Of a stretch of 62,023 bases of DNA, positions 1 to 62,023 are shown piece by piece. The notes beneath the pieces are model-generated. The model saw only the letters and a list, made by a program, of their open reading frames with translations, was not told where the DNA came from and did no database searches. The stretch is taken from NCBI GenBank assembly GCA_019119355.1, contig DWXE01000011.1:1-62023 (forward strand), read 5' to 3'. Each line of letters begins with the position of its first letter. The stretch's first letter is position 1. The stretch is from Candidatus Eisenbergiella merdigallinarum. Lineage in GTDB: Bacteria; Bacillota; Clostridia; Lachnospirales; Lachnospiraceae. The translations under genes and the position numbers were made by a program.

Positions 1-51
1 CAGGAATTCCATATCCTGGCCGGCGCGGCGTTTTTTATACTATAATTTATA

Positions 52-81
52 TTGACAATACTGTGCAATACACATTATTAT
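52..81 (+). promoter_or_regulatory. Sigma-A promoter with candidate PadR operator
   Basis: TTGACA (52-57), an 18-bp spacer and TATTAT (76-81) form a good sigma-A promoter. The spacer holds an inverted repeat, TGTG-N5-CACA (62-74), which is where a PadR-type repressor would block RNA polymerase. PadR regulators usually autoregulate, so the downstream padR gene is the likely owner; the assignment is inference. The transcription start would be near 88, giving a very short leader. Confidence 0.55.
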
Positions 82-101
82 AGAATCAGGAGGTGAAGGA
101 A

Positions 102-446
102 GTGGGAGAAGAAAAGAGCCTGCTGGAAGGGCTGATGCAGGAGCTGCGCAGGGGAACCCTCGTGTTGAGCGTCCTCAGTCAGGTACGGGAGGAACGGTAC
201 GGATATTCCCTGATTCAGACGCTGGAGGAAAAAGGGGTTCCCGTGGATCCGAACACCCTCTATCCGCTCCTGCGCCGTCTGGAGAAGCAGGGGCTTTTGG
301 AAAGCTGCTGGGAAACCGGCGGATCCAGGCCGAGGAAGTATTACAGAAGGACGGGATACGGGGACGAAGTTTATGCCCGGCTCAGGGAACAGTGGATTGA
401 GCTGGCCGGGGGCATGGAGAATTTATTGAAGGAGGATCAGGCATGA
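102..446 (+). CDS. PadR family transcriptional regulator
   Basis: A small winged-helix repressor of about 114 residues. The PadR signature is clear: YGYSLIQTLEE, then DPNTLYPLLRRLEKQGLL and the KYYR turn of the wing. An upstream in-frame GTG at 93 overlaps the Shine-Dalgarno (AGGAGG, 88-93), so the GTG at 102 is preferred. The stop overlaps the start of the next gene (ATGA), a translational coupling typical of PadR/HAAS pairs in Firmicutes. It probably senses a small ligand and represses this two-gene operon; the ligand is unknown. Confidence 0.9.
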   Translation: MGEEKSLLEGLMQELRRGTLVLSVLSQVREERYGYSLIQTLEEKGVPVDPNTLYPLLRRLEKQGLLESCWETGGSRPRKYYRRTGYGDEVYARLREQWIELAGGMENLLKEDQA

Positions 447-1480
447 ATCCGAAGGATCAGGAATGGATGGAACGGTACATTTATCAGGTGGTGCGCCGTC
501 TGCCCGCCCGGCAGCGAAAAGAGGTGGAGCAGGAGCTTTGGGAGCTCATCGGCGACATGGCGGAAGCCGAAGGCGGGGTGGAAAGGGCGCTGGAAAAGCT
601 GGGAGATCCCGCGCTGTTTGCCAAAAAGTATCAGGACGGGGAGCGGTATCTGATCGGGCCGGAATACTATGATTCCTGGCTCTGGTTCCTGAAGGTCGTT
701 CTCATCTCCACGGCCGTCGCCCTCTTTTTTGCGAATGCCGTGGAAGGGGTGAAGGCCGGGATAGGCGTCGTCGGGAACGGCCGGATATCCGCCGCGGCCA
801 CGGCGGCGATCTACGGGATCACAGGTGGGATTTCGGAAATCATTTCGGCCTGCTTTGGGGCGTTTGGAGGCGTGACGCTGATGTTTGCGATTCTGGAGAA
901 GAAGCGGGTCCGGCTGGATTTGAACGGGGCGGAGAGGGAAGGGGGATGGAATCCCGGCCGCCTGACGCCGGTTCCTCCGAAAGAGGCGCGCATCGATCGG
1001 GCCGACAGCATCGTGGGAATCGTGTTCATCCTGTTGTTCGGCATCCTGCTGATCTTCGCGCCGGACTTTTTCAGCGCGCTGGTGCGGGACGGGGAAGGCC
1101 TGACGGCAATTCCGGTGTTTCATATGGAGGAGTGGAACCGGATTCTTCCCCTGTTCATTCTGAGCCTGGCGGCAGGGCTGTTCGACGAAGTGTTCCGCCT
1201 GGCGGCAGGGCGTTACTGCATGCCGGTGCTGATCTGCAGCATCCTTTGCGGCGCGGTGCAGCTGATTTTCGGGTACGCGGTGCTCTTCGCGTTTCCCCTT
1301 TGGAATCCGGATTTCGCGGCGGAGCTGGGGGCCGTCCTGTCCGGGACAAAGGCGCAGCGGTTTCTGGATATGTGGAACCCCCAGAGGGCTTCGATGATCA
1401 TCTTTTGCCTGTGTGCGGCGGCGGTCCTTCTGGAAGTGGGCGTCACCGCCTGGCGAACGATGCGCTATGGACGGGACTGA
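443..1480 (+). CDS. HAAS-domain (DUF1700-like) multi-span membrane protein
   Basis: A 345-residue protein. The first ~75 residues form an alpha-helical HAAS/DUF1700-type domain (helix-rich, with an EVEQELWELIGD segment and the conserved LGDPALFAKKY turn). It is followed by about six hydrophobic segments, roughly at residues 80-100, 120-150, 190-215, 235-260, 265-290 and 315-335. HAAS proteins are found next to PadR regulators and are thought to be their signalling partners in the membrane. The 4-bp overlap with padR supports co-translation. The membrane part is not recognised and no transport or enzymatic motif is visible. Confidence 0.75.
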   Translation: MNPKDQEWMERYIYQVVRRLPARQRKEVEQELWELIGDMAEAEGGVERALEKLGDPALFAKKYQDGERYLIGPEYYDSWLWFLKVVLISTAVALFFANAVEGVKAGIGVVGNGRISAAATAAIYGITGGISEIISACFGAFGGVTLMFAILEKKRVRLDLNGAEREGGWNPGRLTPVPPKEARIDRADSIVGIVFILLFGILLIFAPDFFSALVRDGEGLTAIPVFHMEEWNRILPLFILSLAAGLFDEVFRLAAGRYCMPVLICSILCGAVQLIFGYAVLFAFPLWNPDFAAELGAVLSGTKAQRFLDMWNPQRASMIIFCLCAAAVLLEVGVTAWRTMRYGRD

Positions 1481-1525
1481 AGAGAGGATGAGGGCGGGAG
1501 ACGGCAGGATTCTCCCCGGTTCTCC

Positions 1526-2401
1526 TCATTTTGCGCCGCAGGAGCGGCAGAGGGACAGGAAGGCGTCCATGGAGGCGCTGCGGTATTTGCTCCTGTGGCA
1601 GATGACGTGCAGGTTTCTCGTGAGGGGAGGGTCCAGCCTGGCCAGGGCCACGGCCTTTTCTTCCACATCCCGCTTTACCAGCAGATAGGGAAGGACGGCG
1701 ACGCCCAGGCCCCGGGCCACGCCGCTGACGATGGCCTGGGTGCTGGAGCTCTCCCATGCGGGGCGGACGGCCAGCTGCTGCAGGGCGAAGCTGGCGTCCA
1801 GAAGCTCCCGCCCCGCGCTGCCCTTTTCCCGCATGAAAAACGGGTATCGGGCCAGATCGGCCAGGGAAACTGTCCTTCCGACCAGAGGATGGCCGGGGGG
1901 AACGATGGCGCACAGGGCGTCTTCCAGAAACGGAATGACCTGGAGATCCGGCTGATCCGGCTGGTTTTCCACCAGGCCCACGTCGATGGAGTGATCCAGG
2001 ATCAGCTGTTCGATGGTGGCGGAATTCTGGATCACCGCCTCGATCCGCAGCTGGGGATAAGCGGCCTGGAAGCGTCCGATGAGGTCGGGCAGGATGTGGG
2101 TTCCGATGGTGATGCTGGCTCCCACGCGGAAGATCCCTTCCGCATCCCAGTTCTTGAATTTCTGTTCCATCTCCGCAAAGAGGGAGACGATATGGAGGGC
2201 GTAGCCGTAGAATTCCTTTCCGGCCTCCGTGGGGAGAATCCGCCTTCCCGCGCGGATAAAAAGCCGGGTGCGATAGTGCTCTTCCAGCTCCCGGACGGCC
2301 AGGCTGACGGACGGCTGGGCCAGGTGCAGGGCTTCGGAAGCCCTCGTGATGCTGCCGTGCTGGAAGACGGAGACGTAGATGTTCAGATGACGGAGCGTCA
2401 T
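1526..2401 (-). CDS. LysR family transcriptional regulator
   Basis: About 291 residues: an N-terminal helix-turn-helix (GSITRASEALHLAQPSVSLAVREL, about residues 15-38) and a periplasmic-binding-protein-like effector domain, the general size and pattern of LysR regulators of the CysB/CysL type. The ATG at 2401 lies 9-10 nt from the Shine-Dalgarno GAGGAGG; an in-frame GTG at 2407 is only 4 nt away and less likely. It is divergent from the split chromate-transporter genes, so it is their probable regulator. The effector is not predictable from sequence. Confidence 0.9.
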   Translation of the reverse strand: MTLRHLNIYVSVFQHGSITRASEALHLAQPSVSLAVRELEEHYRTRLFIRAGRRILPTEAGKEFYGYALHIVSLFAEMEQKFKNWDAEGIFRVGASITIGTHILPDLIGRFQAAYPQLRIEAVIQNSATIEQLILDHSIDVGLVENQPDQPDLQVIPFLEDALCAIVPPGHPLVGRTVSLADLARYPFFMREKGSAGRELLDASFALQQLAVRPAWESSSTQAIVSGVARGLGVAVLPYLLVKRDVEEKAVALARLDPPLTRNLHVICHRSKYRSASMDAFLSLCRSCGAK

Positions 2402-2425
2402 AATCACTTTCCCTCCTCAAAATAC

Positions 2426-2441
2426 ATAATAAAATCATTAT
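2426..2441. promoter_or_regulatory. Candidate LysR-type binding site
   Basis: ATAAT-N6-ATTAT is an interrupted palindrome of the kind bound by LysR regulators. It lies at about -58 to -73 relative to the predicted chrA transcription start, the usual position of the LysR recognition site, and in the leader of the lysR transcript, which would allow autoregulation. Placement is inference from family behaviour. Confidence 0.4.
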
Positions 2442-2450
2442 ATATTTTAT

Positions 2451-2479
2451 AGAATAATACTATTTTACATATAAGACAA
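2451..2479 (-). promoter_or_regulatory. Promoter of the lysR gene
   Basis: On the minus strand, TTGTCT (2479-2474) and TATTCT (2456-2451) are separated by 17 bp. It overlaps the divergent chrA promoter, so the two transcripts probably compete. Confidence 0.45.
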
Positions 2480-2492
2480 CCCCCGCTATACT
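2464..2492 (+). promoter_or_regulatory. Promoter of the chrA pair
   Basis: TTTACA (2464-2469), a 17-bp spacer and TATACT (2487-2492). The first chrA start codon follows 24 bp downstream with a strong GAGGAGGAAAG Shine-Dalgarno. Confidence 0.55.
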
Positions 2493-2515
2493 GAAATCCG
2501 GAGGAGGAAAGAGAT

Positions 2516-3088
2516 ATGGAATCGAAGCAGAAAAAGAGGATTTTGGGAAAGCTGTTCTGGTCCACGCTGTATCTGAGCGCCTTCACCTTCGGCGGCGGAT
2601 ATGTCATCGTCACGCTGATGAAGAAGAAATTCGTGGACGAATACGGCTGGATCGAAGAGAATGAGATGCTGGATCTGATCGCCATCGCGCAGTCGTCGCC
2701 CGGCGCAATCGCGGTCAACGGAGCCATCGTGGTGGGTTACAAGCTGGCGGGAATGATCGGGGCGCTGACCGCGATCTTCGCAACCATCCTTCCGCCGTTT
2801 TTGATCATCTCGCTGATCTCCGTTTTCTATAACGCGTTCCGGGACAATTTCCTGGTCAGCCAGATGCTGGAAGGGATGCAGGCCGGCGTCGGCGCGGTCA
2901 TCGCCGCGGTGGTCTACGAGATGGGCGCCGGGATCGTCCACGGGAAAAATCCCATGTCGCTGCTCATCATGGCGGGAGCCTTTGTGGCCGCCTGCATTTT
3001 CGGAGTCAACGTGGTCTATGTGGTCATCGTCTGCGGCCTGATCGGCGTCGTCCGGACGGTGCTGGAAAAGAGGAGGGCAAAGGAATGA
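2516..3088 (+). CDS. chrA: Chromate transporter, N-terminal-type half (ChrA/CHR family)
   Basis: A 190-residue half-size CHR-superfamily membrane protein. The family hallmarks are near the N-terminus (FTFGGGYVIVTLM) and in the SPGAIAVNGA segment, with about five hydrophobic segments. Full-length ChrA proteins have two homologous halves; here, as in many Firmicutes, they are encoded by two adjacent genes that overlap by 4 bp and presumably form a heterodimer. Export of chromate is the experimentally known activity of some members, but for a gut or sediment anaerobe the natural anion could differ. Confidence 0.85.
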   Translation: MESKQKKRILGKLFWSTLYLSAFTFGGGYVIVTLMKKKFVDEYGWIEENEMLDLIAIAQSSPGAIAVNGAIVVGYKLAGMIGALTAIFATILPPFLIISLISVFYNAFRDNFLVSQMLEGMQAGVGAVIAAVVYEMGAGIVHGKNPMSLLIMAGAFVAACIFGVNVVYVVIVCGLIGVVRTVLEKRRAKE

Positions 3089-3651
3089 TTTATCTGCAGC
3101 TGTTTCTGAGCTTTTTGCAGATCGGCCTGTTCAGCTTCGGCGGAGGCTATGCGGCCATGCCGCTGATTCAGGGCCAGGTGGTGACCCAGCACGGATGGCT
3201 GAGCATGGAGGAGTTTACGGATCTGATCACCATTTCCCAGATGACCCCCGGGCCCATCGCCGTCAATTCCGCCACGTTTGTGGGAATTAAAATCGCCGGG
3301 ATCCCGGGCGCGCTGGTGGCTACGGGCGGCTGTATCCTTCCGTCCTGCGTGATCGTGACGCTGATCGCGAAGCTGTACCTGAAATACCGCAATATGGCCA
3401 TGCTTCAGGGCGTGCTCAACTCCCTTCGCCCCGCCGTGGTGGCGATGATCGCTTCCGCCGGGATTTCCATCCTCCTGACCGCCTTCTGGGGGAGCGGGGC
3501 GGCGATCAGCCTTTTGGGAACCAACTGGGTTCTGGTCGCGATCTTCGCCGTCTGCCTGGTTCTGCTGCAGAAGTTCAAAATGAATCCCATCTGGGTCATG
3601 GTGCTGGCGGGCGTGCTGAAAGTGCTGGCAGCGCTGGTCGCAGGGGCCTGA
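3085..3651 (+). CDS. chrA: Chromate transporter, second half (ChrA/CHR family)
   Basis: A 188-residue CHR-family protein homologous to its upstream partner. It has LFSFGGGYAAMPLIQ at the N-terminus and the MTPGPIAVNSATFVG motif at about residues 52-66, followed by several hydrophobic segments. Its ATG overlaps the stop of the preceding half (ATGA), implying coupled translation and a two-subunit transporter. Regulation is probably by the divergent LysR protein. Confidence 0.85.
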   Translation: MIYLQLFLSFLQIGLFSFGGGYAAMPLIQGQVVTQHGWLSMEEFTDLITISQMTPGPIAVNSATFVGIKIAGIPGALVATGGCILPSCVIVTLIAKLYLKYRNMAMLQGVLNSLRPAVVAMIASAGISILLTAFWGSGAAISLLGTNWVLVAIFAVCLVLLQKFKMNPIWVMVLAGVLKVLAALVAGA

Positions 3652-3679
3652 AGGGGCGGAAAAATTTAGACGATTTTTA

Positions 3680-3707
3680 TTGATTTAATCCACCGATCAT
3701 GTATAAT
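3680..3707 (+). promoter_or_regulatory. Promoter of pckA
   Basis: TTGATT (3680-3685), 16-bp spacer, TATAAT (3702-3707). The predicted transcript has a leader of about 60 nt before the pckA start codon. Confidence 0.5.
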
Positions 3708-3772
3708 TAGAAAAGGGCCATGAAATCCGGGCCTGCAATACAAAAATAAAGAGAAGAGAGGTTGAATGTAAG

Positions 3773-5377
3773 ATGGCGGTAATTGATTTGAGCAAGTACG
3801 GTATTACAGGAACTCAGGAAATTGTACATAACCCTTCTTACGAATTCTTATTCGAAGAAGAGACCAAACCGGAACTGGAAGGTTATGAAAAGGGTCAGGT
3901 GAGCGAACTCGGTGCTGTCAATGTTATGACCGGCGAATATACAGGACGCTCTCCCAAAGATAAATTCATCGTTGTCGATGAGAACTCCAAAGACACCGTA
4001 TGGTGGACTTCCGACGAGTACAAGAACGACAACCATCCCGCATCCGAAGAGACCTGGAAGGTCGTGAAGGATATCGCGCTCAAAGAGCTGTCCGGCAAGA
4101 AGCTCTATGTGGTGGACGCGTTCTGCGGCGCCAACAAGGATACCCGCATGGCGATCCGCTTCATCATGGAAGTGGCATGGCAGGCTCATTTCGTAACCAA
4201 CATGTTCATTCGTCCCACGGCGGAGGAGCTGGAGAACTTCGAGCCCGATTTCGTCGTATACAACGCCTCCAAGGCGAAAGTGGAAAACTATAAGGAGCTG
4301 GGCCTCAACTCCGAGACCGCAGTGGTCTTCAACATCACCAGCCGCGAGCAGGTTATCATCAACACGTGGTACGGCGGCGAGATGAAGAAGGGCATGTTCT
4401 CCATGATGAACTACTATCTGCCGTTGAAGGGCATCGCTTCCATGCACTGCTCCGCGAACACGGATATGAACGGAGAGAACACCGCCATCTTCTTCGGCCT
4501 TTCCGGCACCGGCAAAACCACCCTTTCCACGGATCCCAAGCGCCTGCTGATCGGCGACGACGAGCACGGCTGGGATGACAACGGCGTGTTCAACTTCGAA
4601 GGCGGCTGCTATGCGAAGGTAATCGACCTGGACAAGGATTCCGAGCCCGACATCTACAACGCCATCAAGAGAAACGCCCTTCTCGAGAACGTAACCGTCG
4701 ATGAGAACGGCAAGATCGACTTCACGGACAAGAGCGTGACGGAGAACACCCGCGTATCTTATCCCATCGATCACATTCAGAATATCGTGCGCCCGGTATC
4801 TTCCGCGCCGGCAGCCAAGGAAGTCATCTTCCTGTCCGCGGACGCGTTCGGCGTACTGCCTCCGGTTTCCATCCTGACTCCGGAACAGACCCAGTACTAC
4901 TTCCTGTCCGGTTTCACCGCGAAGCTGGCGGGCACGGAGCGCGGCATCACCGAGCCCACCCCCACCTTCTCCGCATGCTTCGGCCAGGCTTTCCTGGAGC
5001 TGCATCCGACCAAATACGCGGAAGAGCTGGTGAAGAGAATGGAGCAGAGCGGCGCGAAGGCATATCTGGTCAACACCGGATGGAACGGGAGCGGAAAGCG
5101 CATCTCCATCAAGGATACCCGCGGCATCATCGATGCGATCTTAAGCGGCGATATCCTCAAGGCGCCCACGAAGAAGATCCCTTACTTCAACATCGAAGTT
5201 CCCACCGAGCTTCCGGGCGTTGACACCAACATCCTGGATCCCCGCGACACCTATGCGGACGTTTCCGAGTGGGAGACCAAAGCGAAGGATCTGGCGCAGA
5301 GATTCATCAAGAACTTCGCGAAATACGAAGGGAACGAGGCCGGCAAGGCTCTGGTTTCCGCGGGCCCTCAGGTCTGA
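3773..5377 (+). CDS. pckA: Phosphoenolpyruvate carboxykinase (ATP)
   Basis: A 534-residue cytosolic enzyme interconverting oxaloacetate plus ATP with PEP, CO2 and ADP. The substrate signature around RSPKDKF, the kinase-1 P-loop [11 protein letters not shown] (about residue 241) and the following LIGDDEHGW metal/kinase-2 motif are all intact, and the length is normal for the ATP-dependent family. In fermentative Clostridia it can run in either direction, either generating ATP from PEP during C4-acid formation or serving gluconeogenesis. It is monocistronic, with its own promoter and a strong terminator. Codon choice is more C/G-ending than its neighbours, as expected for a highly expressed gene. 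Confidence 0.97.
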
Positions 5378-5416
5378 ACCCTTTGCGGGCTGAATTGAAA
5401 TAAGAAAAATGGGAAT

Positions 5417-5456
5417 GGGACTGTCGCTCAGTTTGGGGCGGCGGTCCCGTTTTTTC
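5417..5456 (+). terminator. Intrinsic terminator of pckA
   Basis: GGGACTGTCGC (5417-5427) pairs with GCGGCGGTCCC (5438-5448), with G-U wobbles, around a 10-nt loop and is followed by GTTTTTT. A potential ATG at 5409 for the next gene falls at the base of this hairpin and is therefore rejected. Confidence 0.85.
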
Positions 5457-5474
5457 TGTCACAGGAAGGGAACG

Positions 5475-6026
5475 ATGGACAGAGGAAGGAAAAGGGAGTA
5501 TCATAACCTGAGACGGCCGGGGGTGAAAACAGGATGGTTGGTCCTGGCTATTTTTGCGGTCGTCTATTATTTCTTTTACAACTTTGATTTTACGGCGCTG
5601 ATCGGGGACGCGTCCATGGAAGCGCTGGAAAGCAGCGGATCGATTGCCGTCAATGTCTATGCGGGGCTGGGAGCTGCGGCGATCCTGCCGGCTTTCATCG
5701 AAAATTTTGTGGCCAACGGGGTAGCGGAAGAGATTTTGTACAGGGGATTTTTGTGTAAAAGGCTCTGCGGCAGATTCGGATCGGTGCGGGGCGTCATTTT
5801 GCAGGCCGTACTGTTCGGGGCGATGCATAACCTTCTGTATCTGGCCGCAGGGATTCCTGTGGGGGCGGACTATCATATTCTGATGTTCTTATTCACGGGA
5901 ACAGCGGCCCTGCTGCTGGGGTTTTTGAACGAAAAAATCTATAACGGATCCATTATCCCAAGCATCCTTCTTCATGGGGGCGGGAATTTCATCGCGACCA
6001 TGGCGGCGGCATTCGGATTGTGGTGA
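5475..6026 (+). CDS. CPBP family intramembrane glutamic protease
   Basis: About 183 residues with hydrophobic segments. The three CPBP (CAAX protease and bacteriocin-processing) motifs are present: EEILYRGF (residues 85-92, catalytic EExxxR), FGAMHN and LLHGGGN. The start at 5475 is chosen because it follows a Shine-Dalgarno (AGGAAGGG) and lies downstream of the pckA terminator. Members cleave membrane-associated peptides or act in bacteriocin maturation and immunity; no bacteriocin gene is nearby, so the substrate is unknown. It is 35 bp upstream of sbcD and may share its transcript. Confidence 0.85.
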   Translation: MDRGRKREYHNLRRPGVKTGWLVLAIFAVVYYFFYNFDFTALIGDASMEALESSGSIAVNVYAGLGAAAILPAFIENFVANGVAEEILYRGFLCKRLCGRFGSVRGVILQAVLFGAMHNLLYLAAGIPVGADYHILMFLFTGTAALLLGFLNEKIYNGSIIPSILLHGGGNFIATMAAAFGLW

Positions 6027-6061
6027 AACTCGTTTTTGTCTGAAAGAATGGGGAGGCGCGC

Positions 6062-7216
6062 ATGAAATTTTTTCATCTTTCCGATCTTCATATCGGGTTG
6101 AAGCTGTTCAACCGGGATTTGAAGGAAGATCAGGAATATATTCTGAAACGGATCGCGGATCTTGCGGAACGGGAGCGGCCGGACGCCGTGGTGGTGGCCG
6201 GGGACATCTACGACAGGGCGGTCCCGTCGGGGGAAGCGGTGGAGGTGTTCGACCATTTTATCGCGGATCTGACGGACAGGCTTCCCGGCGCGTCGATCAT
6301 GCTGATCAGCGGGAATCACGACAGTGGCGCCAGGCTGAACTGTTTTCGGAGCGTGCTGGCCAGGCAGAACGTGCACATGATCGGCATGCCGCCCCAGACA
6401 AAGGAAGAGCATATGGAAAAGGTATCCCTGAAGGATGCGTACGGGACCGTGAATTTTTATCTGCTTCCCTTCGTCCGGCCTTCCATGGTGAAAAAGGTGC
6501 TGGAAGAGGAGGAAGGGGAAGGCGGGCTGTCCTACGACGAAACGGTGCGCAGGCTGATCGCCAGGGAGACCGTGGATCCGGCGGAGAGAAACGTGCTGGT
6601 GAGCCATCAGTTTTACCTTCCGGCCGGGAAAAGGGCGGAAGAGGTGGAGCGGATGGATTCGGAGATCCGCACGGTGGGGAACATCGACGAAGTGTCGGCG
6701 GATGTGCTGGAACCCTTCGACTACGCGGCGCTGGGGCACATCCACAAGCCCATGCGCGCGGGAGGAGAGCGCTACCGGTACTGCGGCACTCCCCTGGCCT
6801 GTTCCGTCAGCGAGGCGGGGCAGCAAAAGGGCGTGATTCTGGTGGAGCTGCGGGAAAAAGGGGAGATTCACACCGAAGTCCTGCCGTTAGAGCCCCTGCG
6901 CCGGATCCGGGTGATCCGGGGGACGCTGGAAGAGGTGGCGGGCCAGGGCTGCGGCGACTACGTGACGGCGGTGCTGACGGACGGGGAAGGCCGGGACGGG
7001 ATGGAAGCGCAGGACCGACTCCGCCGCGCCTTTCCCAACCTGCTGGAAATCCGCAGGGAAACGGCGCGCAGGGCGGATTACGGGCATGCCCCTTCGGCTT
7101 TGGGCGAGCCGGATCCCTTCGAGCTGTGCTGCGCCTTTTTAAAGGATGCCGGCGAAGAAGAACGGGAAATTCTGAAGGAAGTGATCAACGCAGTCCGGGA
7201 GGTGAAACGGGGATGA
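6062..7216 (+). CDS. sbcD: Exonuclease SbcCD, nuclease subunit SbcD
   Basis: A 384-residue Mre11-type phosphoesterase. The metal-binding motifs are intact: SDLHIG near the N-terminus, then GDIYDR, ISGNHDSG and LGHIHKP. With SbcC it forms the ATP-dependent double-strand exonuclease and hairpin endonuclease that processes palindromes, cruciforms and protein-blocked DNA ends. Its TGA overlaps the sbcC start (ATGA), so the two subunits are translationally coupled. Confidence 0.95.
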   Translation: MKFFHLSDLHIGLKLFNRDLKEDQEYILKRIADLAERERPDAVVVAGDIYDRAVPSGEAVEVFDHFIADLTDRLPGASIMLISGNHDSGARLNCFRSVLARQNVHMIGMPPQTKEEHMEKVSLKDAYGTVNFYLLPFVRPSMVKKVLEEEEGEGGLSYDETVRRLIARETVDPAERNVLVSHQFYLPAGKRAEEVERMDSEIRTVGNIDEVSADVLEPFDYAALGHIHKPMRAGGERYRYCGTPLACSVSEAGQQKGVILVELREKGEIHTEVLPLEPLRRIRVIRGTLEEVAGQGCGDYVTAVLTDGEGRDGMEAQDRLRRAFPNLLEIRRETARRADYGHAPSALGEPDPFELCCAFLKDAGEEEREILKEVINAVREVKRG

Positions 7217-10200
7217 GACCGCTGAAATTGACCATGCAGGCGTTCGGATCCTATGGGAAAAGGACGACCATCGATTTCACGAAGGCCGATCAGAATCTTT
7301 TTTTGATCGCGGGTAATACCGGAGCGGGCAAGAGCACGATTTTCGACGCCATCGCATTCGCGCTCTACGGGGAGGCCAGCTCCGGCCTGAACAAAAAGGA
7401 CGGGACGGAGCTGCAGAGCCAGTTTTCAGCCAGCGGAACGGAGCCTTTTGTGGAGCTCGTCTTTTCGGAGGACAACGGGGCGTATCCGGAAGGGAACGAA
7501 TATACGGTGCGCAGGGTTCCCCGGCATGTGCGGCCCCTGAAACGGGGGCAGGGGACGAAGGAAGAGAGCGAATCCGTGTCTTTGCTGATGCCGGACAAAA
7601 CGGAATATCCCCGAAAGGAGACGGATGAAAAGATCCGGGAGCTGGTGGGGCTGACGAAAAATCAGTTCATGCAGGTGGCCATGATCGCACAGGGCGAATT
7701 CATGGAGCTGCTCCGGTCCAAATCCGACGAGAAGAGGGAAATTTTCCGCAGGCTGTTCCACACGGAGCTGTATCGGGATATCGTGGACGAGCTGGGGCGG
7801 CGCCGCAGGGAAAACCAGCGGGAGATGGCGCAGATCTGTGCGGTATGCCGGACGGAAGCCGCGCATGTGGCGATTCCGGAAGAATATGAAAACGCGGGCC
7901 TTTTGGAGAAGCTGAAGGAGGAGGTCGTGGGGACGGAGCCGTTTTCGTCCGGAGCGATGGAGGAGTTTCTTCAGGAGCTGGCGGCGGCGCGCGGCTGGCT
8001 GGAGGGGAAGAAGAGCGCGGCGCAGGCGGAGCAGGAAGCGGCGGAGGCCTTTTATCTGGAAAAGCGGGAAGCCGTGTCCGGGGCCCGGGAGCTCTTAACC
8101 CGTTTTGAAGAACTGGAACGGGCGCAAAAAGAGCTGGAAGAATGCGCGGCCGTTGAGGAAGAGATGCGGGAAAATCTCCGGCTGGCGGCTCAAATCCGGG
8201 CGGCCTGGGAGATCCGGTCCGTCTTTTTGCGCTGTCAGGACAGCGCGGACCGGCTGGCGAACGTTCAAAAGGAACTGGAGAACCGGCGGGAAAAGAAGCC
8301 GCGGTGGGAACAGGAAGCGGCGCAGGCCCGGAAACGGGAGGAAGAGGCCCGGGAGCTTTGGGAAAAAGAGGCACAGCGCTGCGCCGCCGTATCCCAGAAG
8401 GCGAATCGGGCCCTGGAGAACTTCGCCAGGAAGCGGGAAGCGGAGGCGGACGCACGGCGGAAAGAGGAAGCGGCCCGCCGGGCGGAGGAAAACAGGGAGG
8501 CCGCCCGGAAAAGGCTGTCGGATCTGGAAGATATGGAAGCGGGCTGGAGGAAGCGGGAAGCCGATCTGGAGGACGCGCCTGCCGGGCAGGAGCGGTGGAA
8601 GGCGGAGAGCGCCGAAAAGTCCGGCCTGGAAGCGGATCTGTCCGCGCTGGAAGGGCTGGAGCGCGGGGCGAAGGACCGGCGCCGGCAAGCGGAAGCCGCG
8701 CAGGAGGCCTACGCAAGAGCCAGCGCGGCATACGAACAGAAAAATGCGGAGTACGAAGGGGCCCGTCGGGACTTTTTGAACGCTCAGGCGGGATTTCTGG
8801 CCAGGGAGCAGCTCAGGGAGGGGAAGCCCTGCCCGGTCTGCGGATCCCTGGATCATCCCAGCCCCTGCCGGCTGGAGGAGGGAAACGGGATATTGAGCCG
8901 GGAAGCCCTGGAGGAGTTGGGGGATGCGGCAAACCGCCTGCGGGACGGACAGGAACGGGCCGCCGCAAAGGCCCATGCGGCCCGGGAGGTGGCTGCGGAG
9001 CAGGAAAAACGCCAAAAGGAGGCGGACGGAGCGTTCCGGAAGCGCATGAAGGAAGCGGCAGCCAGGTTCGGTTTTTCCCGGGATTTTGGCGGAGATGCTT
9101 CCGCCGGCCCGGAGCCGGTCGGGATTTCGGCCCGGGCCGCGCTGGCGGGCTGGGGCCGGTCCCTGGAAGCCCGGGGCCGGGCGCTGCGGGAGGAGCTGCA
9201 GGAGCTGGAGCGGGTGAGAAACGATCTGGCGGGAGCGAAGGAGCGCCGGGAGGAGATGAAGGCGGAAGCCGACCGCATGGAGGAAGCAGCCGCGAACGCC
9301 CGGGCCGCTCTGGAGCGCAGCCGGGCCGCCCTGGAAAGCCTGTCGGTTTCCGGGGACTATTCCGACGAAGGAGAGGCCCGGGCCGCGCTGGAGAGGGCCC
9401 AGCGGGGGCTGGAGGAAAAGAAGGAAGGCGCGGACAGGGCCCAGCGGGAATCCGGGGAAGCCGGCGCCCGCCTGGAAAATGTCAAAGCCCTGATCCGGCG
9501 CTATGAGCAGGAGATTCCGGGGCTGGAAGAGGAATGGAATCAGCGGAGACGGGAGTACGAAGCCGTCCTGGAAGAAAAGGGAATGGACGAGGCCGGATGG
9601 AAGCTTTTCACCCAACGGTATGAGCCCGGCAGAGCCGATGCGTTTCAGAACGCCGCAGACGCCCACCGGCAGAAGAGAGCGGCGGCCGGGCGCCTTTTGG
9701 ACGCCGCGCAAAAGGCGGTGGAGGGCAGGGAGCGCCCCGATCTCGCAAAACTTACGGCAGCTCAGGAGGAAGCGCAGCGGCGGCGGGACGCCGCCCGGGA
9801 GCGGACGGAGCGGATCCGGGAGGTTTTTGGCGCAAACGACCGGGCGTATCGGGCGCTGGCGCCGAAGATGAAGGAGAGCGGCGCTCTCATGGCGCGGTAT
9901 CAGCGCATCAGCGGCATGTACGATCTTTTGGCGGGAAACGTGTCCGGCTCCCGGATGGATATCGAGACGTTTGTGCAGCGCCGCTATCTGGAACGGATTC
10001 TGGAGCGGGCCAACCGGAGGTTCGGGGAGATGTCTGCCGGGCAGTTCGAGCTGCGCCTGCGGGATCTGGAGAGCGCGGGAATCGGGAAAAACAGAGGGCT
10101 GGATCTGATGGTCTATTCCTCCGTGACGGGAAAGGAGCGGGAAGTGCGCACGCTATCCGGCGGGGAGTCGTTCATGGCCGCGCTTTCGCTGGCCCTGGGG

Positions 10201-10446
10201 ATGGCGGATCAGATTCAGGAGAGTTCTTCTGCGGTTCATCTGGACATGATGTTTATCGACGAGGGCTTCGGCTCCCTGGACGAGCATTCCAGGGATCAGG
10301 CCGTCCGCGTTTTGCAGGAAATGGCCGGCGGATCGAAGCTCATCGGAATCATTTCCCACGTCACGGAGCTGAAACAGGAAATCGAGGATCAGCTGATCGT
10401 CACCAGGGACGACGAGGGGAGCCATGTGAGATGGCAGATCAGTTGA
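7213..10446 (+). CDS. sbcC: Exonuclease SbcCD, ATPase subunit SbcC
   Basis: A 1077-residue SMC/Rad50-like ATPase. The order is Walker A (GNTGAGKSTIF, about residue 38), a long coiled coil, the zinc hook CPVCG at about residue 539 in the centre, a second coiled coil, then the signature RTLSGGESF and Walker B (MMFIDEGFGSLDE). ATG 7213 overlaps the sbcD stop; longer upstream reading-frame extensions are out-of-gene. The coding strand is extremely Arg/Glu/Ala-rich, producing long spurious frames on both strands. The cas3 gene begins only 13 bp downstream, so sbcDC and cas3 are likely co-transcribed. Confidence 0.95.
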   Translation: MRPLKLTMQAFGSYGKRTTIDFTKADQNLFLIAGNTGAGKSTIFDAIAFALYGEASSGLNKKDGTELQSQFSASGTEPFVELVFSEDNGAYPEGNEYTVRRVPRHVRPLKRGQGTKEESESVSLLMPDKTEYPRKETDEKIRELVGLTKNQFMQVAMIAQGEFMELLRSKSDEKREIFRRLFHTELYRDIVDELGRRRRENQREMAQICAVCRTEAAHVAIPEEYENAGLLEKLKEEVVGTEPFSSGAMEEFLQELAAARGWLEGKKSAAQAEQEAAEAFYLEKREAVSGARELLTRFEELERAQKELEECAAVEEEMRENLRLAAQIRAAWEIRSVFLRCQDSADRLANVQKELENRREKKPRWEQEAAQARKREEEARELWEKEAQRCAAVSQKANRALENFARKREAEADARRKEEAARRAEENREAARKRLSDLEDMEAGWRKREADLEDAPAGQERWKAESAEKSGLEADLSALEGLERGAKDRRRQAEAAQEAYARASAAYEQKNAEYEGARRDFLNAQAGFLAREQLREGKPCPVCGSLDHPSPCRLEEGNGILSREALEELGDAANRLRDGQERAAAKAHAAREVAAEQEKRQKEADGAFRKRMKEAAARFGFSRDFGGDASAGPEPVGISARAALAGWGRSLEARGRALREELQELERVRNDLAGAKERREEMKAEADRMEEAAANARAALERSRAALESLSVSGDYSDEGEARAALERAQRGLEEKKEGADRAQRESGEAGARLENVKALIRRYEQEIPGLEEEWNQRRREYEAVLEEKGMDEAGWKLFTQRYEPGRADAFQNAADAHRQKRAAAGRLLDAAQKAVEGRERPDLAKLTAAQEEAQRRRDAARERTERIREVFGANDRAYRALAPKMKESGALMARYQRISGMYDLLAGNVSGSRMDIETFVQRRYLERILERANRRFGEMSAGQFELRLRDLESAGIGKNRGLDLMVYSSVTGKEREVRTLSGGESFMAALSLALGMADQIQESSSAVHLDMMFIDEGFGSLDEHSRDQAVRVLQEMAGGSKLIGIISHVTELKQEIEDQLIVTRDDEGSHVRWQIS

Positions 10447-10459
10447 GGAGGGGAAGGGT

Positions 10460-12625
10460 ATGGAAAAAGATTATCTCGCGCATGTGAGCCGGGACGGGAG
10501 CCGCGAGCAGTCCGTCAGGGAACATCTGGAAGGGACGGCGCGGCTGGCGGAACGGTTCGCGCAATCCTTCGGAAAAGGCGATTGGGGTTACTGCTGCGGT
10601 CTGCTTCACGATATTGGGAAGTACTCTTTCGCCTTTCAGGAGAGGATCCGTGGAAGAAACGACAGAAAAGTGGATCACGCCACGGCCGGAGCGCAGCTGT
10701 GCTTTCAACTGGGGGAACTGTATGAAGCGCTGAGCTATTGCATCGCCGGGCATCACGCGGGACTTCCGGATTACGGTAGCAGCGCGGATACGGGAAACAG
10801 CCCGAGCCTCATGGGAAGGCTGCGAAAGAAGGTGGAACCATATGAGGGATATCGGGAAGAGATCGAGGTCCCTGCTCTGGTCTCCGAGCCTTTTGACCGC
10901 GAAACGGGGCCGGATTTCGATTTTTCCTTCAGTTCTTTTATCCGGATGATGTATTCCTGCCTCGTGGACGCGGATTTCCTGGATACGGAAGCGTTTATGG
11001 AAGACGGAAAAACGCTGCGGGATCCGGGAGAGAAGCCGGAGCAGCTTTTTCGAAAGCTGGAAGAGCATATCCGGGATTGGCTGAAAAACGGGGACAGGGA
11101 TACGATAAACGGGCGGAGGACGGAGATCCTCAGGCATTGTCTGGCGTGCGGGGCCATGGAACGGGGCCTGTTTCGCCTGACCGTGCCCACCGGAGGGGGA
11201 AAGACCATAGCGTCGCTGGCTTTCGCCCTGCGCCATGCGGCGGAAAATGATATGGACCGGGTGATCTATGTGATCCCGTACACCAGCATCATCGAGCAGA
11301 ACGCCGGGATATTCCGGAAGATTCTCGGGGAAAAAAACGTGCTGGAGAATCATTGCAACGTGGATTATGACGGCTGCGATCCGAAGAGAGCGGAGGAGTT
11401 GAGACCGATACAGCTGGCGGCGGAAAACTGGGATAAGCCCGTCGTGGTGACGACGAACGTACAGTTTTTTGAATCCTTATTTTCCAATCGGTCTTCCAGG
11501 TGCAGAAAGCTGCACAATATCGCCAACAGCGTTATCGTGTTCGACGAGGCGCAGATGCTGCCGAACGATTATCTCAGGCCATGTATCGCGATAATGGAGG
11601 AGCTGTTGGACCATTATCGAACCAGCATCGTCCTGTGCACGGCCACGCAGCCCGCGCTGTCCGGTTTTTTTAAAAAGGAAAGGAAAGCGACGGAATTGTG
11701 CCCGCGGACAGAAGAGCAGTTTCGCTTTTTTGAACGCGTCACTTTCCGGAATATCGGTACGGTGTCGGAGAAGGAACTGGCCTGCAGGCTGGAATCCATG
11801 CCCTGCGTCCTCTGTATCGTGAATACCAGAAGAAGGGCCCAGAATCTTTATCAGTATCTGAAAGGGGAAGGAGTGTTCCATCTCTCCACGTCCATGTACC
11901 CGGAGCATCGCCGCCGCGTTTTAGAGCGGATCAGGAAGCGGCTCGAAGATGGGGAGAGATGCGTGCTGATTTCTACCAGCCTTGTGGAAGCGGGGGTGGA
12001 TCTGGATTTTGGAGCCGTGTACAGGGAACTGGCCGGGGCGGACTCCATCATCCAGGCTGCCGGCCGATGCAACCGGGAAGGAAAGCGGAAAAAGGAGGAG
12101 AGCCCGGTGACCGTTTTTCGTTTCGAAGACGGGAAACCCGCGTTGGGGCAGAGACAACCCATCGACGTGACGAAAGCGCTGCTGGCCAGCGGCGTGGACA
12201 TCGCCTCCCGGGAAGGCATCGAAAAATATTTTTCCGGCCTGTATCATATCCGGGGAGAGAGCCTCGATAAAAAGAAGATCCTTGCGGACTTTCGAAACTG
12301 CAGATATGATTTCGCCACGGCAGCCAGGGATTTTCGTCTGATCGAAGAGAAGACGGTCACTCTGTTGATCCCTGTTGAGGATGAAGCGAAGGAACTTTTG
12401 ACACAGATTCAACGCTGCGGTTGTACGAAAAGCGGAATGCGCAGGGCCGGCCGATACTGCGTTTCGGTGGATGAGAGGGAGATCAAAACGCTGTATGGCG
12501 CCGGAATGGCCGTGCCGGTGTCCGGAGAAGCGAAGGATTTTTGGGCGCTGACGGAAGAATCGCGGTATACCGAAGAGATGGGAATGAATCTGGAAGCGGT
12601 GAACGGAATGGGAATTTTGTGGTAG
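10460..12625 (+). CDS. cas3: CRISPR-associated helicase/nuclease Cas3 (type I-C, HD-fused)
   Basis: A 721-residue Cas3 with an N-terminal HD nuclease (LLHDIGKYS at about residue 49, VDHATAG near 73, GHHAG near 97) and an SF2 helicase (Walker A VPTGGGKT near 240, DEAQ near 360, the STSLVEAGVD and QAAGRCNREG motifs of the C-terminal RecA fold). It is recruited to target-bound Cascade and degrades the non-target strand. It is the first cas gene and lies 13 bp after sbcC, but is separated from cas5 by 406 bp containing its own regulatory structures. Length and order are normal for type I-C. Confidence 0.97.
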   Translation: MEKDYLAHVSRDGSREQSVREHLEGTARLAERFAQSFGKGDWGYCCGLLHDIGKYSFAFQERIRGRNDRKVDHATAGAQLCFQLGELYEALSYCIAGHHAGLPDYGSSADTGNSPSLMGRLRKKVEPYEGYREEIEVPALVSEPFDRETGPDFDFSFSSFIRMMYSCLVDADFLDTEAFMEDGKTLRDPGEKPEQLFRKLEEHIRDWLKNGDRDTINGRRTEILRHCLACGAMERGLFRLTVPTGGGKTIASLAFALRHAAENDMDRVIYVIPYTSIIEQNAGIFRKILGEKNVLENHCNVDYDGCDPKRAEELRPIQLAAENWDKPVVVTTNVQFFESLFSNRSSRCRKLHNIANSVIVFDEAQMLPNDYLRPCIAIMEELLDHYRTSIVLCTATQPALSGFFKKERKATELCPRTEEQFRFFERVTFRNIGTVSEKELACRLESMPCVLCIVNTRRRAQNLYQYLKGEGVFHLSTSMYPEHRRRVLERIRKRLEDGERCVLISTSLVEAGVDLDFGAVYRELAGADSIIQAAGRCNREGKRKKEESPVTVFRFEDGKPALGQRQPIDVTKALLASGVDIASREGIEKYFSGLYHIRGESLDKKKILADFRNCRYDFATAARDFRLIEEKTVTLLIPVEDEAKELLTQIQRCGCTKSGMRRAGRYCVSVDEREIKTLYGAGMAVPVSGEAKDFWALTEESRYTEEMGMNLEAVNGMGILW

Positions 12626-12638
12626 GTTGCCCGGATGT

Positions 12639-12688
12639 CGCAGGGGCGGCGTCAAAGCTGAAAAATGTGCTTTGACGCCGCCCCTGCG
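12639..12688. repeat. Perfect 20-bp inverted repeat after cas3
   Basis: Arms at 12639-12658 and 12669-12688 are perfectly complementary over 20 bp around a 10-nt loop (TGAAAAATGT). There is no T-run on either side, so it is not a classical intrinsic terminator. It sits 13 bp after the cas3 stop. On the minus strand it forms the 3' part of the predicted guide RNA. It could terminate, stabilise or process transcripts from both directions. Confidence 0.7.
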
Positions 12689-12741
12689 CTCTGCGCTTAG
12701 ATCAAATATCAGTATTTCAATCCACAGGTTTTCCCTGACAT
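12639..12741 (-). ncRNA. Candidate crRNA-like self-regulating guide (CreR/CreA-type)
   Basis: Minus-strand RNA predicted to start at about 12741. In transcript order it contains a degenerate CRISPR repeat hairpin, the exact 11-nt type I-C crRNA handle TGGATTGAAAT (12724-12714), a spacer-like segment beginning ACTGATATTTGATC (from 12713), and a 20-bp hairpin at its 3' end. The first ten spacer nucleotides match the plus-strand site at 12808-12817 except at position 6, and that site has a TTC PAM. This is the layout of CreA/CreR guides, which direct Cascade to a promoter through seed-only pairing. The exact ends and expression are inference. Confidence 0.7.
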
Positions 12742-12745
12742 GAAA
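12714..12745 (-). repeat. Solitary degenerate CRISPR repeat (pseudo-repeat)
   Basis: Read on the minus strand, the last 12 nt (GTGGATTGAAAT) are identical to the 3' end of the array repeat. The upstream part has diverged, but it still forms a hairpin, CAGG-GAAAA-CCTG (12737-12725). Its 5-nt loop and its 3' base at G12725 are at the position where Cas5 of type I-C cleaves (after G21 of the 32-nt repeat). So the structure and handle are conserved while the stem sequence is not. Confidence 0.75.
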
Positions 12746-12747
12746 AC

Positions 12748-12776
12748 AGTATAACAAATCGGAGGATTGACTTCAA
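12748..12776 (-). promoter_or_regulatory. Promoter of the guide RNA
   Basis: On the minus strand, TTGAAG (12776-12771), a 17-bp spacer and TATACT (12753-12748). The predicted start, an A at 12741, lies four nucleotides upstream of the pseudo-repeat hairpin, so transcription would begin exactly at the functional RNA. Confidence 0.6.
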
Positions 12777-12804
12777 ACGGTAATAAAATGATGAAACTAT
12801 AGAT

Positions 12805-12842
12805 TTCACTGAAATTTATCTAACAATAATATGATTTGTATT
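12805..12842 (+). promoter_or_regulatory. Predicted Cascade-binding site (PAM plus seed match) in the cas5 promoter
   Basis: TTC (12805-12807), the type I-C PAM, is followed by ACTGAAATTT (12808-12817), which matches the guide at positions 1-5 and 7-10. The rest of the 35-nt window is largely unmatched, as in CreR/CreA targets where pairing is limited to the seed so that binding occurs without cleavage. The footprint reaches 12842 and would cover the -35 element of the downstream promoter. Confidence 0.65.
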
Positions 12843-12869
12843 GCTTTCGTGGCGGAGATATAGTATAAC
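12836..12869 (+). promoter_or_regulatory. Promoter(s) of the cas5-cas2 operon
   Basis: Two overlapping sigma-A matches, each with a 17-bp spacer: TTGTAT (12836-12841) with TATAGT (12859-12864), and TTGCTT (12841-12846) with TATAAC (12864-12869). This is the only promoter-like sequence seen between cas3 and cas5, and it abuts the predicted Cascade-binding site. Confidence 0.55.
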
Positions 12870-12883
12870 AATAGTATACAACA

Positions 12884-13009
12884 ATGAATTATCTGAAGAA
12901 ACTGTATGAAGTATTTTATTTTCAGAAAGAAAGGGTAGCTTTCATACGGTTTCAGCCGCGGGACTACATCGCGGAATGCTACAGAGAAGGGAGGGTACTG
13001 GAAGGATGA
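12884..13009 (+). CDS. Possible 41-residue leader or small cas-operon protein
   Basis: An open frame beginning MNYLKKLYEVFYFQ and ending EGRVLEG lies between the cas promoter and cas5. It starts only 8-13 nt after the predicted transcription start and lacks a recognisable Shine-Dalgarno. Inside it, 12898-12910 and 12941-12953 form a 13-bp stem (one G-U) with a 30-nt loop. It is Lys/Tyr/Phe-rich and resembles no protein I know. It could be a leader peptide, a CreT-like toxin guarded by the guide RNA, or non-coding leader sequence. Confidence 0.3.
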   Translation: MNYLKKLYEVFYFQKERVAFIRFQPRDYIAECYREGRVLEG

Positions 13010-13031
13010 GCAGGAAGGAAAGGAGGAAGCC

Positions 13032-13694
13032 ATGGGAATGGGTGTAAAGGTCAGGGTATGGGGGGATTATGCCCTGTTTTCCCGGCCGGAGATGAAGGTG
13101 GAGCGGTGCTCCTACGATGTGATGACCCCGTCGGCAGCCAGAGGAATTCTGGAAGCCATCTTCTGGCATCCGGGGCTGAAATGGGTCGTCGATAAAATTT
13201 ATGTCAAAAAACCGATCCGGTTTACCAGCGTGCGGAGAAACGAGGTCAAGAGCAAGATTTTGGCCAGCAACGTGCTCCAGGTTTACAACGGAGCGAAGAA
13301 GCCGCTTTACATAAGCGGCAGATCCGACATTGTCCAGAGGGCGTCGCTGCTTTTATGCGATGTGGAATATGTGATCGAAGCCCATTTCGAGATGACGGAC
13401 AGGGCCAACGCCACGGACAACCCTGGGAAATTTAAGGACATCGTGATGCGGCGTTTGAAGCGGGGAGAATGCTATCATATGCCCTACTTCGGGTGCAGGG
13501 AGTTTCCGGCTCATTTCTGTTTGTGTGAGGAAGAAGAAATCAGGACCGCATATGACGGGATTGAGGAGAAGGACCTGGGATACATGCTGTACGATCTGGA
13601 TTACTCGGATCCGGAAAATCTGCAGCCCATGTTTTTCAGAGCCGTCCTGAAACGGGGCGCGCTGGATCTGAAGGACTGCGAGGTGGTACGATGA
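13032..13694 (+). CDS. cas5c: Cas5c (Cas5d), crRNA-processing endonuclease of type I-C
   Basis: A 220-residue protein with the type I-C Cas5 pattern: an N-terminal RAMP strand (VKVRVWGDYALFSRPE), SYDVMTPSAARGILEAIFW, and the C-terminal RGECYHMPYFGCREF motif. In subtype I-C, which lacks Cas6, this protein cleaves the repeat at the base of its hairpin to leave an 11-nt 5' handle and then stays in Cascade. ATG 13032 follows AGGAGG (13021-13026) by 5 nt. It overlaps cas8c by 4 bp. Confidence 0.96.
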   Translation: MGMGVKVRVWGDYALFSRPEMKVERCSYDVMTPSAARGILEAIFWHPGLKWVVDKIYVKKPIRFTSVRRNEVKSKILASNVLQVYNGAKKPLYISGRSDIVQRASLLLCDVEYVIEAHFEMTDRANATDNPGKFKDIVMRRLKRGECYHMPYFGCREFPAHFCLCEEEEIRTAYDGIEEKDLGYMLYDLDYSDPENLQPMFFRAVLKRGALDLKDCEVVR

Positions 13695-15421
13695 TCTTAC
13701 AGGCGCTGACGGAATACTATGAAAATCTGGCGGAACAGGGAGAGGTATCCCGGGAGGGATGGTGCCGGGCAAAGGTTTCCTGGGCGGTCAATCTGTCCGG
13801 GGATGGGAAGATTCTCGGGATTATTTCTTTGAAACGGGAAGAGGAACGGGGGAAAAAGAAGATAGCGGTACCGGCATCCCTGACCGTCCCGGAAATGGTC
13901 ACCCGTTCTTCCGGCGTTTCGGCGAATTTTCTGTGCGATAATTCGAAATATCTCCTCGGCATTGATGCGCAGGGGACGAACAGGAGGATTCTGGATTGCT
14001 TTCAGGCCGCGAAGGAAAAACATCTGCGGCTGCTGGAAGGGGTGGAGGGAGAAATGGCCCGGGCTCTCCGGCTGTATTTTGAAAGCTGGGATCCCCAAAA
14101 AGCGGCCGACTGTGCCGAAATCCGGGAAAACTGGGACGATGTGACGGATGGAGGAAATCTGATTTTTTGTCAGGGCACGGACTATGCTCAGGACGATCCG
14201 GCGATTCGGAAAGCGTGGGAACGGGAGAAAAACGGCGCGGCCGGAGGGCCGGAAGGGATCTGTCTGGTGACCGGGAAAAGGGAGGAAATCGCGAGGATTC
14301 ATCGGGGGATCAAAGGAGTGCCCGGCGCCCAGTCCAGCGGGGCCGCACTGGTTTCCTTCAACGCTCCGGCCTTTGAATCTTACGGAAAGGAGCAGAGTTA
14401 TAACGCCCCGGTGGGAAAGTATGCGGAATTCGCCTATACCACTGCGCTGAACGATCTGTTGAGCCACAGGGAATATACGTTTCAGCTGGGAGATACCACG
14501 GTCGTTTTCTGGGCGGGGAGTGCAGAACGCGTATATCAGAGGACGTTTTCCCTGTCGGCGGCTCCGGGGCGGGACAACCAGGAAGAGTTGAAGGGAATTT
14601 TTGAAAACCTGAAATGCCACAGGCCGATCCGGGTGGAAGGGGTGGAGCTGAATCCGGAGCAGAAGTTTTATATTCTGGGGCTGGCGCCCAATGCTGCCCG
14701 GTTGTCGGTGCGCTTTTTTCACCAGAATTCCTTTGGGAATATTCTGGAAAATCTTGCCAGGCACTATCGGAGGATGGAGATGATTAAACCGGCCTGGGAG
14801 GACAGGGAATATCTGGGGATTCGGGAGATGTTGTTCGAAACGGTGAATCAGAAATCCAGGGAAAAATCTCCGATTTCCAGCATGGCGGCCATGGTTTTGC
14901 AGGCGATCCTTCAGGGAAGCAGATATCCGGCAAGCCTTTATACGGATACGCTGATCCGGATCCGGGCGGAACAGGGAACGGTCACGTGGGGAAGGGCAGG
15001 GATCGTGAAGGCATTTTTGATTCGAAATTACGGATGGGAGAAGGGAGAAAATTACATGGGAATCAATGAGGACAGCAAAGAAGTGGCGTATGTGCTGGGA
15101 CGGCTGTTTTCCGTGTTGGAGTCGATTCAGAAGGATGCGAATCCCACGATCAACGCTACGATTCGGGACCGCTATTTCAATTCGGCCTGCACCACGCCGG
15201 TTTCGGTATTCCCGATTTTGATCCGGCTGAAAAACAGCCATATGAAGAAGCTGGAACGGGAAAAAGCCAGCGCCAAACCGTATTATGAAGGGCTGCTGGG
15301 AAAGTTGATGGAAAATCTGACCGCATTTCCGGCGCGTTTATCGCTGGAGGAGCAGGGGCAGTTTATTTTGGGGTATTATCATCAGACGCAGAAAAAGTAT
15401 GAAAAACGGGAGGAAAAATAA
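13691..15421 (+). CDS. cas8c: Cas8c (Csd1), large subunit of type I-C Cascade
   Basis: A 576-residue protein with the Csd1 N-terminus (MILQALTEYYENLAEQG) and the usual length. It is the PAM-recognising large subunit of the I-C effector. In this subtype an internal start within cas8c typically also yields the small subunit Cas11c, so no separate cas11 gene is expected; I could not identify that internal start with confidence. It overlaps cas5c by 4 bp and abuts cas7c directly. Confidence 0.96.
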   Translation: MILQALTEYYENLAEQGEVSREGWCRAKVSWAVNLSGDGKILGIISLKREEERGKKKIAVPASLTVPEMVTRSSGVSANFLCDNSKYLLGIDAQGTNRRILDCFQAAKEKHLRLLEGVEGEMARALRLYFESWDPQKAADCAEIRENWDDVTDGGNLIFCQGTDYAQDDPAIRKAWEREKNGAAGGPEGICLVTGKREEIARIHRGIKGVPGAQSSGAALVSFNAPAFESYGKEQSYNAPVGKYAEFAYTTALNDLLSHREYTFQLGDTTVVFWAGSAERVYQRTFSLSAAPGRDNQEELKGIFENLKCHRPIRVEGVELNPEQKFYILGLAPNAARLSVRFFHQNSFGNILENLARHYRRMEMIKPAWEDREYLGIREMLFETVNQKSREKSPISSMAAMVLQAILQGSRYPASLYTDTLIRIRAEQGTVTWGRAGIVKAFLIRNYGWEKGENYMGINEDSKEVAYVLGRLFSVLESIQKDANPTINATIRDRYFNSACTTPVSVFPILIRLKNSHMKKLEREKASAKPYYEGLLGKLMENLTAFPARLSLEEQGQFILGYYHQTQKKYEKREEK

Positions 15422-16333
15422 ATGAAGGAAGCGATCAAAAACAGATACGAATTCGTAATTTTGTTCGACGTGGAAAACGGGAATCCGAACGGGGATCCGG
15501 ATGCGGGCAATATGCCCAGAATCGATCCGGAAAGCGGTCTGGGGCTGGTGACGGACGTTTGCCTGAAACGGAAAATCCGGAACTATGTGGAAACCGTGAA
15601 GGAAGGCGAAAAGGGATTTCAGATATATATCAGGGAGGATGTCCCGCTGAACAGAAGCGACAGAGGGGCATGTGAAACGCTGGGAATTGCGGAAACGGAC
15701 GATAAAAAGCTGACGGAGGAGCTCAAGAAGCTCAAAAAGAGCGATCCGGACGTGGATTTGAAACTGAGAAACTATATGTGCGAAGAATTTTATGATGTCC
15801 GGACCTTCGGCGCCGTCATGACGACGTTTGTGAAGGCAGCGCTCAACTGCGGTCAGGTGAGGGGACCGGTCCAGCTGGGGTTTGCCAGAAGCATCGATCC
15901 GATTGTCAGCCAGGAAGTGACGATCACCAGAGTTGCCATTACCACGGAAAAGGATGCGGAAAATAAGAGCACGGAAATGGGGAGAAAGAACATCGTTCCC
16001 TATGGATTGTATCGGGCGGAGGGCTATGTGTCCGCAAACCTGGCCAGAAAGGTGACGGGATTTTCCGGGGAGGATCTGGAACTGTTGTGGGAGGCAATTT
16101 TGAATATGTTCGAAATCGACCATTCGGCAGCGCGGGGAAAAATGGCCGTCCGCGAGCTGATCGTTTTCAGGCACAGCAAAGAGCTGGGAGACTGTCCCGC
16201 CTATAAGCTGTTCGACGCGGTGGAAGTCAGGAGAAAGGATGGCGTGGAATATCCGAGAAATTATCAGGATTATTCCGTCTGCGTGCATGAGGAAAATATT
16301 CCCGATTCCGTGGAAGTGAAAAGGATGGCATGA
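15422..16333 (+). CDS. cas7c: Cas7c (Csd2), backbone subunit of type I-C Cascade
   Basis: A 303-residue RAMP-fold protein with the Csd2 hallmark NGNPNGDPDAGNMPR near residue 18 and the downstream VRTFGAVM and GPVQLGFARSIDPI segments. Multiple copies form the helical backbone that binds the crRNA spacer; the backbone kinks every sixth nucleotide, which is why position 6 of a seed need not match. ATG 15422 immediately follows the cas8c TAA. Confidence 0.96.
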   Translation: MKEAIKNRYEFVILFDVENGNPNGDPDAGNMPRIDPESGLGLVTDVCLKRKIRNYVETVKEGEKGFQIYIREDVPLNRSDRGACETLGIAETDDKKLTEELKKLKKSDPDVDLKLRNYMCEEFYDVRTFGAVMTTFVKAALNCGQVRGPVQLGFARSIDPIVSQEVTITRVAITTEKDAENKSTEMGRKNIVPYGLYRAEGYVSANLARKVTGFSGEDLELLWEAILNMFEIDHSAARGKMAVRELIVFRHSKELGDCPAYKLFDAVEVRRKDGVEYPRNYQDYSVCVHEENIPDSVEVKRMA

Positions 16334-17010
16334 TGGGAGAGTATTCGGAAGACGATTATCTGATGATCTCCGGAATACAGCATTTCAGGTTTTGCAGAAG
16401 ACAGTGGGCCCTGATCCATATCGAGCAACAGTGGGCGGAAAATGAGCATACCGCTGTGGGCGGACTGATGCACAAAAAAGTTCACGATCCCAGCCTGACA
16501 GAAAAGCGGAAAGGCGTCATCGTGGCAAGGGCCCTTCCCGTGGTTTCCAGAAAAATGGGAATCAGCGGGGAGTGCGATGTGGTGGAATTTCGATCCAGTG
16601 AAGACGGGATCAGACTGTACGGGCATCGGGGGCTGTATTCCATTTATCCTGTGGAGTATAAGAAGGGAAAGCCGAAAGTGGAGGATGAGGATCGGCTGCA
16701 GCTGGCGGCACAGGCGATGTGCCTGGAGGAAATGTTTTCGGCTGAAGTACCGGAAGGGGCTCTGTTCTACGGAGAAACAAGGCGCAGGGAAGCCGTGGAG
16801 ATCGACGGGGCCCTCCGGGAAGAGGTGCGCGCCATGTTTCGCGAAATGCACGGATATTATGAGAGGAGATATACTCCAAAAGTGAAATACAGCAAGGCCT
16901 GCAGCGCCTGCTCTCTGAAGGATATCTGTCTGCCCGGGCTCGGGAAATCCGTTTCCGCAAAGGAATATATCAGGAGGATATTGGAGGAAGGGGAGGAAGT
17001 GACGATATGA
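16330..17010 (+). CDS. cas4: Cas4, RecB-like adaptation nuclease
   Basis: A 226-residue RecB-family nuclease with an iron-sulfur cluster. An N-terminal Cys (FRFCRRQW), a GECDVVEF metal site, the VEYKKGKPK motif with catalytic Glu/Lys, and the C-terminal cluster CSACSLKDIC are visible. Together with Cas1-Cas2 it trims prespacers and enforces PAM orientation. It is embedded between cas7c and cas1, with 4-bp overlaps on both sides, as is normal for I-C. Confidence 0.95.
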   Translation: MMGEYSEDDYLMISGIQHFRFCRRQWALIHIEQQWAENEHTAVGGLMHKKVHDPSLTEKRKGVIVARALPVVSRKMGISGECDVVEFRSSEDGIRLYGHRGLYSIYPVEYKKGKPKVEDEDRLQLAAQAMCLEEMFSAEVPEGALFYGETRRREAVEIDGALREEVRAMFREMHGYYERRYTPKVKYSKACSACSLKDICLPGLGKSVSAKEYIRRILEEGEEVTI

Positions 17011-18038
17011 AAAAGCTGCTGAACACGCTGTATGTTGCTTCCGATAACGGGTATCTGGCCCTGGATGGAGAGAATGTCGTGCTTCTGGAGGGAGACAGGG
17101 AAGCGGGCCGGCTCCCCCTTCATAATCTCGAAGGGATCGTTTCGTTCGGATATCGGGGGACCAGCCCGGCTCTGATGGGAGCCTGCATGGATCGAAATAT
17201 TTCCCTGTGTTATCTCACTCCGCAGGGAAGATTTCTTGCCAGGGTTTCCGGGAGAACCAGGGGAAACGTAATTTTGAGGCAGCAGCAGTACGATGCTGCC
17301 AGAGAGGAAGAAAAGAGCCTTGAAATCGCGAAGAACTGTATCCTGGGGAAAGTGCATAATGCGAGATGGGTGCTGGAACGGGCCGTGAGGGATCATCGGA
17401 TGCAGATCGATGCGGACCGGGTGAAGGCGGCTGCGGATTTTCTGAAACATTCCACGGGGTATATTGCGGGCTGTCGGACGAAAGAACAGCTTCGGGGATA
17501 TGAAGGGGAAGCGGCCAGCATTTATTTCGGCGTTTTCGACGAATTGATCCTGCAGCAGAAGAAGGATTTCTTTTTTGAAGGGCGAAGCAAAAGGCCTCCG
17601 ACGGATCCGGTAAACGCGATGTTATCATTTGTCTATACGCTGCTGGCGAATCAGATTACCTCGGCGCTGGAATGCGTGGGATTGGACCCGTATGTAGGAT
17701 ATCTGCACACGGACCGCCCCGGGAGGGCTTCGCTGTCGCTGGACCTGATCGAAGAACTTCGGGCGGTTCTGGCGGATCGATTCGTTTTGTCGCTGATCAA
17801 CAAAAGAATCGTAACGGGGAAGAATTTTACCCGCAAGGAAAACGGCGCGGTGCTGATGGACGATGAGCTGAGAAAGAGGGTGCTGGCGGAGTGGCAGAAT
17901 CGAAAAAAAGAAACGTTAACCCATCCCTATCTGGGAGAAAAGATCGAATGGGGGATGGTCCCGTTTGCGCAGGCGATGCTGCTGGCCAGATATCTGAGGG
18001 GCGATCTGGACGCTTATCCGGTGTTTTTGTGGAAGTGA
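17007..18038 (+). CDS. cas1: Cas1, CRISPR integrase
   Basis: A 343-residue protein of I-C type. The metal ligands expected for Cas1 are visible as the Glu in GYEGEAASIYF (about residue 163), the His in VGYLHTDRPGR (about residue 230) and the acidic LDLIEELR segment. With Cas2 it integrates prespacers at the leader-proximal repeat. It overlaps cas4 by 4 bp. Confidence 0.96.
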   Translation: MKKLLNTLYVASDNGYLALDGENVVLLEGDREAGRLPLHNLEGIVSFGYRGTSPALMGACMDRNISLCYLTPQGRFLARVSGRTRGNVILRQQQYDAAREEEKSLEIAKNCILGKVHNARWVLERAVRDHRMQIDADRVKAAADFLKHSTGYIAGCRTKEQLRGYEGEAASIYFGVFDELILQQKKDFFFEGRSKRPPTDPVNAMLSFVYTLLANQITSALECVGLDPYVGYLHTDRPGRASLSLDLIEELRAVLADRFVLSLINKRIVTGKNFTRKENGAVLMDDELRKRVLAEWQNRKKETLTHPYLGEKIEWGMVPFAQAMLLARYLRGDLDAYPVFLWK

Positions 18039-18065
18039 CAGAATCAGGGGGAAGGAGGTGCGGGA

Positions 18066-18356
18066 ATGCTTGTTCTGATTACATATGATGTCAATACGGA
18101 GACGGCAGCGGGAAGGGCAAGGCTGCGCAAGGTAGCGAAACAGTGCGTGAATTATGGAAGGAGGGAACAGAATTCCGTATTCGAATGTATTTTGGATAAC
18201 GCTCAGTGCGTTATGCTGAAGGCCGTTTTGACGGAGCTGATCGATGAAAACACGGATAGCCTGCGCTTTTACTACCTCGGAAACAAATACCATACAAAGG
18301 TGGAGCATGTGGGCGTGGACAGGGGAGTCGCCGCTGACGGGGTGTTGATTTTTTAG
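18066..18356 (+). CDS. cas2: Cas2, CRISPR adaptation protein
   Basis: A 96-residue ferredoxin-fold protein with the typical start MLVLITYDVNTETAAGRARL and the NSVFECILD strand. It forms the dimeric core between two Cas1 dimers. It has a strong Shine-Dalgarno (AAGGAGG) 27 bp after cas1 and is the last gene before the leader and array. Confidence 0.96.
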   Translation: MLVLITYDVNTETAAGRARLRKVAKQCVNYGRREQNSVFECILDNAQCVMLKAVLTELIDENTDSLRFYYLGNKYHTKVEHVGVDRGVAADGVLIF

Positions 18357-18653
18357 GGGAATATGCGCCTGGCATCGCCGTGATGCGGTTCTGGTTCGAA
18401 GGCCGGACGGGGATCCCGGAAAAATCCGTATCGCCGGCGATCCGATACGGCCTCCGATGTCAGTTCCTCTGAATATGTGAAGTGCGAATGTGAAGCGAAC
18501 GCGTATGTGCAGGGGCATTCGCACCGGATTTCGGCTCTCGTAAGTTACTGCTGTGAGATGAAATGGGGAGATTATGCGGGTTACTATTGCTGGATTTGGA
18601 AGAACTGCATAAAAGATTCGATCGATTGTGGTTGATCGTTGTTTGTTGTTGCT
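18357..18653 (+). promoter_or_regulatory. CRISPR leader
   Basis: A 297-bp non-coding stretch between cas2 and the first repeat, T/G-rich near the array. It contains two perfect inverted repeats: CCGTATCG (18427-18434) with CGATACGG (18444-18451), and GTGCGAATG (18482-18490) with CATTCGCAC (18516-18524). A GTGCGA...TCGCAC stem-loop at this distance from I-C arrays is, from memory, a recurrent leader feature. The array promoter must lie here, but I could not assign it securely. Confidence 0.7.
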
Positions 18654-19288
18654 GTCGTCCCCTACGCGGGGACGTGGATTGAAATGCTTTCCAGGTGGAC
18701 AGGGAAGCGTCCATTGACAGTCGTCCCCTACGCGGGGACGTGGATTGAAATTGAACAATCGATCCCGGCAGCAGTCCGCACAGATGTCGTCCCCTACGCG
18801 GGGACGTGGATTGAAATCCCGAACCGGATCACCTGGCTGTTGGTGCCGCCGGTCGTCCCCTACGCGGGGACGTGGATTGAAATAGCCTCAATTATGCACG
18901 CTATCGGCGTCCCGGACGTCGTCCCCTACGCGGGGACGTGGATTGAAATTGCAAATCCCAAAATACAGTATCCAGGCAGCAGTCCCGTCGTCCCCTACGC
19001 GGGGACGTGGATTGAAATCCAGGATATCGCAAAGGCTATCCGGTACAAACCTAGTCGTCCCCTACGCGGGGGACGTGGATTGAAATATAGCCTGGTCCAT
19101 ATCTGTGGCGCTTTTTACAGCGTCGTCCCCTACGCTGGGGACGTGGATTGAAATCTCTTCTGGTGTCAGGCGGATCTGGCACACTTCGTGTCGTCCCCTA
19201 CGCGGGGACGTGGATTGAAATTCTGTCACTCCGCCTCGCCCTCCTGTCCTGCTCGGTCGTCCCCTACGCGGGGGATGCGGATAGAGAT
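18654..19288 (+). CRISPR. Type I-C CRISPR array, 10 repeats and 9 spacers
   Basis: The 32-bp repeats start GTCGTCCCCTACGCGGGG and end GTGGATTGAAAT. They begin at 18654, 18720, 18786, 18852, 18918, 18987, 19054, 19122, 19190 and 19256. Spacers are 34, 34, 34, 34, 37, 35, 35, 35 and 34 nt. Repeats 1-6 and 9 are identical; repeat 7 has one extra G, repeat 8 an extra T, and repeat 10 (19256-19288) has an extra G and several changes at its 3' end. The decayed copies lie at the leader-distal end, which fixes the orientation. A further TTGAAAT at 19335-19341 may be a relic. Confidence 0.97.
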
Positions 19289-19360
19289 AGCTGTTCTTCC
19301 GGCAGCAATACCATCGTTGCGTCCGGAAGGAGCGTTGAAATCGAAACTATAAAAACGGCG

Positions 19361-19400
19361 ATGCCGGACGAATCCAAAACCCCTCGGATTCGTCCGGCAT
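19361..19400. terminator. Bidirectional hairpin between the array and the QueG-like gene
   Basis: ATGCCGGACGAATCC (19361-19375) and its perfect complement (19386-19400) enclose a 10-nt loop. On the minus strand the stem is followed by CGCCGTTTTTATAG, a usable U-tract; on the plus strand only by TCTTG. It probably ends both the array transcript and the convergent minus-strand gene. Confidence 0.7.
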
Positions 19401-19427
19401 TCTTGCAAGTGCCTGATCGATAGAAAA

Positions 19428-20132
19428 TTACTGTATTTCCGCTCTACACTGCAAAATCGAATTCCGATTCCCCAGGTTATAGGGACAGACATCCCTGCAT
19501 TTATGGCAGGCGATCCGCCAGACCTGCGTTTTGCTGTCCTCTCCAAAGGCGAAGTCAAAGCAGGCCTGCTGCCTGATCTCCGGTTGCTCCAGGGCATTGA
19601 CCGGGCAGGCCTCCACACATAAATTGCAGTGATTGCAGAGGGGCTCCTTCAGCTCATCGGGCTCAAATTCCCGTTCGCAGAGTACCATGCCGAGCCAGAC
19701 CATACTGCCGAATTCCGGAGTGATCAGCAGGGAATGCCTTCCGATCGTGCCCAGACCGGCGGCCTGCGCAGCGTGTTTCTGGGAAACGATGGAACGCCAT
19801 CTGCCGGTGTCCGGATCCCATTGGCTTTCATTGGTAGGGACGGGGACGCATACGACTCCATGCTTCTCCATTTCGATACAGAAGTCGAGGGCCATCGCAT
19901 CCATTTTGGCAGTGATGGAATTGCGGGATCTGGTATAGGGAATATTGCTTTTGCAGGCCAGCGTTCCCGCCGGAAATCTGCATGCAAAGGATATGACGGA
20001 TTTGCATGCGGGTAAATCGTCGCAGGGATGATACCCCTTCGGGGCGTCGAAAAACCGGTCCATATTCGCTATGCCGCACAGATCGGCGCCCAGAGAAAAC
20101 AGGATTTTTTTAACCGTTTCGCGTTCCAGCAT
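19428..20132 (-). CDS. 4Fe-4S double-cluster protein related to epoxyqueuosine reductase (QueG-like)
   Basis: About 234 residues. It has the two ferredoxin-type motifs CNHCNLCVEACP (about residue 169) and CHKCRDVCP (about residue 210), and the AAQAAGLGTIGRHSLLITPEFG segment shared with QueG. It is shorter than QueG (about 310-380 residues) and lacks its C-terminal HEAT-like part, so it belongs to a QueG-related family whose activity is not established. The ATG at 20132 is 5 nt from GGAGG; an earlier TTG overlaps the Shine-Dalgarno. It is 45 bp downstream of the guaA paralogue and may share its transcript. Confidence 0.75.
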   Translation of the reverse strand: MLERETVKKILFSLGADLCGIANMDRFFDAPKGYHPCDDLPACKSVISFACRFPAGTLACKSNIPYTRSRNSITAKMDAMALDFCIEMEKHGVVCVPVPTNESQWDPDTGRWRSIVSQKHAAQAAGLGTIGRHSLLITPEFGSMVWLGMVLCEREFEPDELKEPLCNHCNLCVEACPVNALEQPEIRQQACFDFAFGEDSKTQVWRIACHKCRDVCPYNLGNRNSILQCRAEIQ

Positions 20133-20177
20133 GGATTCCTCCAAATTTCCCCGGACGGGCTGACGAAAATCCGGGCT

Positions 20178-21473
20178 TTATTCCCACTCAATCGTCGCCG
20201 TGGGTTTGGGGCTGACATCGTAGCAGACCCGGTTGACGTTTTTCACTTCCTTCAGAATCCGTCCGGTGATCCGTTCCAGAACATCCCAGTCCAGCCGTTC
20301 GACGGAGGCGGTCATGGCGTCCACGGTGTTGACGGCGCGGATGATGACGGGATAGTCGAAGCAGCGGGCGTTATCGCGTACCCCTACGGACTTGAAGTCC
20401 GGGACGATGGTGAAATACTGCCATACCCTTTTGTTCAGGCCGGCTTTCTCGAATTCTTCCCGCAGAATGGCGTCGGATTCCCGCACCGCTTCCAGGCGCT
20501 CCCGGGTGATGGCGCCCAGACAGCGCACGCCGAGGCCGGGGCCGGGGAAGGGCTGACGGTACACCATGCTCTCCGGAAGGCCCAGCTGCAGGCCGCACTG
20601 GCGCACCTCGTCCTTGAAGAGTTGCTTTAAGGGTTCTACCAGCTGGAACTTCATATCCTCGGGAAGGCCGCCTACGTTGTGATGGGACTTGACCATTTTG
20701 GCGGTTTTGGTCCCGCTCTCGATGATATCGGGATAGATGGTGCCCTGTCCCAGAAATTCGATGCCGTCCAGCTTGCGCGCCTCTTCCTCGAAAATGCGGA
20801 TGAATTCCGCGCCGATGATTTTCCGTTTCCGTTCGGGGTCGGATACGCCGGCCAGCTTGTCCAGATAGCGGTCTGTGGCGTCCACATAGATCAGATTGGC
20901 GTCCATCTGATTCCGGAATACTTCGATGACGCTTTCGGACTCCCCTTTGCGCATCAGGCCGTGATTGACGTGCACGCAGACCAGCTGTTTACCGATGGCC
21001 CTGATCAAAAGGGCAGCGACCACGGAGCTGTCCACGCCGCCGGAAAGGGCCAGGAGCACCTTGCTGTCGCCCACCTGGGCGCGGATGGCTTCCACCTGAT
21101 CGTCGATGAAGTTTTTCATGTTCCAGTTCGCCTGCGCGCCGCAGGTCTCGAATACGAACTCCCGGATATGGGGCTGCGCCTGCTCCCATGAGGCGAAGGT
21201 CAGGCCGCACCTGGCGGGGGCGTGGTCGATGGCCATAAAAGGCAGGCCGGTGTCGTAAAGAGCCGGATCCACATCGATCTCCTGGCCGTCAACGACCCGG
21301 TTTTCCCCGCCGAAGAGGATAACGCCCCTGACGTTGGGGAGGTCTTTGAGCGCCTGAGGAGCGATATCGTGGGGATAGATTTCGCTGTACACTCCGAGAT
21401 CCCTGATTTCTCTGGCTAACACGGTATTCTGCGTGCTGCCCAGATCCAAAATGACGATCATGTCCTGTTTCAT
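20178..21473 (-). CDS. GMP synthase paralogue with a degenerate glutaminase domain
   Basis: A 431-residue GuaA homologue. The ATP-pyrophosphatase domain is intact ([10 protein letters not shown] at about 142-150, [38 protein letters not shown], and the terminal PTATIEWE). The N-terminal class I amidotransferase region is only about 110 residues instead of about 190: the strand-loop LPFMAIDHAPARC replaces the GICYG nucleophile elbow, and the block with the FHPE His/Glu is gone. It could therefore use free ammonia or an external partner, or act on another substrate. ATG 21473 follows AGGAGG. A canonical guaA lies at 57.5 kb. Confidence 0.85.
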   Translation of the reverse strand: MKQDMIVILDLGSTQNTVLAREIRDLGVYSEIYPHDIAPQALKDLPNVRGVILFGGENRVVDGQEIDVDPALYDTGLPFMAIDHAPARCGLTFASWEQAQPHIREFVFETCGAQANWNMKNFIDDQVEAIRAQVGDSKVLLALSGGVDSSVVAALLIRAIGKQLVCVHVNHGLMRKGESESVIEVFRNQMDANLIYVDATDRYLDKLAGVSDPERKRKIIGAEFIRIFEEEARKLDGIEFLGQGTIYPDIIESGTKTAKMVKSHHNVGGLPEDMKFQLVEPLKQLFKDEVRQCGLQLGLPESMVYRQPFPGPGLGVRCLGAITRERLEAVRESDAILREEFEKAGLNKRVWQYFTIVPDFKSVGVRDNARCFDYPVIIRAVNTVDAMTASVERLDWDVLERITGRILKEVKNVNRVCYDVSPKPTATIEWE

Positions 21474-21505
21474 TGGTAAAGCCCTCCTGTCTGTTCTTTT
21501 TAAAA

Positions 21506-21534
21506 AGTGTAACTGATTTTCCGACAAAGAGCAA
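21506..21534 (-). promoter_or_regulatory. Promoter of the guaA paralogue
   Basis: Minus-strand TTGCTC (21534-21529), 17-bp spacer, TACACT (21511-21506). The leader is only about 26 nt, leaving no room for a purine riboswitch. Confidence 0.5.
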
Positions 21535-21587
21535 CAGGTTTCAGGGCGGAAGAAAAGGCGTGGAAAGGGCGGCATTGCTGTTCGGAC

Positions 21588-21722
21588 CCGTGCTGGTCAC
21601 ACCGCTGACCAGCACGGAGGATGAGCGTTTCGGCAATCGCGCCCGATGCCTGCGCGCAGGGAATATTGTTGACCGGGGGCAACCGCACCCGGCGCGAGTG
21701 TGCACAGGCGCATATATGCGCC
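21588..21722. repeat. Two palindromes in the intergenic region downstream of the LysM gene
   Basis: CCGTGCTGGTCA (21588-21599) pairs perfectly with TGACCAGCACGG (21606-21617) around a 6-nt loop; it probably terminates the LysM-protein transcript although no T-run follows. Separately, GGCGCATATATGCGCC (21707-21722) is a perfect 16-bp palindrome of a type often bound by dimeric regulators. Nothing coding was seen in 21474-21762. Confidence 0.5.
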
Positions 21723-21762
21723 TTGGCGAACACTACTTTCCACCATATCAGCTTTTACCGTA

Positions 21763-23577
21763 TCAGCTCTCCGGAATCTGCAGCACCTGCCCCACGGACA
21801 GAAGGTCGGAAGTCAGCCCGTTTAAGGCTTTGATGGCGTCCACGGTGGTGTTGAAGCGCCGGGAAAGAAGCCAGAGGGTGTCGCCTGGCTGAACCGTGTA
21901 GGAAAAGGAGGGCGTTCCCCCTTCCGCCGGGATCAGGAGCTTCTGACCGATGTAGAGCATGTCGGAGGTCAGATTGTTCAGGGCTTTGATGGCGTCCACG
22001 GTGGTGCCGAAGCGGCGGGCCAGAAGCCAGAGGGTGTCGCCGGACTGGACGGTATATTCCACCGTTTCCGCGCCGGGAGCGGACGGCGTATTCTCCGGGA
22101 TCCCCAGATAGACGTCGTACAGGGCGCTCCAGGTGGCGGGCCCCACGATGCCGTCCGGATTGAGGCGCATCAGCTGCTGAAAGGCGATTACAGCCTGTCG
22201 GGTCTGATTGTCGAAAACGCCGTTTTGGGTCAGGCGGGGGACGGAAGGATAGTATTCGCTGATAAGGCTTAAAATCGCCTGCAGGGTGAGCACATCCTGC
22301 CCGGTGGAACCGAACCTCAGGACCGAAGCGGGCGGGACGGTCCCGATGCCCAGGGAGGAACCTTCGCTCTCCAAATCGGCCAGCCTGGTGACGGCCGTAT
22401 ACAGATAGGAAATTTTGTTCCAGGTGGCGGGCCCCACCAGGCCGTCCGGGGTCAGGCCGAAAACGCACTGGAATTTTTTCACCGCGGCCAGCGTGCTGTT
22501 GCCGAAGACTCCGGCGGGATCGGTGATGGCGGGAATGGCCGGATAGTTTTGACGGATCCGGTTTAAATACGTTTGAATGGTCTGGACGTCTAGGCCGGAG
22601 CTCCCCGCGCGCAGGATCGTGCCCGGATAGGAGACAGGCACGGCTGCGATGGCCTCCGCCGTAGCGATCTCCACGTCGTCCGGATAGTAATGGCGCAGGA
22701 TCTGAAGCGGAGTTTGCCCCTGCTGGGCCAGGGTGACGGTTCCCCACTGGGAGAGCCCTCTGCAGGTGACGGTGGTGCCGTTGCAGAAGGAGGTGAAATA
22801 GGGGACGTTGTGCCCGGCGCGGCGGACATACTGATCGAAAATCCGGTCCACGATCTGGCTGATGGAGTCATAAATCGTGCGGCCGTAGACGAAATACTGG
22901 TCATAGGAGGTGCTGTTGGTGATGTCGAAAGGATATCCCTGGCTCCGGTACCACTCCGTGAACACCCGGTTCAGGGCGAAGGTGATGATGGCGTAGATGT
23001 TCGCGGTCAGGGAAGAAGCGGGCCAGGTGGGGTAGATCTCGCTGCTGGCCACATTTTTCACATAATCGGGGAAGGAAACCTGTACGTTGGCCGCGGCGGA
23101 AGCGGGACGGCCAAGATGGACGGTGATGGGATTGGGGATCACCACCTGGCGCAGGATGAAGGGCTCCACCGCAGGGCCTTCCTGGTTCCAGGGATCGTTT
23201 TGCTGGACGGCGGGTTTGCCGATGATGATTTCCGTCCGCCCCGGAGTCTGCTGGCGCTCCGTCATGGGGGTCATGGGGGCGGGCTGGACGGCCGCGATCC
23301 CGTCGAAAATATGGACGCCGGAAACGTACAGGGTCTGAAACCCGTCCGCTTGGGCGATGATCCGGTAGGTGGTGTAGGGAGAGCCCTGGTAGTCGGGCTG
23401 AAGGGAGAGCTCCTTTTCTGCGGCGGGAAGGGAAACCGTTTCGGTCTGACCGCTTTCGTCGGTGACCAGATCGTACAGAAGCTGATTCTGCGCGTCCAGA
23501 ATTTTTACCGAAACGCCGGGCAGGGGCAGAGCGTCGTTCGCCGTACGGGCCTGTATCATGAGAGTACCTGTAGCCAT
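21763..23577 (-). CDS. SpoIID-like / peptidoglycan-binding / LysM multidomain protein
   Basis: A 604-residue protein without an obvious signal peptide. Residues about 1-95 resemble a carboxypeptidase-regulatory-like beta-sandwich. About 175-300 match the SpoIID/LytB pattern (ANIYAIITFALNR, SYDQYFVYG, CRGLSQWGTVTLAQQG). Two peptidoglycan-binding (PG_binding_1) repeats follow, each ending DGLVGPATW or DGIVGPATW, and then two C-terminal LysM repeats (SGDTLWLLARRFG and PGDTLWLLSRRFN). It probably acts in spore cortex or coat assembly by binding peptidoglycan; the SpoIID-like catalytic role is uncertain. Shine-Dalgarno GGAGG precedes ATG 23577. Confidence 0.8.
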   Translation of the reverse strand: MATGTLMIQARTANDALPLPGVSVKILDAQNQLLYDLVTDESGQTETVSLPAAEKELSLQPDYQGSPYTTYRIIAQADGFQTLYVSGVHIFDGIAAVQPAPMTPMTERQQTPGRTEIIIGKPAVQQNDPWNQEGPAVEPFILRQVVIPNPITVHLGRPASAAANVQVSFPDYVKNVASSEIYPTWPASSLTANIYAIITFALNRVFTEWYRSQGYPFDITNSTSYDQYFVYGRTIYDSISQIVDRIFDQYVRRAGHNVPYFTSFCNGTTVTCRGLSQWGTVTLAQQGQTPLQILRHYYPDDVEIATAEAIAAVPVSYPGTILRAGSSGLDVQTIQTYLNRIRQNYPAIPAITDPAGVFGNSTLAAVKKFQCVFGLTPDGLVGPATWNKISYLYTAVTRLADLESEGSSLGIGTVPPASVLRFGSTGQDVLTLQAILSLISEYYPSVPRLTQNGVFDNQTRQAVIAFQQLMRLNPDGIVGPATWSALYDVYLGIPENTPSAPGAETVEYTVQSGDTLWLLARRFGTTVDAIKALNNLTSDMLYIGQKLLIPAEGGTPSFSYTVQPGDTLWLLSRRFNTTVDAIKALNGLTSDLLSVGQVLQIPES

Positions 23578-23684
23578 ATATGCGCAATCCTCCTCTGGAT
23601 AAATGGATGATTATGGAGTATCCTATTCGGGAGAAAACGCGGATATGAATGGACGGTAAGGGAACGAAAAAGGAGGAACGAAAG

Positions 23685-24710
23685 ATGAAGCGATCGTGCG
23701 GGAAAAAGAAAATCGTCGTGGCGGGAGCGGCCATTCTGGATGCGGTGGCGGTGAATGTGGGGCCGGAGGTTTTCGCGGCCGGATCCAGCCCGGCGGATCG
23801 GATCCGCCTTTCCGCAGGAGGGGACGCGCTCAACGAAGCCACGGTGCTGGCGCGCCTGGCGGCAGCGGAAGAACCGGGAAGGGAGGGGGAAAACAGCCCG
23901 CTGTCGGTGTCCCTTCTGACCGTGCTGGGGGAGGATATGGCCGGAAAACTGATCCTGCAGCACTGCGCGGAGTGCGGGATCCTGGTGGAAGAAGGGACGG
24001 CCAGGGAGGGGCTGGATACGGGGGTCAATCTGGTTCTCGTGCAAGGGGACGGGGAACGGAGTTTTTTGACCGATCCGAAGGGGAGCCTGCGCCGGCTGAG
24101 CCGGGAAGACATCCTGGGACGGCTGCCGCGGGACGCGGATGTGTTCTGCCTGGCCAGCATGTTCGTCTCGCCGCTTCTGGGACCGGGGGAGATGGAGGAG
24201 GTGTTTCGGGCGTGCAAAAGCAGGGGAATGACGGTCTGCGCGGATATGACCCGGCCGAAAAACGGGGAGACCGTGGAAACCGTGAAGGAAGCCCTGAGCC
24301 GGCTGGACTTCCTGTTCGCCAACGAGGCGGAAGCGGCGGCGCTGACGGGGGAAGAGGACGCTGTGCGGGCGGCCCGGGCCCTGCACGGCGCCGGGGTTTC
24401 CTGCGCCGTCATCAAACGGGGGGCGAGGGGCTGCTGTCTGATCGACGGGCAAAATGAGATGGAGATCCCCGCCTGTCCGGTGCGCTCCTGCGTGGATACC
24501 ACCGGAGCGGGGGACAGCTTTGCGGCGGGCTTCCTCTACGCCCTTTCCCGCGGGAAAGACGCGGCGGAGTGCGCCCGGTTCGCGAACCGCTGCGGCGCCC
24601 TGGCCGTGCAGACGGCGGGAGCTGTGGAATGGACGAAGGAGATCGGCAAGGGGATAGGCAAGGGAGTCAGCAGGGAGGTCAGCAGATCCGGGGAAGCTGC
24701 ATTCCGCTGA
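23685..24710 (+). CDS. PfkB family carbohydrate kinase
   Basis: A 341-residue ribokinase-fold enzyme. The N-terminal substrate-binding signature SAGGDALNEATVLARL and the C-terminal DTTGAGDSFAAGFLYAL (anion hole and catalytic Asp) are intact. The sugar or nucleoside specificity cannot be read from sequence. The ATG at 23685 follows AGGAGGAACGAAAG. The C-terminus has an odd tail of repeated Gly-Lys/Ser-Arg residues and overlaps the convergent hypE gene by 32 bp, suggesting the original stop was lost. Confidence 0.9.
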   Translation: MKRSCGKKKIVVAGAAILDAVAVNVGPEVFAAGSSPADRIRLSAGGDALNEATVLARLAAAEEPGREGENSPLSVSLLTVLGEDMAGKLILQHCAECGILVEEGTAREGLDTGVNLVLVQGDGERSFLTDPKGSLRRLSREDILGRLPRDADVFCLASMFVSPLLGPGEMEEVFRACKSRGMTVCADMTRPKNGETVETVKEALSRLDFLFANEAEAAALTGEEDAVRAARALHGAGVSCAVIKRGARGCCLIDGQNEMEIPACPVRSCVDTTGAGDSFAAGFLYALSRGKDAAECARFANRCGALAVQTAGAVEWTKEIGKGIGKGVSREVSRSGEAAFR

Positions 24711-25677
24711 GTTTTGGCAGCATCCGCTTCCCCCCGAGCCGGGTGTTGAGCAGCACGCAGCCCGGGCGGCCTGCCGTGACGGCGCCGATGCAGGCCGCCC
24801 CCTCTCCGCCGGGGGTCCGGCGTAGGGCATCGAGCACCGCGTCCGCGTCTTCGGAAGGGACTACGGCCAGCATCCTCCCTTCGCAGGCGCAGTAGAGCGG
24901 ATCCAGGCCCAGCAGGTCGCAGGCAGCCAGAACCGGGGGATCCACGGGGATATCCCGCTCCTCCAGCTCGATGCACAGCGGGCCGCCTTCCACGAACTCG
25001 TTTAAAGCGGTGGCCACGCCGCCTCTTGTGGGATCCCGCATCAGGCGGACTTCGCCGGCGGACAGGGCGGCGGCGGACAGCTCCGTCAGCGGGGCGCAGT
25101 CGGAAATCAGGGCATTTCCGGAAGCCAGCCCCGCCCGGGCCATCATCACCGCGGCGCCGTGGCAGCCGGCGCTGCCGCTCAGAATCACCCGGTCCCCTTC
25201 CCGGATCTTCTCCTTCCCGAGAGAGGGGGCGCGCAGAAAGCCGATGCCTGCGGTGTTGATATAGATGCCGTCCCCCCTCCCGCGTTCCACCACCTTCGTG
25301 TCGCCGGTGGCAACCGCCACGCCGGAGCGGACGGCTTCGTCGGCTATGGAGGAGACGATTTCCCGCAGCGCCCGGAGAGGGAAGCCCTCCTCCAGGATCA
25401 GGGAAAGGCTCAAATATCTGGGGAGGCCGCCGGCCATGCACAGATCGTTGACGGTGCCGCAGACGCAGAGGCGGCCGATGTCCCCGCCGGGAAATTTCCA
25501 GGGGGAGACCACGAAGCTGTCCGTGGAGAAAACCAGCCGGTCGCTGCCGTTCAGCACCGCGCCGTCCCCCAGGGCGTTCAGCGCCGGATTGGAAAATGCC
25601 GGCAGGAGGATGGACTCGATCAGTTCTGCGGTTTTCTGCCCTCCGCTGCCGTAGTCCAGGGTGATCACTTCTTCCAT
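24679..25677 (-). CDS. hypE: Hydrogenase maturation protein HypE
   Basis: A 332-residue PurM-like ATPase that dehydrates the carbamoyl group on its own C-terminal cysteine to a thiocyanate, the source of the CN- ligands of the [NiFe] site. The start MEEVITLDYGSGGQKT and the obligatory C-terminal ...PRIC are both present. It is the last gene of the hypABFCDE operon and overlaps the convergent pfkB-family gene at its 3' end. Confidence 0.97.
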   Translation of the reverse strand: MEEVITLDYGSGGQKTAELIESILLPAFSNPALNALGDGAVLNGSDRLVFSTDSFVVSPWKFPGGDIGRLCVCGTVNDLCMAGGLPRYLSLSLILEEGFPLRALREIVSSIADEAVRSGVAVATGDTKVVERGRGDGIYINTAGIGFLRAPSLGKEKIREGDRVILSGSAGCHGAAVMMARAGLASGNALISDCAPLTELSAAALSAGEVRLMRDPTRGGVATALNEFVEGGPLCIELEERDIPVDPPVLAACDLLGLDPLYCACEGRMLAVVPSEDADAVLDALRRTPGGEGAACIGAVTAGRPGCVLLNTRLGGKRMLPKLSGMQLPRIC

Positions 25678-25713
25678 TTCATCGAACTCCTTTCTGACCT
25701 TTTCGTCGTCCTT

Positions 25714-26817
25714 TCAGGGGGAAACCTGCCGATACCGGTAGGCGGCGGCGCAGGCCCCTTCGGAGGAAACCATGCAGGGGCCCACGGGATCCTGCGGGGT
25801 GCATGCGCTGCCGAACAGGGGGCAGTCCGGGGGAGCCGTTACGCCCCGGATCACCTGGGCGCACCGGCAGCCTGGGGGCTCCGCTCCGGCGCCGGGGGAA
25901 AAGCCGAATTTTCGCGCGGCGTCCCAGGGGGCGAACTCCCCGCGGATGGCCAGCCCCCCGCCCGAGACCGCGCCGAGCCCCCGCCAGTCGGCGTCGCAGG
26001 GCGAAAAGACGCGATCCATAAGCCCCAGGGCTGCGGGATTGCCTTCCGTGCGCACGGCCCGGACGTATTCGTTCTTCAGCTCCGGGACGCCGCAGGACAG
26101 CATCCGCATCAGCTCCGCCACAGAATACAGAAGATCCGCGGCGTCGAATCCCCCGACGACGGCGGGGAGCCCGTAGTCCTCTGGCAGGAAGGAAAAGGCG
26201 CGCGCGCCTGTGACGGCGGCCACATGGCCGGGGCAGAGGAAGCCGTTTACGCGAAAATCCTCCGCTTCGATCAGGGACCGCAGAGCCGGTTCCGTCCGCT
26301 TGAGAAGGGAGAGGACGGAAAAGTTCTTCCGCTTTTGGGAAGCGGCTTCCAGGATGCAGGCTGCGGTCCCGGGAGCGGTGGTTTCGAATCCCACGCCCAG
26401 AAAAACGACTTCCAGCTCCGGATGGCCGGCGGCCAGGCGCAGGGCGTCCATGGGGGAGTATACGGATTCCACCCGGGCGCCCCGGGCCTTTTGGAAAAAC
26501 AGGCTGTTCCCCCGTTCGCTCCCCGGGACCCGGAGCAGGTCGCCGTAGCTGGCGATCAGCACGCGGGGATCGGCGGCCAGGGAAAAGATGGCGTCCATGG
26601 CTCCGGCGGGGGTGACGCAGACCGGGCAGCCGGGGCCGGAGAGAAGGGAGATTTCCGGGGGCAGCAGGCTCTTTAATCCGGTCCGGGCGATGGACATGGT
26701 GTGGGTGCCGCAGACCTCCATGAGGCGCACGGGGCCCGTGATGCGGGCCAGCCCGGCGATCTTCTCCAGGATCAGCCCGGCGTCCTTCGGTTCTTTGAAA
26801 GCGGAATCACAGCGCAT
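25714..26817 (-). CDS. hypD: Hydrogenase maturation protein HypD
   Basis: A 367-residue iron-sulfur scaffold for Fe(CN)2CO assembly with HypC. The family motifs MEVCGTHTMSI, LSGPGCPVCVTP, GFETTAPGTA and FLCPGHVAAVTG are present, with C-terminal cysteines (GCRCAQVIRG, CPLFGSACTPQDPVGPCMVS) for the [4Fe-4S] cluster. It overlaps hypC by 11 bp and its Shine-Dalgarno (GGAGG) lies inside hypC. Confidence 0.97.
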   Translation of the reverse strand: MRCDSAFKEPKDAGLILEKIAGLARITGPVRLMEVCGTHTMSIARTGLKSLLPPEISLLSGPGCPVCVTPAGAMDAIFSLAADPRVLIASYGDLLRVPGSERGNSLFFQKARGARVESVYSPMDALRLAAGHPELEVVFLGVGFETTAPGTAACILEAASQKRKNFSVLSLLKRTEPALRSLIEAEDFRVNGFLCPGHVAAVTGARAFSFLPEDYGLPAVVGGFDAADLLYSVAELMRMLSCGVPELKNEYVRAVRTEGNPAALGLMDRVFSPCDADWRGLGAVSGGGLAIRGEFAPWDAARKFGFSPGAGAEPPGCRCAQVIRGVTAPPDCPLFGSACTPQDPVGPCMVSSEGACAAAYRYRQVSP

Positions 26818-27025
26818 CTTTGATATCCTCCAGAAGACGGATGTTTTCCATGGCTTCCTCTTCGGTCATTTTCTGGATGGCGAACCCGGCGTGGACGATG
26901 ACGTAGTCGCCGGGGGAAAGATCTTCGATGAGATCCACGCGCACTTCCTGATCCAGCCCGCCCGCTTCGGCGGTGGCCACAGGGCGGGCGATCTTTTTAA
27001 TTTTCATCGGTATGGCAAGGCACAT
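26807..27025 (-). CDS. hypC: Hydrogenase maturation chaperone HypC
   Basis: A 72-residue beta-barrel chaperone that carries the Fe(CN)2CO unit from HypD to the large subunit. The essential N-terminal MCLAIP, with Cys2, and the DYVIVHAGFAIQKM segment are present. It overlaps hypF at one end and hypD at the other, with AGGAGG upstream. Confidence 0.96.
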   Translation of the reverse strand: MCLAIPMKIKKIARPVATAEAGGLDQEVRVDLIEDLSPGDYVIVHAGFAIQKMTEEEAMENIRLLEDIKDAL

Positions 27026-29336
27026 TCTGATTCCTCCTTTTTTCGGCCGCGATGGACAGCTGCCCCAGACAGATCCCCTCGTCGTTGGGGGAAACGCGCC
27101 TGTGGCGAAAAACCCGGTATCCGGCTTCGGTCAGAAGGGCGGTGACGCCGTCCAGAAGAAACCGGTTCTGGAAGACCCCGCCGGACAAAACGACGGGAAG
27201 CTTTCCGGGATTCAGGGCGATGCATTGTTCTCTGGCCATATGGCAGAGGGTCAAAAGAAGACGGCCGGCGATCTCGCCGGCAGGGCGTCCGGCGGCCCGT
27301 TCCGCCGCAGCTGCGCGGATCAGGGGGCGGGTATCGAAACGGCGCAGCCCCTCCTCCTCATAAAATTCCAGGGGCCAGGGGCAGGGCGGAGCGCCGCCCC
27401 GGTCGGGAAAGCTCCCGGGCAGGGCCAGGGCTTCCAGGCGCGCCGGCCCCTCCCCTTCATAGGAAACGCTTCCATGCCCCAGCAAAAGGGCGCAGCAGCC
27501 GTCCAGCAGCCGTCCCATGCTGCTGGCTTTCGGGCAGGACAGGCCGGAAGACAGCAGGGCGAGCACCGCTTCGTAGCGATCGTCTTCCAGCGGGACGAGG
27601 CCGCGGGCCTCTGTCCCGGCGTCCCAAAGCAGCGACAGGGCCAGCCGGCCGATCTCCGATACGGCCCGGTCCCCGCCGGGAAGGGAAACCGGGCGGATGC
27701 TGCCCAGCCGCCGGAAGGAGGAGAAATCCCCCTCGAGAAATTCCGCGCCCCAGACGGAGCCGTCGTCGCCCAGCCCTACGCCGTCCCAGACGATGCCGAA
27801 GGCCGGCCCGTCCAGCCGGTTGTCCGCCATGCAGGACGCCATATGAGCCCAGTGGTGCTGGACCTGCAGCAGGGGAAGGCCCTCCCGTCGGGCCATGCGG
27901 CGGGCGACCCCGGTGGAAAAATAGTCGGGGTGCAGGTCGCAGACCAGAAGAGACGGGGCGATGCGGAACAGCCGCGAATACGTCTGGAGAGCGGTTTCGT
28001 AATGCTCCAGCGTCTCCAGATTCTTCAGATCCCCGATGTGAGGGGACAAAAAGACGTGCCGCTCCCGGCCCAGGGCGAAGGAGGCCTTCTGCTCCGCGCC
28101 CAGGGCGCAGATGCCGGAAACGTCCCCGCCGGCGGAAACGGGCTGGGGGGCGTAGCCGCGGCTGCGGCGGAAGAAGTAGGGCTCCCCGCCCACTTCCATC
28201 AGCAGGGAATCGTCGCACCGGTTTTCGATGGGCCGGTCGTGGAGCAGAAATCCGTCCGCGATTCCCGCGAGGGCCCGCACCGCCTCTTCGTCGTCGATGA
28301 GGACCGGGCAGCCGGAGACGTTGGCGCTGGTCATCACCAGAAGATCGGGGCCGCCGGCCGTCCCGTCCAGCAGGAGCAGGTGGAGCGGGGTGTAGGGCAG
28401 CATGATCCCCAGCCGGGGGCTGAAGCTGACGTCGGAAAAATCCCCGGGACAGCGCTTTTTGGCCAGCAGGATGGGGCTGCGGGGAGAGGACAGAAGCCGC
28501 TTTTCCTCCGGGGAAAGAAAGCAGATGCTCTCCGCCGCGGCCAGGTCTTTGCACATCGCGGCCAGAGGCCGGGCCGGGCGGCCTTTCCGCCGCCGCAGGC
28601 GCTTCACCGCGGAGGCGTTTCGGGCGTCGCAGGCCAGGTGGATGCCGCCGGTCCCCTTGACGGCCAGAATCCCGCCCCGGGCCAGAAGGCGCTGGGCCGG
28701 GGCGATGGGATCCTGCAGGGCGGCATGTTTGACGGTGCCGGCGGCGTCCAGAAAACGGGCTTTTGGCCCGCAGTCGGCGCAGCAGTCCGGCTGGGCGTGA
28801 TAGCGCCGGTCATCCACGTCCCGGTATTCCGCCGCGCAGGCCGGACACATGGCGAAACGGTCCATGGACGTGTTCTTCCGGTCGTAGGGCAGGGCGCGGA
28901 CGATGCTGTAGCGGGGGCCGCAGTCGGTGCAGTTGAGAAAGGGGTAGCGGTATCGGCGGTCGCCGGGCGAAAACAGCTCACGCCGGCAGGCCGGGCAGGG
29001 AGCCATGTCCGGAGACAGGAGGGTGGCCTCCTCCGACAGGAGGCTCTCGCGGATGACGAAGGTTTTATAGCCCGCCGGAGCATAAGGCCCCTCTGCGGAG
29101 ACGTCCTCTACGGCGGCCATGGGCGGCGGACACCGGCGGATTTCCTCCACGAAAGCGTCCAGAGCGCCCTCCTCCCCCTCCAGCTCCGCTTCCAGCCCGC
29201 CGGAAGTGTTGCGCGCCCAGCCAGCCAGATCGTACGTCCGGGCCAGCCGGTGCAAAAAGGGGCGGAATCCGACCCCCTGCACGATCCCTGCGATCCGGAT
29301 TCGGATGAGCCGGCGGTTCCCGCCGCCTCCGTTCAT
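26997..29336 (-). CDS. hypF: Carbamoyltransferase HypF
   Basis: About 779 residues. In order: an acylphosphatase domain (GIVQGVGFRPFLHRLA), two zinc-finger pairs (CPACRREL...NCTDCGPRYS and CPACAAEY...CCADCGP), a YrdC-like domain (GILAVKGTGGIHLACDA) and a Kae1-like domain with VQHHWAHMASCMADN and a Gly-rich ATP site. It converts carbamoyl phosphate to carbamoyl-adenylate and transfers it to HypE. The start at 29336 is chosen because it lies 2 nt after the hypB stop. Confidence 0.96.
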   Translation of the reverse strand: MNGGGGNRRLIRIRIAGIVQGVGFRPFLHRLARTYDLAGWARNTSGGLEAELEGEEGALDAFVEEIRRCPPPMAAVEDVSAEGPYAPAGYKTFVIRESLLSEEATLLSPDMAPCPACRRELFSPGDRRYRYPFLNCTDCGPRYSIVRALPYDRKNTSMDRFAMCPACAAEYRDVDDRRYHAQPDCCADCGPKARFLDAAGTVKHAALQDPIAPAQRLLARGGILAVKGTGGIHLACDARNASAVKRLRRRKGRPARPLAAMCKDLAAAESICFLSPEEKRLLSSPRSPILLAKKRCPGDFSDVSFSPRLGIMLPYTPLHLLLLDGTAGGPDLLVMTSANVSGCPVLIDDEEAVRALAGIADGFLLHDRPIENRCDDSLLMEVGGEPYFFRRSRGYAPQPVSAGGDVSGICALGAEQKASFALGRERHVFLSPHIGDLKNLETLEHYETALQTYSRLFRIAPSLLVCDLHPDYFSTGVARRMARREGLPLLQVQHHWAHMASCMADNRLDGPAFGIVWDGVGLGDDGSVWGAEFLEGDFSSFRRLGSIRPVSLPGGDRAVSEIGRLALSLLWDAGTEARGLVPLEDDRYEAVLALLSSGLSCPKASSMGRLLDGCCALLLGHGSVSYEGEGPARLEALALPGSFPDRGGAPPCPWPLEFYEEEGLRRFDTRPLIRAAAAERAAGRPAGEIAGRLLLTLCHMAREQCIALNPGKLPVVLSGGVFQNRFLLDGVTALLTEAGYRVFRHRRVSPNDEGICLGQLSIAAEKRRNQNVPCHTDEN

Positions 29337-29338
29337 CG

Positions 29339-29995
29339 TCACAGCTTTTGCCCTGCGATCTGCCCGGACAAAAAGCCGCACAGGCCGTCCAGCCCTTCCC
29401 CGGTGCGGCAGCTCACCGCGAAGAGCGGAGCGCCCGGATTGAGGGTTTCATAATTCTGGCGCACCCGGGTTTCGTCGAAATCGAAGTGGGGCATCATATC
29501 GTACTTGTTCAGAACGAGACAGCCGGTCTCGGTGAACATCAGCGGATATTTTTCCACCTTGTCGTCCCCCTCCGGAACGCTTAAGACGGTGATGCGCAGG
29601 GATTCGCCGATGTTGAATTCCGCGGGGCAGACCAGGTTGCCGATGTTTTCCACGAAGATCACATCCAGCTCGTCCAGGGGCAGCATCGGCAGGATCTTCT
29701 GGATGCTCATGGCCTCGATGTGGCAGGCGCCGTCGGTGTTGAGCTGGACGGCGGGAATGCTCAGGGCGGCGATGCGCTCCGCGTCGATCTGGCCGGTGAT
29801 GTCCCCTTCGATGACGCCGATGCGCCAGCTGCCCCGCAGCCTTTCGATGAGCGAAGTGATCAGGCTGGTCTTGCCCGCCCCGGGGCTCCCCATGACGTTG
29901 ATCATGCAGATTTTGTGGCTCGCCAGTACCTCCTTCACCTGGTTGCTGACGTCCTCATTCCATTCCATCACCTGATGGAGCACTTTGATTTCCAT
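29339..29995 (-). CDS. hypB: Hydrogenase nickel-incorporation GTPase HypB
   Basis: A 218-residue SIMIBI GTPase: P-loop GSPGAGKTSL (about residue 36), EGDITGQIDA, VENIGNLVCPAEFNIGES with metal-binding Cys, and NKYD. The N-terminus lacks the His-rich nickel-storage stretch and the CxxCGC motif of some HypB proteins. With HypA it delivers Ni2+ to the large subunit. It overlaps hypA by 41 bp. Confidence 0.96.
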   Translation of the reverse strand: MEIKVLHQVMEWNEDVSNQVKEVLASHKICMINVMGSPGAGKTSLITSLIERLRGSWRIGVIEGDITGQIDAERIAALSIPAVQLNTDGACHIEAMSIQKILPMLPLDELDVIFVENIGNLVCPAEFNIGESLRITVLSVPEGDDKVEKYPLMFTETGCLVLNKYDMMPHFDFDETRVRQNYETLNPGAPLFAVSCRTGEGLDGLCGFLSGQIAGQKL

Positions 29996-30338
29996 GAATA
30001 TCGACCTCCAGACTTTCGATTAAAAATTCCTTTCCAGACAGCACCTGAAGCCGCAGGCTGCCGCAAAACGGACAGGCGATCCGGCTGCGGGAGATTTCGC
30101 CCTCCCGGCCGCAGTCCCGGCAGCGGATTTTCAGCGGCAGCGTAACCGCCTCGATCCGGGCTCCCTGGGCGATGGTCCCTTCGGAGAGAAGATCCAGATA
30201 CATCTGGATGCACTCCGGCACGATGCCGGAAAAGGGGCCCAGGCGCAGCCGGATGGCGCGGATTTTCTCCGCGCCCTGCCGCGTCGCTTCTTCGATGCTG
30301 TAGCGCAGGATTTCCTGCGTGATGCTCAGTTCGTGCAT
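29955..30338 (-). CDS. hypA: Hydrogenase nickel metallochaperone HypA
   Basis: A 127-residue protein that begins MHELSI, where His2 is the nickel ligand. The zinc site is CRDC...CPFC. The C-terminus extends beyond the usual end, overlapping hypB. First gene of the hyp operon, divergent from ech. A short hairpin (CTTCGCC at 30357-30363 with GGCGAAG at 30369-30375) lies in its leader, and a TACAAT -10-like hexamer lies upstream on the minus strand. Confidence 0.96.
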   Translation of the reverse strand: MHELSITQEILRYSIEEATRQGAEKIRAIRLRLGPFSGIVPECIQMYLDLLSEGTIAQGARIEAVTLPLKIRCRDCGREGEISRSRIACPFCGSLRLQVLSGKEFLIESLEVDIHGNQSAPSGDGME

Positions 30339-30464
30339 GGCTGCGCCCTCCCCCGGCTTCGCCCTTTTGGCGAAGGTTTCACAGCAACCATTGTAGCACG
30401 CCCGGGTTCAAAATGCCATATGCAAACGGCGGCAAAAACGGCGCGCGGCGGAATGGATTTTTGC

Positions 30465-30493
30465 TTGTCAAAATGCCGGGAAAGGTCTATAAA
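30465..30493 (+). promoter_or_regulatory. Promoter of the ech hydrogenase operon
   Basis: TTGTCA (30465-30470), 17-bp spacer, TATAAA (30488-30493), within the 197-bp divergent region between hypA and echA. Confidence 0.55.
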
Positions 30494-30535
30494 TAGTATA
30501 GGGATTTTTACAGAAGAAAGGGGAGATACAAGTTT

Positions 30536-32428
30536 ATGATTCTGATTCCGGTATTGATTGGAATCCCGACGTTTCTGGCGATTCTGATCCCTTTGATCCG
30601 GTCTGAGGGGGCCAGGGGGAAGATCGTCTACGCGGGAGCCGGCTGCATCATGGCGGCGACGGTGGCGCTTCTGGTCAGCTGGGGAACGCAGGGGGCGAAG
30701 TCCATCCAGCTGTACACGGCGGCGGAAGCCGTGGATCATCTGATGAGCCTGGGGGATATTTTCCTCATGTGCCTGATCGTCTACATGAGCGTCCGATACC
30801 GCAAGGTAATCCCGGCGATTTTGTCCGTGGCGCAGACGGGCCTTTTGCTCTGGGTGGAGGCGAATACCTCCCTTCCGGAGGCGGAGCACATGATGATCGA
30901 CTGGCTCACCGTGCTGATGTGCATCATCATCGCCTTCGTGGGCGGGTTCATCTGCATCTACACGGTGGGCTACATGAAGGGATATCACGCCCATCATAAA
31001 GAATATCAGGACAGGCAGCCGTTTTTCTTTTCCATGCTGTTTTTGTTCCTGGCGGCCATGTTCGGCCTGGTCTTTTCCCAGAGCCTGATCTGGATGTACT
31101 TTTTCTGGGAGATCACCAGCGTCATTTCCTTTTTGATGATCGGCTATACCCGCACGGAGGAAGCCATCGAAAACAGCTTTTCCGCGCTGTGGATGAACCT
31201 GCTGGGCGGCCTGGGATTTTCGGTGGCCATCGCTCTGCTGGCCTTTACCAACGGGAGCGTGCAGCTGTCCGACGCGGTGGCTACGGGGGCGGCGCTGCCC
31301 CTGGCCTGCCTGGCGCTGGCCGGGCTGACCAAGTCCGCCCAGCTGCCCTTTTCCACCTGGCTGTACGGGGCCATGGTGGCGCCCACGCCTTCCAGCGCCC
31401 TTCTGCACAGCGCCACCATGGTCAAGGCGGGGGTCTATCTGCTGCTGCGGCTGTCTCCGGCGCTGCATGACAACCTGGTGGGCCTGATGGTTTCCCTGAT
31501 CGGCGGCTTCACCTTCATCATGGCCAGCATGATGGCCATCGCCCAGAACGACGGGAAAAAGGTGCTGGCCTTCTCCACCATTTCCAACCTGGGCCTGATC
31601 GTGGCCTGCGCCGGCACCGGCGTGGAGGAAACCGTGTGGGGAGCGGTCTTTCTGATGATCTTTCACTCCGTCTGCAAGTCCATGCTGTTTCAGGCGGTGG
31701 GAGCCACGGAAAACTGCCTGGGCTCCAGGGATATCGAGGACATGCACGGCATGCTGCTGCGTCTGCCGAAGCTGACCTACATCATGGGGATCGGCATCGC
31801 GGGCATGTACCTGGCGCCGTTCGGCATGCTGATTTCCAAGTGGGTGGCCCTGAAGGCTTTCGTGGATTCCGGAAACGTGATCCTGGTCATCTTCATCGCC
31901 TACGGGAGCGCCACCACCATGTTTTACTGGACGAAGTGGCTGTCCAAGCTGATTTCCCAGCATCACGCCAGGGAAGGGGTGAAGGACGTGACCTGCCGGG
32001 ACGAATACGTTTCCATGTTCGTCCATGCGGCCATCATGCTGCTGTTGTGCCTGCTTCTGCCCTTCGTGGCCACCACGGTGGTGGATCCCATCGTGGCGGA
32101 GATGTTCGGCCATTCCCAGGCGGTGCTGTCCATGAGCGTGCTGACCACCATGGCCGTGATGCTGGTTTCCATCCTGATCGTGCCCACCATCATGTTCTTC
32201 GTGAGCAAGGCGGCCCGCAAGCAGCTGGTTGAAATCTACATGGCGGGCGTCAATAAGGGGGACAACCGCCACTTCGTCAACAGCTTCGGCGGGGACACCC
32301 ATCTGTATCTGAGCAACTGGTATCTGCGGTTCGAGTTCGGCAGGCGGCATCTTCTGCACCCGTCCATCTACCTGTCGGCCGTGGTGCTGGTGGTCATTTT
32401 CTGCCTGTTGATAGGAGGTGCGGTATGA
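30536..32428 (+). CDS. echA: Ech hydrogenase subunit A (NuoL/MrpA-like ion-translocating subunit)
   Basis: A 630-residue integral membrane protein of the NuoL/HyfB family. It has about 14-16 hydrophobic segments and the conserved region FFFWEITSVISFLMIGY, then PFSTWLYGAMVAPTPSSALLHSATMVKAGVYLL with the key Lys/His residues of the proton or sodium channel. It is the first subunit of a six-gene energy-converting [NiFe] hydrogenase that couples ferredoxin oxidation and H2 formation to ion export. It overlaps echB by 4 bp. Confidence 0.94.
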   Translation: MILIPVLIGIPTFLAILIPLIRSEGARGKIVYAGAGCIMAATVALLVSWGTQGAKSIQLYTAAEAVDHLMSLGDIFLMCLIVYMSVRYRKVIPAILSVAQTGLLLWVEANTSLPEAEHMMIDWLTVLMCIIIAFVGGFICIYTVGYMKGYHAHHKEYQDRQPFFFSMLFLFLAAMFGLVFSQSLIWMYFFWEITSVISFLMIGYTRTEEAIENSFSALWMNLLGGLGFSVAIALLAFTNGSVQLSDAVATGAALPLACLALAGLTKSAQLPFSTWLYGAMVAPTPSSALLHSATMVKAGVYLLLRLSPALHDNLVGLMVSLIGGFTFIMASMMAIAQNDGKKVLAFSTISNLGLIVACAGTGVEETVWGAVFLMIFHSVCKSMLFQAVGATENCLGSRDIEDMHGMLLRLPKLTYIMGIGIAGMYLAPFGMLISKWVALKAFVDSGNVILVIFIAYGSATTMFYWTKWLSKLISQHHAREGVKDVTCRDEYVSMFVHAAIMLLLCLLLPFVATTVVDPIVAEMFGHSQAVLSMSVLTTMAVMLVSILIVPTIMFFVSKAARKQLVEIYMAGVNKGDNRHFVNSFGGDTHLYLSNWYLRFEFGRRHLLHPSIYLSAVVLVVIFCLLIGGAV

Positions 32429-33288
32429 AATCCGTCGTTTTCGTCCTGGGGTATCTGATTCTGGCCCCTTTTGTGGGAGCGCTCTTAGACGGCGCGGACC
32501 GGGTGATCACCGCCCGAATGCAGGGCAGGAAGGGACCGTCCATCCTGCAGCCCTTTTACGACCTGAGCAAACTGTTTTCCAAGCAGATGATCGCCGTGAA
32601 CAACGTGCAGCTTCTGCTGAACCTGAGCTATCTGGGCTTCATCGTGATCTCGGGGGGGATGCTGTTCGGCGGCACGGATATCCTGATGTGCCTGTTCATC
32701 CTTTCCACGGCGGACATGTTCCTGGTGATGGCAGCGTCCAGCGATTCGTCGCCCTTCGCCAACATGGGGGCGGCCCGGGAAATGGTGCAGATGATGGCCT
32801 ATGAACCCCTGACGCTGCTGGTGGCGGTGGGATTCTATCTGGCCTCCGGCACCTTCCATGTGGGGGATATCATTCAGTCCGACTTAAGCCCGGTGCTGTA
32901 TATGCCCGGGATGCTTCTGGGCTTCATGTTCACCGCGGCGATCAAGTTCCGGAAATCGCCCTTCGACCTGTCCACCAGCCATCACGCGCATCAGGAGATG
33001 GTCAAGGGGATTACCACGGAGATGTCCGGCACCACGCTGGGGATCATGAACGTCGCGGAATATTATGAAAAGGTGCTGATCCTGGGAATTTTCGCCCTGT
33101 TTTTCATCAATTCCAGCTGGTGGAGCTGGCCGGTGGCCATCGTTTTGTGCCTGGGGATCTATTTTCTGGAAATTCTGTGGGACAACGTCAGCGCCAGGCT
33201 CCGCTGGAAGACGCTGCTCTTTTCATGCTGGCTGGTGACGCTCCTGACCGCGGGCGTCAACCTGCTGATTCTGATTTTGATGAAATGA
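32425..33288 (+). CDS. echB: Ech hydrogenase subunit B (NuoH/HyfC-like)
   Basis: A 287-residue NuoH-family membrane subunit with about 8 hydrophobic segments and the conserved cytoplasmic loops GADRVITARMQGRKGPSILQPFYDL and FRKSPFDLSTSHHAHQEMVKG. It anchors the peripheral hydrogenase module and connects electron transfer to the ion channel. Its start overlaps the echA stop. Confidence 0.94.
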   Translation: MKSVVFVLGYLILAPFVGALLDGADRVITARMQGRKGPSILQPFYDLSKLFSKQMIAVNNVQLLLNLSYLGFIVISGGMLFGGTDILMCLFILSTADMFLVMAASSDSSPFANMGAAREMVQMMAYEPLTLLVAVGFYLASGTFHVGDIIQSDLSPVLYMPGMLLGFMFTAAIKFRKSPFDLSTSHHAHQEMVKGITTEMSGTTLGIMNVAEYYEKVLILGIFALFFINSSWWSWPVAIVLCLGIYFLEILWDNVSARLRWKTLLFSCWLVTLLTAGVNLLILILMK

Positions 33289-33303
33289 CGGGAGGGATTT
33301 CAG

Positions 33304-33780
33304 ATGGGAAAACTATCCAGATCTCCGTGGCTGCTCCATTATGACGCCAGCAGCTGCAACGGCTGCGACATCGAAGTGCTGGACTGCCTGACGCCCAGAT
33401 ACGATGTGGAGCGCTTCGGGGTGATCAACACGGGAGACCCGTTTCAGGCGGACATCCTGCTCATCACGGGCGGGGTGAACAGCCAGACCGCGGACGTGGT
33501 CCGGCAGCTCTACAGCCAGATGCCGGAGCCGAAAGTGGTGCTGGCTGTGGGTATCTGCGCCTGCACGGGGGGCGTATTCAAGGAATGCTACAACATCCGG
33601 GGCGGCATCGACACCGTCATCCCGGTGGACATTTATGTGCCGGGCTGCGCCGCCCGGCCGGAAGCGATCATCGACGGCGTGGTGCAGGCGGTGAAGCTGC
33701 TGGACGAAAAGCGGGAGAAAATCCGGGCGCCAAAAGGCGGAAACGGACAGCCGGGAGGGACCTATGGATCAGAAAAATGA
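33304..33780 (+). CDS. echC: Ech hydrogenase small subunit C (NuoB-like)
   Basis: A 158-residue subunit carrying the single proximal [4Fe-4S] cluster: SSCNGCDIEVLDC, then GICACTGGVF and VPGCAARPE supply the four cysteines. It passes electrons between the EchF clusters and the [NiFe] site of EchE. The 3' end overlaps echD by 17 bp. Confidence 0.95.
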   Translation: MGKLSRSPWLLHYDASSCNGCDIEVLDCLTPRYDVERFGVINTGDPFQADILLITGGVNSQTADVVRQLYSQMPEPKVVLAVGICACTGGVFKECYNIRGGIDTVIPVDIYVPGCAARPEAIIDGVVQAVKLLDEKREKIRAPKGGNGQPGGTYGSEK

Positions 33781-34111
33781 AATCAGGGAAATCACCAGGG
33801 ACGTCTTCTTTGCCACGGTGATTCGGATGAAAATGGAACTCTGGAGACTGGTGCAGATCTGCGCGGTCCGTGTGGAAGGCGGCTACGAGATGAGCTACAC
33901 CTTCTGCAGGAATTACGAGATGGTGACGCTTCGCCTGCACGTGAAGGAAGACGAGGAGATTTCCAGCATCACGCAGGTGTATCCCTGCGCTTACATGCAG
34001 GAGAACGAAGCGGCGGAGCTGTTCGGGGTGAAGATCAAAAACCTGACGGTGGATTACCGGAATAAACTGTATCGGATCGATCAGGAAACTCCGTTTAAGG
34101 AAAAGGGGTGA
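33764..34111 (+). CDS. echD: Ech hydrogenase subunit D (NuoC-like)
   Basis: A 115-residue small hydrophilic subunit related to the NuoC/30-kDa family, with the SYTFCRNYEMVTLRLHVKEDEEISSI region and the AAELFGVKI motif near the C-terminus. It stabilises the EchC-EchE interface. A GGGAGGG Shine-Dalgarno lies inside the end of echC. Confidence 0.9.
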   Translation: MDQKNEIREITRDVFFATVIRMKMELWRLVQICAVRVEGGYEMSYTFCRNYEMVTLRLHVKEDEEISSITQVYPCAYMQENEAAELFGVKIKNLTVDYRNKLYRIDQETPFKEKG

Positions 34112-34115
34112 GAAG

Positions 34116-35195
34116 ATGGCGAAAAGAAGCATTGTACCCTTTGGACCCCAGCACCCCGTTCTGCCGGAACCGGTTCATCTGGATCTGGTGCTGGAGGACG
34201 AAACCGTGGTGGGGGCCATCCCCAGCATCGGCTTCATCCACAGAGGGCTGGAAAAGCTGGTGGAAAAGAGGGATTTCAAACAATATGTCTATATCGCGGA
34301 GCGCGTGTGCGGCATCTGCAGCTGCGGCCACGGCATGGGCTACTGCGAATCGGTGGAACACGTGATGGGCGTCGAGGTTCCCAGAAGGGCGAGCTACCTG
34401 CGCACCATCTGGATGGAGATGAGCAGGGTTCACAGCCATCTGCTGTGGCTGGGGCTCCTGGCGGACGCCATGGGCTTCGAAAGCCTGTTCATGGAGTCCT
34501 GGAGGCTGCGGGAGAAAATCCTGGATATGTTCGACGCCACCACCGGCGGCCGGGTGATTTTCTCCGTGAACTGCATCGGCGGCGTTCTGAAGGATATGGA
34601 CAGCTCCATGCTGTCGGCCATCGCCCGCACCGTGGACGATATGGAAGCGAATATGGCGCCCCTGCTCAAGACGTTTCTGAAGGACTACACCGTGCAGAGC
34701 AGGCTGAAGGGCCTGGGCGTTTTGACCCGGGAACAGGCGATCCTGCAGGGAGCGGTGGGCCCCATGCTGCGGGCCAGCGGAGAGGAATACGACGTGCGGA
34801 TGCTGGGCTACGCGGCCTATGGGGATCTGAACGTGGAGCCGGTGACGGCGAAGGCGGGAGACGCCTACGCGCGCTGCGAAGTGCGCTTAAAGGAAATCCT
34901 GCAGTCCTTCCGCCTGATCCGGGAAGCCATCGATAAGATCCCGGAGGGCCCCATCAGCGTTCCGGTGAAGGGCAACCCTTCCGGGGAATATTTCATGCGC
35001 ATCGAGCAGCCCAGAGGCGAGGCGATTTATTACGTGAAGGGGAACGGGACGAAGAATCTGGACCGGTTCCGCCTGCGCACGCCCACCACCAGCAACATCC
35101 CGCCCATGGTGGAGCTGATGAAGGGCTGCCAGCTGGCGGACGTGCCGCTGATCATCCTGACCATAGACCCGTGCATCAGCTGTACAGAGAGGTGA
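34116..35195 (+). CDS. echE: Ech hydrogenase large subunit E ([NiFe] catalytic subunit)
   Basis: A 359-residue catalytic subunit. The L1 motif RVCGICSCGHGMGY (about residue 64) and the L2 motif DPCISCTER at the extreme C-terminus provide the four cysteine ligands of the [NiFe] centre. The protein ends right after L2, so there is no C-terminal extension to be cleaved; this fits the absence of a maturation endopeptidase gene and is known for Ech/CooH-type enzymes. Maturation would use the divergent hypABFCDE operon. Confidence 0.96.
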   Translation: MAKRSIVPFGPQHPVLPEPVHLDLVLEDETVVGAIPSIGFIHRGLEKLVEKRDFKQYVYIAERVCGICSCGHGMGYCESVEHVMGVEVPRRASYLRTIWMEMSRVHSHLLWLGLLADAMGFESLFMESWRLREKILDMFDATTGGRVIFSVNCIGGVLKDMDSSMLSAIARTVDDMEANMAPLLKTFLKDYTVQSRLKGLGVLTREQAILQGAVGPMLRASGEEYDVRMLGYAAYGDLNVEPVTAKAGDAYARCEVRLKEILQSFRLIREAIDKIPEGPISVPVKGNPSGEYFMRIEQPRGEAIYYVKGNGTKNLDRFRLRTPTTSNIPPMVELMKGCQLADVPLIILTIDPCISCTER

Positions 35196-35199
35196 TTTC

Positions 35200-35754
35200 A
35201 TGAACGATACGAAGATTTTCGCCTATGCCCGTACGGCGATGAAAAACCTGTTCCACAAGCCCGCCACCACATCCTATCCCTTCGAACCGGCGCAGTTCCC
35301 GGAGCGGATGCGGGGCCATATCGAAATCGACGCGGCGGAGTGCATCAGCTGCGGGCTATGCATGCGTTCCTGTCCCACCGGGGCCATCTCGGTGGACCGG
35401 ACGGCGGGCACCTGGACCATCAACCGGTTCGACTGCGTGCAGTGCGGCAGCTGCGCCAACCTCTGCCCGAAAAAGTGCCTGAGCATCGTGCCCGGCTATA
35501 CGAAACCGGATCGGCATAAGGCGAAGGAGACGATCTCCCTGCCGAAAAAGGCCCAGCCCGCGGGCGGAGCGCCCCAAAAGCCCGCCATGAATCCGGAAGC
35601 CTGCGTTTACTGCACGCTCTGCGCAAAGAAATGCCCCCAGGGAGCCATCGAAGTGGACCGGGGGAGCAGGATCTGGAAGCTGGACGCGCCCAAATGCGTC
35701 AGCTGCGGGCTGTGCGCTTCTTCCTGCCCCAAAAAGGCCATTGAAATGAAATGA
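35200..35754 (+). CDS. echF: Ech hydrogenase ferredoxin-type subunit F with four [4Fe-4S] motifs
   Basis: A 184-residue subunit. Four CxxCxxCxxxC motifs are visible as two pairs: CISCGLCMRSCP and CVQCGSCANLCPKKC, then CVYCTLCAKKCP and CVSCGLCASSCP. Typical EchF has one pair in about 120-150 residues, so the domain seems duplicated, joined by a Pro/Lys-rich linker (about residues 105-125). It receives electrons from soluble ferredoxin. Last subunit gene; the LCP gene follows 22 bp later. Confidence 0.93.
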   Translation: MNDTKIFAYARTAMKNLFHKPATTSYPFEPAQFPERMRGHIEIDAAECISCGLCMRSCPTGAISVDRTAGTWTINRFDCVQCGSCANLCPKKCLSIVPGYTKPDRHKAKETISLPKKAQPAGGAPQKPAMNPEACVYCTLCAKKCPQGAIEVDRGSRIWKLDAPKCVSCGLCASSCPKKAIEMK

Positions 35755-35776
35755 ACGGGATCGGAAAAGGAGGACT

Positions 35777-36742
35777 ATGAGCGCGCGCAGGACGAGGAAA
35801 AAGAGAAAATCCGGATGGAAAATTTTTGTGATCGCCGCGGCGGTCCTGATTGCGGCCGCGGCGGTCTGCTGGTATATCGCGGGCGTTTCCCTGTACGGGA
35901 GGATTTCCCATGAACAGGCGGGGGCGGAGGGCGCGGGCGCCCTGCGTCAGGACGGGGTCACGAACATCCTGCTGATTGGCAACGACTCCCGGGAAAACGG
36001 AGAGGACGGCAGGTCAGACGCCATGATCCTGATTTCCATCAGCAGCAAAACGAAGACCGTCCAGATGATTTCCCTGCTCCGGGACATGTACGTGGAGATC
36101 CCGGGGCATGACGGCAACCGCCTGAACGCGGCGTACGCCTACGGCGGCCCGCAGCTGCTCATGGAGACCGTGGAAGAAAACTTCGGGATTCCGGTGAGCC
36201 GCTACGTGCAGGTGAACTTCGAAGCCTTCGCCAACCTGGTGGACGCGGTGGGAGGCGTGGATCTGGAACTGACGGCGGAAGAAGTGGAGTACGTCAACGG
36301 GTATCTGGTGGAGTACAACCAGCTCACCGGCCGCCCGGAGGGGACGGACTATCTGGATACCTCTCAGAGCGGGCTCATCCATTTAAACGGCCCCCAGGCC
36401 CTGGCCTACACCAGAAACCGCTATATCGGGACGGATTTCGGCAGGACCGAGCGGCAGCGGAAGGTGCTTTCCGCGGTGATCGACGGGCTCCCCGGCGCTC
36501 TTTTGACCAATCCGAAAGAGGTGCTGGACGGGCTGTTGTCCAACCTGACCACCAATCTGACGCAGGGGGAATTTTTGCGGCTGACGCTGGATGCCGGGAA
36601 GCTCTTCGCCTACGATCTCCAGCAGGGCAGCGTGCCGGTGGAGGGGAGCTATCAGAACGCCACCATCCGCGGAATGGCGGTGCTGGAGGTGGACTTCGGG
36701 CGAAACATCGAATATCTGAGACGGAGGATTTACGGCGAGTGA
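35777..36742 (+). CDS. LytR-CpsA-Psr (LCP) family cell-wall ligase
   Basis: A 321-residue type II membrane protein: a short basic N-terminus, one membrane segment (about 15-37), and an extracellular LCP domain with ILLIGNDSR, RSDAMILISI, LLRDMYVEIPG, VDAVGGVDLEL and LAYTRNRYIGTDFGRTERQ. LCP enzymes transfer undecaprenyl-linked glycopolymers onto peptidoglycan. The C-terminal region beyond residue 240 is less typical. It could be read through from ech, but a functional link is unlikely. Confidence 0.92.
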   Translation: MSARRTRKKRKSGWKIFVIAAAVLIAAAAVCWYIAGVSLYGRISHEQAGAEGAGALRQDGVTNILLIGNDSRENGEDGRSDAMILISISSKTKTVQMISLLRDMYVEIPGHDGNRLNAAYAYGGPQLLMETVEENFGIPVSRYVQVNFEAFANLVDAVGGVDLELTAEEVEYVNGYLVEYNQLTGRPEGTDYLDTSQSGLIHLNGPQALAYTRNRYIGTDFGRTERQRKVLSAVIDGLPGALLTNPKEVLDGLLSNLTTNLTQGEFLRLTLDAGKLFAYDLQQGSVPVEGSYQNATIRGMAVLEVDFGRNIEYLRRRIYGE

Positions 36743-36783
36743 AGGCCGCCCGCCGGGGGATGGACTTTCACAGTATTTTCAAA

Positions 36784-36820
36784 TTTCCTAAAGGTTGGCT
36801 AAAGCTTTCTCTGATAAGAT
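36784..36820 (+). promoter_or_regulatory. Candidate OmpR/PhoB-type box with -10 element
   Basis: TTNNCTAAAG occurs twice with an exact 11-bp period (36784-36793 and 36795-36804), 10 bp before a -10 hexamer TAAGAT (36815-36820). No -35 hexamer is at the right distance. Direct repeats one helical turn apart replacing the -35 are the signature of activation by OmpR/PhoB-type response regulators; such a regulator is encoded at 40.3 kb in the same cluster. Confidence 0.45.
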
Positions 36821-36866
36821 AGTCTACGACAAAACAAATTGCCGTTTCGGCAAAAGGAGGAGACTT

Positions 36867-38090
36867 ATGGAGAAAGCGATTGCAATGAATGCCCAAAGGC
36901 GGAATCATCGGATGCGTCTTTGGGCAGCTGTCTGTCTGGCAGCAGTTTTATTCCTGTTCCTGTTCTGGAACAGCATGGGCCCCGTTTGGGCGGCCGGGGG
37001 ACTGGAACTGAGTACGGATTATCCGGGCATCACCGTCAAGCCCGGAGAGAGCCTGGACATCGCGATTAACGTGGACAACGCCACCGGAAGCGGACAGGAT
37101 GTGGATCTGTCCATCGGATCCCTGCCGGAGGGCTGGGACGGCTATCTGCAGGGAGGCAGCTATGAGGTCAACCGGGTGCACGCCAGAACGGGAGAAGCCG
37201 GCGCGCAGGTGACTTTGCATCTGACGATCCCGGATGAACTGGAGGAAGGCACCTATCAGGCGCGGGTGGACGCCTCCGCGGGAGAGGGGATTTCGGATTC
37301 CCTGACCCTTTCCTTCGCCGTCAACGAGGTCAACGCGGGACAGGGCACGTTCTCTTCGGAATATCCGGAGCAGGAAGGCACTTCCGACACCGGCTTCAGC
37401 TTTTCCACCACCCTCATCAACAACGGGCTGACGTCCCGTTCCTACAGCCTTTCGTCCAACGCGCCCGCGGGCTGGCAGGTGACCTTTACCCCCTCCGGGG
37501 AATCCGCCACGGTGGCCGGCATCGAAGTGGATCCCAGCGCCAGCCAGGGTCTGACCGTGGCCGTGACGCCGCCGGCAGGAGTTGCGGCCGGGGAGTATGA
37601 GATCTCCCTGAGCGCCGTTTCCGCCGAGGAGACGCTGAGCACGGACTTAAAGGTGGTGATCACCGGCACCTACGGGGTGAGCCTGGGAACGCCGGACGGG
37701 CGCTTAAGCTTCGACGCCCACGCCGGACAGGAATCGGATGTGACCCTGAACGTGACCAATACGGGGAACGTGGACCTGCAGAACGTATCCATCAATTCTT
37801 CCCTCCCTTCGGACTGGACCGTGACCTATAACGATCTGGAGGAAAACGTGATCGAATCCATTCCGGCGGGCAGCACCGTGCAGGTGATCGCCCACGTGAA
37901 ACCCGGATCCGACGCCATCACCGGGGACTATGTGGCTTCCTTTACCGCGCAGACGGACGAAGCCGGCTCCACGGCGGAATTCAGGGTATCGGTGAAAACG
38001 GGGACCCTCTGGGGCCTGGTGGCCGTCCTCATCATCCTGGCGGTGGCGGCCGGCCTCGGATATGTCTTTCACAAATACGGCAGGAGGTAA
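36867..38090 (+). CDS. Secreted NEW3-domain protein with C-terminal membrane anchor
   Basis: A 407-residue protein: signal peptide or membrane segment (about 16-40, ending VWAAGG), about three immunoglobulin-like NEW3-type repeats (VKPGESLDIAINVDN, then a TSDTGFSFSTTLINNG repeat, then QESDVTLNVTNTGNVDLQNV), and a C-terminal transmembrane segment (about 378-400) with a short basic tail. The start at 36867 follows AGGAGG. It is the first gene of an operon with an ABC exporter, where such proteins are presumed extracellular partners; the function is unknown. Confidence 0.8.
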   Translation: MEKAIAMNAQRRNHRMRLWAAVCLAAVLFLFLFWNSMGPVWAAGGLELSTDYPGITVKPGESLDIAINVDNATGSGQDVDLSIGSLPEGWDGYLQGGSYEVNRVHARTGEAGAQVTLHLTIPDELEEGTYQARVDASAGEGISDSLTLSFAVNEVNAGQGTFSSEYPEQEGTSDTGFSFSTTLINNGLTSRSYSLSSNAPAGWQVTFTPSGESATVAGIEVDPSASQGLTVAVTPPAGVAAGEYEISLSAVSAEETLSTDLKVVITGTYGVSLGTPDGRLSFDAHAGQESDVTLNVTNTGNVDLQNVSINSSLPSDWTVTYNDLEENVIESIPAGSTVQVIAHVKPGSDAITGDYVASFTAQTDEAGSTAEFRVSVKTGTLWGLVAVLIILAVAAGLGYVFHKYGRR

Positions 38091-38123
38091 TCCCATGAGC
38101 AGGAGAGGAAAGGGGGGATTTCC

Positions 38124-39128
38124 ATGGCGGAAGAGAGCATGATCCGGATGGAGGGCCTGACGAAAGCCTACGGGGAAAAGCGGGCGGTTTCCGATCTGAC
38201 CCTGGAGATCGAAAAGGGAGAGGTGTTCGGGCTCCTGGGCCCCAACGGGGCGGGCAAGACGACCACGACCCTGATGCTTCTGGGGCTGACGGAGCCCACC
38301 GCGGGTAAGGCCTTCATCGACGGAAAGGACTGCACCCGGGATCCCATCGGGGTCAAGCGGATCGTGGGATACCTTCCGGACAACGTCGGATTCTATCAGG
38401 ATATGACCGGGAGGGAAAATCTGCGCTTCACCGGCCGCTTAAACGGCCTGCCGGAAGAGGTGATCGAAGCGCGGGCCCAGGAACTGCTGGAAAAGGTTGG
38501 GATGCTGGAAGCGGCGGACAAAAAGACCGGAACCTACTCCAGGGGGATGCGCCAGAGGCTGGGCGTGGCGGATGTGCTGATGAAGGATCCCAAAGTGGTG
38601 ATCATGGATGAGCCCACGCTGGGGATCGATCCGGAGGGGATCCGGGAGCTGATGCTCATGATCCGCGGGCTGGCGGACGAGGACGGGAGGACCATTCTGA
38701 TTTCCTCCCATCAGCTCTATCAGGTTCAGCAGATCTGCGACCGGGTGGGCCTGTTCGTGGAAGGCCGGCTCATCGCCTGCGGCCATATCGAAGAACTGGC
38801 CAGGCAGATGCAGCAGGAAGGGCATTATGTGCTGGAGACGGCTGCCGTTCCCAACGACGACGGCTTCGGAACCCTGTTAAAGCAGCTGGGCAACGTGGAG
38901 CGGGTGGAGCATACGGGGGAATACTACGTGATCTATTCCCGCACGGATCTGCGGAGGGAACTGATCCGGAAGTCCCTGCAGGCCGGATACACCGTTTCCC
39001 ACCTGAGGCAGAGGGGGAGCGATCTGGACGAGATCTACCGCAGGTACTTTGAGAAAGGAGAGAAAGAGCATGTTGAGTCTGATCAGAGAAAAGGCGGACG
39101 TTTTCTTTCATTCCGGAAAAACAGGTGA
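38124..39128 (+). CDS. ABC transporter ATP-binding protein
   Basis: A 334-residue ATPase of the CcmA/NatA type: Walker A GPNGAGKTTTT (about residue 38), signature YSRGMRQRLG, Walker B VVIMDEPTLGIDP, H-loop SSHQ, plus a C-terminal extension of about 100 residues typical of ABC-2 exporters. It pairs with the following permease; the two genes overlap by 59 bp. Confidence 0.93.
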   Translation: MAEESMIRMEGLTKAYGEKRAVSDLTLEIEKGEVFGLLGPNGAGKTTTTLMLLGLTEPTAGKAFIDGKDCTRDPIGVKRIVGYLPDNVGFYQDMTGRENLRFTGRLNGLPEEVIEARAQELLEKVGMLEAADKKTGTYSRGMRQRLGVADVLMKDPKVVIMDEPTLGIDPEGIRELMLMIRGLADEDGRTILISSHQLYQVQQICDRVGLFVEGRLIACGHIEELARQMQQEGHYVLETAAVPNDDGFGTLLKQLGNVERVEHTGEYYVIYSRTDLRRELIRKSLQAGYTVSHLRQRGSDLDEIYRRYFEKGEKEHVESDQRKGGRFLSFRKNR

Positions 39129-40080
39129 GGGACGCCGCCTCATGAGCGGCCTCGGGGCGCTGTACCGCAAGGAGATGGCGGACCATATCAGGAGCAGGCG
39201 GTTTCTGATCGTGCTGTGCCTGATCCTGCTGACCAGCTTCGCAAGCGTATACGGGGCGGTATCGGTGCTCTCCGATGCGGTGGCCTCGGATTCCGATTAC
39301 ATCTTTTTGAAACTGTTTACTTTAAGCGGGAACTCCATCCCGTCGTTTACGTCCTTCATCGCTCTGCTGGGGCCCTTCGTGGGGCTGACGCTGGGATTCG
39401 ACGCCATCAACAGCGAACGCTCGGAGGGCACCTTAAACCGGCTGGTGTCCCAGCCCATTTACCGGGACTGCGTCATCAACGGGAAATTTCTGGCCGGGGC
39501 CACGGTGATCTTTCTCATGGTCTTTTCCATGGGGCTGGTGATCGGGGCCGTGGGGCTTCTCACCACGGGGATCCCGCCTTCGGCGGACGAGGTGGGCCGG
39601 GTGGCGGCCCTGCTCTTTTTCACCTCGGTCTATATCTGTTTCTGGCTGGCGCTGTCCATCCTCTTTTCCGTGCTGTGCAGACACGCGGCAACCTCGGCCA
39701 TGGTGGTCATCGCCCTGTGGATTTTCTTCGCGCTCTTCATGTCCCTGGTGGTGAACATCGTGACCAACGCGCTGTATCCGGCGGATCAGGTGGCCACGGT
39801 GGGGCAGCTGCTGGACTACTATGACTGCCAGCTGGCGCTGAACCGGCTGTCGCCGTATTATTTGTACAGCGAAGCCGTTTCCACCATCATGGATCCCACG
39901 GTGCGGTCCACGAACGTGATTTTGCCGCAGCAGCTTTCCGGCGCCATCAGCGGGTATCTTTCCGCGGGCCAGAGCCTGCTTCTGGTATGGCCTCATCTGG
40001 TGGGCCTGCTGGCGCTGACGGCGGTGGCTTTCGCCCTTTCCTACATCAGCTTCATGCGCAGGGAGATCCGAAGCCGGTAA
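39070..40080 (+). CDS. ABC-2 type transporter permease
   Basis: A 336-residue membrane protein with about six hydrophobic segments: one near residues 45-65, a periplasmic loop, then FIALLGPFVGLTLGFDAINSE followed by the ABC-2 signature region RSEGTLNRLVSQPIYR, and four more segments ending before RREIRSR. The ATG at 39070 is used, downstream of AAGGAG and inside the ATPase gene; translation is presumably coupled. The substrate is unknown. Confidence 0.9.
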   Translation: MLSLIREKADVFFHSGKTGEGRRLMSGLGALYRKEMADHIRSRRFLIVLCLILLTSFASVYGAVSVLSDAVASDSDYIFLKLFTLSGNSIPSFTSFIALLGPFVGLTLGFDAINSERSEGTLNRLVSQPIYRDCVINGKFLAGATVIFLMVFSMGLVIGAVGLLTTGIPPSADEVGRVAALLFFTSVYICFWLALSILFSVLCRHAATSAMVVIALWIFFALFMSLVVNIVTNALYPADQVATVGQLLDYYDCQLALNRLSPYYLYSEAVSTIMDPTVRSTNVILPQQLSGAISGYLSAGQSLLLVWPHLVGLLALTAVAFALSYISFMRREIRSR

Positions 40081-40124
40081 AAATAAGCGAAGAATATGGC
40101 GGGAAACCTGCGGGAAATGCGGGC

Positions 40125-40180
40125 GCGGGCCCGGACTTAAGCTCAGCTGTGCTGAAAGGGGTCCGGGCCCGCATTTTCTT
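40125..40180 (+). terminator. Intrinsic terminator of the NEW3/ABC operon
   Basis: GCGGGCCCGGAC (40125-40136) and GTCCGGGCCCGC (40161-40172) form a perfect 12-bp stem. A 24-nt loop contains a second small stem, and ATTTTCTT follows. Confidence 0.8.
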
Positions 40181-40207
40181 GAATTTCCCCGGGATATCCG
40201 GTATGAT
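40179..40207 (+). promoter_or_regulatory. Promoter of the two-component operon
   Basis: TTGAAT (40179-40184), 17-bp spacer, TATGAT (40202-40207), immediately after the terminator of the preceding operon. A Shine-Dalgarno (GGAAGGAGG) precedes ATG 40258. Confidence 0.55.
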
Positions 40208-40257
40208 ACTTCTGAAAACAAAGGGGATCCGGATGCTTTTCCGGGAAGGAGGACGGG

Positions 40258-40956
40258 ATGAGGATTTTGATCATAGAGGACAACCGCAGGCTGGCGGAAT
40301 CCATCCGGGATATCCTGCGCCACCGGTACGACTGCGATCTTTGCGGGGACGGGGCGATGGGGGAGGGGCTCCTTCTGGCCGGAGGATACGACGCGGCGAT
40401 TCTGGACCTGATGCTGCCGGGAAAGGACGGGATCTCGGTGTTAAAGGAGATCCGCAGGAAAAAGTGCCAGATCCCGGTGCTGATTCTGACGGCCAGGAGC
40501 GAAGTGGAGGACCGGGTATGCGGGCTGGAAAGCGGCGCGGATTATTACCTGACCAAACCCTTCGATATGCAGGAGCTGCAGGCCGTCATGAAGACGATCC
40601 TGCGGCGGCAGGCGGACCTGGTTCCGGAATGCCTGACCTGCGGGAACATTTCCCTCAACCAGGCGGACTATTCCCTGGGAGGGCCCGGCAGATCGATTCC
40701 GCTGGGCAAAAAGGAGTACGAGATCATGCGGATCCTCATGGCGAATCAGGGCAGGGTGGTATCGAAGGAAACGCTGCTGCTCAGGGTCTGGGGAGACAGC
40801 CGGGACGCTGTGGAGAACAACGCGGAAGTCTATATTTCCTTTCTGCGCAAAAAGCTGCAGTTTCTGAAGGCGGACGTGGCCATCGTGACCAGCCGGAAGC
40901 TGGGATACCGGCTGTGCGGGATCGGCGGCCCGCAGGGAAAGGAAGAAGGACGATGA
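40258..40956 (+). CDS. OmpR family response regulator
   Basis: A 232-residue protein: a receiver domain with the acidic pocket IEDN, phosphoacceptor Asp50 in AAILDLMLPGKDG, the conserved Thr/Lys (LTAR, LTKPFD), and a C-terminal winged helix (LGKKEYEIMRILMANQGRVVSKETLLLRVWG). It overlaps its histidine kinase by 4 bp. Likely targets include the direct-repeat box upstream of the NEW3/ABC operon; this is inference. Confidence 0.95.
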   Translation: MRILIIEDNRRLAESIRDILRHRYDCDLCGDGAMGEGLLLAGGYDAAILDLMLPGKDGISVLKEIRRKKCQIPVLILTARSEVEDRVCGLESGADYYLTKPFDMQELQAVMKTILRRQADLVPECLTCGNISLNQADYSLGGPGRSIPLGKKEYEIMRILMANQGRVVSKETLLLRVWGDSRDAVENNAEVYISFLRKKLQFLKADVAIVTSRKLGYRLCGIGGPQGKEEGR

Positions 40957-42173
40957 AGGAAATCGGCAGGCTGAGGCTGAAATTCATTCTGTACAACATG
41001 CTGATCGTGACCGCGGTCATCGGGGTGACGTTCGGCGCCCTGGTCTCCGTGGTCAGGCAAAAAGGGGACAGGGAAAGCGGACTGGCGCTGGAGCGGGGGC
41101 TTTCCGGCGGAGAGGAAGAGCTGTTGGCGGAGCCGGGCAGTTCCGTGCGGATCCCGTATTTCTCGGTGCTGGTGGAGCCGGACGGCAGGGTGGTGACGAA
41201 AGCGGGCTACGATCCGTTCTTTCCGGACGCGGAATTCCGGGAACGGATGGCCCTTCTGGGGATGCAGGCCGAAGAGGCGGACGGCGTCCTGAGCGGGTAT
41301 CATCTGCGCTTTTTGCGGCGGGAGCAGCCGGAGGGGCATCTGCTGGTCTTCGTGGACACCTCCTACGGGGATTCCCTGCGCAGCGGCATCCTGCGCTATG
41401 GTGGGCTGGCCTGCGCCGGGATCTGGATCGTTTTCCTGGGGCTGTCCTGCCTGTTTTCCGGATGGGCGGTGAAGCCGGTCCGGGATTCCGTCCGGCAGCA
41501 GAAGCGCTTTATCGCGGACGCATCCCACGAGCTGAAAACGCCGCTGACCGTGATCACGGCGGATGCGGCCCTGCTGGCGCAGCGCTGCAGCGGGCTGTCG
41601 GAGGAGACGGACCGGTGGCTGTCCCACATCAACCAGGAGTGCGCGGCCATGAAAAAGCTGGTGGAATCCCTGCTTTTGCTGGCGAAAGGGGACGCCTGCG
41701 CCGAAGGGAAACGGGCGCGGGAACGCCTGGATCTGAGCGGGCTGGTGACGGAAAAGGCCCTTGTTTTCGATCCGCTGTTTTTTCAGGAGGGAAAGCAGCT
41801 GGAAACCAGGGTGGAAGAGGGGATTTTTGTGATGGGGGAAGGAGGTCAGCTGGCGCAGCTGATCCAGGCCCTTCTGGACAACGCGGTAAAATACGGAGCT
41901 GAGGGCGGCCTGACGGAAGTGCGGCTGGAACGGTGCGGGAAAAAGGCCGCCCGGATCTGGGTGAACAGCCAGGGGCCGGAGATTCCGAAGGAGAAGCGGG
42001 CTCTGCTCTTCCAGCGGTTTTACCGGGGCGATCCGGCCAGGGAAACGGACGGAAGCTTCGGATTGGGGCTGGCCATCGCCGGAGAAGCCGCCCGGCGTCA
42101 CGGCGGGAAAATGGGTGTGGAATACAAAGACGGGATGAACTGCTTTTATGCGGTGCTGCCTCTGGCCCGCTGA
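40953..42173 (+). CDS. Sensor histidine kinase
   Basis: A 406-residue membrane kinase. Membrane segments at about 11-32 and 150-170 flank a sensor loop of about 115 residues. The HisKA box FIADASHELKTPLTV places the phosphorylated His at residue 192. The HATPase domain has QALLDNAVKYG (N box) and SFGLGLAIAGEAA (G box). ATG 40953 overlaps the stop of the response regulator. The sensed signal is unknown; the neighbouring ABC exporter suggests envelope or antimicrobial-peptide stress. Confidence 0.93.
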   Translation: MKEIGRLRLKFILYNMLIVTAVIGVTFGALVSVVRQKGDRESGLALERGLSGGEEELLAEPGSSVRIPYFSVLVEPDGRVVTKAGYDPFFPDAEFRERMALLGMQAEEADGVLSGYHLRFLRREQPEGHLLVFVDTSYGDSLRSGILRYGGLACAGIWIVFLGLSCLFSGWAVKPVRDSVRQQKRFIADASHELKTPLTVITADAALLAQRCSGLSEETDRWLSHINQECAAMKKLVESLLLLAKGDACAEGKRARERLDLSGLVTEKALVFDPLFFQEGKQLETRVEEGIFVMGEGGQLAQLIQALLDNAVKYGAEGGLTEVRLERCGKKAARIWVNSQGPEIPKEKRALLFQRFYRGDPARETDGSFGLGLAIAGEAARRHGGKMGVEYKDGMNCFYAVLPLAR

Positions 42174-42183
42174 GGGTACCCTC

Positions 42184-42216
42184 GATGAACAAGGAGCGAA
42201 AGCGCCCTTGTCCATC
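42184..42216 (+). terminator. Hairpin after the histidine kinase gene
   Basis: GATG-A-ACAAGG pairs with CCTTGT-C-CATC around an inner GC-GAAA-GC loop. There is no T-run, so it is a weak terminator or an RNA-stability element. Confidence 0.45.
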
Positions 42217-42559
42217 ATGGGGCCAAATTCAGACAGGCGGCGCCGCGTCGGCAAAAAAGACGTGAGAAGAAGTCCGAAATTCGCGTGATCTGTGAAAGCA
42301 GGATGGGAGAAAGAAGGGAAAAAAGACTGCCAGAGGCGCGGGAGCCGTCAGATTAGGAAGCGTATCTACATTTACCTATATATTCCGGCAGGAAACCGGT
42401 CCGTTACACCGGACGGCGCAATTCAGGAAATCCCGCCGCCCCCTTGTCTTTTCAGCCCTTTTATGATAGAACCAATATAGGCGGGAGATTCCGCGCACGG
42501 GATGCCCCGCGAATGAAAGAGAACGAAAAATACGGAAAAATTCTGGAGGTAGAGAAAAG
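42217..42559. other. Gene-free stretch upstream of the flavodiiron gene
   Basis: About 340 bp without a credible coding frame. It contains a small stem (GGTCCG at 42399-42404 with CGGAC further on) and TATGAT at 42462-42467, but no well-spaced -35. A promoter for the downstream flavodiiron operon must be here, but I cannot place it. Confidence 0.4.
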
Positions 42560-43771
42560 ATGCATTGTGTGAGGAACGTGACGAAAGACTTATACTGGAT
42601 CGGAGCCAACGACCACAGGCTCGCGCTGTTTGAGAATATCCACCCCATTCCCAGAGGGGTTTCCTACAACGCCTATGTGTTAAAGGATGAGAAAAACGTG
42701 CTGTTCGACACGGTGGACTGGTCCGCCTGCCGGCAGTTTCTGGAGAATCTGGAATACGTGCTGGGCGGGGAAAAGCTGGATTACATCGTGATCAACCATA
42801 TGGAGCCGGATCACGGCGCGTCCCTGGAGGAGGTGCTGCTGCGGTATCCGGAAGCGAAGATCGTCAGCACGCCCAAGGCGTTCGTGATGATGCGCCAGTT
42901 CGGGTTCGACGTGGACAGGCACGAACAGATCGCCGCGAAGGAGGGGGAGACCTTAAGCTTCGGGCATCATGTGGTGACCTTTGTCAACGCGCCCATGGTG
43001 CACTGGCCGGAGGCCATGGTGACCTTCGATCAGACCGAAGGGATCCTGTTCTCCGCGGACGCGTTCGGCACCTTCGGCGCGCTGGACGGAAAGCTGTTCA
43101 ACGATGAAGTGAACTTCGAGCGCGACTGGCTGGAAGACGCCCGCCGCTATTACACCAATATCGTGGGCAAGTACGGAGCACCCGTGCAGGCGCTGCTGAA
43201 AAAGGCCGCGAACCTGGACATCCGCATGATCTGCCCGCTGCACGGCCCCGTGTGGCGCAGCGATATCGGCTGGTTCATCGGCAAATACGATCTGTGGAGC
43301 CGCTATGTGCCGGAAGAAAAGGGCGTGCTCATCGCCTACGCTTCCATGTACGGAAACACCGAGGCGGCGGCGCAGGCGCTGGCGGCCAGACTGTGCGAAA
43401 AGGGCATGACCAGCGTGGCGGTTTACGATGTTTCCAACACCCACGTTTCCCAGCTCATCGCGGAAACCTTCCGCCTGAGCCATATCGTCCTGGCTTCCGT
43501 TACTTATAACATGGAGATCTATCCGGTGATGCACAGCTATCTCAACGATATGAAGGGGCTCAACGTGCAGAACCGCACGGTGGCCATCATCGAAAACGGG
43601 ACCTGGGCGTGCAAGAGCGGAGAGCTGATGGGCCGCTTCGTACAGGAGGAGTTAAAGGGCATGAAGGTGCTGGAGAACAGGCTCACCCTCTGCTCCACCT
43701 TAAAGGAGGAACAGGCGGACGGCCTGGACGCTCTGGCGGACAGCCTGATCGCTTCCGTGCAGGAGGGCTGA
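42560..43771 (+). CDS. Flavodiiron protein (A-type flavoprotein, FprA-like)
   Basis: A 403-residue cytosolic protein. The N-terminal metallo-beta-lactamase-like diiron domain has ligands in NHMEPDHG (His80, Glu82, Asp84, His85), the His in PMVHWPEAM, FSADAFG and the final His in CPLHGPVW. The C-terminal flavodoxin domain begins at about residue 255 (IAYASMYGNTEAAAQAL). Such proteins reduce O2 to water, and some reduce NO, protecting oxygen-sensitive enzymes such as the hydrogenase and ferredoxins encoded nearby. No fused rubredoxin is present. Confidence 0.95.
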   Translation: MHCVRNVTKDLYWIGANDHRLALFENIHPIPRGVSYNAYVLKDEKNVLFDTVDWSACRQFLENLEYVLGGEKLDYIVINHMEPDHGASLEEVLLRYPEAKIVSTPKAFVMMRQFGFDVDRHEQIAAKEGETLSFGHHVVTFVNAPMVHWPEAMVTFDQTEGILFSADAFGTFGALDGKLFNDEVNFERDWLEDARRYYTNIVGKYGAPVQALLKKAANLDIRMICPLHGPVWRSDIGWFIGKYDLWSRYVPEEKGVLIAYASMYGNTEAAAQALAARLCEKGMTSVAVYDVSNTHVSQLIAETFRLSHIVLASVTYNMEIYPVMHSYLNDMKGLNVQNRTVAIIENGTWACKSGELMGRFVQEELKGMKVLENRLTLCSTLKEEQADGLDALADSLIASVQEG

Positions 43772-43805
43772 ACGGAAGGGCTGTGAAATTGGAGGAACAG
43801 GGGAG

Positions 43806-44756
43806 ATGTATTCGTTTTTGATTCGGTTTTTTACCCCCAACCAGATTCTGATGGTGGGGATGCTGGTGATTTTCGGGCTGACTTTTTTCCTGCTGAAGCA
43901 CCCGTTTCCGTTTTTGCCCAGCGACCACGGGAGGGAGTTCGCGGTGAACGGGAATCTGTCCAAAGGAAAGCTGCGGGGCGTGGGGCTGACCTTCGTCCTC
44001 TGCTTTCTGGCGGGCTGCTTTCTCTTTCTGCCCGTGGACAGGGAATTCGCGATCTACGCGATCCTGCTGTTCGCCATGATGCTGAGCGGCTATCTGGACG
44101 ACGCCTCGGACCATCCCTGGAACGAGTATAAGAAGGGGCTGATCGACCTGATCATCGCTGCCGTGGCGGTGGGGACTTTCCTGAACTTCAATTCCTCCGT
44201 CGTCGGGATCGGCCCCTGGGAAGTGGAAATCCCGAAAGCGCTCTTCTTCGCGCTGGGGGTCGCGCTGTTCTGGGTTTCCGTGAACGTGACCAACTGCACC
44301 GACGGGGTGGACGGGCTGTGCGCCAGCCTCTGCAGCGTGACGCTGCTGGCCTTTTCCCTGCTGTTTTCCGGGATCCTGGCCGAATATGCCATGGCGAATT
44401 TTCTCTTCATCGCCGTGCTCTTCGCCTACCTGTATTTCAATACGTCCCCCAGCAGCATGCTGATGGGGGATGCGGGCTCCAGGGCTCTGGGCTTTTACAT
44501 CGCCGTGGTGGCGCTGAAATCGGGGCATCCCTTTCTGTACCTTCTGCTGGCCGGCGTGATGCTGGCGGACGGGGGCATCGGCCTGGTGAAGGTGTTTTTA
44601 AAGCGCTTCCTTAAGATCTCCATTTTGAAGAACACCAGGACCCCTCTGCACGATCACGTGCGGAAAAACTGCGGGTGGTCGGACACCCAGGTGGTGGTGC
44701 GCTATGTGATCCTGCAGGTCCTGCTGGCGGCCGCCGCCTTCTGCCTGGCGGGATGA
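43806..44756 (+). CDS. MraY/WecA-type glycosyltransferase family 4 protein
   Basis: A 316-residue polytopic protein with about nine hydrophobic segments. The phospho-sugar transferase motifs are present: an Asp-rich loop YLDDASD, the NCTDGVDGL motif, MGDAGSRALG and the basic His motif LHDHVRK, the last closest to MraY. It lacks the usual dcw-cluster context, so it is either a stand-alone MraY or a paralogue attaching another sugar phosphate to undecaprenyl phosphate. It follows the flavodiiron gene by 34 bp. Confidence 0.85.
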   Translation: MYSFLIRFFTPNQILMVGMLVIFGLTFFLLKHPFPFLPSDHGREFAVNGNLSKGKLRGVGLTFVLCFLAGCFLFLPVDREFAIYAILLFAMMLSGYLDDASDHPWNEYKKGLIDLIIAAVAVGTFLNFNSSVVGIGPWEVEIPKALFFALGVALFWVSVNVTNCTDGVDGLCASLCSVTLLAFSLLFSGILAEYAMANFLFIAVLFAYLYFNTSPSSMLMGDAGSRALGFYIAVVALKSGHPFLYLLLAGVMLADGGIGLVKVFLKRFLKISILKNTRTPLHDHVRKNCGWSDTQVVVRYVILQVLLAAAAFCLAG

Positions 44757-44946
44757 GAAAAAGAAATTTCTTACAAAAATTTCCGGATTTTTCCCCGCCG
44801 TTTTATACAGAAAAAATGGAAGGAATCCCGCGGGTTTACAGATTTTTCAAATTTTCCCGACAGATTTTTCGGGGGAAAAGCGGAGGGAGAAAAAATCTTC
44901 AAAAATTTCTACAAATGTACCGGGATTCATACAATTTTCGGGGCTG
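44757..44946. repeat. AT-rich intergenic stretch with short repeats
   Basis: Non-coding and markedly AT-richer than its surroundings. ACAGATTTTTC occurs at 44838-44848 and again at 44860-44870, exactly 22 bp (two helical turns) apart. CAAAAATTTC occurs near 44777 and again near 44900. The phased repeats could be regulator-binding sites or intrinsically curved DNA upstream of the HPr-like gene promoter. Confidence 0.4.
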
Positions 44947-44974
44947 TTGACAAATTTCCCAATTTGCATAAAAT
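44947..44974 (+). promoter_or_regulatory. Promoter of the HPr-like gene
   Basis: A perfect TTGACA (44947-44952), 16-bp spacer and TAAAAT (44969-44974). The leader is about 90 nt. Confidence 0.6.
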
Positions 44975-45069
44975 AAAATCATCGAACGGCGGGAAAGAGA
45001 AACGCCTTCGAAAGTTCAATTCAATAAGGCTGTTAACCGATGTTGTTTTAAGGAAAGGATGTGGCGCAG

Positions 45070-45297
45070 ATGAGCCAAATCAGGATTAAGTTAAACGAAA
45101 CAGCAGACGTGAGAGAATTCGTAAAAGCAGCTGAGAAATGCGATTTTGACGTGGATATCTGTTGTGGTTCCGCAATGGTCGATGCCAAATCGATTCTGGG
45201 AATCATCAGCCTGGGGCTAGCGAAGATTCTGACCGTCCAGTGCCATGGCGACAGCAGCGATTTCGTACGCGAAATCAGCAGATTCGCGGTTGCGTGA
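45070..45297 (+). CDS. HPr-like protein lacking the phosphorylated histidine
   Basis: About 75 residues with the HPr fold pattern. The Ser-46 region KSILGIISLGL is conserved, but the active-site loop normally reading GLHARPA is ETADVREF, with no His in the first 60 residues. It therefore cannot carry phosphate for the PTS, like Crh of Bacillus, and could act only through Ser phosphorylation by HPr kinase as a regulatory cofactor. An alternative GTG at 45061 would add three residues. It is monocistronic, with a strong promoter and terminator. Confidence 0.8.
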   Translation: MSQIRIKLNETADVREFVKAAEKCDFDVDICCGSAMVDAKSILGIISLGLAKILTVQCHGDSSDFVREISRFAVA

Positions 45298-45343
45298 CCG
45301 GACAGCCGACCCCCTCTTTTTTATATACTATACCCCCTTTTTA

Positions 45344-45391
45344 AACCCTTCTGTCCCTCCCCCCTTTTATGGACAGAAGGGTTCTTTTTTT
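45344..45391 (+). terminator. Intrinsic terminator of the HPr-like gene
   Basis: AACCCTTCTGTCC (45344-45356) and GGACAGAAGGGTT (45371-45383) form a perfect 13-bp stem with a 14-nt loop, followed by CTTTTTTTC. Confidence 0.9.
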
Positions 45392-45975
45392 CAGGATGAC
45401 CGCAGGAAGCCGATGCCGTACATCATGATGTCCTCGGTCATGCGGGCGATTTCCTCCACGCTCTGCTGCATCCCTTCGGACAGCCATTTTTCCAGAAGGC
45501 CGATGGATCCGGCGCAGACGAAGGAGTAGAAATATTCCAGCTGCTTCCGGCTGGCTCCCTCGAAGAAGGCCGTATAGGATTCCAGGCACCGTTCCTGCCC
45601 CAGGTTGATCAGCCGCCGGGCGAAGGTTTTGTCCCCGTAGGGCCCCAGCGTTACGGTGCAGATATCGGCGTTTTCCTTCAGGCACTGGAAAATGCTGGTG
45701 GTGATTTTCAGGGGAGTCAGATCCGGTCCCTTTGCCACCAGCAGCGGTTCCAGAACCGCCTGGAAATCCTCCATCATTTCGGTTTCGATCTGTTCCATCA
45801 GATCATAAATATCCCGGTAATGGGCGTAAAACGTCCCCCGGTTGATCCCTGCCCTTTCGCACAGCTCCCTGACGGTGATGGCCTGGATAGGCCTGGTGCT
45901 CAAAAGCTGCGTAAAGGCCTTTCGGATTAACATTTTCGTCACCCGCGTGCGGTGATCCCGTCCTCTTTCTTTCAT
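45391..45975 (-). CDS. TetR family transcriptional regulator
   Basis: A 194-residue protein: N-terminal HTH (VRELCERAGINRGTFYAHYRDIYDLMEQ, about residues 35-62) and a C-terminal ligand domain of the type found in dihydroxyacetone-kinase-regulator-like TetR proteins. It is transcribed divergently from the epimerase gene; the 230-bp region between them has several inverted repeats that could be its operators. The ligand is unknown. Confidence 0.9.
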   Translation of the reverse strand: MKERGRDHRTRVTKMLIRKAFTQLLSTRPIQAITVRELCERAGINRGTFYAHYRDIYDLMEQIETEMMEDFQAVLEPLLVAKGPDLTPLKITTSIFQCLKENADICTVTLGPYGDKTFARRLINLGQERCLESYTAFFEGASRKQLEYFYSFVCAGSIGLLEKWLSEGMQQSVEEIARMTEDIMMYGIGFLRSS

Positions 45976-46025
45976 AAGCGCCTTTCCCGATAAATCTGAA
46001 CATTCCGTGAAATCCCGTACAAAAG

Positions 46026-46109
46026 GGACAGATGATGTCGAATCTGTCCGGCAACGGTCCGGAAGGGAGAAATCTGTCCGTTGTCCCCTGCGCCCACCCC
46101 TCCTATAAT
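46026..46109 (+). promoter_or_regulatory. Putative TetR operators and promoter of the epimerase gene
   Basis: GGACAGAT (46026-46033) and ATCTGTCC (46042-46049) form a perfect inverted repeat with an 8-bp gap. ATCTGTCC recurs at 46072-46079, immediately upstream of TTGTCC (46081-46086), a 17-bp spacer and TATAAT (46104-46109). Three copies of one half-site next to a TetR gene and a promoter suggest cooperative repression. Confidence 0.45.
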
Positions 46110-46177
46110 GGAATCAGAAGGGGTTCCGGAGCGTGGAGTGCCGTTGGAACCATTATAGTACAGAAAGGAATATTTCT

Positions 46178-46190
46178 CAACACAGTGTTG
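46178..46190. promoter_or_regulatory. Palindrome CAACAC-A-GTGTTG before the epimerase start
   Basis: An exact 13-nt palindrome (15 nt counting flanking T/A) lying just upstream of the AAAGGAGG Shine-Dalgarno. It may be a second operator, or a hairpin in the leader RNA that limits initiation. Confidence 0.35.
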
Positions 46191-46204
46191 AAAGGAGGAA
46201 TATC

Positions 46205-47233
46205 GTGCAGGACAGGATTTTCATCGTGACCGGAGCGGGGGGCCATCTGGGGAGCGCGCTGGTGCGCCTGCTGACCGGGGAGGGGGAGGCGGTGAGGGGG
46301 CTGCTCCTTCCGGGCCAACAGGCGCCGGAGTCACCCTGCGTCCGGTATTTTTACGGGGATGTGACGGATAAGGAGAGCCTGCGCCCGCTGCTTGACGGGA
46401 TGAAGGGACGGGAGCTCTACGTCGTCCATGCGGCGGGGATCGTGGACATATCCGGAGAGGTTTCGGAAAGGCTCTGGCAGGTGAACGTGGGCGGGACGAA
46501 GAACGTTCTGGAACTGTGCCGGGAGTATTCTGCGAAACGGCTGGTATACGTCAGCTCGGTGCACGCCATTCCGGAGCGGGAGGCTCCCTTCGTACAGAGG
46601 GAGGTGAAGGACTTTTCCCCCGGCGCGGTGGTGGGCGGATATGCCAAAAGCAAGGCGGCCGCCACCCGGGCGGTGCTGGACGCGGCGGCCGGAGGGCTGG
46701 ATGCGGTGGTGGTGCACCCTTCCGGGATCCTGGGTCCCTACGACAGCGCCGGGAACCATATCGTGCAGCTGGTGGCGGATTATATCCGGGGGAAGCTGCC
46801 CGCCTGCGTGAAAGGGGGCTACGATTTCGTGGATGTGCGGGACGTGGCGAAGGGCTGTCTGCTGGCGGCGCAGAAGGGAAGGGCGGGGGAGTGCTATATC
46901 CTGTCCAACGGCAGATATGAGATCCGCGATCTTTTGAAAATGATCCGCCGGTTCCATGGAGGAAAGCGGCTCTGCACCCTTCCGGCCTGGGCGGCCAGGG
47001 CCGCGCTGCCGGGGCTGAAGCTCTATGCGAAGGCCAGAAAGCAGCGGCCGCTCTACACCCGCTATTCCCTGTACACGCTGGGGAGCAACAGCCGCTTTTC
47101 CCACGACAAGGCCACGGCGGAGCTGGGCTACTGCCCGCGGGATATGAGCGTCACCCTGAAGGACACGGTGAACTGGGTGCTGGCCCATCCGGCAGCCGGG
47201 GCCGGGCGGCACAGGCTTCGCCCCGTGCAGTGA
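46205..47233 (+). CDS. NAD-dependent epimerase/dehydratase family protein (extended SDR)
   Basis: A 342-residue Rossmann enzyme: nucleotide-binding GAGGHLGSALVRLL at the N-terminus, VHAAGIVDISG, the catalytic Ser-Tyr-Lys pattern (VSSVHAIPE, then YAKSKAAATRA) and the HPSGILGPYD substrate loop. This combination resembles dihydroflavonol-reductase/3-beta-HSD-like SDRs. The GTG start at 46205 is preceded by AAAGGAGG at the right distance. Likely controlled by the divergent TetR protein; the substrate is unknown. Confidence 0.85.
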   Translation: MQDRIFIVTGAGGHLGSALVRLLTGEGEAVRGLLLPGQQAPESPCVRYFYGDVTDKESLRPLLDGMKGRELYVVHAAGIVDISGEVSERLWQVNVGGTKNVLELCREYSAKRLVYVSSVHAIPEREAPFVQREVKDFSPGAVVGGYAKSKAAATRAVLDAAAGGLDAVVVHPSGILGPYDSAGNHIVQLVADYIRGKLPACVKGGYDFVDVRDVAKGCLLAAQKGRAGECYILSNGRYEIRDLLKMIRRFHGGKRLCTLPAWAARAALPGLKLYAKARKQRPLYTRYSLYTLGSNSRFSHDKATAELGYCPRDMSVTLKDTVNWVLAHPAAGAGRHRLRPVQ

Positions 47234-47244
47234 TCCGGCGCGGA

Positions 47245-47274
47245 TTGATTTTTCCGGCCCGCATGTGCTATACT
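47245..47274 (+). promoter_or_regulatory. Promoter of a small membrane-protein gene
   Basis: TTGATT (47245-47250), 18-bp spacer, TATACT (47269-47274). Confidence 0.45.
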
Positions 47275-47306
47275 TCCTGTGAGAAAATCATACGGAAAAG
47301 AGGAAG

Positions 47307-47789
47307 ATGCGGATGAATGACGGCTATGGAAAAGAGCAGAGAGGATGGAGAAAGGCTCTGAGGTTTGCGGCCCCCATCGTCATCGCGGCGTCCGTGACGT
47401 TGCTGGCCTTTTTTCTCCTGCAGGGGATCCCGCTGGCGCAGACGCTGTCCAGGCGGACGGATCTGGTTTCGGCGCTGGTGACGCAGAACGGGGAGCAGAA
47501 GCTTTTGATGGATCAGGAAGAAATCGTGCGGGCCGCAGAGGTGGCGGGGATGCTGGCGAGGCGTTTCCCCACGAAGGAAGAGGGGGATCCGGACACCTGG
47601 TATGAGTTCACTTTCCGGGACGGGTCCGTCCTGACGGTGGGCGTGCTGGGGGACAGGGTGCTGTATAACGGGAAATGGTATACCGGAGCCGCGTCCACGC
47701 CCGACCTCTTCCGGAGGCTGACGGGAAGCCGTTTCTTCTCCATCCCGGCGGAGGAGCTGCCGGAAGGGGAAGGGAGCGCGCAGCCCTGA
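47307..47789 (+). CDS. Uncharacterised single-span membrane protein
   Basis: A 160-residue protein with a basic N-terminus, one membrane segment (about residues 22-42) and an extracellular domain of about 110 residues rich in short strands (TWYEFTFRDGSVLTVGVLGDRVLYNGKWYTG). The arrangement resembles small lipoprotein- or DUF-type surface proteins, but I do not recognise the family. Its own promoter precedes it, and the 3' neighbour is convergent. Confidence 0.65.
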   Translation: MRMNDGYGKEQRGWRKALRFAAPIVIAASVTLLAFFLLQGIPLAQTLSRRTDLVSALVTQNGEQKLLMDQEEIVRAAEVAGMLARRFPTKEEGDPDTWYEFTFRDGSVLTVGVLGDRVLYNGKWYTGAASTPDLFRRLTGSRFFSIPAEELPEGEGSAQP

Positions 47790-47804
47790 GGGCTCCGGGA
47801 GAGG

Positions 47805-48371
47805 TCATCGCGCGCCGCCGTGTCCGGAGAGATAGTCGGAAACGCTGAGGATCCGGACGTGCAGGGGTTCGAAGCCGGAGAGGATGTCCTGCACGGCCCG
47901 TTCGGATTCCGGGGTCAGGCCGGAGACGGCGTCTTTCAGATACAGGATGGGTATGCCGGCGTCCACGCCGGCCAGGACGGTGGAGAGCACGCAGCATTCC
48001 GCCACCACGCCGGCTACGGCCACCCGGTCCGCGGACCGGGCGGCCTTTTGTACTTCCGGGATGGCGAAGGACGAATAGACGCTTTTCGTAAAGAGCGGAT
48101 ACCGCTCCAGGAAGGGCGCGAATTCCGGCATCATTTCATTTTTCCAGGGATCCCGGTTGATGGCTTCGTTCACCCGGTTGTACTCCTTCCAGACGCCGGA
48201 AGGGGATTGGGAAGCCAGAAAGCGGGTGAAGATCACGTCTTCAAATGCGCCGGAGGACAGGAGCCTGAGGATGGAATCCGCGGCTTGACGGATGCGGCAG
48301 CAGGCCCAGTCCTGCCCGGCGGTATAGACGTTTTGCATATCGATAATCAGGAGCAGATCTTTTTTCTTCAT
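47805..48371 (-). CDS. Isochorismatase-like cysteine hydrolase
   Basis: About 188 residues with the triad of the cysteine-hydrolase family: Asp11 in LLIIDMQNVY, Lys in FTKSVYSSF and Cys in VVAECCVLSTVLAG. Members hydrolyse nicotinamide, N-carbamoyl compounds, isochorismate and similar substrates. The start is set at 48371 by AGGAGG upstream; longer readings run into the promoter. Confidence 0.85.
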   Translation of the reverse strand: MKKKDLLLIIDMQNVYTAGQDWACCRIRQAADSILRLLSSGAFEDVIFTRFLASQSPSGVWKEYNRVNEAINRDPWKNEMMPEFAPFLERYPLFTKSVYSSFAIPEVQKAARSADRVAVAGVVAECCVLSTVLAGVDAGIPILYLKDAVSGLTPESERAVQDILSGFEPLHVRILSVSDYLSGHGGAR

Positions 48372-48393
48372 GGGGACGTCCTCCTTTTTTCTC

Positions 48394-48423
48394 AGTATAG
48401 CCCGGATCCGGACAAATTTGCAA
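48394..48423 (-). promoter_or_regulatory. Promoter of the isochorismatase-like gene
   Basis: Minus-strand TTGCAA (48423-48418), 18-bp spacer, TATACT (48399-48394). Confidence 0.45.
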
Positions 48424-48475
48424 GTTACTGTTCCCGCTACGCGCAAACGGCAACGGAATCCGGCCGCCGTGAAGA

Positions 48476-48504
48476 TTGACATTCCGGAGTTGTGATGCTA
48501 TTTT
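48476..48504 (+). promoter_or_regulatory. Promoter of the nucleoside phosphorylase/ECF operon
   Basis: TTGACA (48476-48481), 17-bp spacer, TATTTT (48499-48504). It lies upstream of the multi-hairpin repeat element, so the element would be part of the leader RNA. Confidence 0.4.
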
Positions 48505-48537
48505 TATCTTATTAAAATATGTGGAGCACAAGTCGGG

Positions 48538-48714
48538 GCAAAACGCGCTCCGGAATGGAGGAAAGAGTGAAAAATAAGCCCGATGGCTTATTTTTCACTC
48601 AGGATTTGTGCCGAAGCGTCACAAATTCCAGGATACGAAGTATCCTTGCGCAGTCGCCAAATTTAAGATTTGGCGCGCGCTCCTCAGCGCAAAAGCGCTT
48701 CGGAATGGAGGAAA
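48538..48714. repeat. Chain-of-hairpins repeat element flanked by 26-27-bp direct repeats
   Basis: A near-identical sequence starting GCAAAA and ending CGGAATGGAGGAAA occurs at 48538-48564 and 48689-48714 (one indel, one substitution). Five consecutive stem-loops start between them and finish inside the second copy: 48565-48600 (16 bp, perfect, 4-nt loop), 48604-48626 (7 bp), 48630-48646 (7 bp), 48655-48675 (8 bp) and 48686-48699 (5 bp). Each direct repeat carries a Shine-Dalgarno. The stretch stays in frame with the gene downstream. It looks like a small mobile palindromic element that duplicated the ribosome-binding site. Confidence 0.6.
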
Positions 48715-48716
48715 AC

Positions 48717-49475
48717 ATGGGGAAAATGCCGCATATCCAGCTGCCGGAGGATCTTTCGGTGGCGTACGCCGTCCTGCCCGGGGATCCGGATCGGGCCGTC
48801 CGCGCCATGGATTTTCTGGAGGACGCGAGGGAAATCGCCTTTCATCGGGAGTACCGCAGCGTTCTGGGAAAATTTGAGGGCATGGAAGTGCTGTTTTTGT
48901 CCACGGGAATGGGAGGTCCTTCCACGGCCATCGCGGTGGAGGAGCTGGCCAGGATCGGGGTGAGGGCGGCGGTCCGCATCGGCAGCTGCGGCGCCCTGCA
49001 GCCTGGAATGCGCCTGGGAGATCTGGTTTTGGTGAGCGGTGCAGTTCGGGACGACGGCGCTTCCCGGGGCTATGCGCCCGCCCAGTATCCGGCCATCCCG
49101 GATTTTGGCCTGCTGGCCGCCTGCAGGGACAGCGCGGACGAGGCGGGGTTTCCCTGGCATATGGGCATCGCCCGGAGCCATGACTGCCTGTACGGAGACG
49201 GGAACCCGCAGATATACGAAGAATGGTCCCGGCGAGGCGTCCTGGCCTCCGATATGGAAACGGCCGCGCTCTTCGTGGTCGGCGGGCTGCGGGGCGTCCG
49301 GACGGCTTCCGTCCTGAACGTGGTTTCGCCCTGGCGCGCGGACGTGGGAGAGAGCGTGGGACGCTATGCGGACGGGGATGAAGCCGCGGCCGCGGGGGAG
49401 AGAAATGAGATTCTGACAGCGCTCATGGCGCTGAAAAGAATAGAACAACAGGAGAGAAGGGAGAAGAGTTTATGA
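48717..49475 (+). CDS. Nucleoside phosphorylase (PNP/UDP family)
   Basis: About 252 residues. It has VLPGDPDRAVRAMD (phosphate site), STGMGGPSTAIAVEELARIG, RIGSCGALQPGM and the ribose-binding SDMETAALFVVGGL, closest in pattern to uridine phosphorylases. It cleaves nucleosides with phosphate to the base and ribose-1-phosphate. ATG 48717 with GGAGG is preferred; an in-frame GTG at 48568 behind a duplicated Shine-Dalgarno could add a 49-50-residue tail encoded by the repeat element. It overlaps the ECF S-component gene by 4 bp. Confidence 0.85.
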   Translation: MGKMPHIQLPEDLSVAYAVLPGDPDRAVRAMDFLEDAREIAFHREYRSVLGKFEGMEVLFLSTGMGGPSTAIAVEELARIGVRAAVRIGSCGALQPGMRLGDLVLVSGAVRDDGASRGYAPAQYPAIPDFGLLAACRDSADEAGFPWHMGIARSHDCLYGDGNPQIYEEWSRRGVLASDMETAALFVVGGLRGVRTASVLNVVSPWRADVGESVGRYADGDEAAAAGERNEILTALMALKRIEQQERREKSL

Positions 49476-50071
49476 AACTGTTCAAGACAAAACTGGATGC
49501 GGCGACGATCGTTCTGATCCCCGCCTGTATCGGCATCAACTATCTGGGAAAGCTGTTCGCGAGCTTTCTGAAACTGCCCCTCTGGCTGGATTCCATCGGG
49601 ACATGTATCGGCGGCTGTCTGGGCGGCCCCATCATCGGCGCGATCTGCGGCGCGGCCAACAACCTGATCTACGGCTTTACCGCCGGGGACAATATCACGC
49701 TGATCTACGCCCTGACCAGCCTCGGAATCGGTCTGGCCGCCGGCATCATGGCCCGTCTGGGCTTTATGAAAACTTTCCCCAAAGCGCTGGCGACGGCCTG
49801 TGTGGCGGGCCTGGTGGCGGTGCTGATCTCCACCCCGCTGAACGTGATCTTCTGGGGAGGGACGACGGGAAATGTCTGGGGAGACGCTGTGTTCGCGGCG
49901 ACGCAGGCCGCGGGGATGCCCGTGCTGCTGGGCTCCTTCCTGGACGAAGTGGTGGTGGACGTGCCCGACAAGCTGATCACCCTGCTGGTGGTCTTCTTTA
50001 TCCTCAAAGGGCTCCCCAAAAAGCTCACGGCCCTCTATGAAACCGACGCGAAGATTGAAAGCCTCGATTAA
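49472..50071 (+). CDS. ECF transporter substrate-binding (S) component
   Basis: A 199-residue membrane protein with about six hydrophobic segments and the Gly-rich pattern of ECF S components (GTCIGGCLGGPIIGAICGAANNLIYG). Coupling to a nucleoside phosphorylase by a 4-bp overlap suggests a nucleoside or nucleobase as substrate; this is inferred from context only. The dedicated EcfT and EcfA genes follow, so this is a group I (self-contained) ECF system. Confidence 0.85.
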   Translation: MKLFKTKLDAATIVLIPACIGINYLGKLFASFLKLPLWLDSIGTCIGGCLGGPIIGAICGAANNLIYGFTAGDNITLIYALTSLGIGLAAGIMARLGFMKTFPKALATACVAGLVAVLISTPLNVIFWGGTTGNVWGDAVFAATQAAGMPVLLGSFLDEVVVDVPDKLITLLVVFFILKGLPKKLTALYETDAKIESLD

Positions 50072-50074
50072 ACC

Positions 50075-50857
50075 ATGAAAAGTATCAGCTTATATGTGGA
50101 CAACAAAACCTGGCTGACCGGGGTACATCCCTTTACGAAGCTTTTGTACATCGCAGCGGCCATCAGCATTCCGCTGATCGCCGGGAAGCTCTGGGCCTTC
50201 GGCTGCTGCATCGCCGTCAGCCTGTGCGCCCTGGCCGCGGGGAAGATCCTGAAACGGACGGTGCCGCTGATCGCGTTTTCCTTCACCATTTTGCTCACGA
50301 TTTTCCTGATCCACGGGCTGTTCCACCAGGGCAATACCAACGTCCTCTTTTCGGTGGGGCCGCTGCGTTTTTACCGGGAAGGGGTGCTCTATGCCTGCAG
50401 GATCGGGCTCAACATCCTGAACATGCTGCTGTCCTTTGCGATCCTGGTGCTGTCCACCCGCCCGTCCGAACTGGTGGAGGAGCTGGAGAAGAGGGGATTT
50501 TCTCCCCGCTTCGGCTATATCATCAATTCCGTCTTTCAGATCATCCCCCAGATGATGGGGACGATGAGCACCATCACGGACGCGCAGCGGAGCCGGGGGA
50601 TGGAGACGGAAGGGAGCCTTTGGACCCGGGCGAAAGCCTTTTTGCCGCTGATTTCCCCCGTGGTGATGAGTTCCCTGATCAATACCAGGGAGCGGGCGGT
50701 AGCGCTGGAGGTGCGGGGATTCGGCTCGAAGCGGAAGCGGACGTATCTGGCGGATCGGCCCGCCCACCGGGGGGACAGGGCGATCACGATCTGCCTTCTT
50801 TTGCTGATGGCGGCCGTCGTCGGATGGAGGATCGGAACATGTCTTTTATCGAAGTAG
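50075..50857 (+). CDS. ecfT: ECF transporter transmembrane (T) component
   Basis: A 260-residue EcfT with membrane segments in the N-terminal half and the coupling-helix Ala-Arg-Gly-type motifs (AQRSRGMETEG and ALEVRGFGSKRKRTY) that dock into the ATPases. It follows the S component by 3 bp and overlaps the ATPase gene by 19 bp. Confidence 0.92.
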   Translation: MKSISLYVDNKTWLTGVHPFTKLLYIAAAISIPLIAGKLWAFGCCIAVSLCALAAGKILKRTVPLIAFSFTILLTIFLIHGLFHQGNTNVLFSVGPLRFYREGVLYACRIGLNILNMLLSFAILVLSTRPSELVEELEKRGFSPRFGYIINSVFQIIPQMMGTMSTITDAQRSRGMETEGSLWTRAKAFLPLISPVVMSSLINTRERAVALEVRGFGSKRKRTYLADRPAHRGDRAITICLLLLMAAVVGWRIGTCLLSK

Positions 50858-52542
50858 AACATCTCAAATACCGCTATCCCCATACGGAACGGCTGGCGCT
50901 GGACGATCTTTCCTTTTCCGTGGAAAAGGGGGAATTCATCGGGATCATCGGGGAAAACGGCGCGGGCAAAAGCACCCTGAGCCAGGCGTTTACCGGCCTG
51001 GTGCCGCAGTTCTACAAAGGGGCTTACGGCGGCAGGGTGACGGTGGACGGGCTGGAAGCGGGAAAAACGCCCGTCTCCGCGCTCTGCCAGAAGGTGGGGC
51101 TGGTCTTTCAGAACCCCTTCAATCAGCTTTCCGGGGCCCGGGACAACGTATATGAGGAAGTGATCTTCGGCATGCAGAATCTGGGGGTAGAGCGGGAGGA
51201 GATGAAGAGAAGGGCCCGCGAAGCGCTGGAACTTCTGGATATCTGGCAGTTTAGGGACCGCAATCCCTTCGATCTGTCCGGAGGGCAGATGCAGCGCGTG
51301 GCCATCGCCAGCGTTCTGGTGATGCGGCCGGAGGTGATCGTCCTGGACGAGCCCACTTCCCAGCTGGATCCGAAGGGCAGCGAGGAGGTCTTCGCGGCGG
51401 TAGACAGCCTGGCCCGTTCGGGAATCACCATCCTGATGGTGGAGCAGAAGATCGAAAAGCTGGCCGCTTACTGCGACCGGATCCTGCTGCTGCACCGGGG
51501 CCGCCAGGTCGCCTTCGACTCCCCGCGCAGGGTGCTCTCCCGGGGCGATCTGGAGGAAATGGGAATCCGTCCCCCGGCCTGTACGCGGATCTGCAGGGAG
51601 CTGGGAAAGTCCTTTCCGGACGGCACCTGGCCGGTGACGGAAGAGGAGGCCGCAGAGCTGATGCGGGATCTTCCGAAGCCGCTGAGGGCGGGCGGCGGAG
51701 AAAAGGAAGAGGGGGTTCGGAAGCCGTCTCCGGAGGAAGCGCTTTTTCAAATCCGGCAGCTCGGCTTTTCCTATACGGAGGGCGTCCCCGTCTTGGAGGG
51801 GCTGAATCTGGATCTGGACGGCAGGCCCACGGCCGTGATCGGGCAGAACGGGGCCGGGAAAACCACGCTGGTCAAGCTGCTCAAAGGGCTGCTGCGGCCC
51901 GTTTCCGGAACCATTTCCTTTTGCGGGGAGGATACGTCCCAAAAGACCGTGGCCATGCTGGCCGGAAAAATCGGGTACGTGTTCCAGAATCCGGACGATC
52001 AGATTTTCAAATATAACGTGCTGGACGAGGTGATGTTCGGGCCCCTGAACATCGGCATGTCTCCGGAGAAAGCCGAAGCGGAGGCGAAGAGGGCTCTGGA
52101 GACGGTGGGCCTGGCAGGCAGGGAAGGGGAAAACCCGTATGATCTGGAGCTGAACGAGAGGAAGATGGTGGCCATCGCGTCCGTCCTGGCCATGGATACG
52201 GATGTGGTGATCCTCGATGAACCCACCATCGCCCAGGATTACCGCGGTCGATCCGCCATCGCCGGGGTCATCCGGGATCTGAAATCCCGGGGGAAGCTGG
52301 TGCTGGCCATCCTGCACGATATGGATTTTGTGGCGGAGTGCTTTGAACGGGTGATCGTCATGGCGCACGGCCGGATCCTGGCCGACGGGGACGCGGGAAG
52401 CGTTTTCTCCATGGATGAAGTCCTGGAGGAGGCCCGGCTGCAGAAGCCGTTTGTGGCCCGGCTCTGCGAGCGTCTGGGCTGCGCCGGATCCTGCCTGACC
52501 GCGGAGGAATTCCTGCGGAAAAGCGGATATCGGGAATCCTGA
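50839..52542 (+). CDS. ECF transporter ATPase, fused tandem EcfA domains
   Basis: A 567-residue protein with two ABC ATPase domains. The first has Walker A GENGAGKST (about residue 38), signature DLSGGQMQR and VIVLDEPTSQLDPKG. The second, from about residue 300, has Walker A GQNGAGKTT, Q-loop FQNPDDQIF and VVILDEPTIAQD, but its signature position reads LELNERK instead of LSGGQ. Each composite ATP site uses the signature of the opposite domain, so one of the two sites is probably degenerate. It powers uptake by the EcfS/EcfT pair upstream. Confidence 0.92.
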   Translation: MSFIEVEHLKYRYPHTERLALDDLSFSVEKGEFIGIIGENGAGKSTLSQAFTGLVPQFYKGAYGGRVTVDGLEAGKTPVSALCQKVGLVFQNPFNQLSGARDNVYEEVIFGMQNLGVEREEMKRRAREALELLDIWQFRDRNPFDLSGGQMQRVAIASVLVMRPEVIVLDEPTSQLDPKGSEEVFAAVDSLARSGITILMVEQKIEKLAAYCDRILLLHRGRQVAFDSPRRVLSRGDLEEMGIRPPACTRICRELGKSFPDGTWPVTEEEAAELMRDLPKPLRAGGGEKEEGVRKPSPEEALFQIRQLGFSYTEGVPVLEGLNLDLDGRPTAVIGQNGAGKTTLVKLLKGLLRPVSGTISFCGEDTSQKTVAMLAGKIGYVFQNPDDQIFKYNVLDEVMFGPLNIGMSPEKAEAEAKRALETVGLAGREGENPYDLELNERKMVAIASVLAMDTDVVILDEPTIAQDYRGRSAIAGVIRDLKSRGKLVLAILHDMDFVAECFERVIVMAHGRILADGDAGSVFSMDEVLEEARLQKPFVARLCERLGCAGSCLTAEEFLRKSGYRES

Positions 52543-52566
52543 AAGCGGGATTCTTTCTTCTAGCAT

Positions 52567-52619
52567 AAAAAACCGGTTTTGTCAATCAGTTTGTACCTGA
52601 ATGACAGAGCCGGTTTTTT
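52567..52619. terminator. Bidirectional intrinsic terminator after the ECF operon
   Basis: AAAAAACCGG (52567-52576) pairs with CCGGTTTTTT (52610-52619), extended inside by TTGTCA/TGACAG pairing. A/T runs on both sides allow termination in either direction. Confidence 0.85.
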
Positions 52620-52656
52620 GCATTATAGTGTATGTGACGATAGGGAGGCGGAACAT

Positions 52657-53322
52657 ATGGAATGCAGGATGACGGTGGTGCAGGCGCTGGAGGAGCGGGA
52701 CCTGCTGATCAAGAGGATCGCGAAGTATACGAGGCAGGCGAAGTTTGTGGATCTGATCGGATCCGGTTCGGCCGTCACGTGGGGGCAGAGGATGGCCCCG
52801 GCGGACTTTGCGGCCGGGGCGGAGGGGACGCTGCAGAGGATCCGGGATCTGTCCGCCAGATACGACAGGCTGACGGAAGCCGTTCTGGCGTCCAACGCGT
52901 CCGTCTGGCTGGATACCAGCCGGGGACGGATGACGGTGGCCGCCGCGGTGGCCCTGCGCAACCGGCTGCGGGGCAACGGCCCCTGCGGCGATATGGCGGA
53001 TTTTGAAGGGAAGCTGATCCGGCAGATGCGGGATCAGTATGAGGAGGCCGACAGGGCCCGGCGGCAGAAGAACGCTTCCGCCCGGAAGAACGGCGATGAT
53101 TTAAAGGGAAGGAAGGGAAAATCCGGCCGGGCGGAGGCCGCCGGACGGCCCGGAATCTCCATCGCGATGGCGCAGGAATCGGCCGGCGAAAGGCTGCGCC
53201 TCTGCGATCCGCTGGAGATTTTGCGCAGGGCTGACGGGATGGAGGAAGAGCGGGAGGAATTTCTGGTGGAGCTGGAAACCGGAATCCGGATTTCCAACGC
53301 CACCACCTATGTGACGGTGTGA
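52657..53322 (+). CDS. Uncharacterised protein, possibly of the septicolysin/DIP1984 type
   Basis: About 221 residues, mostly charged and helical: VVQALEERDLLIKRIAKYT, a central LSARYDRLTEAVLASNA followed by the phrase SRGRMTVAAAVALRNRL, and a Lys/Arg-rich stretch (about 135-160) before a C-terminal helix and strand. The organisation vaguely recalls DIP1984/septicolysin-like proteins, but I am not confident. It has no signal peptide. It stands alone behind the ECF terminator with Shine-Dalgarno GGGAGGCGG. Confidence 0.55.
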   Translation: MECRMTVVQALEERDLLIKRIAKYTRQAKFVDLIGSGSAVTWGQRMAPADFAAGAEGTLQRIRDLSARYDRLTEAVLASNASVWLDTSRGRMTVAAAVALRNRLRGNGPCGDMADFEGKLIRQMRDQYEEADRARRQKNASARKNGDDLKGRKGKSGRAEAAGRPGISIAMAQESAGERLRLCDPLEILRRADGMEEEREEFLVELETGIRISNATTYVTV

Positions 53323-53629
53323 GCGCCTTTGCCCTCCGCACGAAAGCCCCGAATCCGGAATTTTGAGAGATTTTTCTCTCCAGTATAGTTTGGCTCATTT
53401 TGATTGAACTGTTGAAAGGCCGCGGCGCGGGCAGCCGCCCGCGGCCCAAATCCATGAGGGACGGTCGGCGCCGTCCGGATGCGCGGGGACAACCGCATGG
53501 CTGTGCGGCGGGCGAAAAGAAAAGGGAAGGTACGGATTATTGGACTCTGTTTTCGGTATGATAGAAGTGGAGAACGGGACGGGAGGATCGGGAGAATCCT
53601 TTGGAGATCTGCGGAAGGGAAGTGGATGG
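53323..53629. other. Intergenic stretch with a GC-rich hairpin
   Basis: About 307 bp without a credible gene. GGCCGCGG (53418-53425) pairs with CCGCGGCC (53439-53446), and GAGAG-N6-CTCTC lies near 53363-53380. TATGAT near 53558 may be the -10 of the next gene, but no matching -35 was found. Confidence 0.35.
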
Positions 53630-53962
53630 ATGCTGATTTATCCGGTGATCGACATGCAGAAGACCGGCCTGCGGCTGAAGCGGGAGTGCGAGAAGCGGCA
53701 GGTGACGATTCAGGAGATTCGGGAGTTTCTGGGGCTGGCGGCGACGCAGTCGATCTATGGGTGGTTTCAGGGAAAGGCTCTCCCGAGCCTGGATAACTTT
53801 TACGCCCTGAGCCATTATCTGGGGCTGCGGATGGAGGATCTGGTGGTGCCCCGGGGAGAGGCCAGGGCGGTTTTGAATCGGGGGACGGCGTGTGGGCTGC
53901 GCGGCCGTATGCTGGTTTATCTGGCCTTCTGTTTTGAAGCGGAGGGGCGGACGGCTCGCTGA
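53630..53962 (+). CDS. Small XRE-type helix-turn-helix protein
   Basis: About 110 residues. The helix-turn-helix is in RLKRECEKRQVTIQEIREFLGLAATQSIYGWFQGKALPSLDNFYALSHYLGL, a XRE-like DNA-binding domain in which QSIYGWFQGK is the recognition segment. A short Cys-containing C-terminal tail follows. The start at 53630 is chosen because the HTH begins soon after; an upstream ATG at 53540 would add 30 Gly/Glu-rich residues. Target unknown; similar single-domain regulators are common orphan genes in gut Clostridia. Confidence 0.65.
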   Translation: MLIYPVIDMQKTGLRLKRECEKRQVTIQEIREFLGLAATQSIYGWFQGKALPSLDNFYALSHYLGLRMEDLVVPRGEARAVLNRGTACGLRGRMLVYLAFCFEAEGRTAR

Positions 53963-54000
53963 ACTGTCGTCCGCTGTCGAAGAAGGCAGACGTGGATTCG

Positions 54001-54029
54001 TTGAACTTCATGGGAAAAGGGACTAAAAT
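54001..54029 (+). promoter_or_regulatory. Promoter of the cyclopropane fatty acid synthase gene
   Basis: TTGAAC (54001-54006), 17-bp spacer, TAAAAT (54024-54029). Confidence 0.5.
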
Positions 54030-54047
54030 CTGTACCGAAAGGGGTGG

Positions 54048-55217
54048 ATGGAAATGTTGGAACAGAATGTCCTGATTCCGTTTTTGAAGAAGTTCGACGC
54101 GCATCCGTTTCTGGTGAAGATGGACGGCAAAGAGTACCCCATCGGAGACGGGGAACCGTCCTTTACGGTTGTGTTTCACAGGCCGGTCCCGCTGGGGGAG
54201 CTGATGAGGAGCACTTCCCTGGCGCTGGGAGAAGCCTATATGAGGGGAGATCTGGAGGTCGAGGGCGATCTCTGCGATGCGCTGGACCATTTCCTCGGTC
54301 AGATGGGGAAGTTCTCGACGGACCAAAAAGCGCTGAAAAAGCTGCTCTTTCCTTCCGTGTCGAAGAAAAATCAGGAGAAGGAAGTGCGCAGCCATTACGA
54401 TATCGGCAACGATTTCTATCGTCTCTGGCTGGACGGGACCATGAGCTATTCCTGCGGCTATTTCCTGCACGAGGACGATACCCTGTACCAGGCGCAGGTG
54501 AACAAGGTGGACTACATTTTAAAGAAGCTGCATCTGTCGCAGGGGATGTCCCTTCTGGACATCGGGTGCGGATGGGGATTTCTCCTGATCGAAGCGGCCA
54601 GGAAGTACGGGGTGCGCGGCACGGGAATCACGCTCAGTTCGGAACAGGAGAGCGCTTTTGGGGAGAGGATCCGGCAGGAAGGGCTGGAGGATCTGCTGAC
54701 CGTAAGGAGGATGGACTACCGGGACCTGCCGTCCTGCCAGGAGAAGTTTGACCGGGCGGTGAGCGTGGGGATGGTCGAGCACGTAGGCCGCGGCAACTAT
54801 CAGGAGTTCATGGACTGCGTTTCGTCCGCGCTCAATCCGGGAGGGGTTTTCCTCCTGCATTTCATCAGCGCCTTGAAAGAACATCCCGGGGATGCCTGGA
54901 TCAAGAAGTATATTTTTCCCGGCGGAGTGGTGCCGAGCCTGCGGGAGATCATCTCCTGCTGCGCGGAGGACGATTTTCACGTGCTGGACGTGGAAAACCT
55001 GAGGCTTCACTACAGCCGCACGCTGCGGTGCTGGCGGAAGAATTATGGGAAACATCTGGACGAGGTGCGCAGGATGTTCGACGAGACCTTCGTGCGGATG
55101 TGGGATCTTTACCTGGCGGCCTGCGCGGCCACCTTCCATAACGGCATCATCGATCTGCACCAGATCCTGATGACGAAGGGGATCGACAACGGCCTCCCCA
55201 TGACGCGCTGGTACTGA
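54048..55217 (+). CDS. cfa: Cyclopropane-fatty-acyl-phospholipid synthase
   Basis: A 389-residue SAM-dependent methyltransferase acting on unsaturated acyl chains of membrane phospholipids. The N-terminal domain has GEAYMRGDLEVEGDL; then come SHYDIGNDFYRLWLDGTMSYSCGYF, the SAM loop LLDIGCGWGFLLIEA (about residue 170), SVGMVEHVGRGNY and the bicarbonate-site region near the C-terminus. Length and motifs are normal. It is typically induced on entry to stationary phase; its own sigma-A promoter is visible. Confidence 0.95.
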   Translation: MEMLEQNVLIPFLKKFDAHPFLVKMDGKEYPIGDGEPSFTVVFHRPVPLGELMRSTSLALGEAYMRGDLEVEGDLCDALDHFLGQMGKFSTDQKALKKLLFPSVSKKNQEKEVRSHYDIGNDFYRLWLDGTMSYSCGYFLHEDDTLYQAQVNKVDYILKKLHLSQGMSLLDIGCGWGFLLIEAARKYGVRGTGITLSSEQESAFGERIRQEGLEDLLTVRRMDYRDLPSCQEKFDRAVSVGMVEHVGRGNYQEFMDCVSSALNPGGVFLLHFISALKEHPGDAWIKKYIFPGGVVPSLREIISCCAEDDFHVLDVENLRLHYSRTLRCWRKNYGKHLDEVRRMFDETFVRMWDLYLAACAATFHNGIIDLHQILMTKGIDNGLPMTRWY

Positions 55218-55309
55218 CAGGATATCCGGATATACCGTCCGGCCGGGGCCGGGCTCATGCCGTCATGCTGCGGGCAATAATCGGGCAGTAATAAGCCGCA
55301 GAATCCCGT

Positions 55310-55317
55310 CATACAAT
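55310..55317 (+). promoter_or_regulatory. Sigma-E-type -10 element of spoIIID
   Basis: CATACAAT is a perfect match to the sigma-E -10 consensus. A weak -35-like GTAATAA lies about 15 bp upstream (55288-55294). spoIIID is a known sigma-E target in spore formers, so the placement is consistent. Confidence 0.6.
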
Positions 55318-55345
55318 GTAAAAAATGTATGACGGGGGATTCCCT

Positions 55346-55597
55346 GTGAAGGATTATATTGAGGAGCGGGCGATGGCGGTTGCCGGCTACATCATTGAGC
55401 ATAGCGCGACGGTGAGGCAGGCAGCGAAGCAATTCGGGATTTCAAAATCCACGGTACATAAGGACATTACGGAGCGCCTGGAGCAGATCAATCCGGGCCT
55501 GGCGCGGGAGGCCAGGAAGGTGCTGGACGTGAACAAGTCCGAACGCCATATCCGGGGAGGGCTCGCCACGAGAGAAAAATATCTCCATCATCTCTGA
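55346..55597 (+). CDS. spoIIID: Stage III sporulation transcriptional regulator SpoIIID
   Basis: About 83 residues, almost motif-for-motif the family pattern: KDYIEERAMAVAGYIIEHSATVRQAAKQFG, the HTH SKSTVHKDITERL, and the basic C-terminal arm VLDVNKSERHIRGG with ATREKYL. It acts in the mother cell, tuning sigma-E genes and activating sigma-K. The GTG at 55346 matches the usual N-terminus. Its presence supports an endospore-forming host. Confidence 0.96.
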   Translation: MKDYIEERAMAVAGYIIEHSATVRQAAKQFGISKSTVHKDITERLEQINPGLAREARKVLDVNKSERHIRGGLATREKYLHHL

Positions 55598-55604
55598 ATC
55601 GATG

Positions 55605-55633
55605 TTTACATCGCGCAGAAAACGGTTTAAGAT
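55605..55633 (+). promoter_or_regulatory. Promoter of the MATE transporter gene
   Basis: TTTACA (55605-55610), 17-bp spacer, TAAGAT (55628-55633). Confidence 0.5.
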
Positions 55634-55688
55634 GAAAGAAACTGTATGTAAAATTCGGGTAAAGAGATGAGATACGGGAGAGGAGATC

Positions 55689-57020
55689 ATGCTGTATTCG
55701 AACAGGGACTTGAGAAAACTGATTATTCCGTTGGTGATTGAGCAGGTATTGGCGATCGCGGTAGGCATGGCGGACACGATTATGGTTTCCGTGGCGGGTG
55801 AGGCCGCGGTTTCCGGCGTTTCGCTGGTGGATACGGTCAATATCCTGCTCATCAATATTTTTTCGGCTCTGGCCACCGGCGGAGCGGTGGTGGCAGGGCA
55901 CTTCCTGGGGAAGAAAAAGCAGGAGGACGCATGTCGGGCGGCCTGGCAGATTTTGCTCTTCTCCACCCTGCTGGCTTTTGGGATTACGGCGCTCTTCCTG
56001 CTCGCCCACGACCAGCTGCTGCATCTGATGTTCGGGCAGATCGAGCCGGACGTCATGCAGGCGTGTAAGACCTACCTGATCATCACGGCCATCTCCTTTG
56101 TGGCGCTGGCGGTATACAACTCCTGCGCGGCCCTGTTCCGGGCTATGAACAACGCGAAGGTGACCATGTGGGTATCGCTGCTGATGAACGCGATCAACGT
56201 CATCGGGAATGCGGTCTGCATTTTCGGACTGCATATGGGCGTGGCCGGGGTGGCCATTCCCACCACGGTTTCCCGCTATGTGGCGGCGCTGGTCATCCTG
56301 TCTTTGATGTTCAACCGCAGCAAGGTGATCAACCTGTGCGGACAGGTCAGGCTCAAATTCGACCGGAAGCTCATCGGCAAGATCCTCTATATCGCGGTTC
56401 CCAACGGGATGGAGAACAGCATGTTCCAGCTGGGAAAGATCTTGGTGATCAGCGCGGTTTCCACCATGGGAACGGCGGCGATCGCGGCCAACGCCGTGGC
56501 CAATACGCTGGCCAACTGGGATATTCTTCCCGGGATCGCCATCAACCTGGCCATCGTATCCGTCGTCAGCGTTTGCGTGGGAGCGGGCCGGTACGATCAG
56601 GCGCGCTATTATACGAAGAAGCTGTGCAGGATCGCGCTGATCGGGATTTTGGCGATTTCCGCGGTGCTTATTTTTACGGTTCCCTATATCGTCAATTTTT
56701 ACAGCCTGGGGCCGGAAGCAGCGCAGATGGCAGTGGAGGTCATACGCTTTCACGCGGTGATGGCGATTTTCATCTGGGTGCCTTCCTTCTCCATTCCCAA
56801 CACACTCCGCGCGGCCGGAGACGTGGTCTGGCCCATGGCGATTTCCATCGCCTCCATGTGGCTGTTCCGCGTGGTGGCAGCCTACGTATTCACGTACGTA
56901 TTCGGGTTCGGGCTGCTGGCGATCTGGGCGGCGATGATCATCGACTGGGCGTTCCGGTCCGTATGCTATATCATACGCTATAAGGGGCACAAGTGGGAAA
57001 CCTTCGGGCAGAACACGTGA
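55689..57020 (+). CDS. MATE family efflux transporter
   Basis: A 443-residue protein with 12 predicted membrane segments in two homologous halves. The first half begins LRKLIIPLVIEQVLAIAVGMADTIMVS, with VAGHFLGKKK; the second has GMENSMFQLGKILVISAVSTMG. Members exchange Na+ or H+ for cationic drugs or metabolites. Substrate unknown. It is monocistronic, 91 bp after spoIIID. Confidence 0.94.
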   Translation: MLYSNRDLRKLIIPLVIEQVLAIAVGMADTIMVSVAGEAAVSGVSLVDTVNILLINIFSALATGGAVVAGHFLGKKKQEDACRAAWQILLFSTLLAFGITALFLLAHDQLLHLMFGQIEPDVMQACKTYLIITAISFVALAVYNSCAALFRAMNNAKVTMWVSLLMNAINVIGNAVCIFGLHMGVAGVAIPTTVSRYVAALVILSLMFNRSKVINLCGQVRLKFDRKLIGKILYIAVPNGMENSMFQLGKILVISAVSTMGTAAIAANAVANTLANWDILPGIAINLAIVSVVSVCVGAGRYDQARYYTKKLCRIALIGILAISAVLIFTVPYIVNFYSLGPEAAQMAVEVIRFHAVMAIFIWVPSFSIPNTLRAAGDVVWPMAISIASMWLFRVVAAYVFTYVFGFGLLAIWAAMIIDWAFRSVCYIIRYKGHKWETFGQNT

Positions 57021-57080
57021 GGCGCGGGGCAGAATATGTCAGAATACGCCGCAAAATGCGGAGAAACCTGCGAAATCGCC

Positions 57081-57282
57081 TTTTTGTCGTATCAGTTCAG
57101 CCATGCAGGCACATGCGGCAAAATGCCGCGTGGGAACCTGCTCCCTAAGCTGCATTTTATCACATGCGCCTATTGGGCGGATGCCCGACAGGAATCATTT
57201 GACGGCCAGCAGCCATTTGCGCAGCCAATTCATTGGAATCCGTCAAATGATGAATGGCACATGGCTGAACTGATATTTTTGT
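57081..57282. mobile_element. MITE-like inverted-repeat element
   Basis: TATCAGTTCAGCCATG (57090-57105) and its perfect 16-bp complement (57260-57275) bound a 186-bp non-coding segment. TTTTTGT occurs directly outside each end (57081-57087 and 57276-57282), resembling a target-site duplication with two extra bases on the left. Inside are TCATTTGACGG/CCGTCAAATGA (57195-57205 and 57240-57250) with a nested CCAAT-TC-ATTGG, and GCGGCA-AAA-TGCCGC (57115-57129). Alternatively the whole is a 190-nt structured RNA, since a T-rich tract follows the right arm. Confidence 0.45.
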
Positions 57283-57305
57283 TTTCAAATATGAGCAAAA
57301 AAGTT

Positions 57306-57334
57306 TTGACAGGGCAGGCGTCTCAACTTATAAT
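57306..57334 (+). promoter_or_regulatory. Consensus sigma-A promoter of the guaA leader
   Basis: TTGACA (57306-57311), 17-bp spacer, TATAAT (57329-57334): a perfect consensus, the strongest in the window. Confidence 0.85.
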
Positions 57335-57340
57335 ACTGTT

Positions 57341-57489
57341 GCAGTCAGTGAAGTTCGGCTGCGCGGGGCGGAAGCGGCGCTTCAGGAAGCGACTGCCCTT
57401 GCAGCGGCGGATTTGCGGCAGGGCTGTGACCGAAAACCATGTCATAAGACGCCGGCATCAGGAATCCATCCGGAAACGCCGGCGTTTTT
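57341..57489 (+). ncRNA. Structured guaA leader RNA or independent small RNA
   Basis: From the predicted start at about 57341 the RNA can form GCTGC/GCAGC and GGGGC/GCCCT pairing around inner AAGCG/CGCTT stems. It ends in a terminator, ACGCCGGC (57449-57456) with GCCGGCGT (57478-57485) plus five Ts, 25 nt before the guaA start. This is attenuator geometry. I see none of the purine-riboswitch core (no TTTCTACC-type segment), so it is not that class. A 6S-like or other stable RNA is also possible given the consensus promoter. Confidence 0.45.
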
Positions 57490-57513
57490 GGATTTTACTC
57501 CAGGAGGAACTCA

Positions 57514-59055
57514 ATGGACAGAGAACTTGTGATCGTCCTCGACTTCGGCGGCCAGTACAACCAGCTGATCGCCAGAAGAGTCAGAGAATGCAATGTATAC
57601 TGCGAAGTCCATCCCTGTACCCTGAGCCTTGACCGGATCAGGGAGATGAACCCGAAGGGGATTATCTTTACGGGAGGACCCAACAGCGTGTACGGAGAAG
57701 ATTCCCCCAGATGCCCGAAGGAAATTTTCGAGCTGGGGATCCCGATTCTGGGAATCTGCTACGGCTCCCAGCTGATGGCCTATCTGCTGGGCGGCAGCGT
57801 GAAGACCGCTCCCGTCAGCGAATACGGCAAAACGGAGGTGGAAACCGACCGGACCTGCGCCCTGTTTGAAAATGTATCGGAAAAGACGATCTGCTGGATG
57901 AGCCATACGGACTACATCGAAAAGGCGCCGGCGGATTTCCGGGTTACGGCCCATACGCCGGTTTGTCCCGTGGCCGCCATGGAGAACGCCGAAAGGAAGC
58001 TGTATGCGGTGCAGTTCCATCCGGAAGTCATGCACACGCAGGAAGGCAAACAGATGCTTTCCAATTTCGTGTACGGCGTCTGCGGCTGTGCCGGGGACTG
58101 GAAAATGGACTCCTTCGTGGAAACGACGATCCGCCAGCTGCGCGAAAAGGTGGGAACCGGCAAGGTGCTCTGCGCCCTTTCCGGCGGCGTGGATTCTTCC
58201 GTGGCAGCGGTGCTTTTATCCAAAGCCGTGGGGCGCCAGCTGACCTGCGTGTTCGTAGATCACGGCCTTTTGAGAAAGAACGAGGGGGACGAGGTGGAGG
58301 AGGTCTTCGGGCCCAACGGGCAGTATGACCTGAACTTCATCCGCGTCAACGCTCAGGAACGTTTCTACGCGAAGCTGGCCGGCGTGACCGAACCGGAACA
58401 GAAGAGAAAGATCATCGGGGAGGAATTCATTCGCGTTTTCGAGGAAGAGGCGAAGAAGATCGGGGCGGTGGACTACCTGGTGCAGGGCACGATTTATCCG
58501 GATGTGATCGAGAGCGGTCTCGGCAAATCAGCTGTGATCAAGTCCCATCATAATGTGGGGGGACTTCCGGACTGCGTGGATTTCAAGGAGATCATCGAAC
58601 CCCTCCGCCTCCTGTTTAAGGACGAGGTTCGCCGCGCAGGGCTTGAACTGGGCATTCCGGAATATCTCGTCTACCGTCAGCCGTTCCCGGGCCCGGGCCT
58701 AGGCGTCCGGATCGTCGGCGAGGTCACGGCGGACAAGGTGCGCATCGTCCAGGACGCGGATGCCATCTACCGGGAAGAGCTGGCGAAGGCCGGCTGCGAT
58801 AAGGGGCTGGGCCAGTATTTCGCAGCCCTGACCAACATGCGTTCCGTGGGCGTCATGGGGGACGAGAGAACCTATGATTACGCGGTGGCGCTTCGCGCGG
58901 TGATCACCTCCGATTTCATGACCGCGGAGGCGGCGGAAATCCCCTTCTCCGTGCTTTCCAGAGTGATGACGCGCGTTATCAACGAAGTGAAGGGCGTGAA
59001 CCGGGTGATGTACGATCTCACCAGCAAGCCGCCGGGGACGATTGAGTTTGAGTGA
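57514..59055 (+). CDS. guaA: GMP synthase (glutamine-hydrolysing)
   Basis: A 513-residue enzyme converting XMP, ATP and glutamine to GMP. The glutaminase domain is complete (GICYGSQ nucleophile near residue 86, QFHPEVMHT), the ATP-pyrophosphatase domain has [13 protein letters not shown] (about residue 220) and [11 protein letters not shown], and the dimerisation domain ends PPGTIEFE rather than the common TIEWE. Strong Shine-Dalgarno AGGAGG after an attenuator-like terminator. Its 3' end is a well-known integration site for genomic islands, and an integrase-bearing element starts directly downstream. Confidence 0.97.
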
Positions 59056-59060
59056 TGAAA
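59030..59060. other. Candidate attL of the integrative element
   Basis: The junction is placed at the last codons of guaA. Up to here composition is host-like (GC-rich); immediately after the stop it drops, and an integrase module follows within 1.3 kb. Elements that use guaA insert in its final codons and restore the coding end. The exact core cannot be defined because the right end (attR) is outside the window. Confidence 0.45.
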
Positions 59061-59178
59061 TGAGTTGTAAGAATCCAGCGTTTATGCGGGATTCAAACAA
59101 ATTTATTTAAGTTCTGGCAACGATTTGGCAACATTTTGGGTATCACTCACTGAATAACAGAATACTTCAATAACAGAA

Positions 59179-59226
59179 AACCTTACTGATTTTTAGAAAT
59201 GAAGCTAAAAGTCGGTAAGGTTTTTT
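59179..59226. terminator. Intrinsic terminator between guaA and the repressor
   Basis: AACCTTAC (59179-59186) pairs with GTAAGGTT (59215-59222), extended inside by TTTTAG/CTAAAA, and a T-run reaches 59226. It terminates guaA transcripts; the A-run on the other strand is weaker. The rest of 59056-59281 is AT-rich and non-coding. Confidence 0.85.
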
Positions 59227-59281
59227 GCGTGAATAAAGAACTGATAGGCGGTAGGAATAATGTGTGTTTTAAGGTTGAAAA

Positions 59282-59809
59282 TCAATTAGTTTCGTCTTTT
59301 AAAGCCTGTGTAATCAAGTCACTTAATCCTTGTGAGGGTACAGTTTTCTTCCAGTGATTTGAAGTATCTAATTCGGGATATTTGTATCGCCACTGGTCGT
59401 ATTCCTCTTTGGTTATCTCTCCCCGTTCCAGGCGGGCAGCCTGCTCCTGCCATGCGTGGAACATATCAAACATAGTGGAGTAGGTGGAGCCGGTGGACTT
59501 ATCCAGCCGCAGGCATACCTCTCCATCAATCTCTCCGATTTTCAGCCCGTACATATCTTCCAGTGCAAAGAGCGTGTGCATAAGACCTATATAGCTGTCT
59601 ATTTCCGGGACAGTGATTGCACGAGGACTTACATCAAGGATACGTGCCATTTCTTTTACAAGATCTTGTTTCGGCGTTCTGGCTTCTGATTCGTACTGCG
59701 CCATACGAACATCAGAGGTTTTTCCGAGAAAACCGAGGATTTCGCCTAGCTGCTTCTGCGTCATGCCTTTTCGATTGCGGAAAAAGCGTATTCGTTTGCC
59801 GATTGCCAT
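59282..59809 (-). CDS. XRE family repressor of the integrative element
   Basis: About 175 residues: an N-terminal HTH (RIRFFRNRKGMTQKQLGEILGFLGKTSDVRMAQYESEARTP) and a C-terminal domain of about 110 residues with a WQEQAARLERGEITKEEYDQWRYKYPE helix pair, seen in phage and ICE repressors of Clostridia. It is divergent from the excisionase/integrase genes, with operator-like repeats between. ATG 59809 follows GGAGG. Codon usage is AT-richer than the chromosomal genes, as for the rest of the element. Confidence 0.8.
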   Translation of the reverse strand: MAIGKRIRFFRNRKGMTQKQLGEILGFLGKTSDVRMAQYESEARTPKQDLVKEMARILDVSPRAITVPEIDSYIGLMHTLFALEDMYGLKIGEIDGEVCLRLDKSTGSTYSTMFDMFHAWQEQAARLERGEITKEEYDQWRYKYPELDTSNHWKKTVPSQGLSDLITQALKDETN

Positions 59810-59874
59810 AGTAAAACCTCCGTTGCAGTTATAGTGATACAACCATTCTTGACTTAAACAAATTTGTTGAATTT

Positions 59875-59903
59875 AGTATAACACGGCACAACAGGAATAG
59901 CAA
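59875..59903 (-). promoter_or_regulatory. Promoter of the element repressor
   Basis: Minus-strand TTGCTA (59903-59898), 17-bp spacer, TATACT (59880-59875). The operator palindrome at 59857-59868 lies at its transcription start. Confidence 0.55.
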
Positions 59904-59946
59904 GAGAAACTTAAATAAAAAAAGTTAATATTTTTCTGCAAACCAC

Positions 59947-59975
59947 TTGACTTAACGGAATTTATTTAGTATTAT
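59947..59975 (+). promoter_or_regulatory. Promoter of the excisionase/integrase operon
   Basis: TTGACT (59947-59952), 17-bp spacer, TATTAT (59970-59975). One operator repeat overlaps the -35 and another lies just downstream of the -10, suiting repression. The leader to 60162 holds no credible gene. Confidence 0.55.
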
Positions 59976-60162
59976 AAATATAACTTAAACAAAAAGAGTT
60001 AAAAACTGAATGACCGTCCAAACTGAACAAACGCCATGACTTCCAGAAATGGAACGAGCGGCTCTCATATATGAGGGACTGGCACAGCGCCGAACAGGGT
60101 TGCCTGCCAGAACAGGGAGGCAGAACGGCGAAGATTTTAAAGGAAAGGGGGACGATAACGGA

Positions 60163-60342
60163 ATGGCAGAAAAATCATTTATGACTGTGGAGGAAGTGGC
60201 AGCGGAATTGCGGGTGTCAAAGTCAAAAGCCTACCAGATTGTGCGGGAACTGAACGCAGAATTACAGAAACAGGGCTATCTGACGGTGGCGGGACGTGTG
60301 AACGCTACATTTTTTCACAAAAAAGTCTGTTACAGCGATTAA
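60163..60342 (+). CDS. Excisionase-like small helix-turn-helix protein
   Basis: About 59 residues of the MerR/excisionase (HTH_17) type: MTVEEVAAELRVSKSKAYQIVRELNAELQKQGY, followed by a short wing and FHKKVCY. Such proteins bind near att sites and steer the integrase toward excision. It precedes the integrase gene by 20 bp. The start at 60163 is chosen because the domain begins there; an upstream ATG at 60049 would add 38 atypical residues. Confidence 0.75.
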   Translation: MAEKSFMTVEEVAAELRVSKSKAYQIVRELNAELQKQGYLTVAGRVNATFFHKKVCYSD

Positions 60343-60362
60343 GCGGAAAGGAGATGATTTGA

Positions 60363-61463
60363 ATGGCTGTATACAAAGACAATGCTACGGGAACGTGGCG
60401 GGTAATCTATCGCTTCACGAACTGGAAGGGGGAACGGAAGCAGACACAGAAACGGGGATTTGCTACGAAACGGGAAGCGCAAGCATGGGAGCATGAGGTC
60501 ATGCTGAAACAGAACTCAAAGTTGGATATGACTTTTGCCAGCTTCTTTGAGGTTTACGAAGCCGACAAGAAACAGCGCGTCAAGGAAAGCACATGGGAAT
60601 CTAAAAGCCATGTAATCCGCACAAAGATTTTACCGTATTTTGGGAATCGGAAGATAGCGGAGATTGAGGCAAAGGACGTTATCGCATGGCAGAATGAACT
60701 TATGGCGTACCGGGATGAGAAAGGAAAGCCTTATTCATCTGACTATCTGAAAACCATACACGCTCAGTTAACGGCGATTTTCAATCATGCTGTGAACTTT
60801 TATAACCTGCCCTACAATCCGGCAAGACGGACAGGAACAATGGGAAATGAGGTTCCGAAAGAAATGAATTTCTGGACGAAAGAGGAATATTTGAAATTCT
60901 CCGAAGCCATGATGGATAAGCCACGTTCCTATTATGCCTTTGAAATGCTTTACTGGTGTGGAATCCGCTCCGGCGAACTGCTGGCGCTTACTCCAGCTGA
61001 TTTTGATTTTCAGAAGCAGACGGTCACAATCAGCAAGACATTTCACCGCTCTAAAGGGCGGGATATTATCACAAGTCCGAAAACGAAAAAGAGTAATCGT
61101 ATAATCAAAATGCCAACCTTTCTCTGTGAGGAAATGCAGGAATATACCAAAATGCTGTATGACATTCAGCCGGACGAGCGTCTGTTTACGGTCACAAAAT
61201 CCTATCTCAATCACGAAATGGAGCGAGGGGCGAAGCAGGCGGGCGTAAAGAAGATTCGTGTGCATGATATTCGTCATAGTGCGGTTTCCCTGTTAATCGA
61301 CATGGGATTTTCAGTGCTGGCGATTGGGGAGCGCATGGGGCATGAAGCGGAGAAAATCACTTATCGTTATGCTCACTTATTCCCTACGGTGCAGACGGAA
61401 ATGGCGGAGAAACTGGAAATGGAGCGTAGACATAAGGAGGATGCAAATGGAAAGAACACTTGA
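60363..61463 (+). CDS. int: Tyrosine recombinase (integrase) of the integrative element
   Basis: A 366-residue site-specific recombinase of the Tn916/phage type: an N-terminal arm-binding domain (GTWRVIYRFTNWKGERKQTQKRGFATKREAQAWE), a SAM-like core-binding domain and the catalytic domain with Arg in CGIRSGELLAL, HDIRHSAVSLL (His-x-x-Arg) and the nucleophile Tyr in KITYRYAHL. It integrates the element, presumably at the guaA 3' end. The 3' end overlaps the mobC-like gene. Confidence 0.95.
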   Translation: MAVYKDNATGTWRVIYRFTNWKGERKQTQKRGFATKREAQAWEHEVMLKQNSKLDMTFASFFEVYEADKKQRVKESTWESKSHVIRTKILPYFGNRKIAEIEAKDVIAWQNELMAYRDEKGKPYSSDYLKTIHAQLTAIFNHAVNFYNLPYNPARRTGTMGNEVPKEMNFWTKEEYLKFSEAMMDKPRSYYAFEMLYWCGIRSGELLALTPADFDFQKQTVTISKTFHRSKGRDIITSPKTKKSNRIIKMPTFLCEEMQEYTKMLYDIQPDERLFTVTKSYLNHEMERGAKQAGVKKIRVHDIRHSAVSLLIDMGFSVLAIGERMGHEAEKITYRYAHLFPTVQTEMAEKLEMERRHKEDANGKNT

Positions 61464-61770
61464 TTACAAAGGGCGGTGGCGTAATCATACGGTAGCGTTC
61501 CGGGTGTCTGACGAAGAATCAAAACTACTCAATGATTTGGTGGCACTGTCGGGCTTGACGAAGCAGGACTATATCACAAGGCGGCTGCTGTGCCGGGATG
61601 TAGTGGTACAGGGCAATCCGAGGGTTTATAAGGCACTGAAAAACCAAATGGCGGCTATCTACGAAGAATTAAAGCGGCTGGAAGCGTTAAGCCCGGACAA
61701 TGACGAACTGCTCTACACGTTGCAGGTAATCGCAATCACATTAGATGGTCTGAAAGGAGAAGATGAATGA
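61447..61770 (+). CDS. Plasmid-type mobilisation protein (MobC-like)
   Basis: A 107-residue protein with the ribbon-helix-helix-type pattern of relaxosome accessory proteins: TVAFRVSDEESKLLNDLVALSGLTKQDYITRRLLCRDVVVQGNP. MobC-type proteins help relaxases nick oriT, so the element is likely mobilizable rather than just integrative; the relaxase would be downstream of the window. The start at 61447 is 6 nt after AGGAGG and within the end of int. Confidence 0.7.
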   Translation: MERTLDYKGRWRNHTVAFRVSDEESKLLNDLVALSGLTKQDYITRRLLCRDVVVQGNPRVYKALKNQMAAIYEELKRLEALSPDNDELLYTLQVIAITLDGLKGEDE

Positions 61771-62023
61771 AAGAAAAAATGAAAACGACTGCTCCCTTAT
61801 CATCTGTTGGCGCAGATGGGGCGCAGCCGCAATTAAAAAATCACACTGAAATTATAGCAAATGAAACAGCACAAATCAATCTGCAAGCCGCACAAAACCC
61901 GGAGAAATCCGGGAGCGGCAGACTTCAGACTGTTTCCATGACGGAACTGTATGATACGGTCTATCCGCCGAGAACGCCGATTGTAGACGGATTCCTCTAC
62001 GGCGGCACTTACCTCTTTGTGGG
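61767..62023 (+). CDS. Start of a RepA/RecA-like ATPase gene (truncated by the window end)
   Basis: The first 85 codons are visible, overlapping the mobC-like stop (ATGA). After a low-complexity N-terminal tail, MTELYDTVYPPRTPIVDGFLYGGTYLFVG matches the beginning of the hexameric RepA/AAA_25-type replication ATPases found in clostridial mobile elements, just before the Walker A loop. The assignment rests on this short stretch. Confidence 0.6.
   Translation, partial: MKEKMKTTAPLSSVGADGAQPQLKNHTEIIANETAQINLQAAQNPEKSGSGRLQTVSMTELYDTVYPPRTPIVDGFLYGGTYLFV

What the first reader, a model, noticed from the sequence alone, without database searches (positions are those of the whole stretch)
12639..12842. 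A crRNA-like guide in the cas3-cas5 gap appears to direct type I-C Cascade to its own operon promoter
Four independent features line up. (1) A minus-strand promoter, TTGAAG-N17-TATACT, starts an RNA at about 12741. (2) The RNA begins with a solitary degenerate CRISPR repeat whose sequence has drifted, but which keeps a 5-nt-loop hairpin ending at the cleavage position and the exact 11-nt handle TGGATTGAAAT that Cas5c produces. (3) The adjacent spacer-like sequence ACTGATATTT matches the plus-strand site ACTGAAATTT at 12808-12817 in 9 of 10 positions. The only mismatch is position 6, the base type I Cascade flips out, and the site has the TTC PAM of subtype I-C. (4) That 35-nt site ends on the -35 element of the only visible cas5 promoter. 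Pairing stops after the seed, as required for repression without cleavage. A TTC plus a 9/10 match by chance in a 400-bp gap is very unlikely. CreA/CreR-type RNAs are known for some type I and V systems; whether this I-C case is described I cannot tell.
Basis: partly seen in the sequence, partly recalled or inferred. Interest (0 to 1): 0.95.

Follow-up and report, generated by a model that had tools for sequence, protein, structure and literature searches.

The report
CRISPR guide targeting its own promoter
Between the cas3 and cas5 genes of this bacterium's type I-C CRISPR locus lies one worn CRISPR repeat followed by a short guide that matches the DNA just in front of the cas5 operon, and 47 related loci carry their own matching guide-target pairs, so the CRISPR complex is likely used to turn down its own genes.

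Summary
On the minus strand a promoter-like sequence precedes one degenerate I-C repeat (hairpin 12725-12737, handle TGGATTGAAAT 12724-12714) and the guide ACTGATATTTGATCTAA. On the plus strand TTC (12805-12807) precedes ACTGAAATTTATCTAA. Within the window alone this is modest (permuted guides reach it in 0.4% of trials); relatives make it decisive. Of 80 cas5c loci, 37 carry such a guide within 1450 bases before cas5 (40 sham handles: mean 0.125 loci, maximum 1); 4 more carry one further upstream. All 38 guides tested (37 plus the window) have a TTC-flanked match of at least 9/10 seed positions; permuted guides give 0.34 loci. Pairing covers positions 1-5, 7-11 and, less strictly, 13-17, is at background at 6, 12 and 18, and ends there: the Cascade flip-out pattern. 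Targets lie on predicted promoters. It works like a CreR (reviewed for I-B, I-E, V-A), here in I-C and with a single repeat. In 19 of 38 loci a DUF3990 two-gene cassette (PDC-M10) stands between target and cas5; the window keeps only a fragment. No transcript or repression was tested.

The parts
12771..12776 (-). -35-like element TTGAAG of the guide gene
   Evidence: sequence; picked as best promoter pair
12748..12753 (-). -10-like element TATACT of the guide gene, 17 nt from the -35
   Evidence: sequence
12725..12737 (-). hairpin of the degenerate repeat, CAGG-GAAAA-CCTG, ending at the expected Cas5c cut
   Evidence: an abutting stem of 4 bp or more in 34 of 38 guide loci against 11.3% of background positions
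12714..12724 (-). 11-nt handle TGGATTGAAAT, identical to the canonical array repeat
12697..12713 (-). guide, nt 1-17 (ACTGATATTT G ATCTAA)
12639..12688 (-). inverted repeat of 20 bp with 10-nt loop on the 3' side of the guide; terminator-like but without a T-run on the guide strand
   Evidence: fold
12805..12807 (+). TTC, PAM of the target
   Evidence: the best-matching site is TTC-flanked in 38 of 38 loci
12808..12823 (+). target: block 1 ACTGAAATTT (12808-12817), block 2 ATCTAA (12818-12823, one-base offset)
12836..12841 (+). -35-like element TTGTAT of the predicted cas5-operon promoter
12859..12864 (+). -10-like element TATAGT of the predicted cas5-operon promoter
12875..13000 (+). fragment of a PDC-M10B-like gene (matches M10B residues 104-150, 36% identity, E 8e-4)
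10460..12625 (+). cas3, 14 nt after an sbcC-like gene and upstream of the guide-targeted promoter
13032..13694 (+). cas5c
13691..15421 (+). cas8c
15422..16333 (+). cas7c
16330..17010 (+). cas4
17007..18038 (+). cas1
18066..18356 (+). cas2
18654..19287 (+). canonical CRISPR array, repeat GTCGTCCCCTACGCGGGGACGTGGATTGAAAT

Best explanation
The minus strand between cas3 and cas5 carries one degenerate I-C repeat and a guide of about 17 nt that matches, behind TTC, the predicted promoter of cas5-cas8-cas7-cas4-cas1-cas2, and it is predicted to load into the locus's own Cascade and repress that promoter without cutting. Shown by sequence and comparison: repeat-like hairpin, exact array handle, TTC, pairing at 1-5, 7-11 and more loosely 13-17 with free 6, 12 and 18, recurrence with covarying target in relatives. 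Inferred: the promoters, transcription from about 12741, Cas5c cleavage at 12725/12724, Cascade loading (the 3' stem standing in for the next repeat's hairpin), steric block of the -35, no Cas3 destruction because pairing ends at nt 17. The likely use is feedback: when crRNAs or anti-CRISPRs take Cascade away, the operon is derepressed. In the window cas3 lies upstream of the target and would escape this control. In half of the guide loci the PDC-M10 gene pair stands between target and cas5 and would then rise together with Cascade; the window has lost it but kept guide and target, so its guide would serve cas regulation alone.
For: Automated scan of 80 cas5c loci: the real handle gives 37 loci with a TTC-flanked match of 9/10 or better, 40 sham handles give mean 0.125, maximum 1; the real handle also occurs more often (111 against a mean of 35), which scales the sham figure to about 0.4. 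38 of 38 guides (37 plus window) against a permuted-guide mean of 0.34, maximum 3, in 1000 rounds; match 100% at 1-5, 26% at 6, 84-100% at 7-11, 16% at 12, 55-84% at 13-17, 18% at 18, then background; swapped guide-target pairs reach only 29-53% at 2, 4, 7, 8, 10 and 11. Among 238 pairs of loci with 3 or fewer guide seed differences, 555 changes are on both sides, 18 guide only, 99 target only; 35 distinct 11-nt guides. Promoter geometry in two classes. Guides upstream of cas3 in 3 loci and displaced by an insertion in L041; guides outside the family in 5 loci. All I-C genes above their family cut-offs. Experimental precedent in type I-B: H. hubeiense CreA needs 1-5 and 7-11 and not 6 or 12, PAM TTC (PMC8501985, passages).
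Against: No RNA or repression data exist here. The window guide is weaker than most: position 11 mismatched, second block offset by one base, no T-run behind the 3' stem. The predicted fold of the window RNA pairs the handle with part of the guide, which could hide the seed. 39 of 80 loci show no guide in the searched stretches; 4 of them are cut by the contig end directly before cas5, but 13 have more than 150 nt before cas5 by the ORF measure and still none, so the guide is dispensable. 2 of 38 loci have no clear hairpin and 2 have one that ends one base early. Swapped pairs already reach 67-90% at 1, 3, 5 and 9, and position 17 (55%) is no better than swapped (50%). Target regions are AT-rich, which raises chance matches (controlled). 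The 10 guides have no sham control of their own. Counts over pairs of loci are not independent events.
Confidence: 0.86

Rival explanations
1. The guide is first of all an RNA antitoxin (CreA of a CrePA-like module): its purpose is to keep the PDC-M10 DUF3990 gene silent as long as Cascade works, and the window is a relic that lost the toxin-like gene.
For: 19 of 38 guide loci carry both M10 genes between target and cas5 and 3 more (window included) keep pieces; the window's nearest cas5c relatives on the tree, L032 and L030, have the cassette; DUF3990 is listed in the Pfam ART clan (PMC7955679, passage) and its model resembles RES toxins of RES-Xre pairs, weakly (Foldseek E 2.4e-3, probability 1.0, TM about 0.5).
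Against: 16 of 38 guide loci have no M10 trace, and none of the 6 extra loci has one in the stretch held. In L053 M10 is present and no guide was found. M10A relatives occur in 48 of 116 genomes, and 29 of the 30 fetched M10A loci show no such guide. In M10-bearing loci both uses may hold at once. Toxicity of M10 is not shown.
Confidence: 0.25
2. A decayed immune mini-array: one leftover repeat and a spacer that happens to match the locus, without function.
For: The repeat is degenerate and solitary; a single locus alone would allow it (0.4% by permutation).
Against: Covarying guide and target in 38 of 38 loci with handle, TTC and 6-nt periodicity kept, and a hairpin in 34 to 36.
Confidence: 0.03
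3. A solitary repeat acting as a decoy for Cas5c or Cascade (Racr-like) or a long-form tracr-like repressor, not through the guide match.
For: Solitary repeat with handle; Racrs are described as solitary repeat units of viral genomes (PMC10651486, start of abstract in the listing).
Against: A decoy needs no match to the cas promoter, yet every guide tested has one; the unit lies in the cas locus, not in a phage.
Confidence: 0.03

Closest known systems
CreR, cas-regulating RNA (Liu et al. 2023, Cell Host Microbe, doi 10.1016/j.chom.2023.08.005; not held; known here from review passages)
   Same: crRNA-like RNA of the cas locus, limited match to the cas promoter, predicted Cascade-bound autorepression
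   Different: One review names I-B, I-E and V-A; here I-C, with a single repeat, an inverted repeat on the 3' side and, in half of the guide loci, a DUF3990 gene pair between target and cas5
CreA of CreTA (Halobacterium hubeiense, H. hispanica, type I-B; PMC8501985, passages)
   Same: TTC, seed 1-5 and 7-11, positions 6 and 12 not needed, degenerate repeat
   Different: CreA represses an RNA toxin gene and mostly has two degenerate repeats; the window target is the predicted cas5 promoter and only one repeat was found
CrePA (Shu et al. 2025, doi 10.1038/s41589-024-01693-3; seen only through PMC12737573, section 3.3, and a passage of PMC13131331)
   Same: guide-Cascade repression of a protein-toxin promoter would apply to the M10-bearing relatives
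   Different: Reviewed CreP typically has a KilA-N domain; here a DUF3990 pair inside the cas locus, reduced to a fragment in the window
Racr RNA anti-CRISPR (PMC10651486, start of abstract in a listing)
   Same: solitary repeat unit
   Different: virus-borne repeat mimic; a promoter match is not part of what was seen of it

Membership tests
CreR | degenerate CRISPR repeat with the subtype's handle beside its cas operon | tested here: met
CreR | PAM-flanked limited complementarity to the cas promoter | tested here: met
   the promoter itself is predicted
CreR | guide and target coevolve (added by me as a test of function) | tested here: met
CreR | transcribed, processed, Cascade-bound | not testable with these tools
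   no RNA data
CreR | represses cas expression | not testable with these tools
   needs a reporter
CreR | generally no coupled toxin gene (as reviewed in PMC12737573) | tested here: inconclusive
   only a fragment in the window, none in 16 of 38, complete M10 pair in 19 of 38; M10 is not shown to be toxic
CreA of CreTA | two flanking degenerate repeats (most members) | tested here: not met
   one handle copy at the window guide; an inverted repeat follows instead; a second repeat decayed beyond the handle test would be missed
CreA of CreTA | target promoter drives an RNA toxin | tested here: inconclusive
   what follows is the M10B fragment and cas5; a tiny RNA toxin gene cannot be excluded by sequence
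CrePA | protein toxin gene, typically KilA-N, under the targeted promoter | tested here: not met
   window has only an M10B fragment; the relatives scanned have DUF3990 (two loci)
Racr | carried by a virus or other mobile element | tested here: not met
   lies between cas3 and cas5 of a complete I-C gene set

The most novel reading that the evidence does not exclude
Clostridial type I-C operons are run by a self-addressed one-repeat guide that sets Cascade levels and, in half of the guide loci, at the same time gates a RES/ART-like toxin pair written into the cas locus: a single switch that would both rearm Cascade and trigger abortive infection when an anti-CRISPR disables it, with the window a lineage that dropped the toxin arm and kept the thermostat.
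Probability: 0.4. Interest if true: 0.88.

Novelty: new variant of a known kind. Interest (0 to 1): 0.74.

Why it matters
It would extend RNA-guided Cas autorepression to subtype I-C, with a large natural set of guide-target pairs (48 loci with the window) that reads out the Cascade pairing rule, including flip-outs at 6, 12 and 18 and one-base offsets near position 12. It gives a directly testable account of how the I-C operon keeps itself low and how it would react to anti-CRISPRs, and links a candidate defence pair (PDC-M10) to CRISPR control.

Tried and rejected
Rfam gathering scan of the window: 0 matches. The small ORF before cas5 was first taken as a possible leader peptide; it proved to be a fragment related to M10B. 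PADLOC and Pfam on the M10 pair: DUF3990/PDC-M10A and PDC-M10B; M10B has no Pfam match and no fold match below E 1.8. M10A loci elsewhere were checked for guides of the same kind: of the 30 loci L112-L141 only L112, which is the L002/L045 locus itself, has one; whether those M10A genes stand beside cas genes was not tested (L118 lies about 2 kb from a cas5 hit). A second genome match of TTC plus seed was followed and lies inside a coding region. L031 and L033 hits are self-overlaps inside cas3 and were not counted. The automatic promoter pick puts the -35 at +20 to +35 in 20 of the 30 plus-orientation targets and elsewhere in 10; by eye 29 of 30 have a TTG...TATA-type pair with the -35 at +20 to +35, and L059 has it at +59; the eye count is mine and not a script's. 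L041 was first taken as a guide upstream of cas3; a check put cas3 at 692-2830 and the guide behind it, with an insertion between target and M10. The 3' inverted repeats have no background control. Paper searches; in the listings and passages seen no paper describes a CreR in I-C, but the primary CreR paper is not held and the CrePA paper was not looked up, so an I-C example in them cannot be excluded.

Full report
What is there. Between cas3 (ends 12625) and cas5c (starts 13032) the minus strand carries TTGAAG-N17-TATACT, then a hairpin CAGG-GAAAA-CCTG, then TGGATTGAAAT, then ACTGATATTTGATCTAAGCGC, then a 20-bp inverted repeat. TGGATTGAAAT is the exact 3' end of the commonest repeat of the canonical array downstream of cas2. 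On the plus strand TTC 12805-12807 is followed by ACTGAAATTTATCTAAC. The first ten guide bases match except at position 6. The I-C genes cas3, 5, 8, 7, 4, 1 and 2 are all recognised above family cut-offs (cas3 by its two domain models).

Chance in the window. Shuffling the first 11 guide bases and rescanning the stretch between guide and cas5 on both strands gives a TTC-flanked match of 9/10 or better in 0.4% of trials. The seed with TTC occurs at one other place in the 2.8-Mb genome, inside a 449-aa ORF on another contig; the same pattern read backwards also hits once. So the window alone is suggestive, not decisive.

Relatives. A scan of species genomes with a cas5c alignment returned the best 80 of 380 loci, mostly Lachnospiraceae and other Clostridia by record title. 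I listed handle-like motifs, chose 37 minus-strand candidates by eye, and found that each has its best site in its own gap behind TTC. An automatic version without hand choice, both strands, 1450 bases before cas5, gives the same 37 of 80; forty sham handles of the same composition give 0.125 on average and at most 1. The real handle occurs 111 times there, sham handles 35 times on average, so the fair sham figure is about 0.4. With the window, 38 of 38 guides have a match of 9/10 or 10/10 at positions 1-5 and 7-11; permuted guides give 0.34 loci on average and at most 3 in 1000 rounds. There are 35 different 11-nt guides. L030 and L032, close relatives, differ at guide positions 1, 4 and 11 and their targets differ in the same way.

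Pairing rule. Over the 38 pairs, positions 1-5 match in all, 6 in 26%, 7-11 in 84-100%, 12 in 16%, 13-17 in 55-84%, 18 in 18%, and from there on the level of swapped pairs. Swapped pairs reach 67-90% at 1, 3, 5 and 9, where all loci are alike, but 29-53% at 2, 4, 7, 8, 10 and 11; position 17 (55%) is not above swapped (50%). That is the pattern expected if every sixth base is flipped out, and it ends after three blocks. Block 13-17 matches at 4 or 5 of 5 in register in 25 of 38 loci; in 7, the window included, it matches better displaced by one base, and in L037 by one in the other direction. The same seed rule with TTC was shown by mutation for H. hubeiense CreA, where bases 6 and 12 did not matter (PMC8501985, passages).

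Repeat and 3' end. A stem of 4 bp or more abuts the handle in 34 of 38 loci against 11.3% of background positions; two more end one base early and two have none. Arms vary while pairing is kept (CAGG/CCTG, CTGG/CCAG, CAGA/TCTG, CAGC/GCTG and longer ones). In the window no second handle follows; an inverted repeat of 9 to 20 bp was found in the scanned stretch behind every guide, without a background control. In the window it lacks a T-run, so termination there is a guess. The predicted fold of the window RNA pairs handle bases with guide bases, a point against easy loading.

Target position. In 30 of the 38 loci the target is on the plus strand; the script puts the -35 of the next promoter at +20 to +35 of the protospacer in 20 of 30, and by eye it is there in 29 of 30, L059 being the exception. 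In 8 the target is on the minus strand with the PAM downstream and the protospacer running back towards the -10. Either way Cascade would lie on the predicted promoter. Four further of the 80 loci carry a guide and TTC-flanked target beyond the first stretch: in L055, L088 and L095 upstream of cas3, in L041 behind cas3 but separated from M10 and cas5 by an insertion. So 41 of 80 loci have a guide. Of the 39 others, 4 are cut by the contig end directly before cas5, and 13 have more than 150 nt before cas5 and still none. Class- and phylum-wide searches added L142, L143, L147, L148, L155 and L171, 6 loci beyond the L001-L003 duplicates among 86 loci examined with a looser handle, five of them outside the family, all with minus-strand targets; only the 30 best loci of each search were fetched. 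In total 48 loci with the window; the 10 loci have no sham control of their own.

The M10 cassette. In 19 of 38 guide loci two genes lie between the target and cas5: DUF3990 (Pfam PF13151, PADLOC PDC-M10A) and a second protein (PDC-M10B), named from L045 and L039. L056 keeps M10B, L065 broken pieces, and the window a fragment of M10B at 12875-13000 (36% over 47 residues, E 8e-4); 16 have no trace, nor have the 6 extra loci. DUF3990 is listed in the ART clan (PMC7955679, passage), and the model of M10A (mean pLDDT 82, the other four models 52 to 77) is nearest to RES toxins at E 2.4e-3, a weak match. M10A relatives occur in 48 of 116 genomes, and 29 of 30 fetched M10A loci show no guide of this kind. 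On a cas5c tree the window sits among M10-bearing loci, with weak support, so loss of the cassette with retention of the guide is the simplest reading.

How it most likely works. Inferred: the RNA is made from about 12741, Cas5c cuts at the hairpin base, Cascade carries the 17-nt guide to 12805-12823, covers the -35 at 12836-12841 and lowers transcription of cas5 to cas2; pairing is too short for Cas3 to destroy the site. In the window cas3 follows an sbcC-like gene by 14 nt and lies upstream of this promoter, so effector and nuclease would be controlled apart. When Cascade is drawn off by array crRNAs or blocked by an anti-CRISPR, the promoter opens. In M10-bearing relatives the pair would be induced at the same moment. 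TTC as the I-C PAM and the 11-nt Cas5c handle are recalled, not from a call.

Known or new. Reviews held here describe CreR for I-B, I-E and V-A (PMC13131331, passage) or for type I and V-A in general (PMC12737573, passages). The primary paper is not held. Nine searches (not all aimed at I-C) listed no I-C case that I saw. I rate it a new variant of a known kind: same principle, new subtype as far as seen, one repeat, and a link to a DUF3990 pair.

Noticed in passing
12875-13000: Fragment of a PDC-M10B-like gene directly before cas5; complete M10A-M10B pairs stand there in 19 of 38 guide loci.
   Followed up: yes
6062-10446: sbcD and an sbcC-like gene run directly into cas3 (14 nt apart), so cas3 may be expressed with a DNA-repair operon and apart from the effector genes.
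   Followed up: partly
19054-19298: The far repeats of the canonical array carry an extra base (19054, 19122) or are degenerate (19256); the nearer ones are identical over the repeat.
   Followed up: no
L030-L109, guide nt 11-12: One-base offset of the third pairing block in 7 of 38 loci (and the opposite offset in L037), at the second flip-out position; may say how Cascade tolerates bulges.
   Followed up: partly
L053, L055, L041: M10 cassette follows cas3 without a promoter gap (L053, L055) or stands behind a transposase-like insertion (L041); L055 has its guide upstream of cas3, L041 between cas3 and the insertion, L053 none found.
   Followed up: partly
G000:C10:100877-101350: A distant DUF3990 relative with an internal stop elsewhere in the window's own genome.
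   Followed up: no
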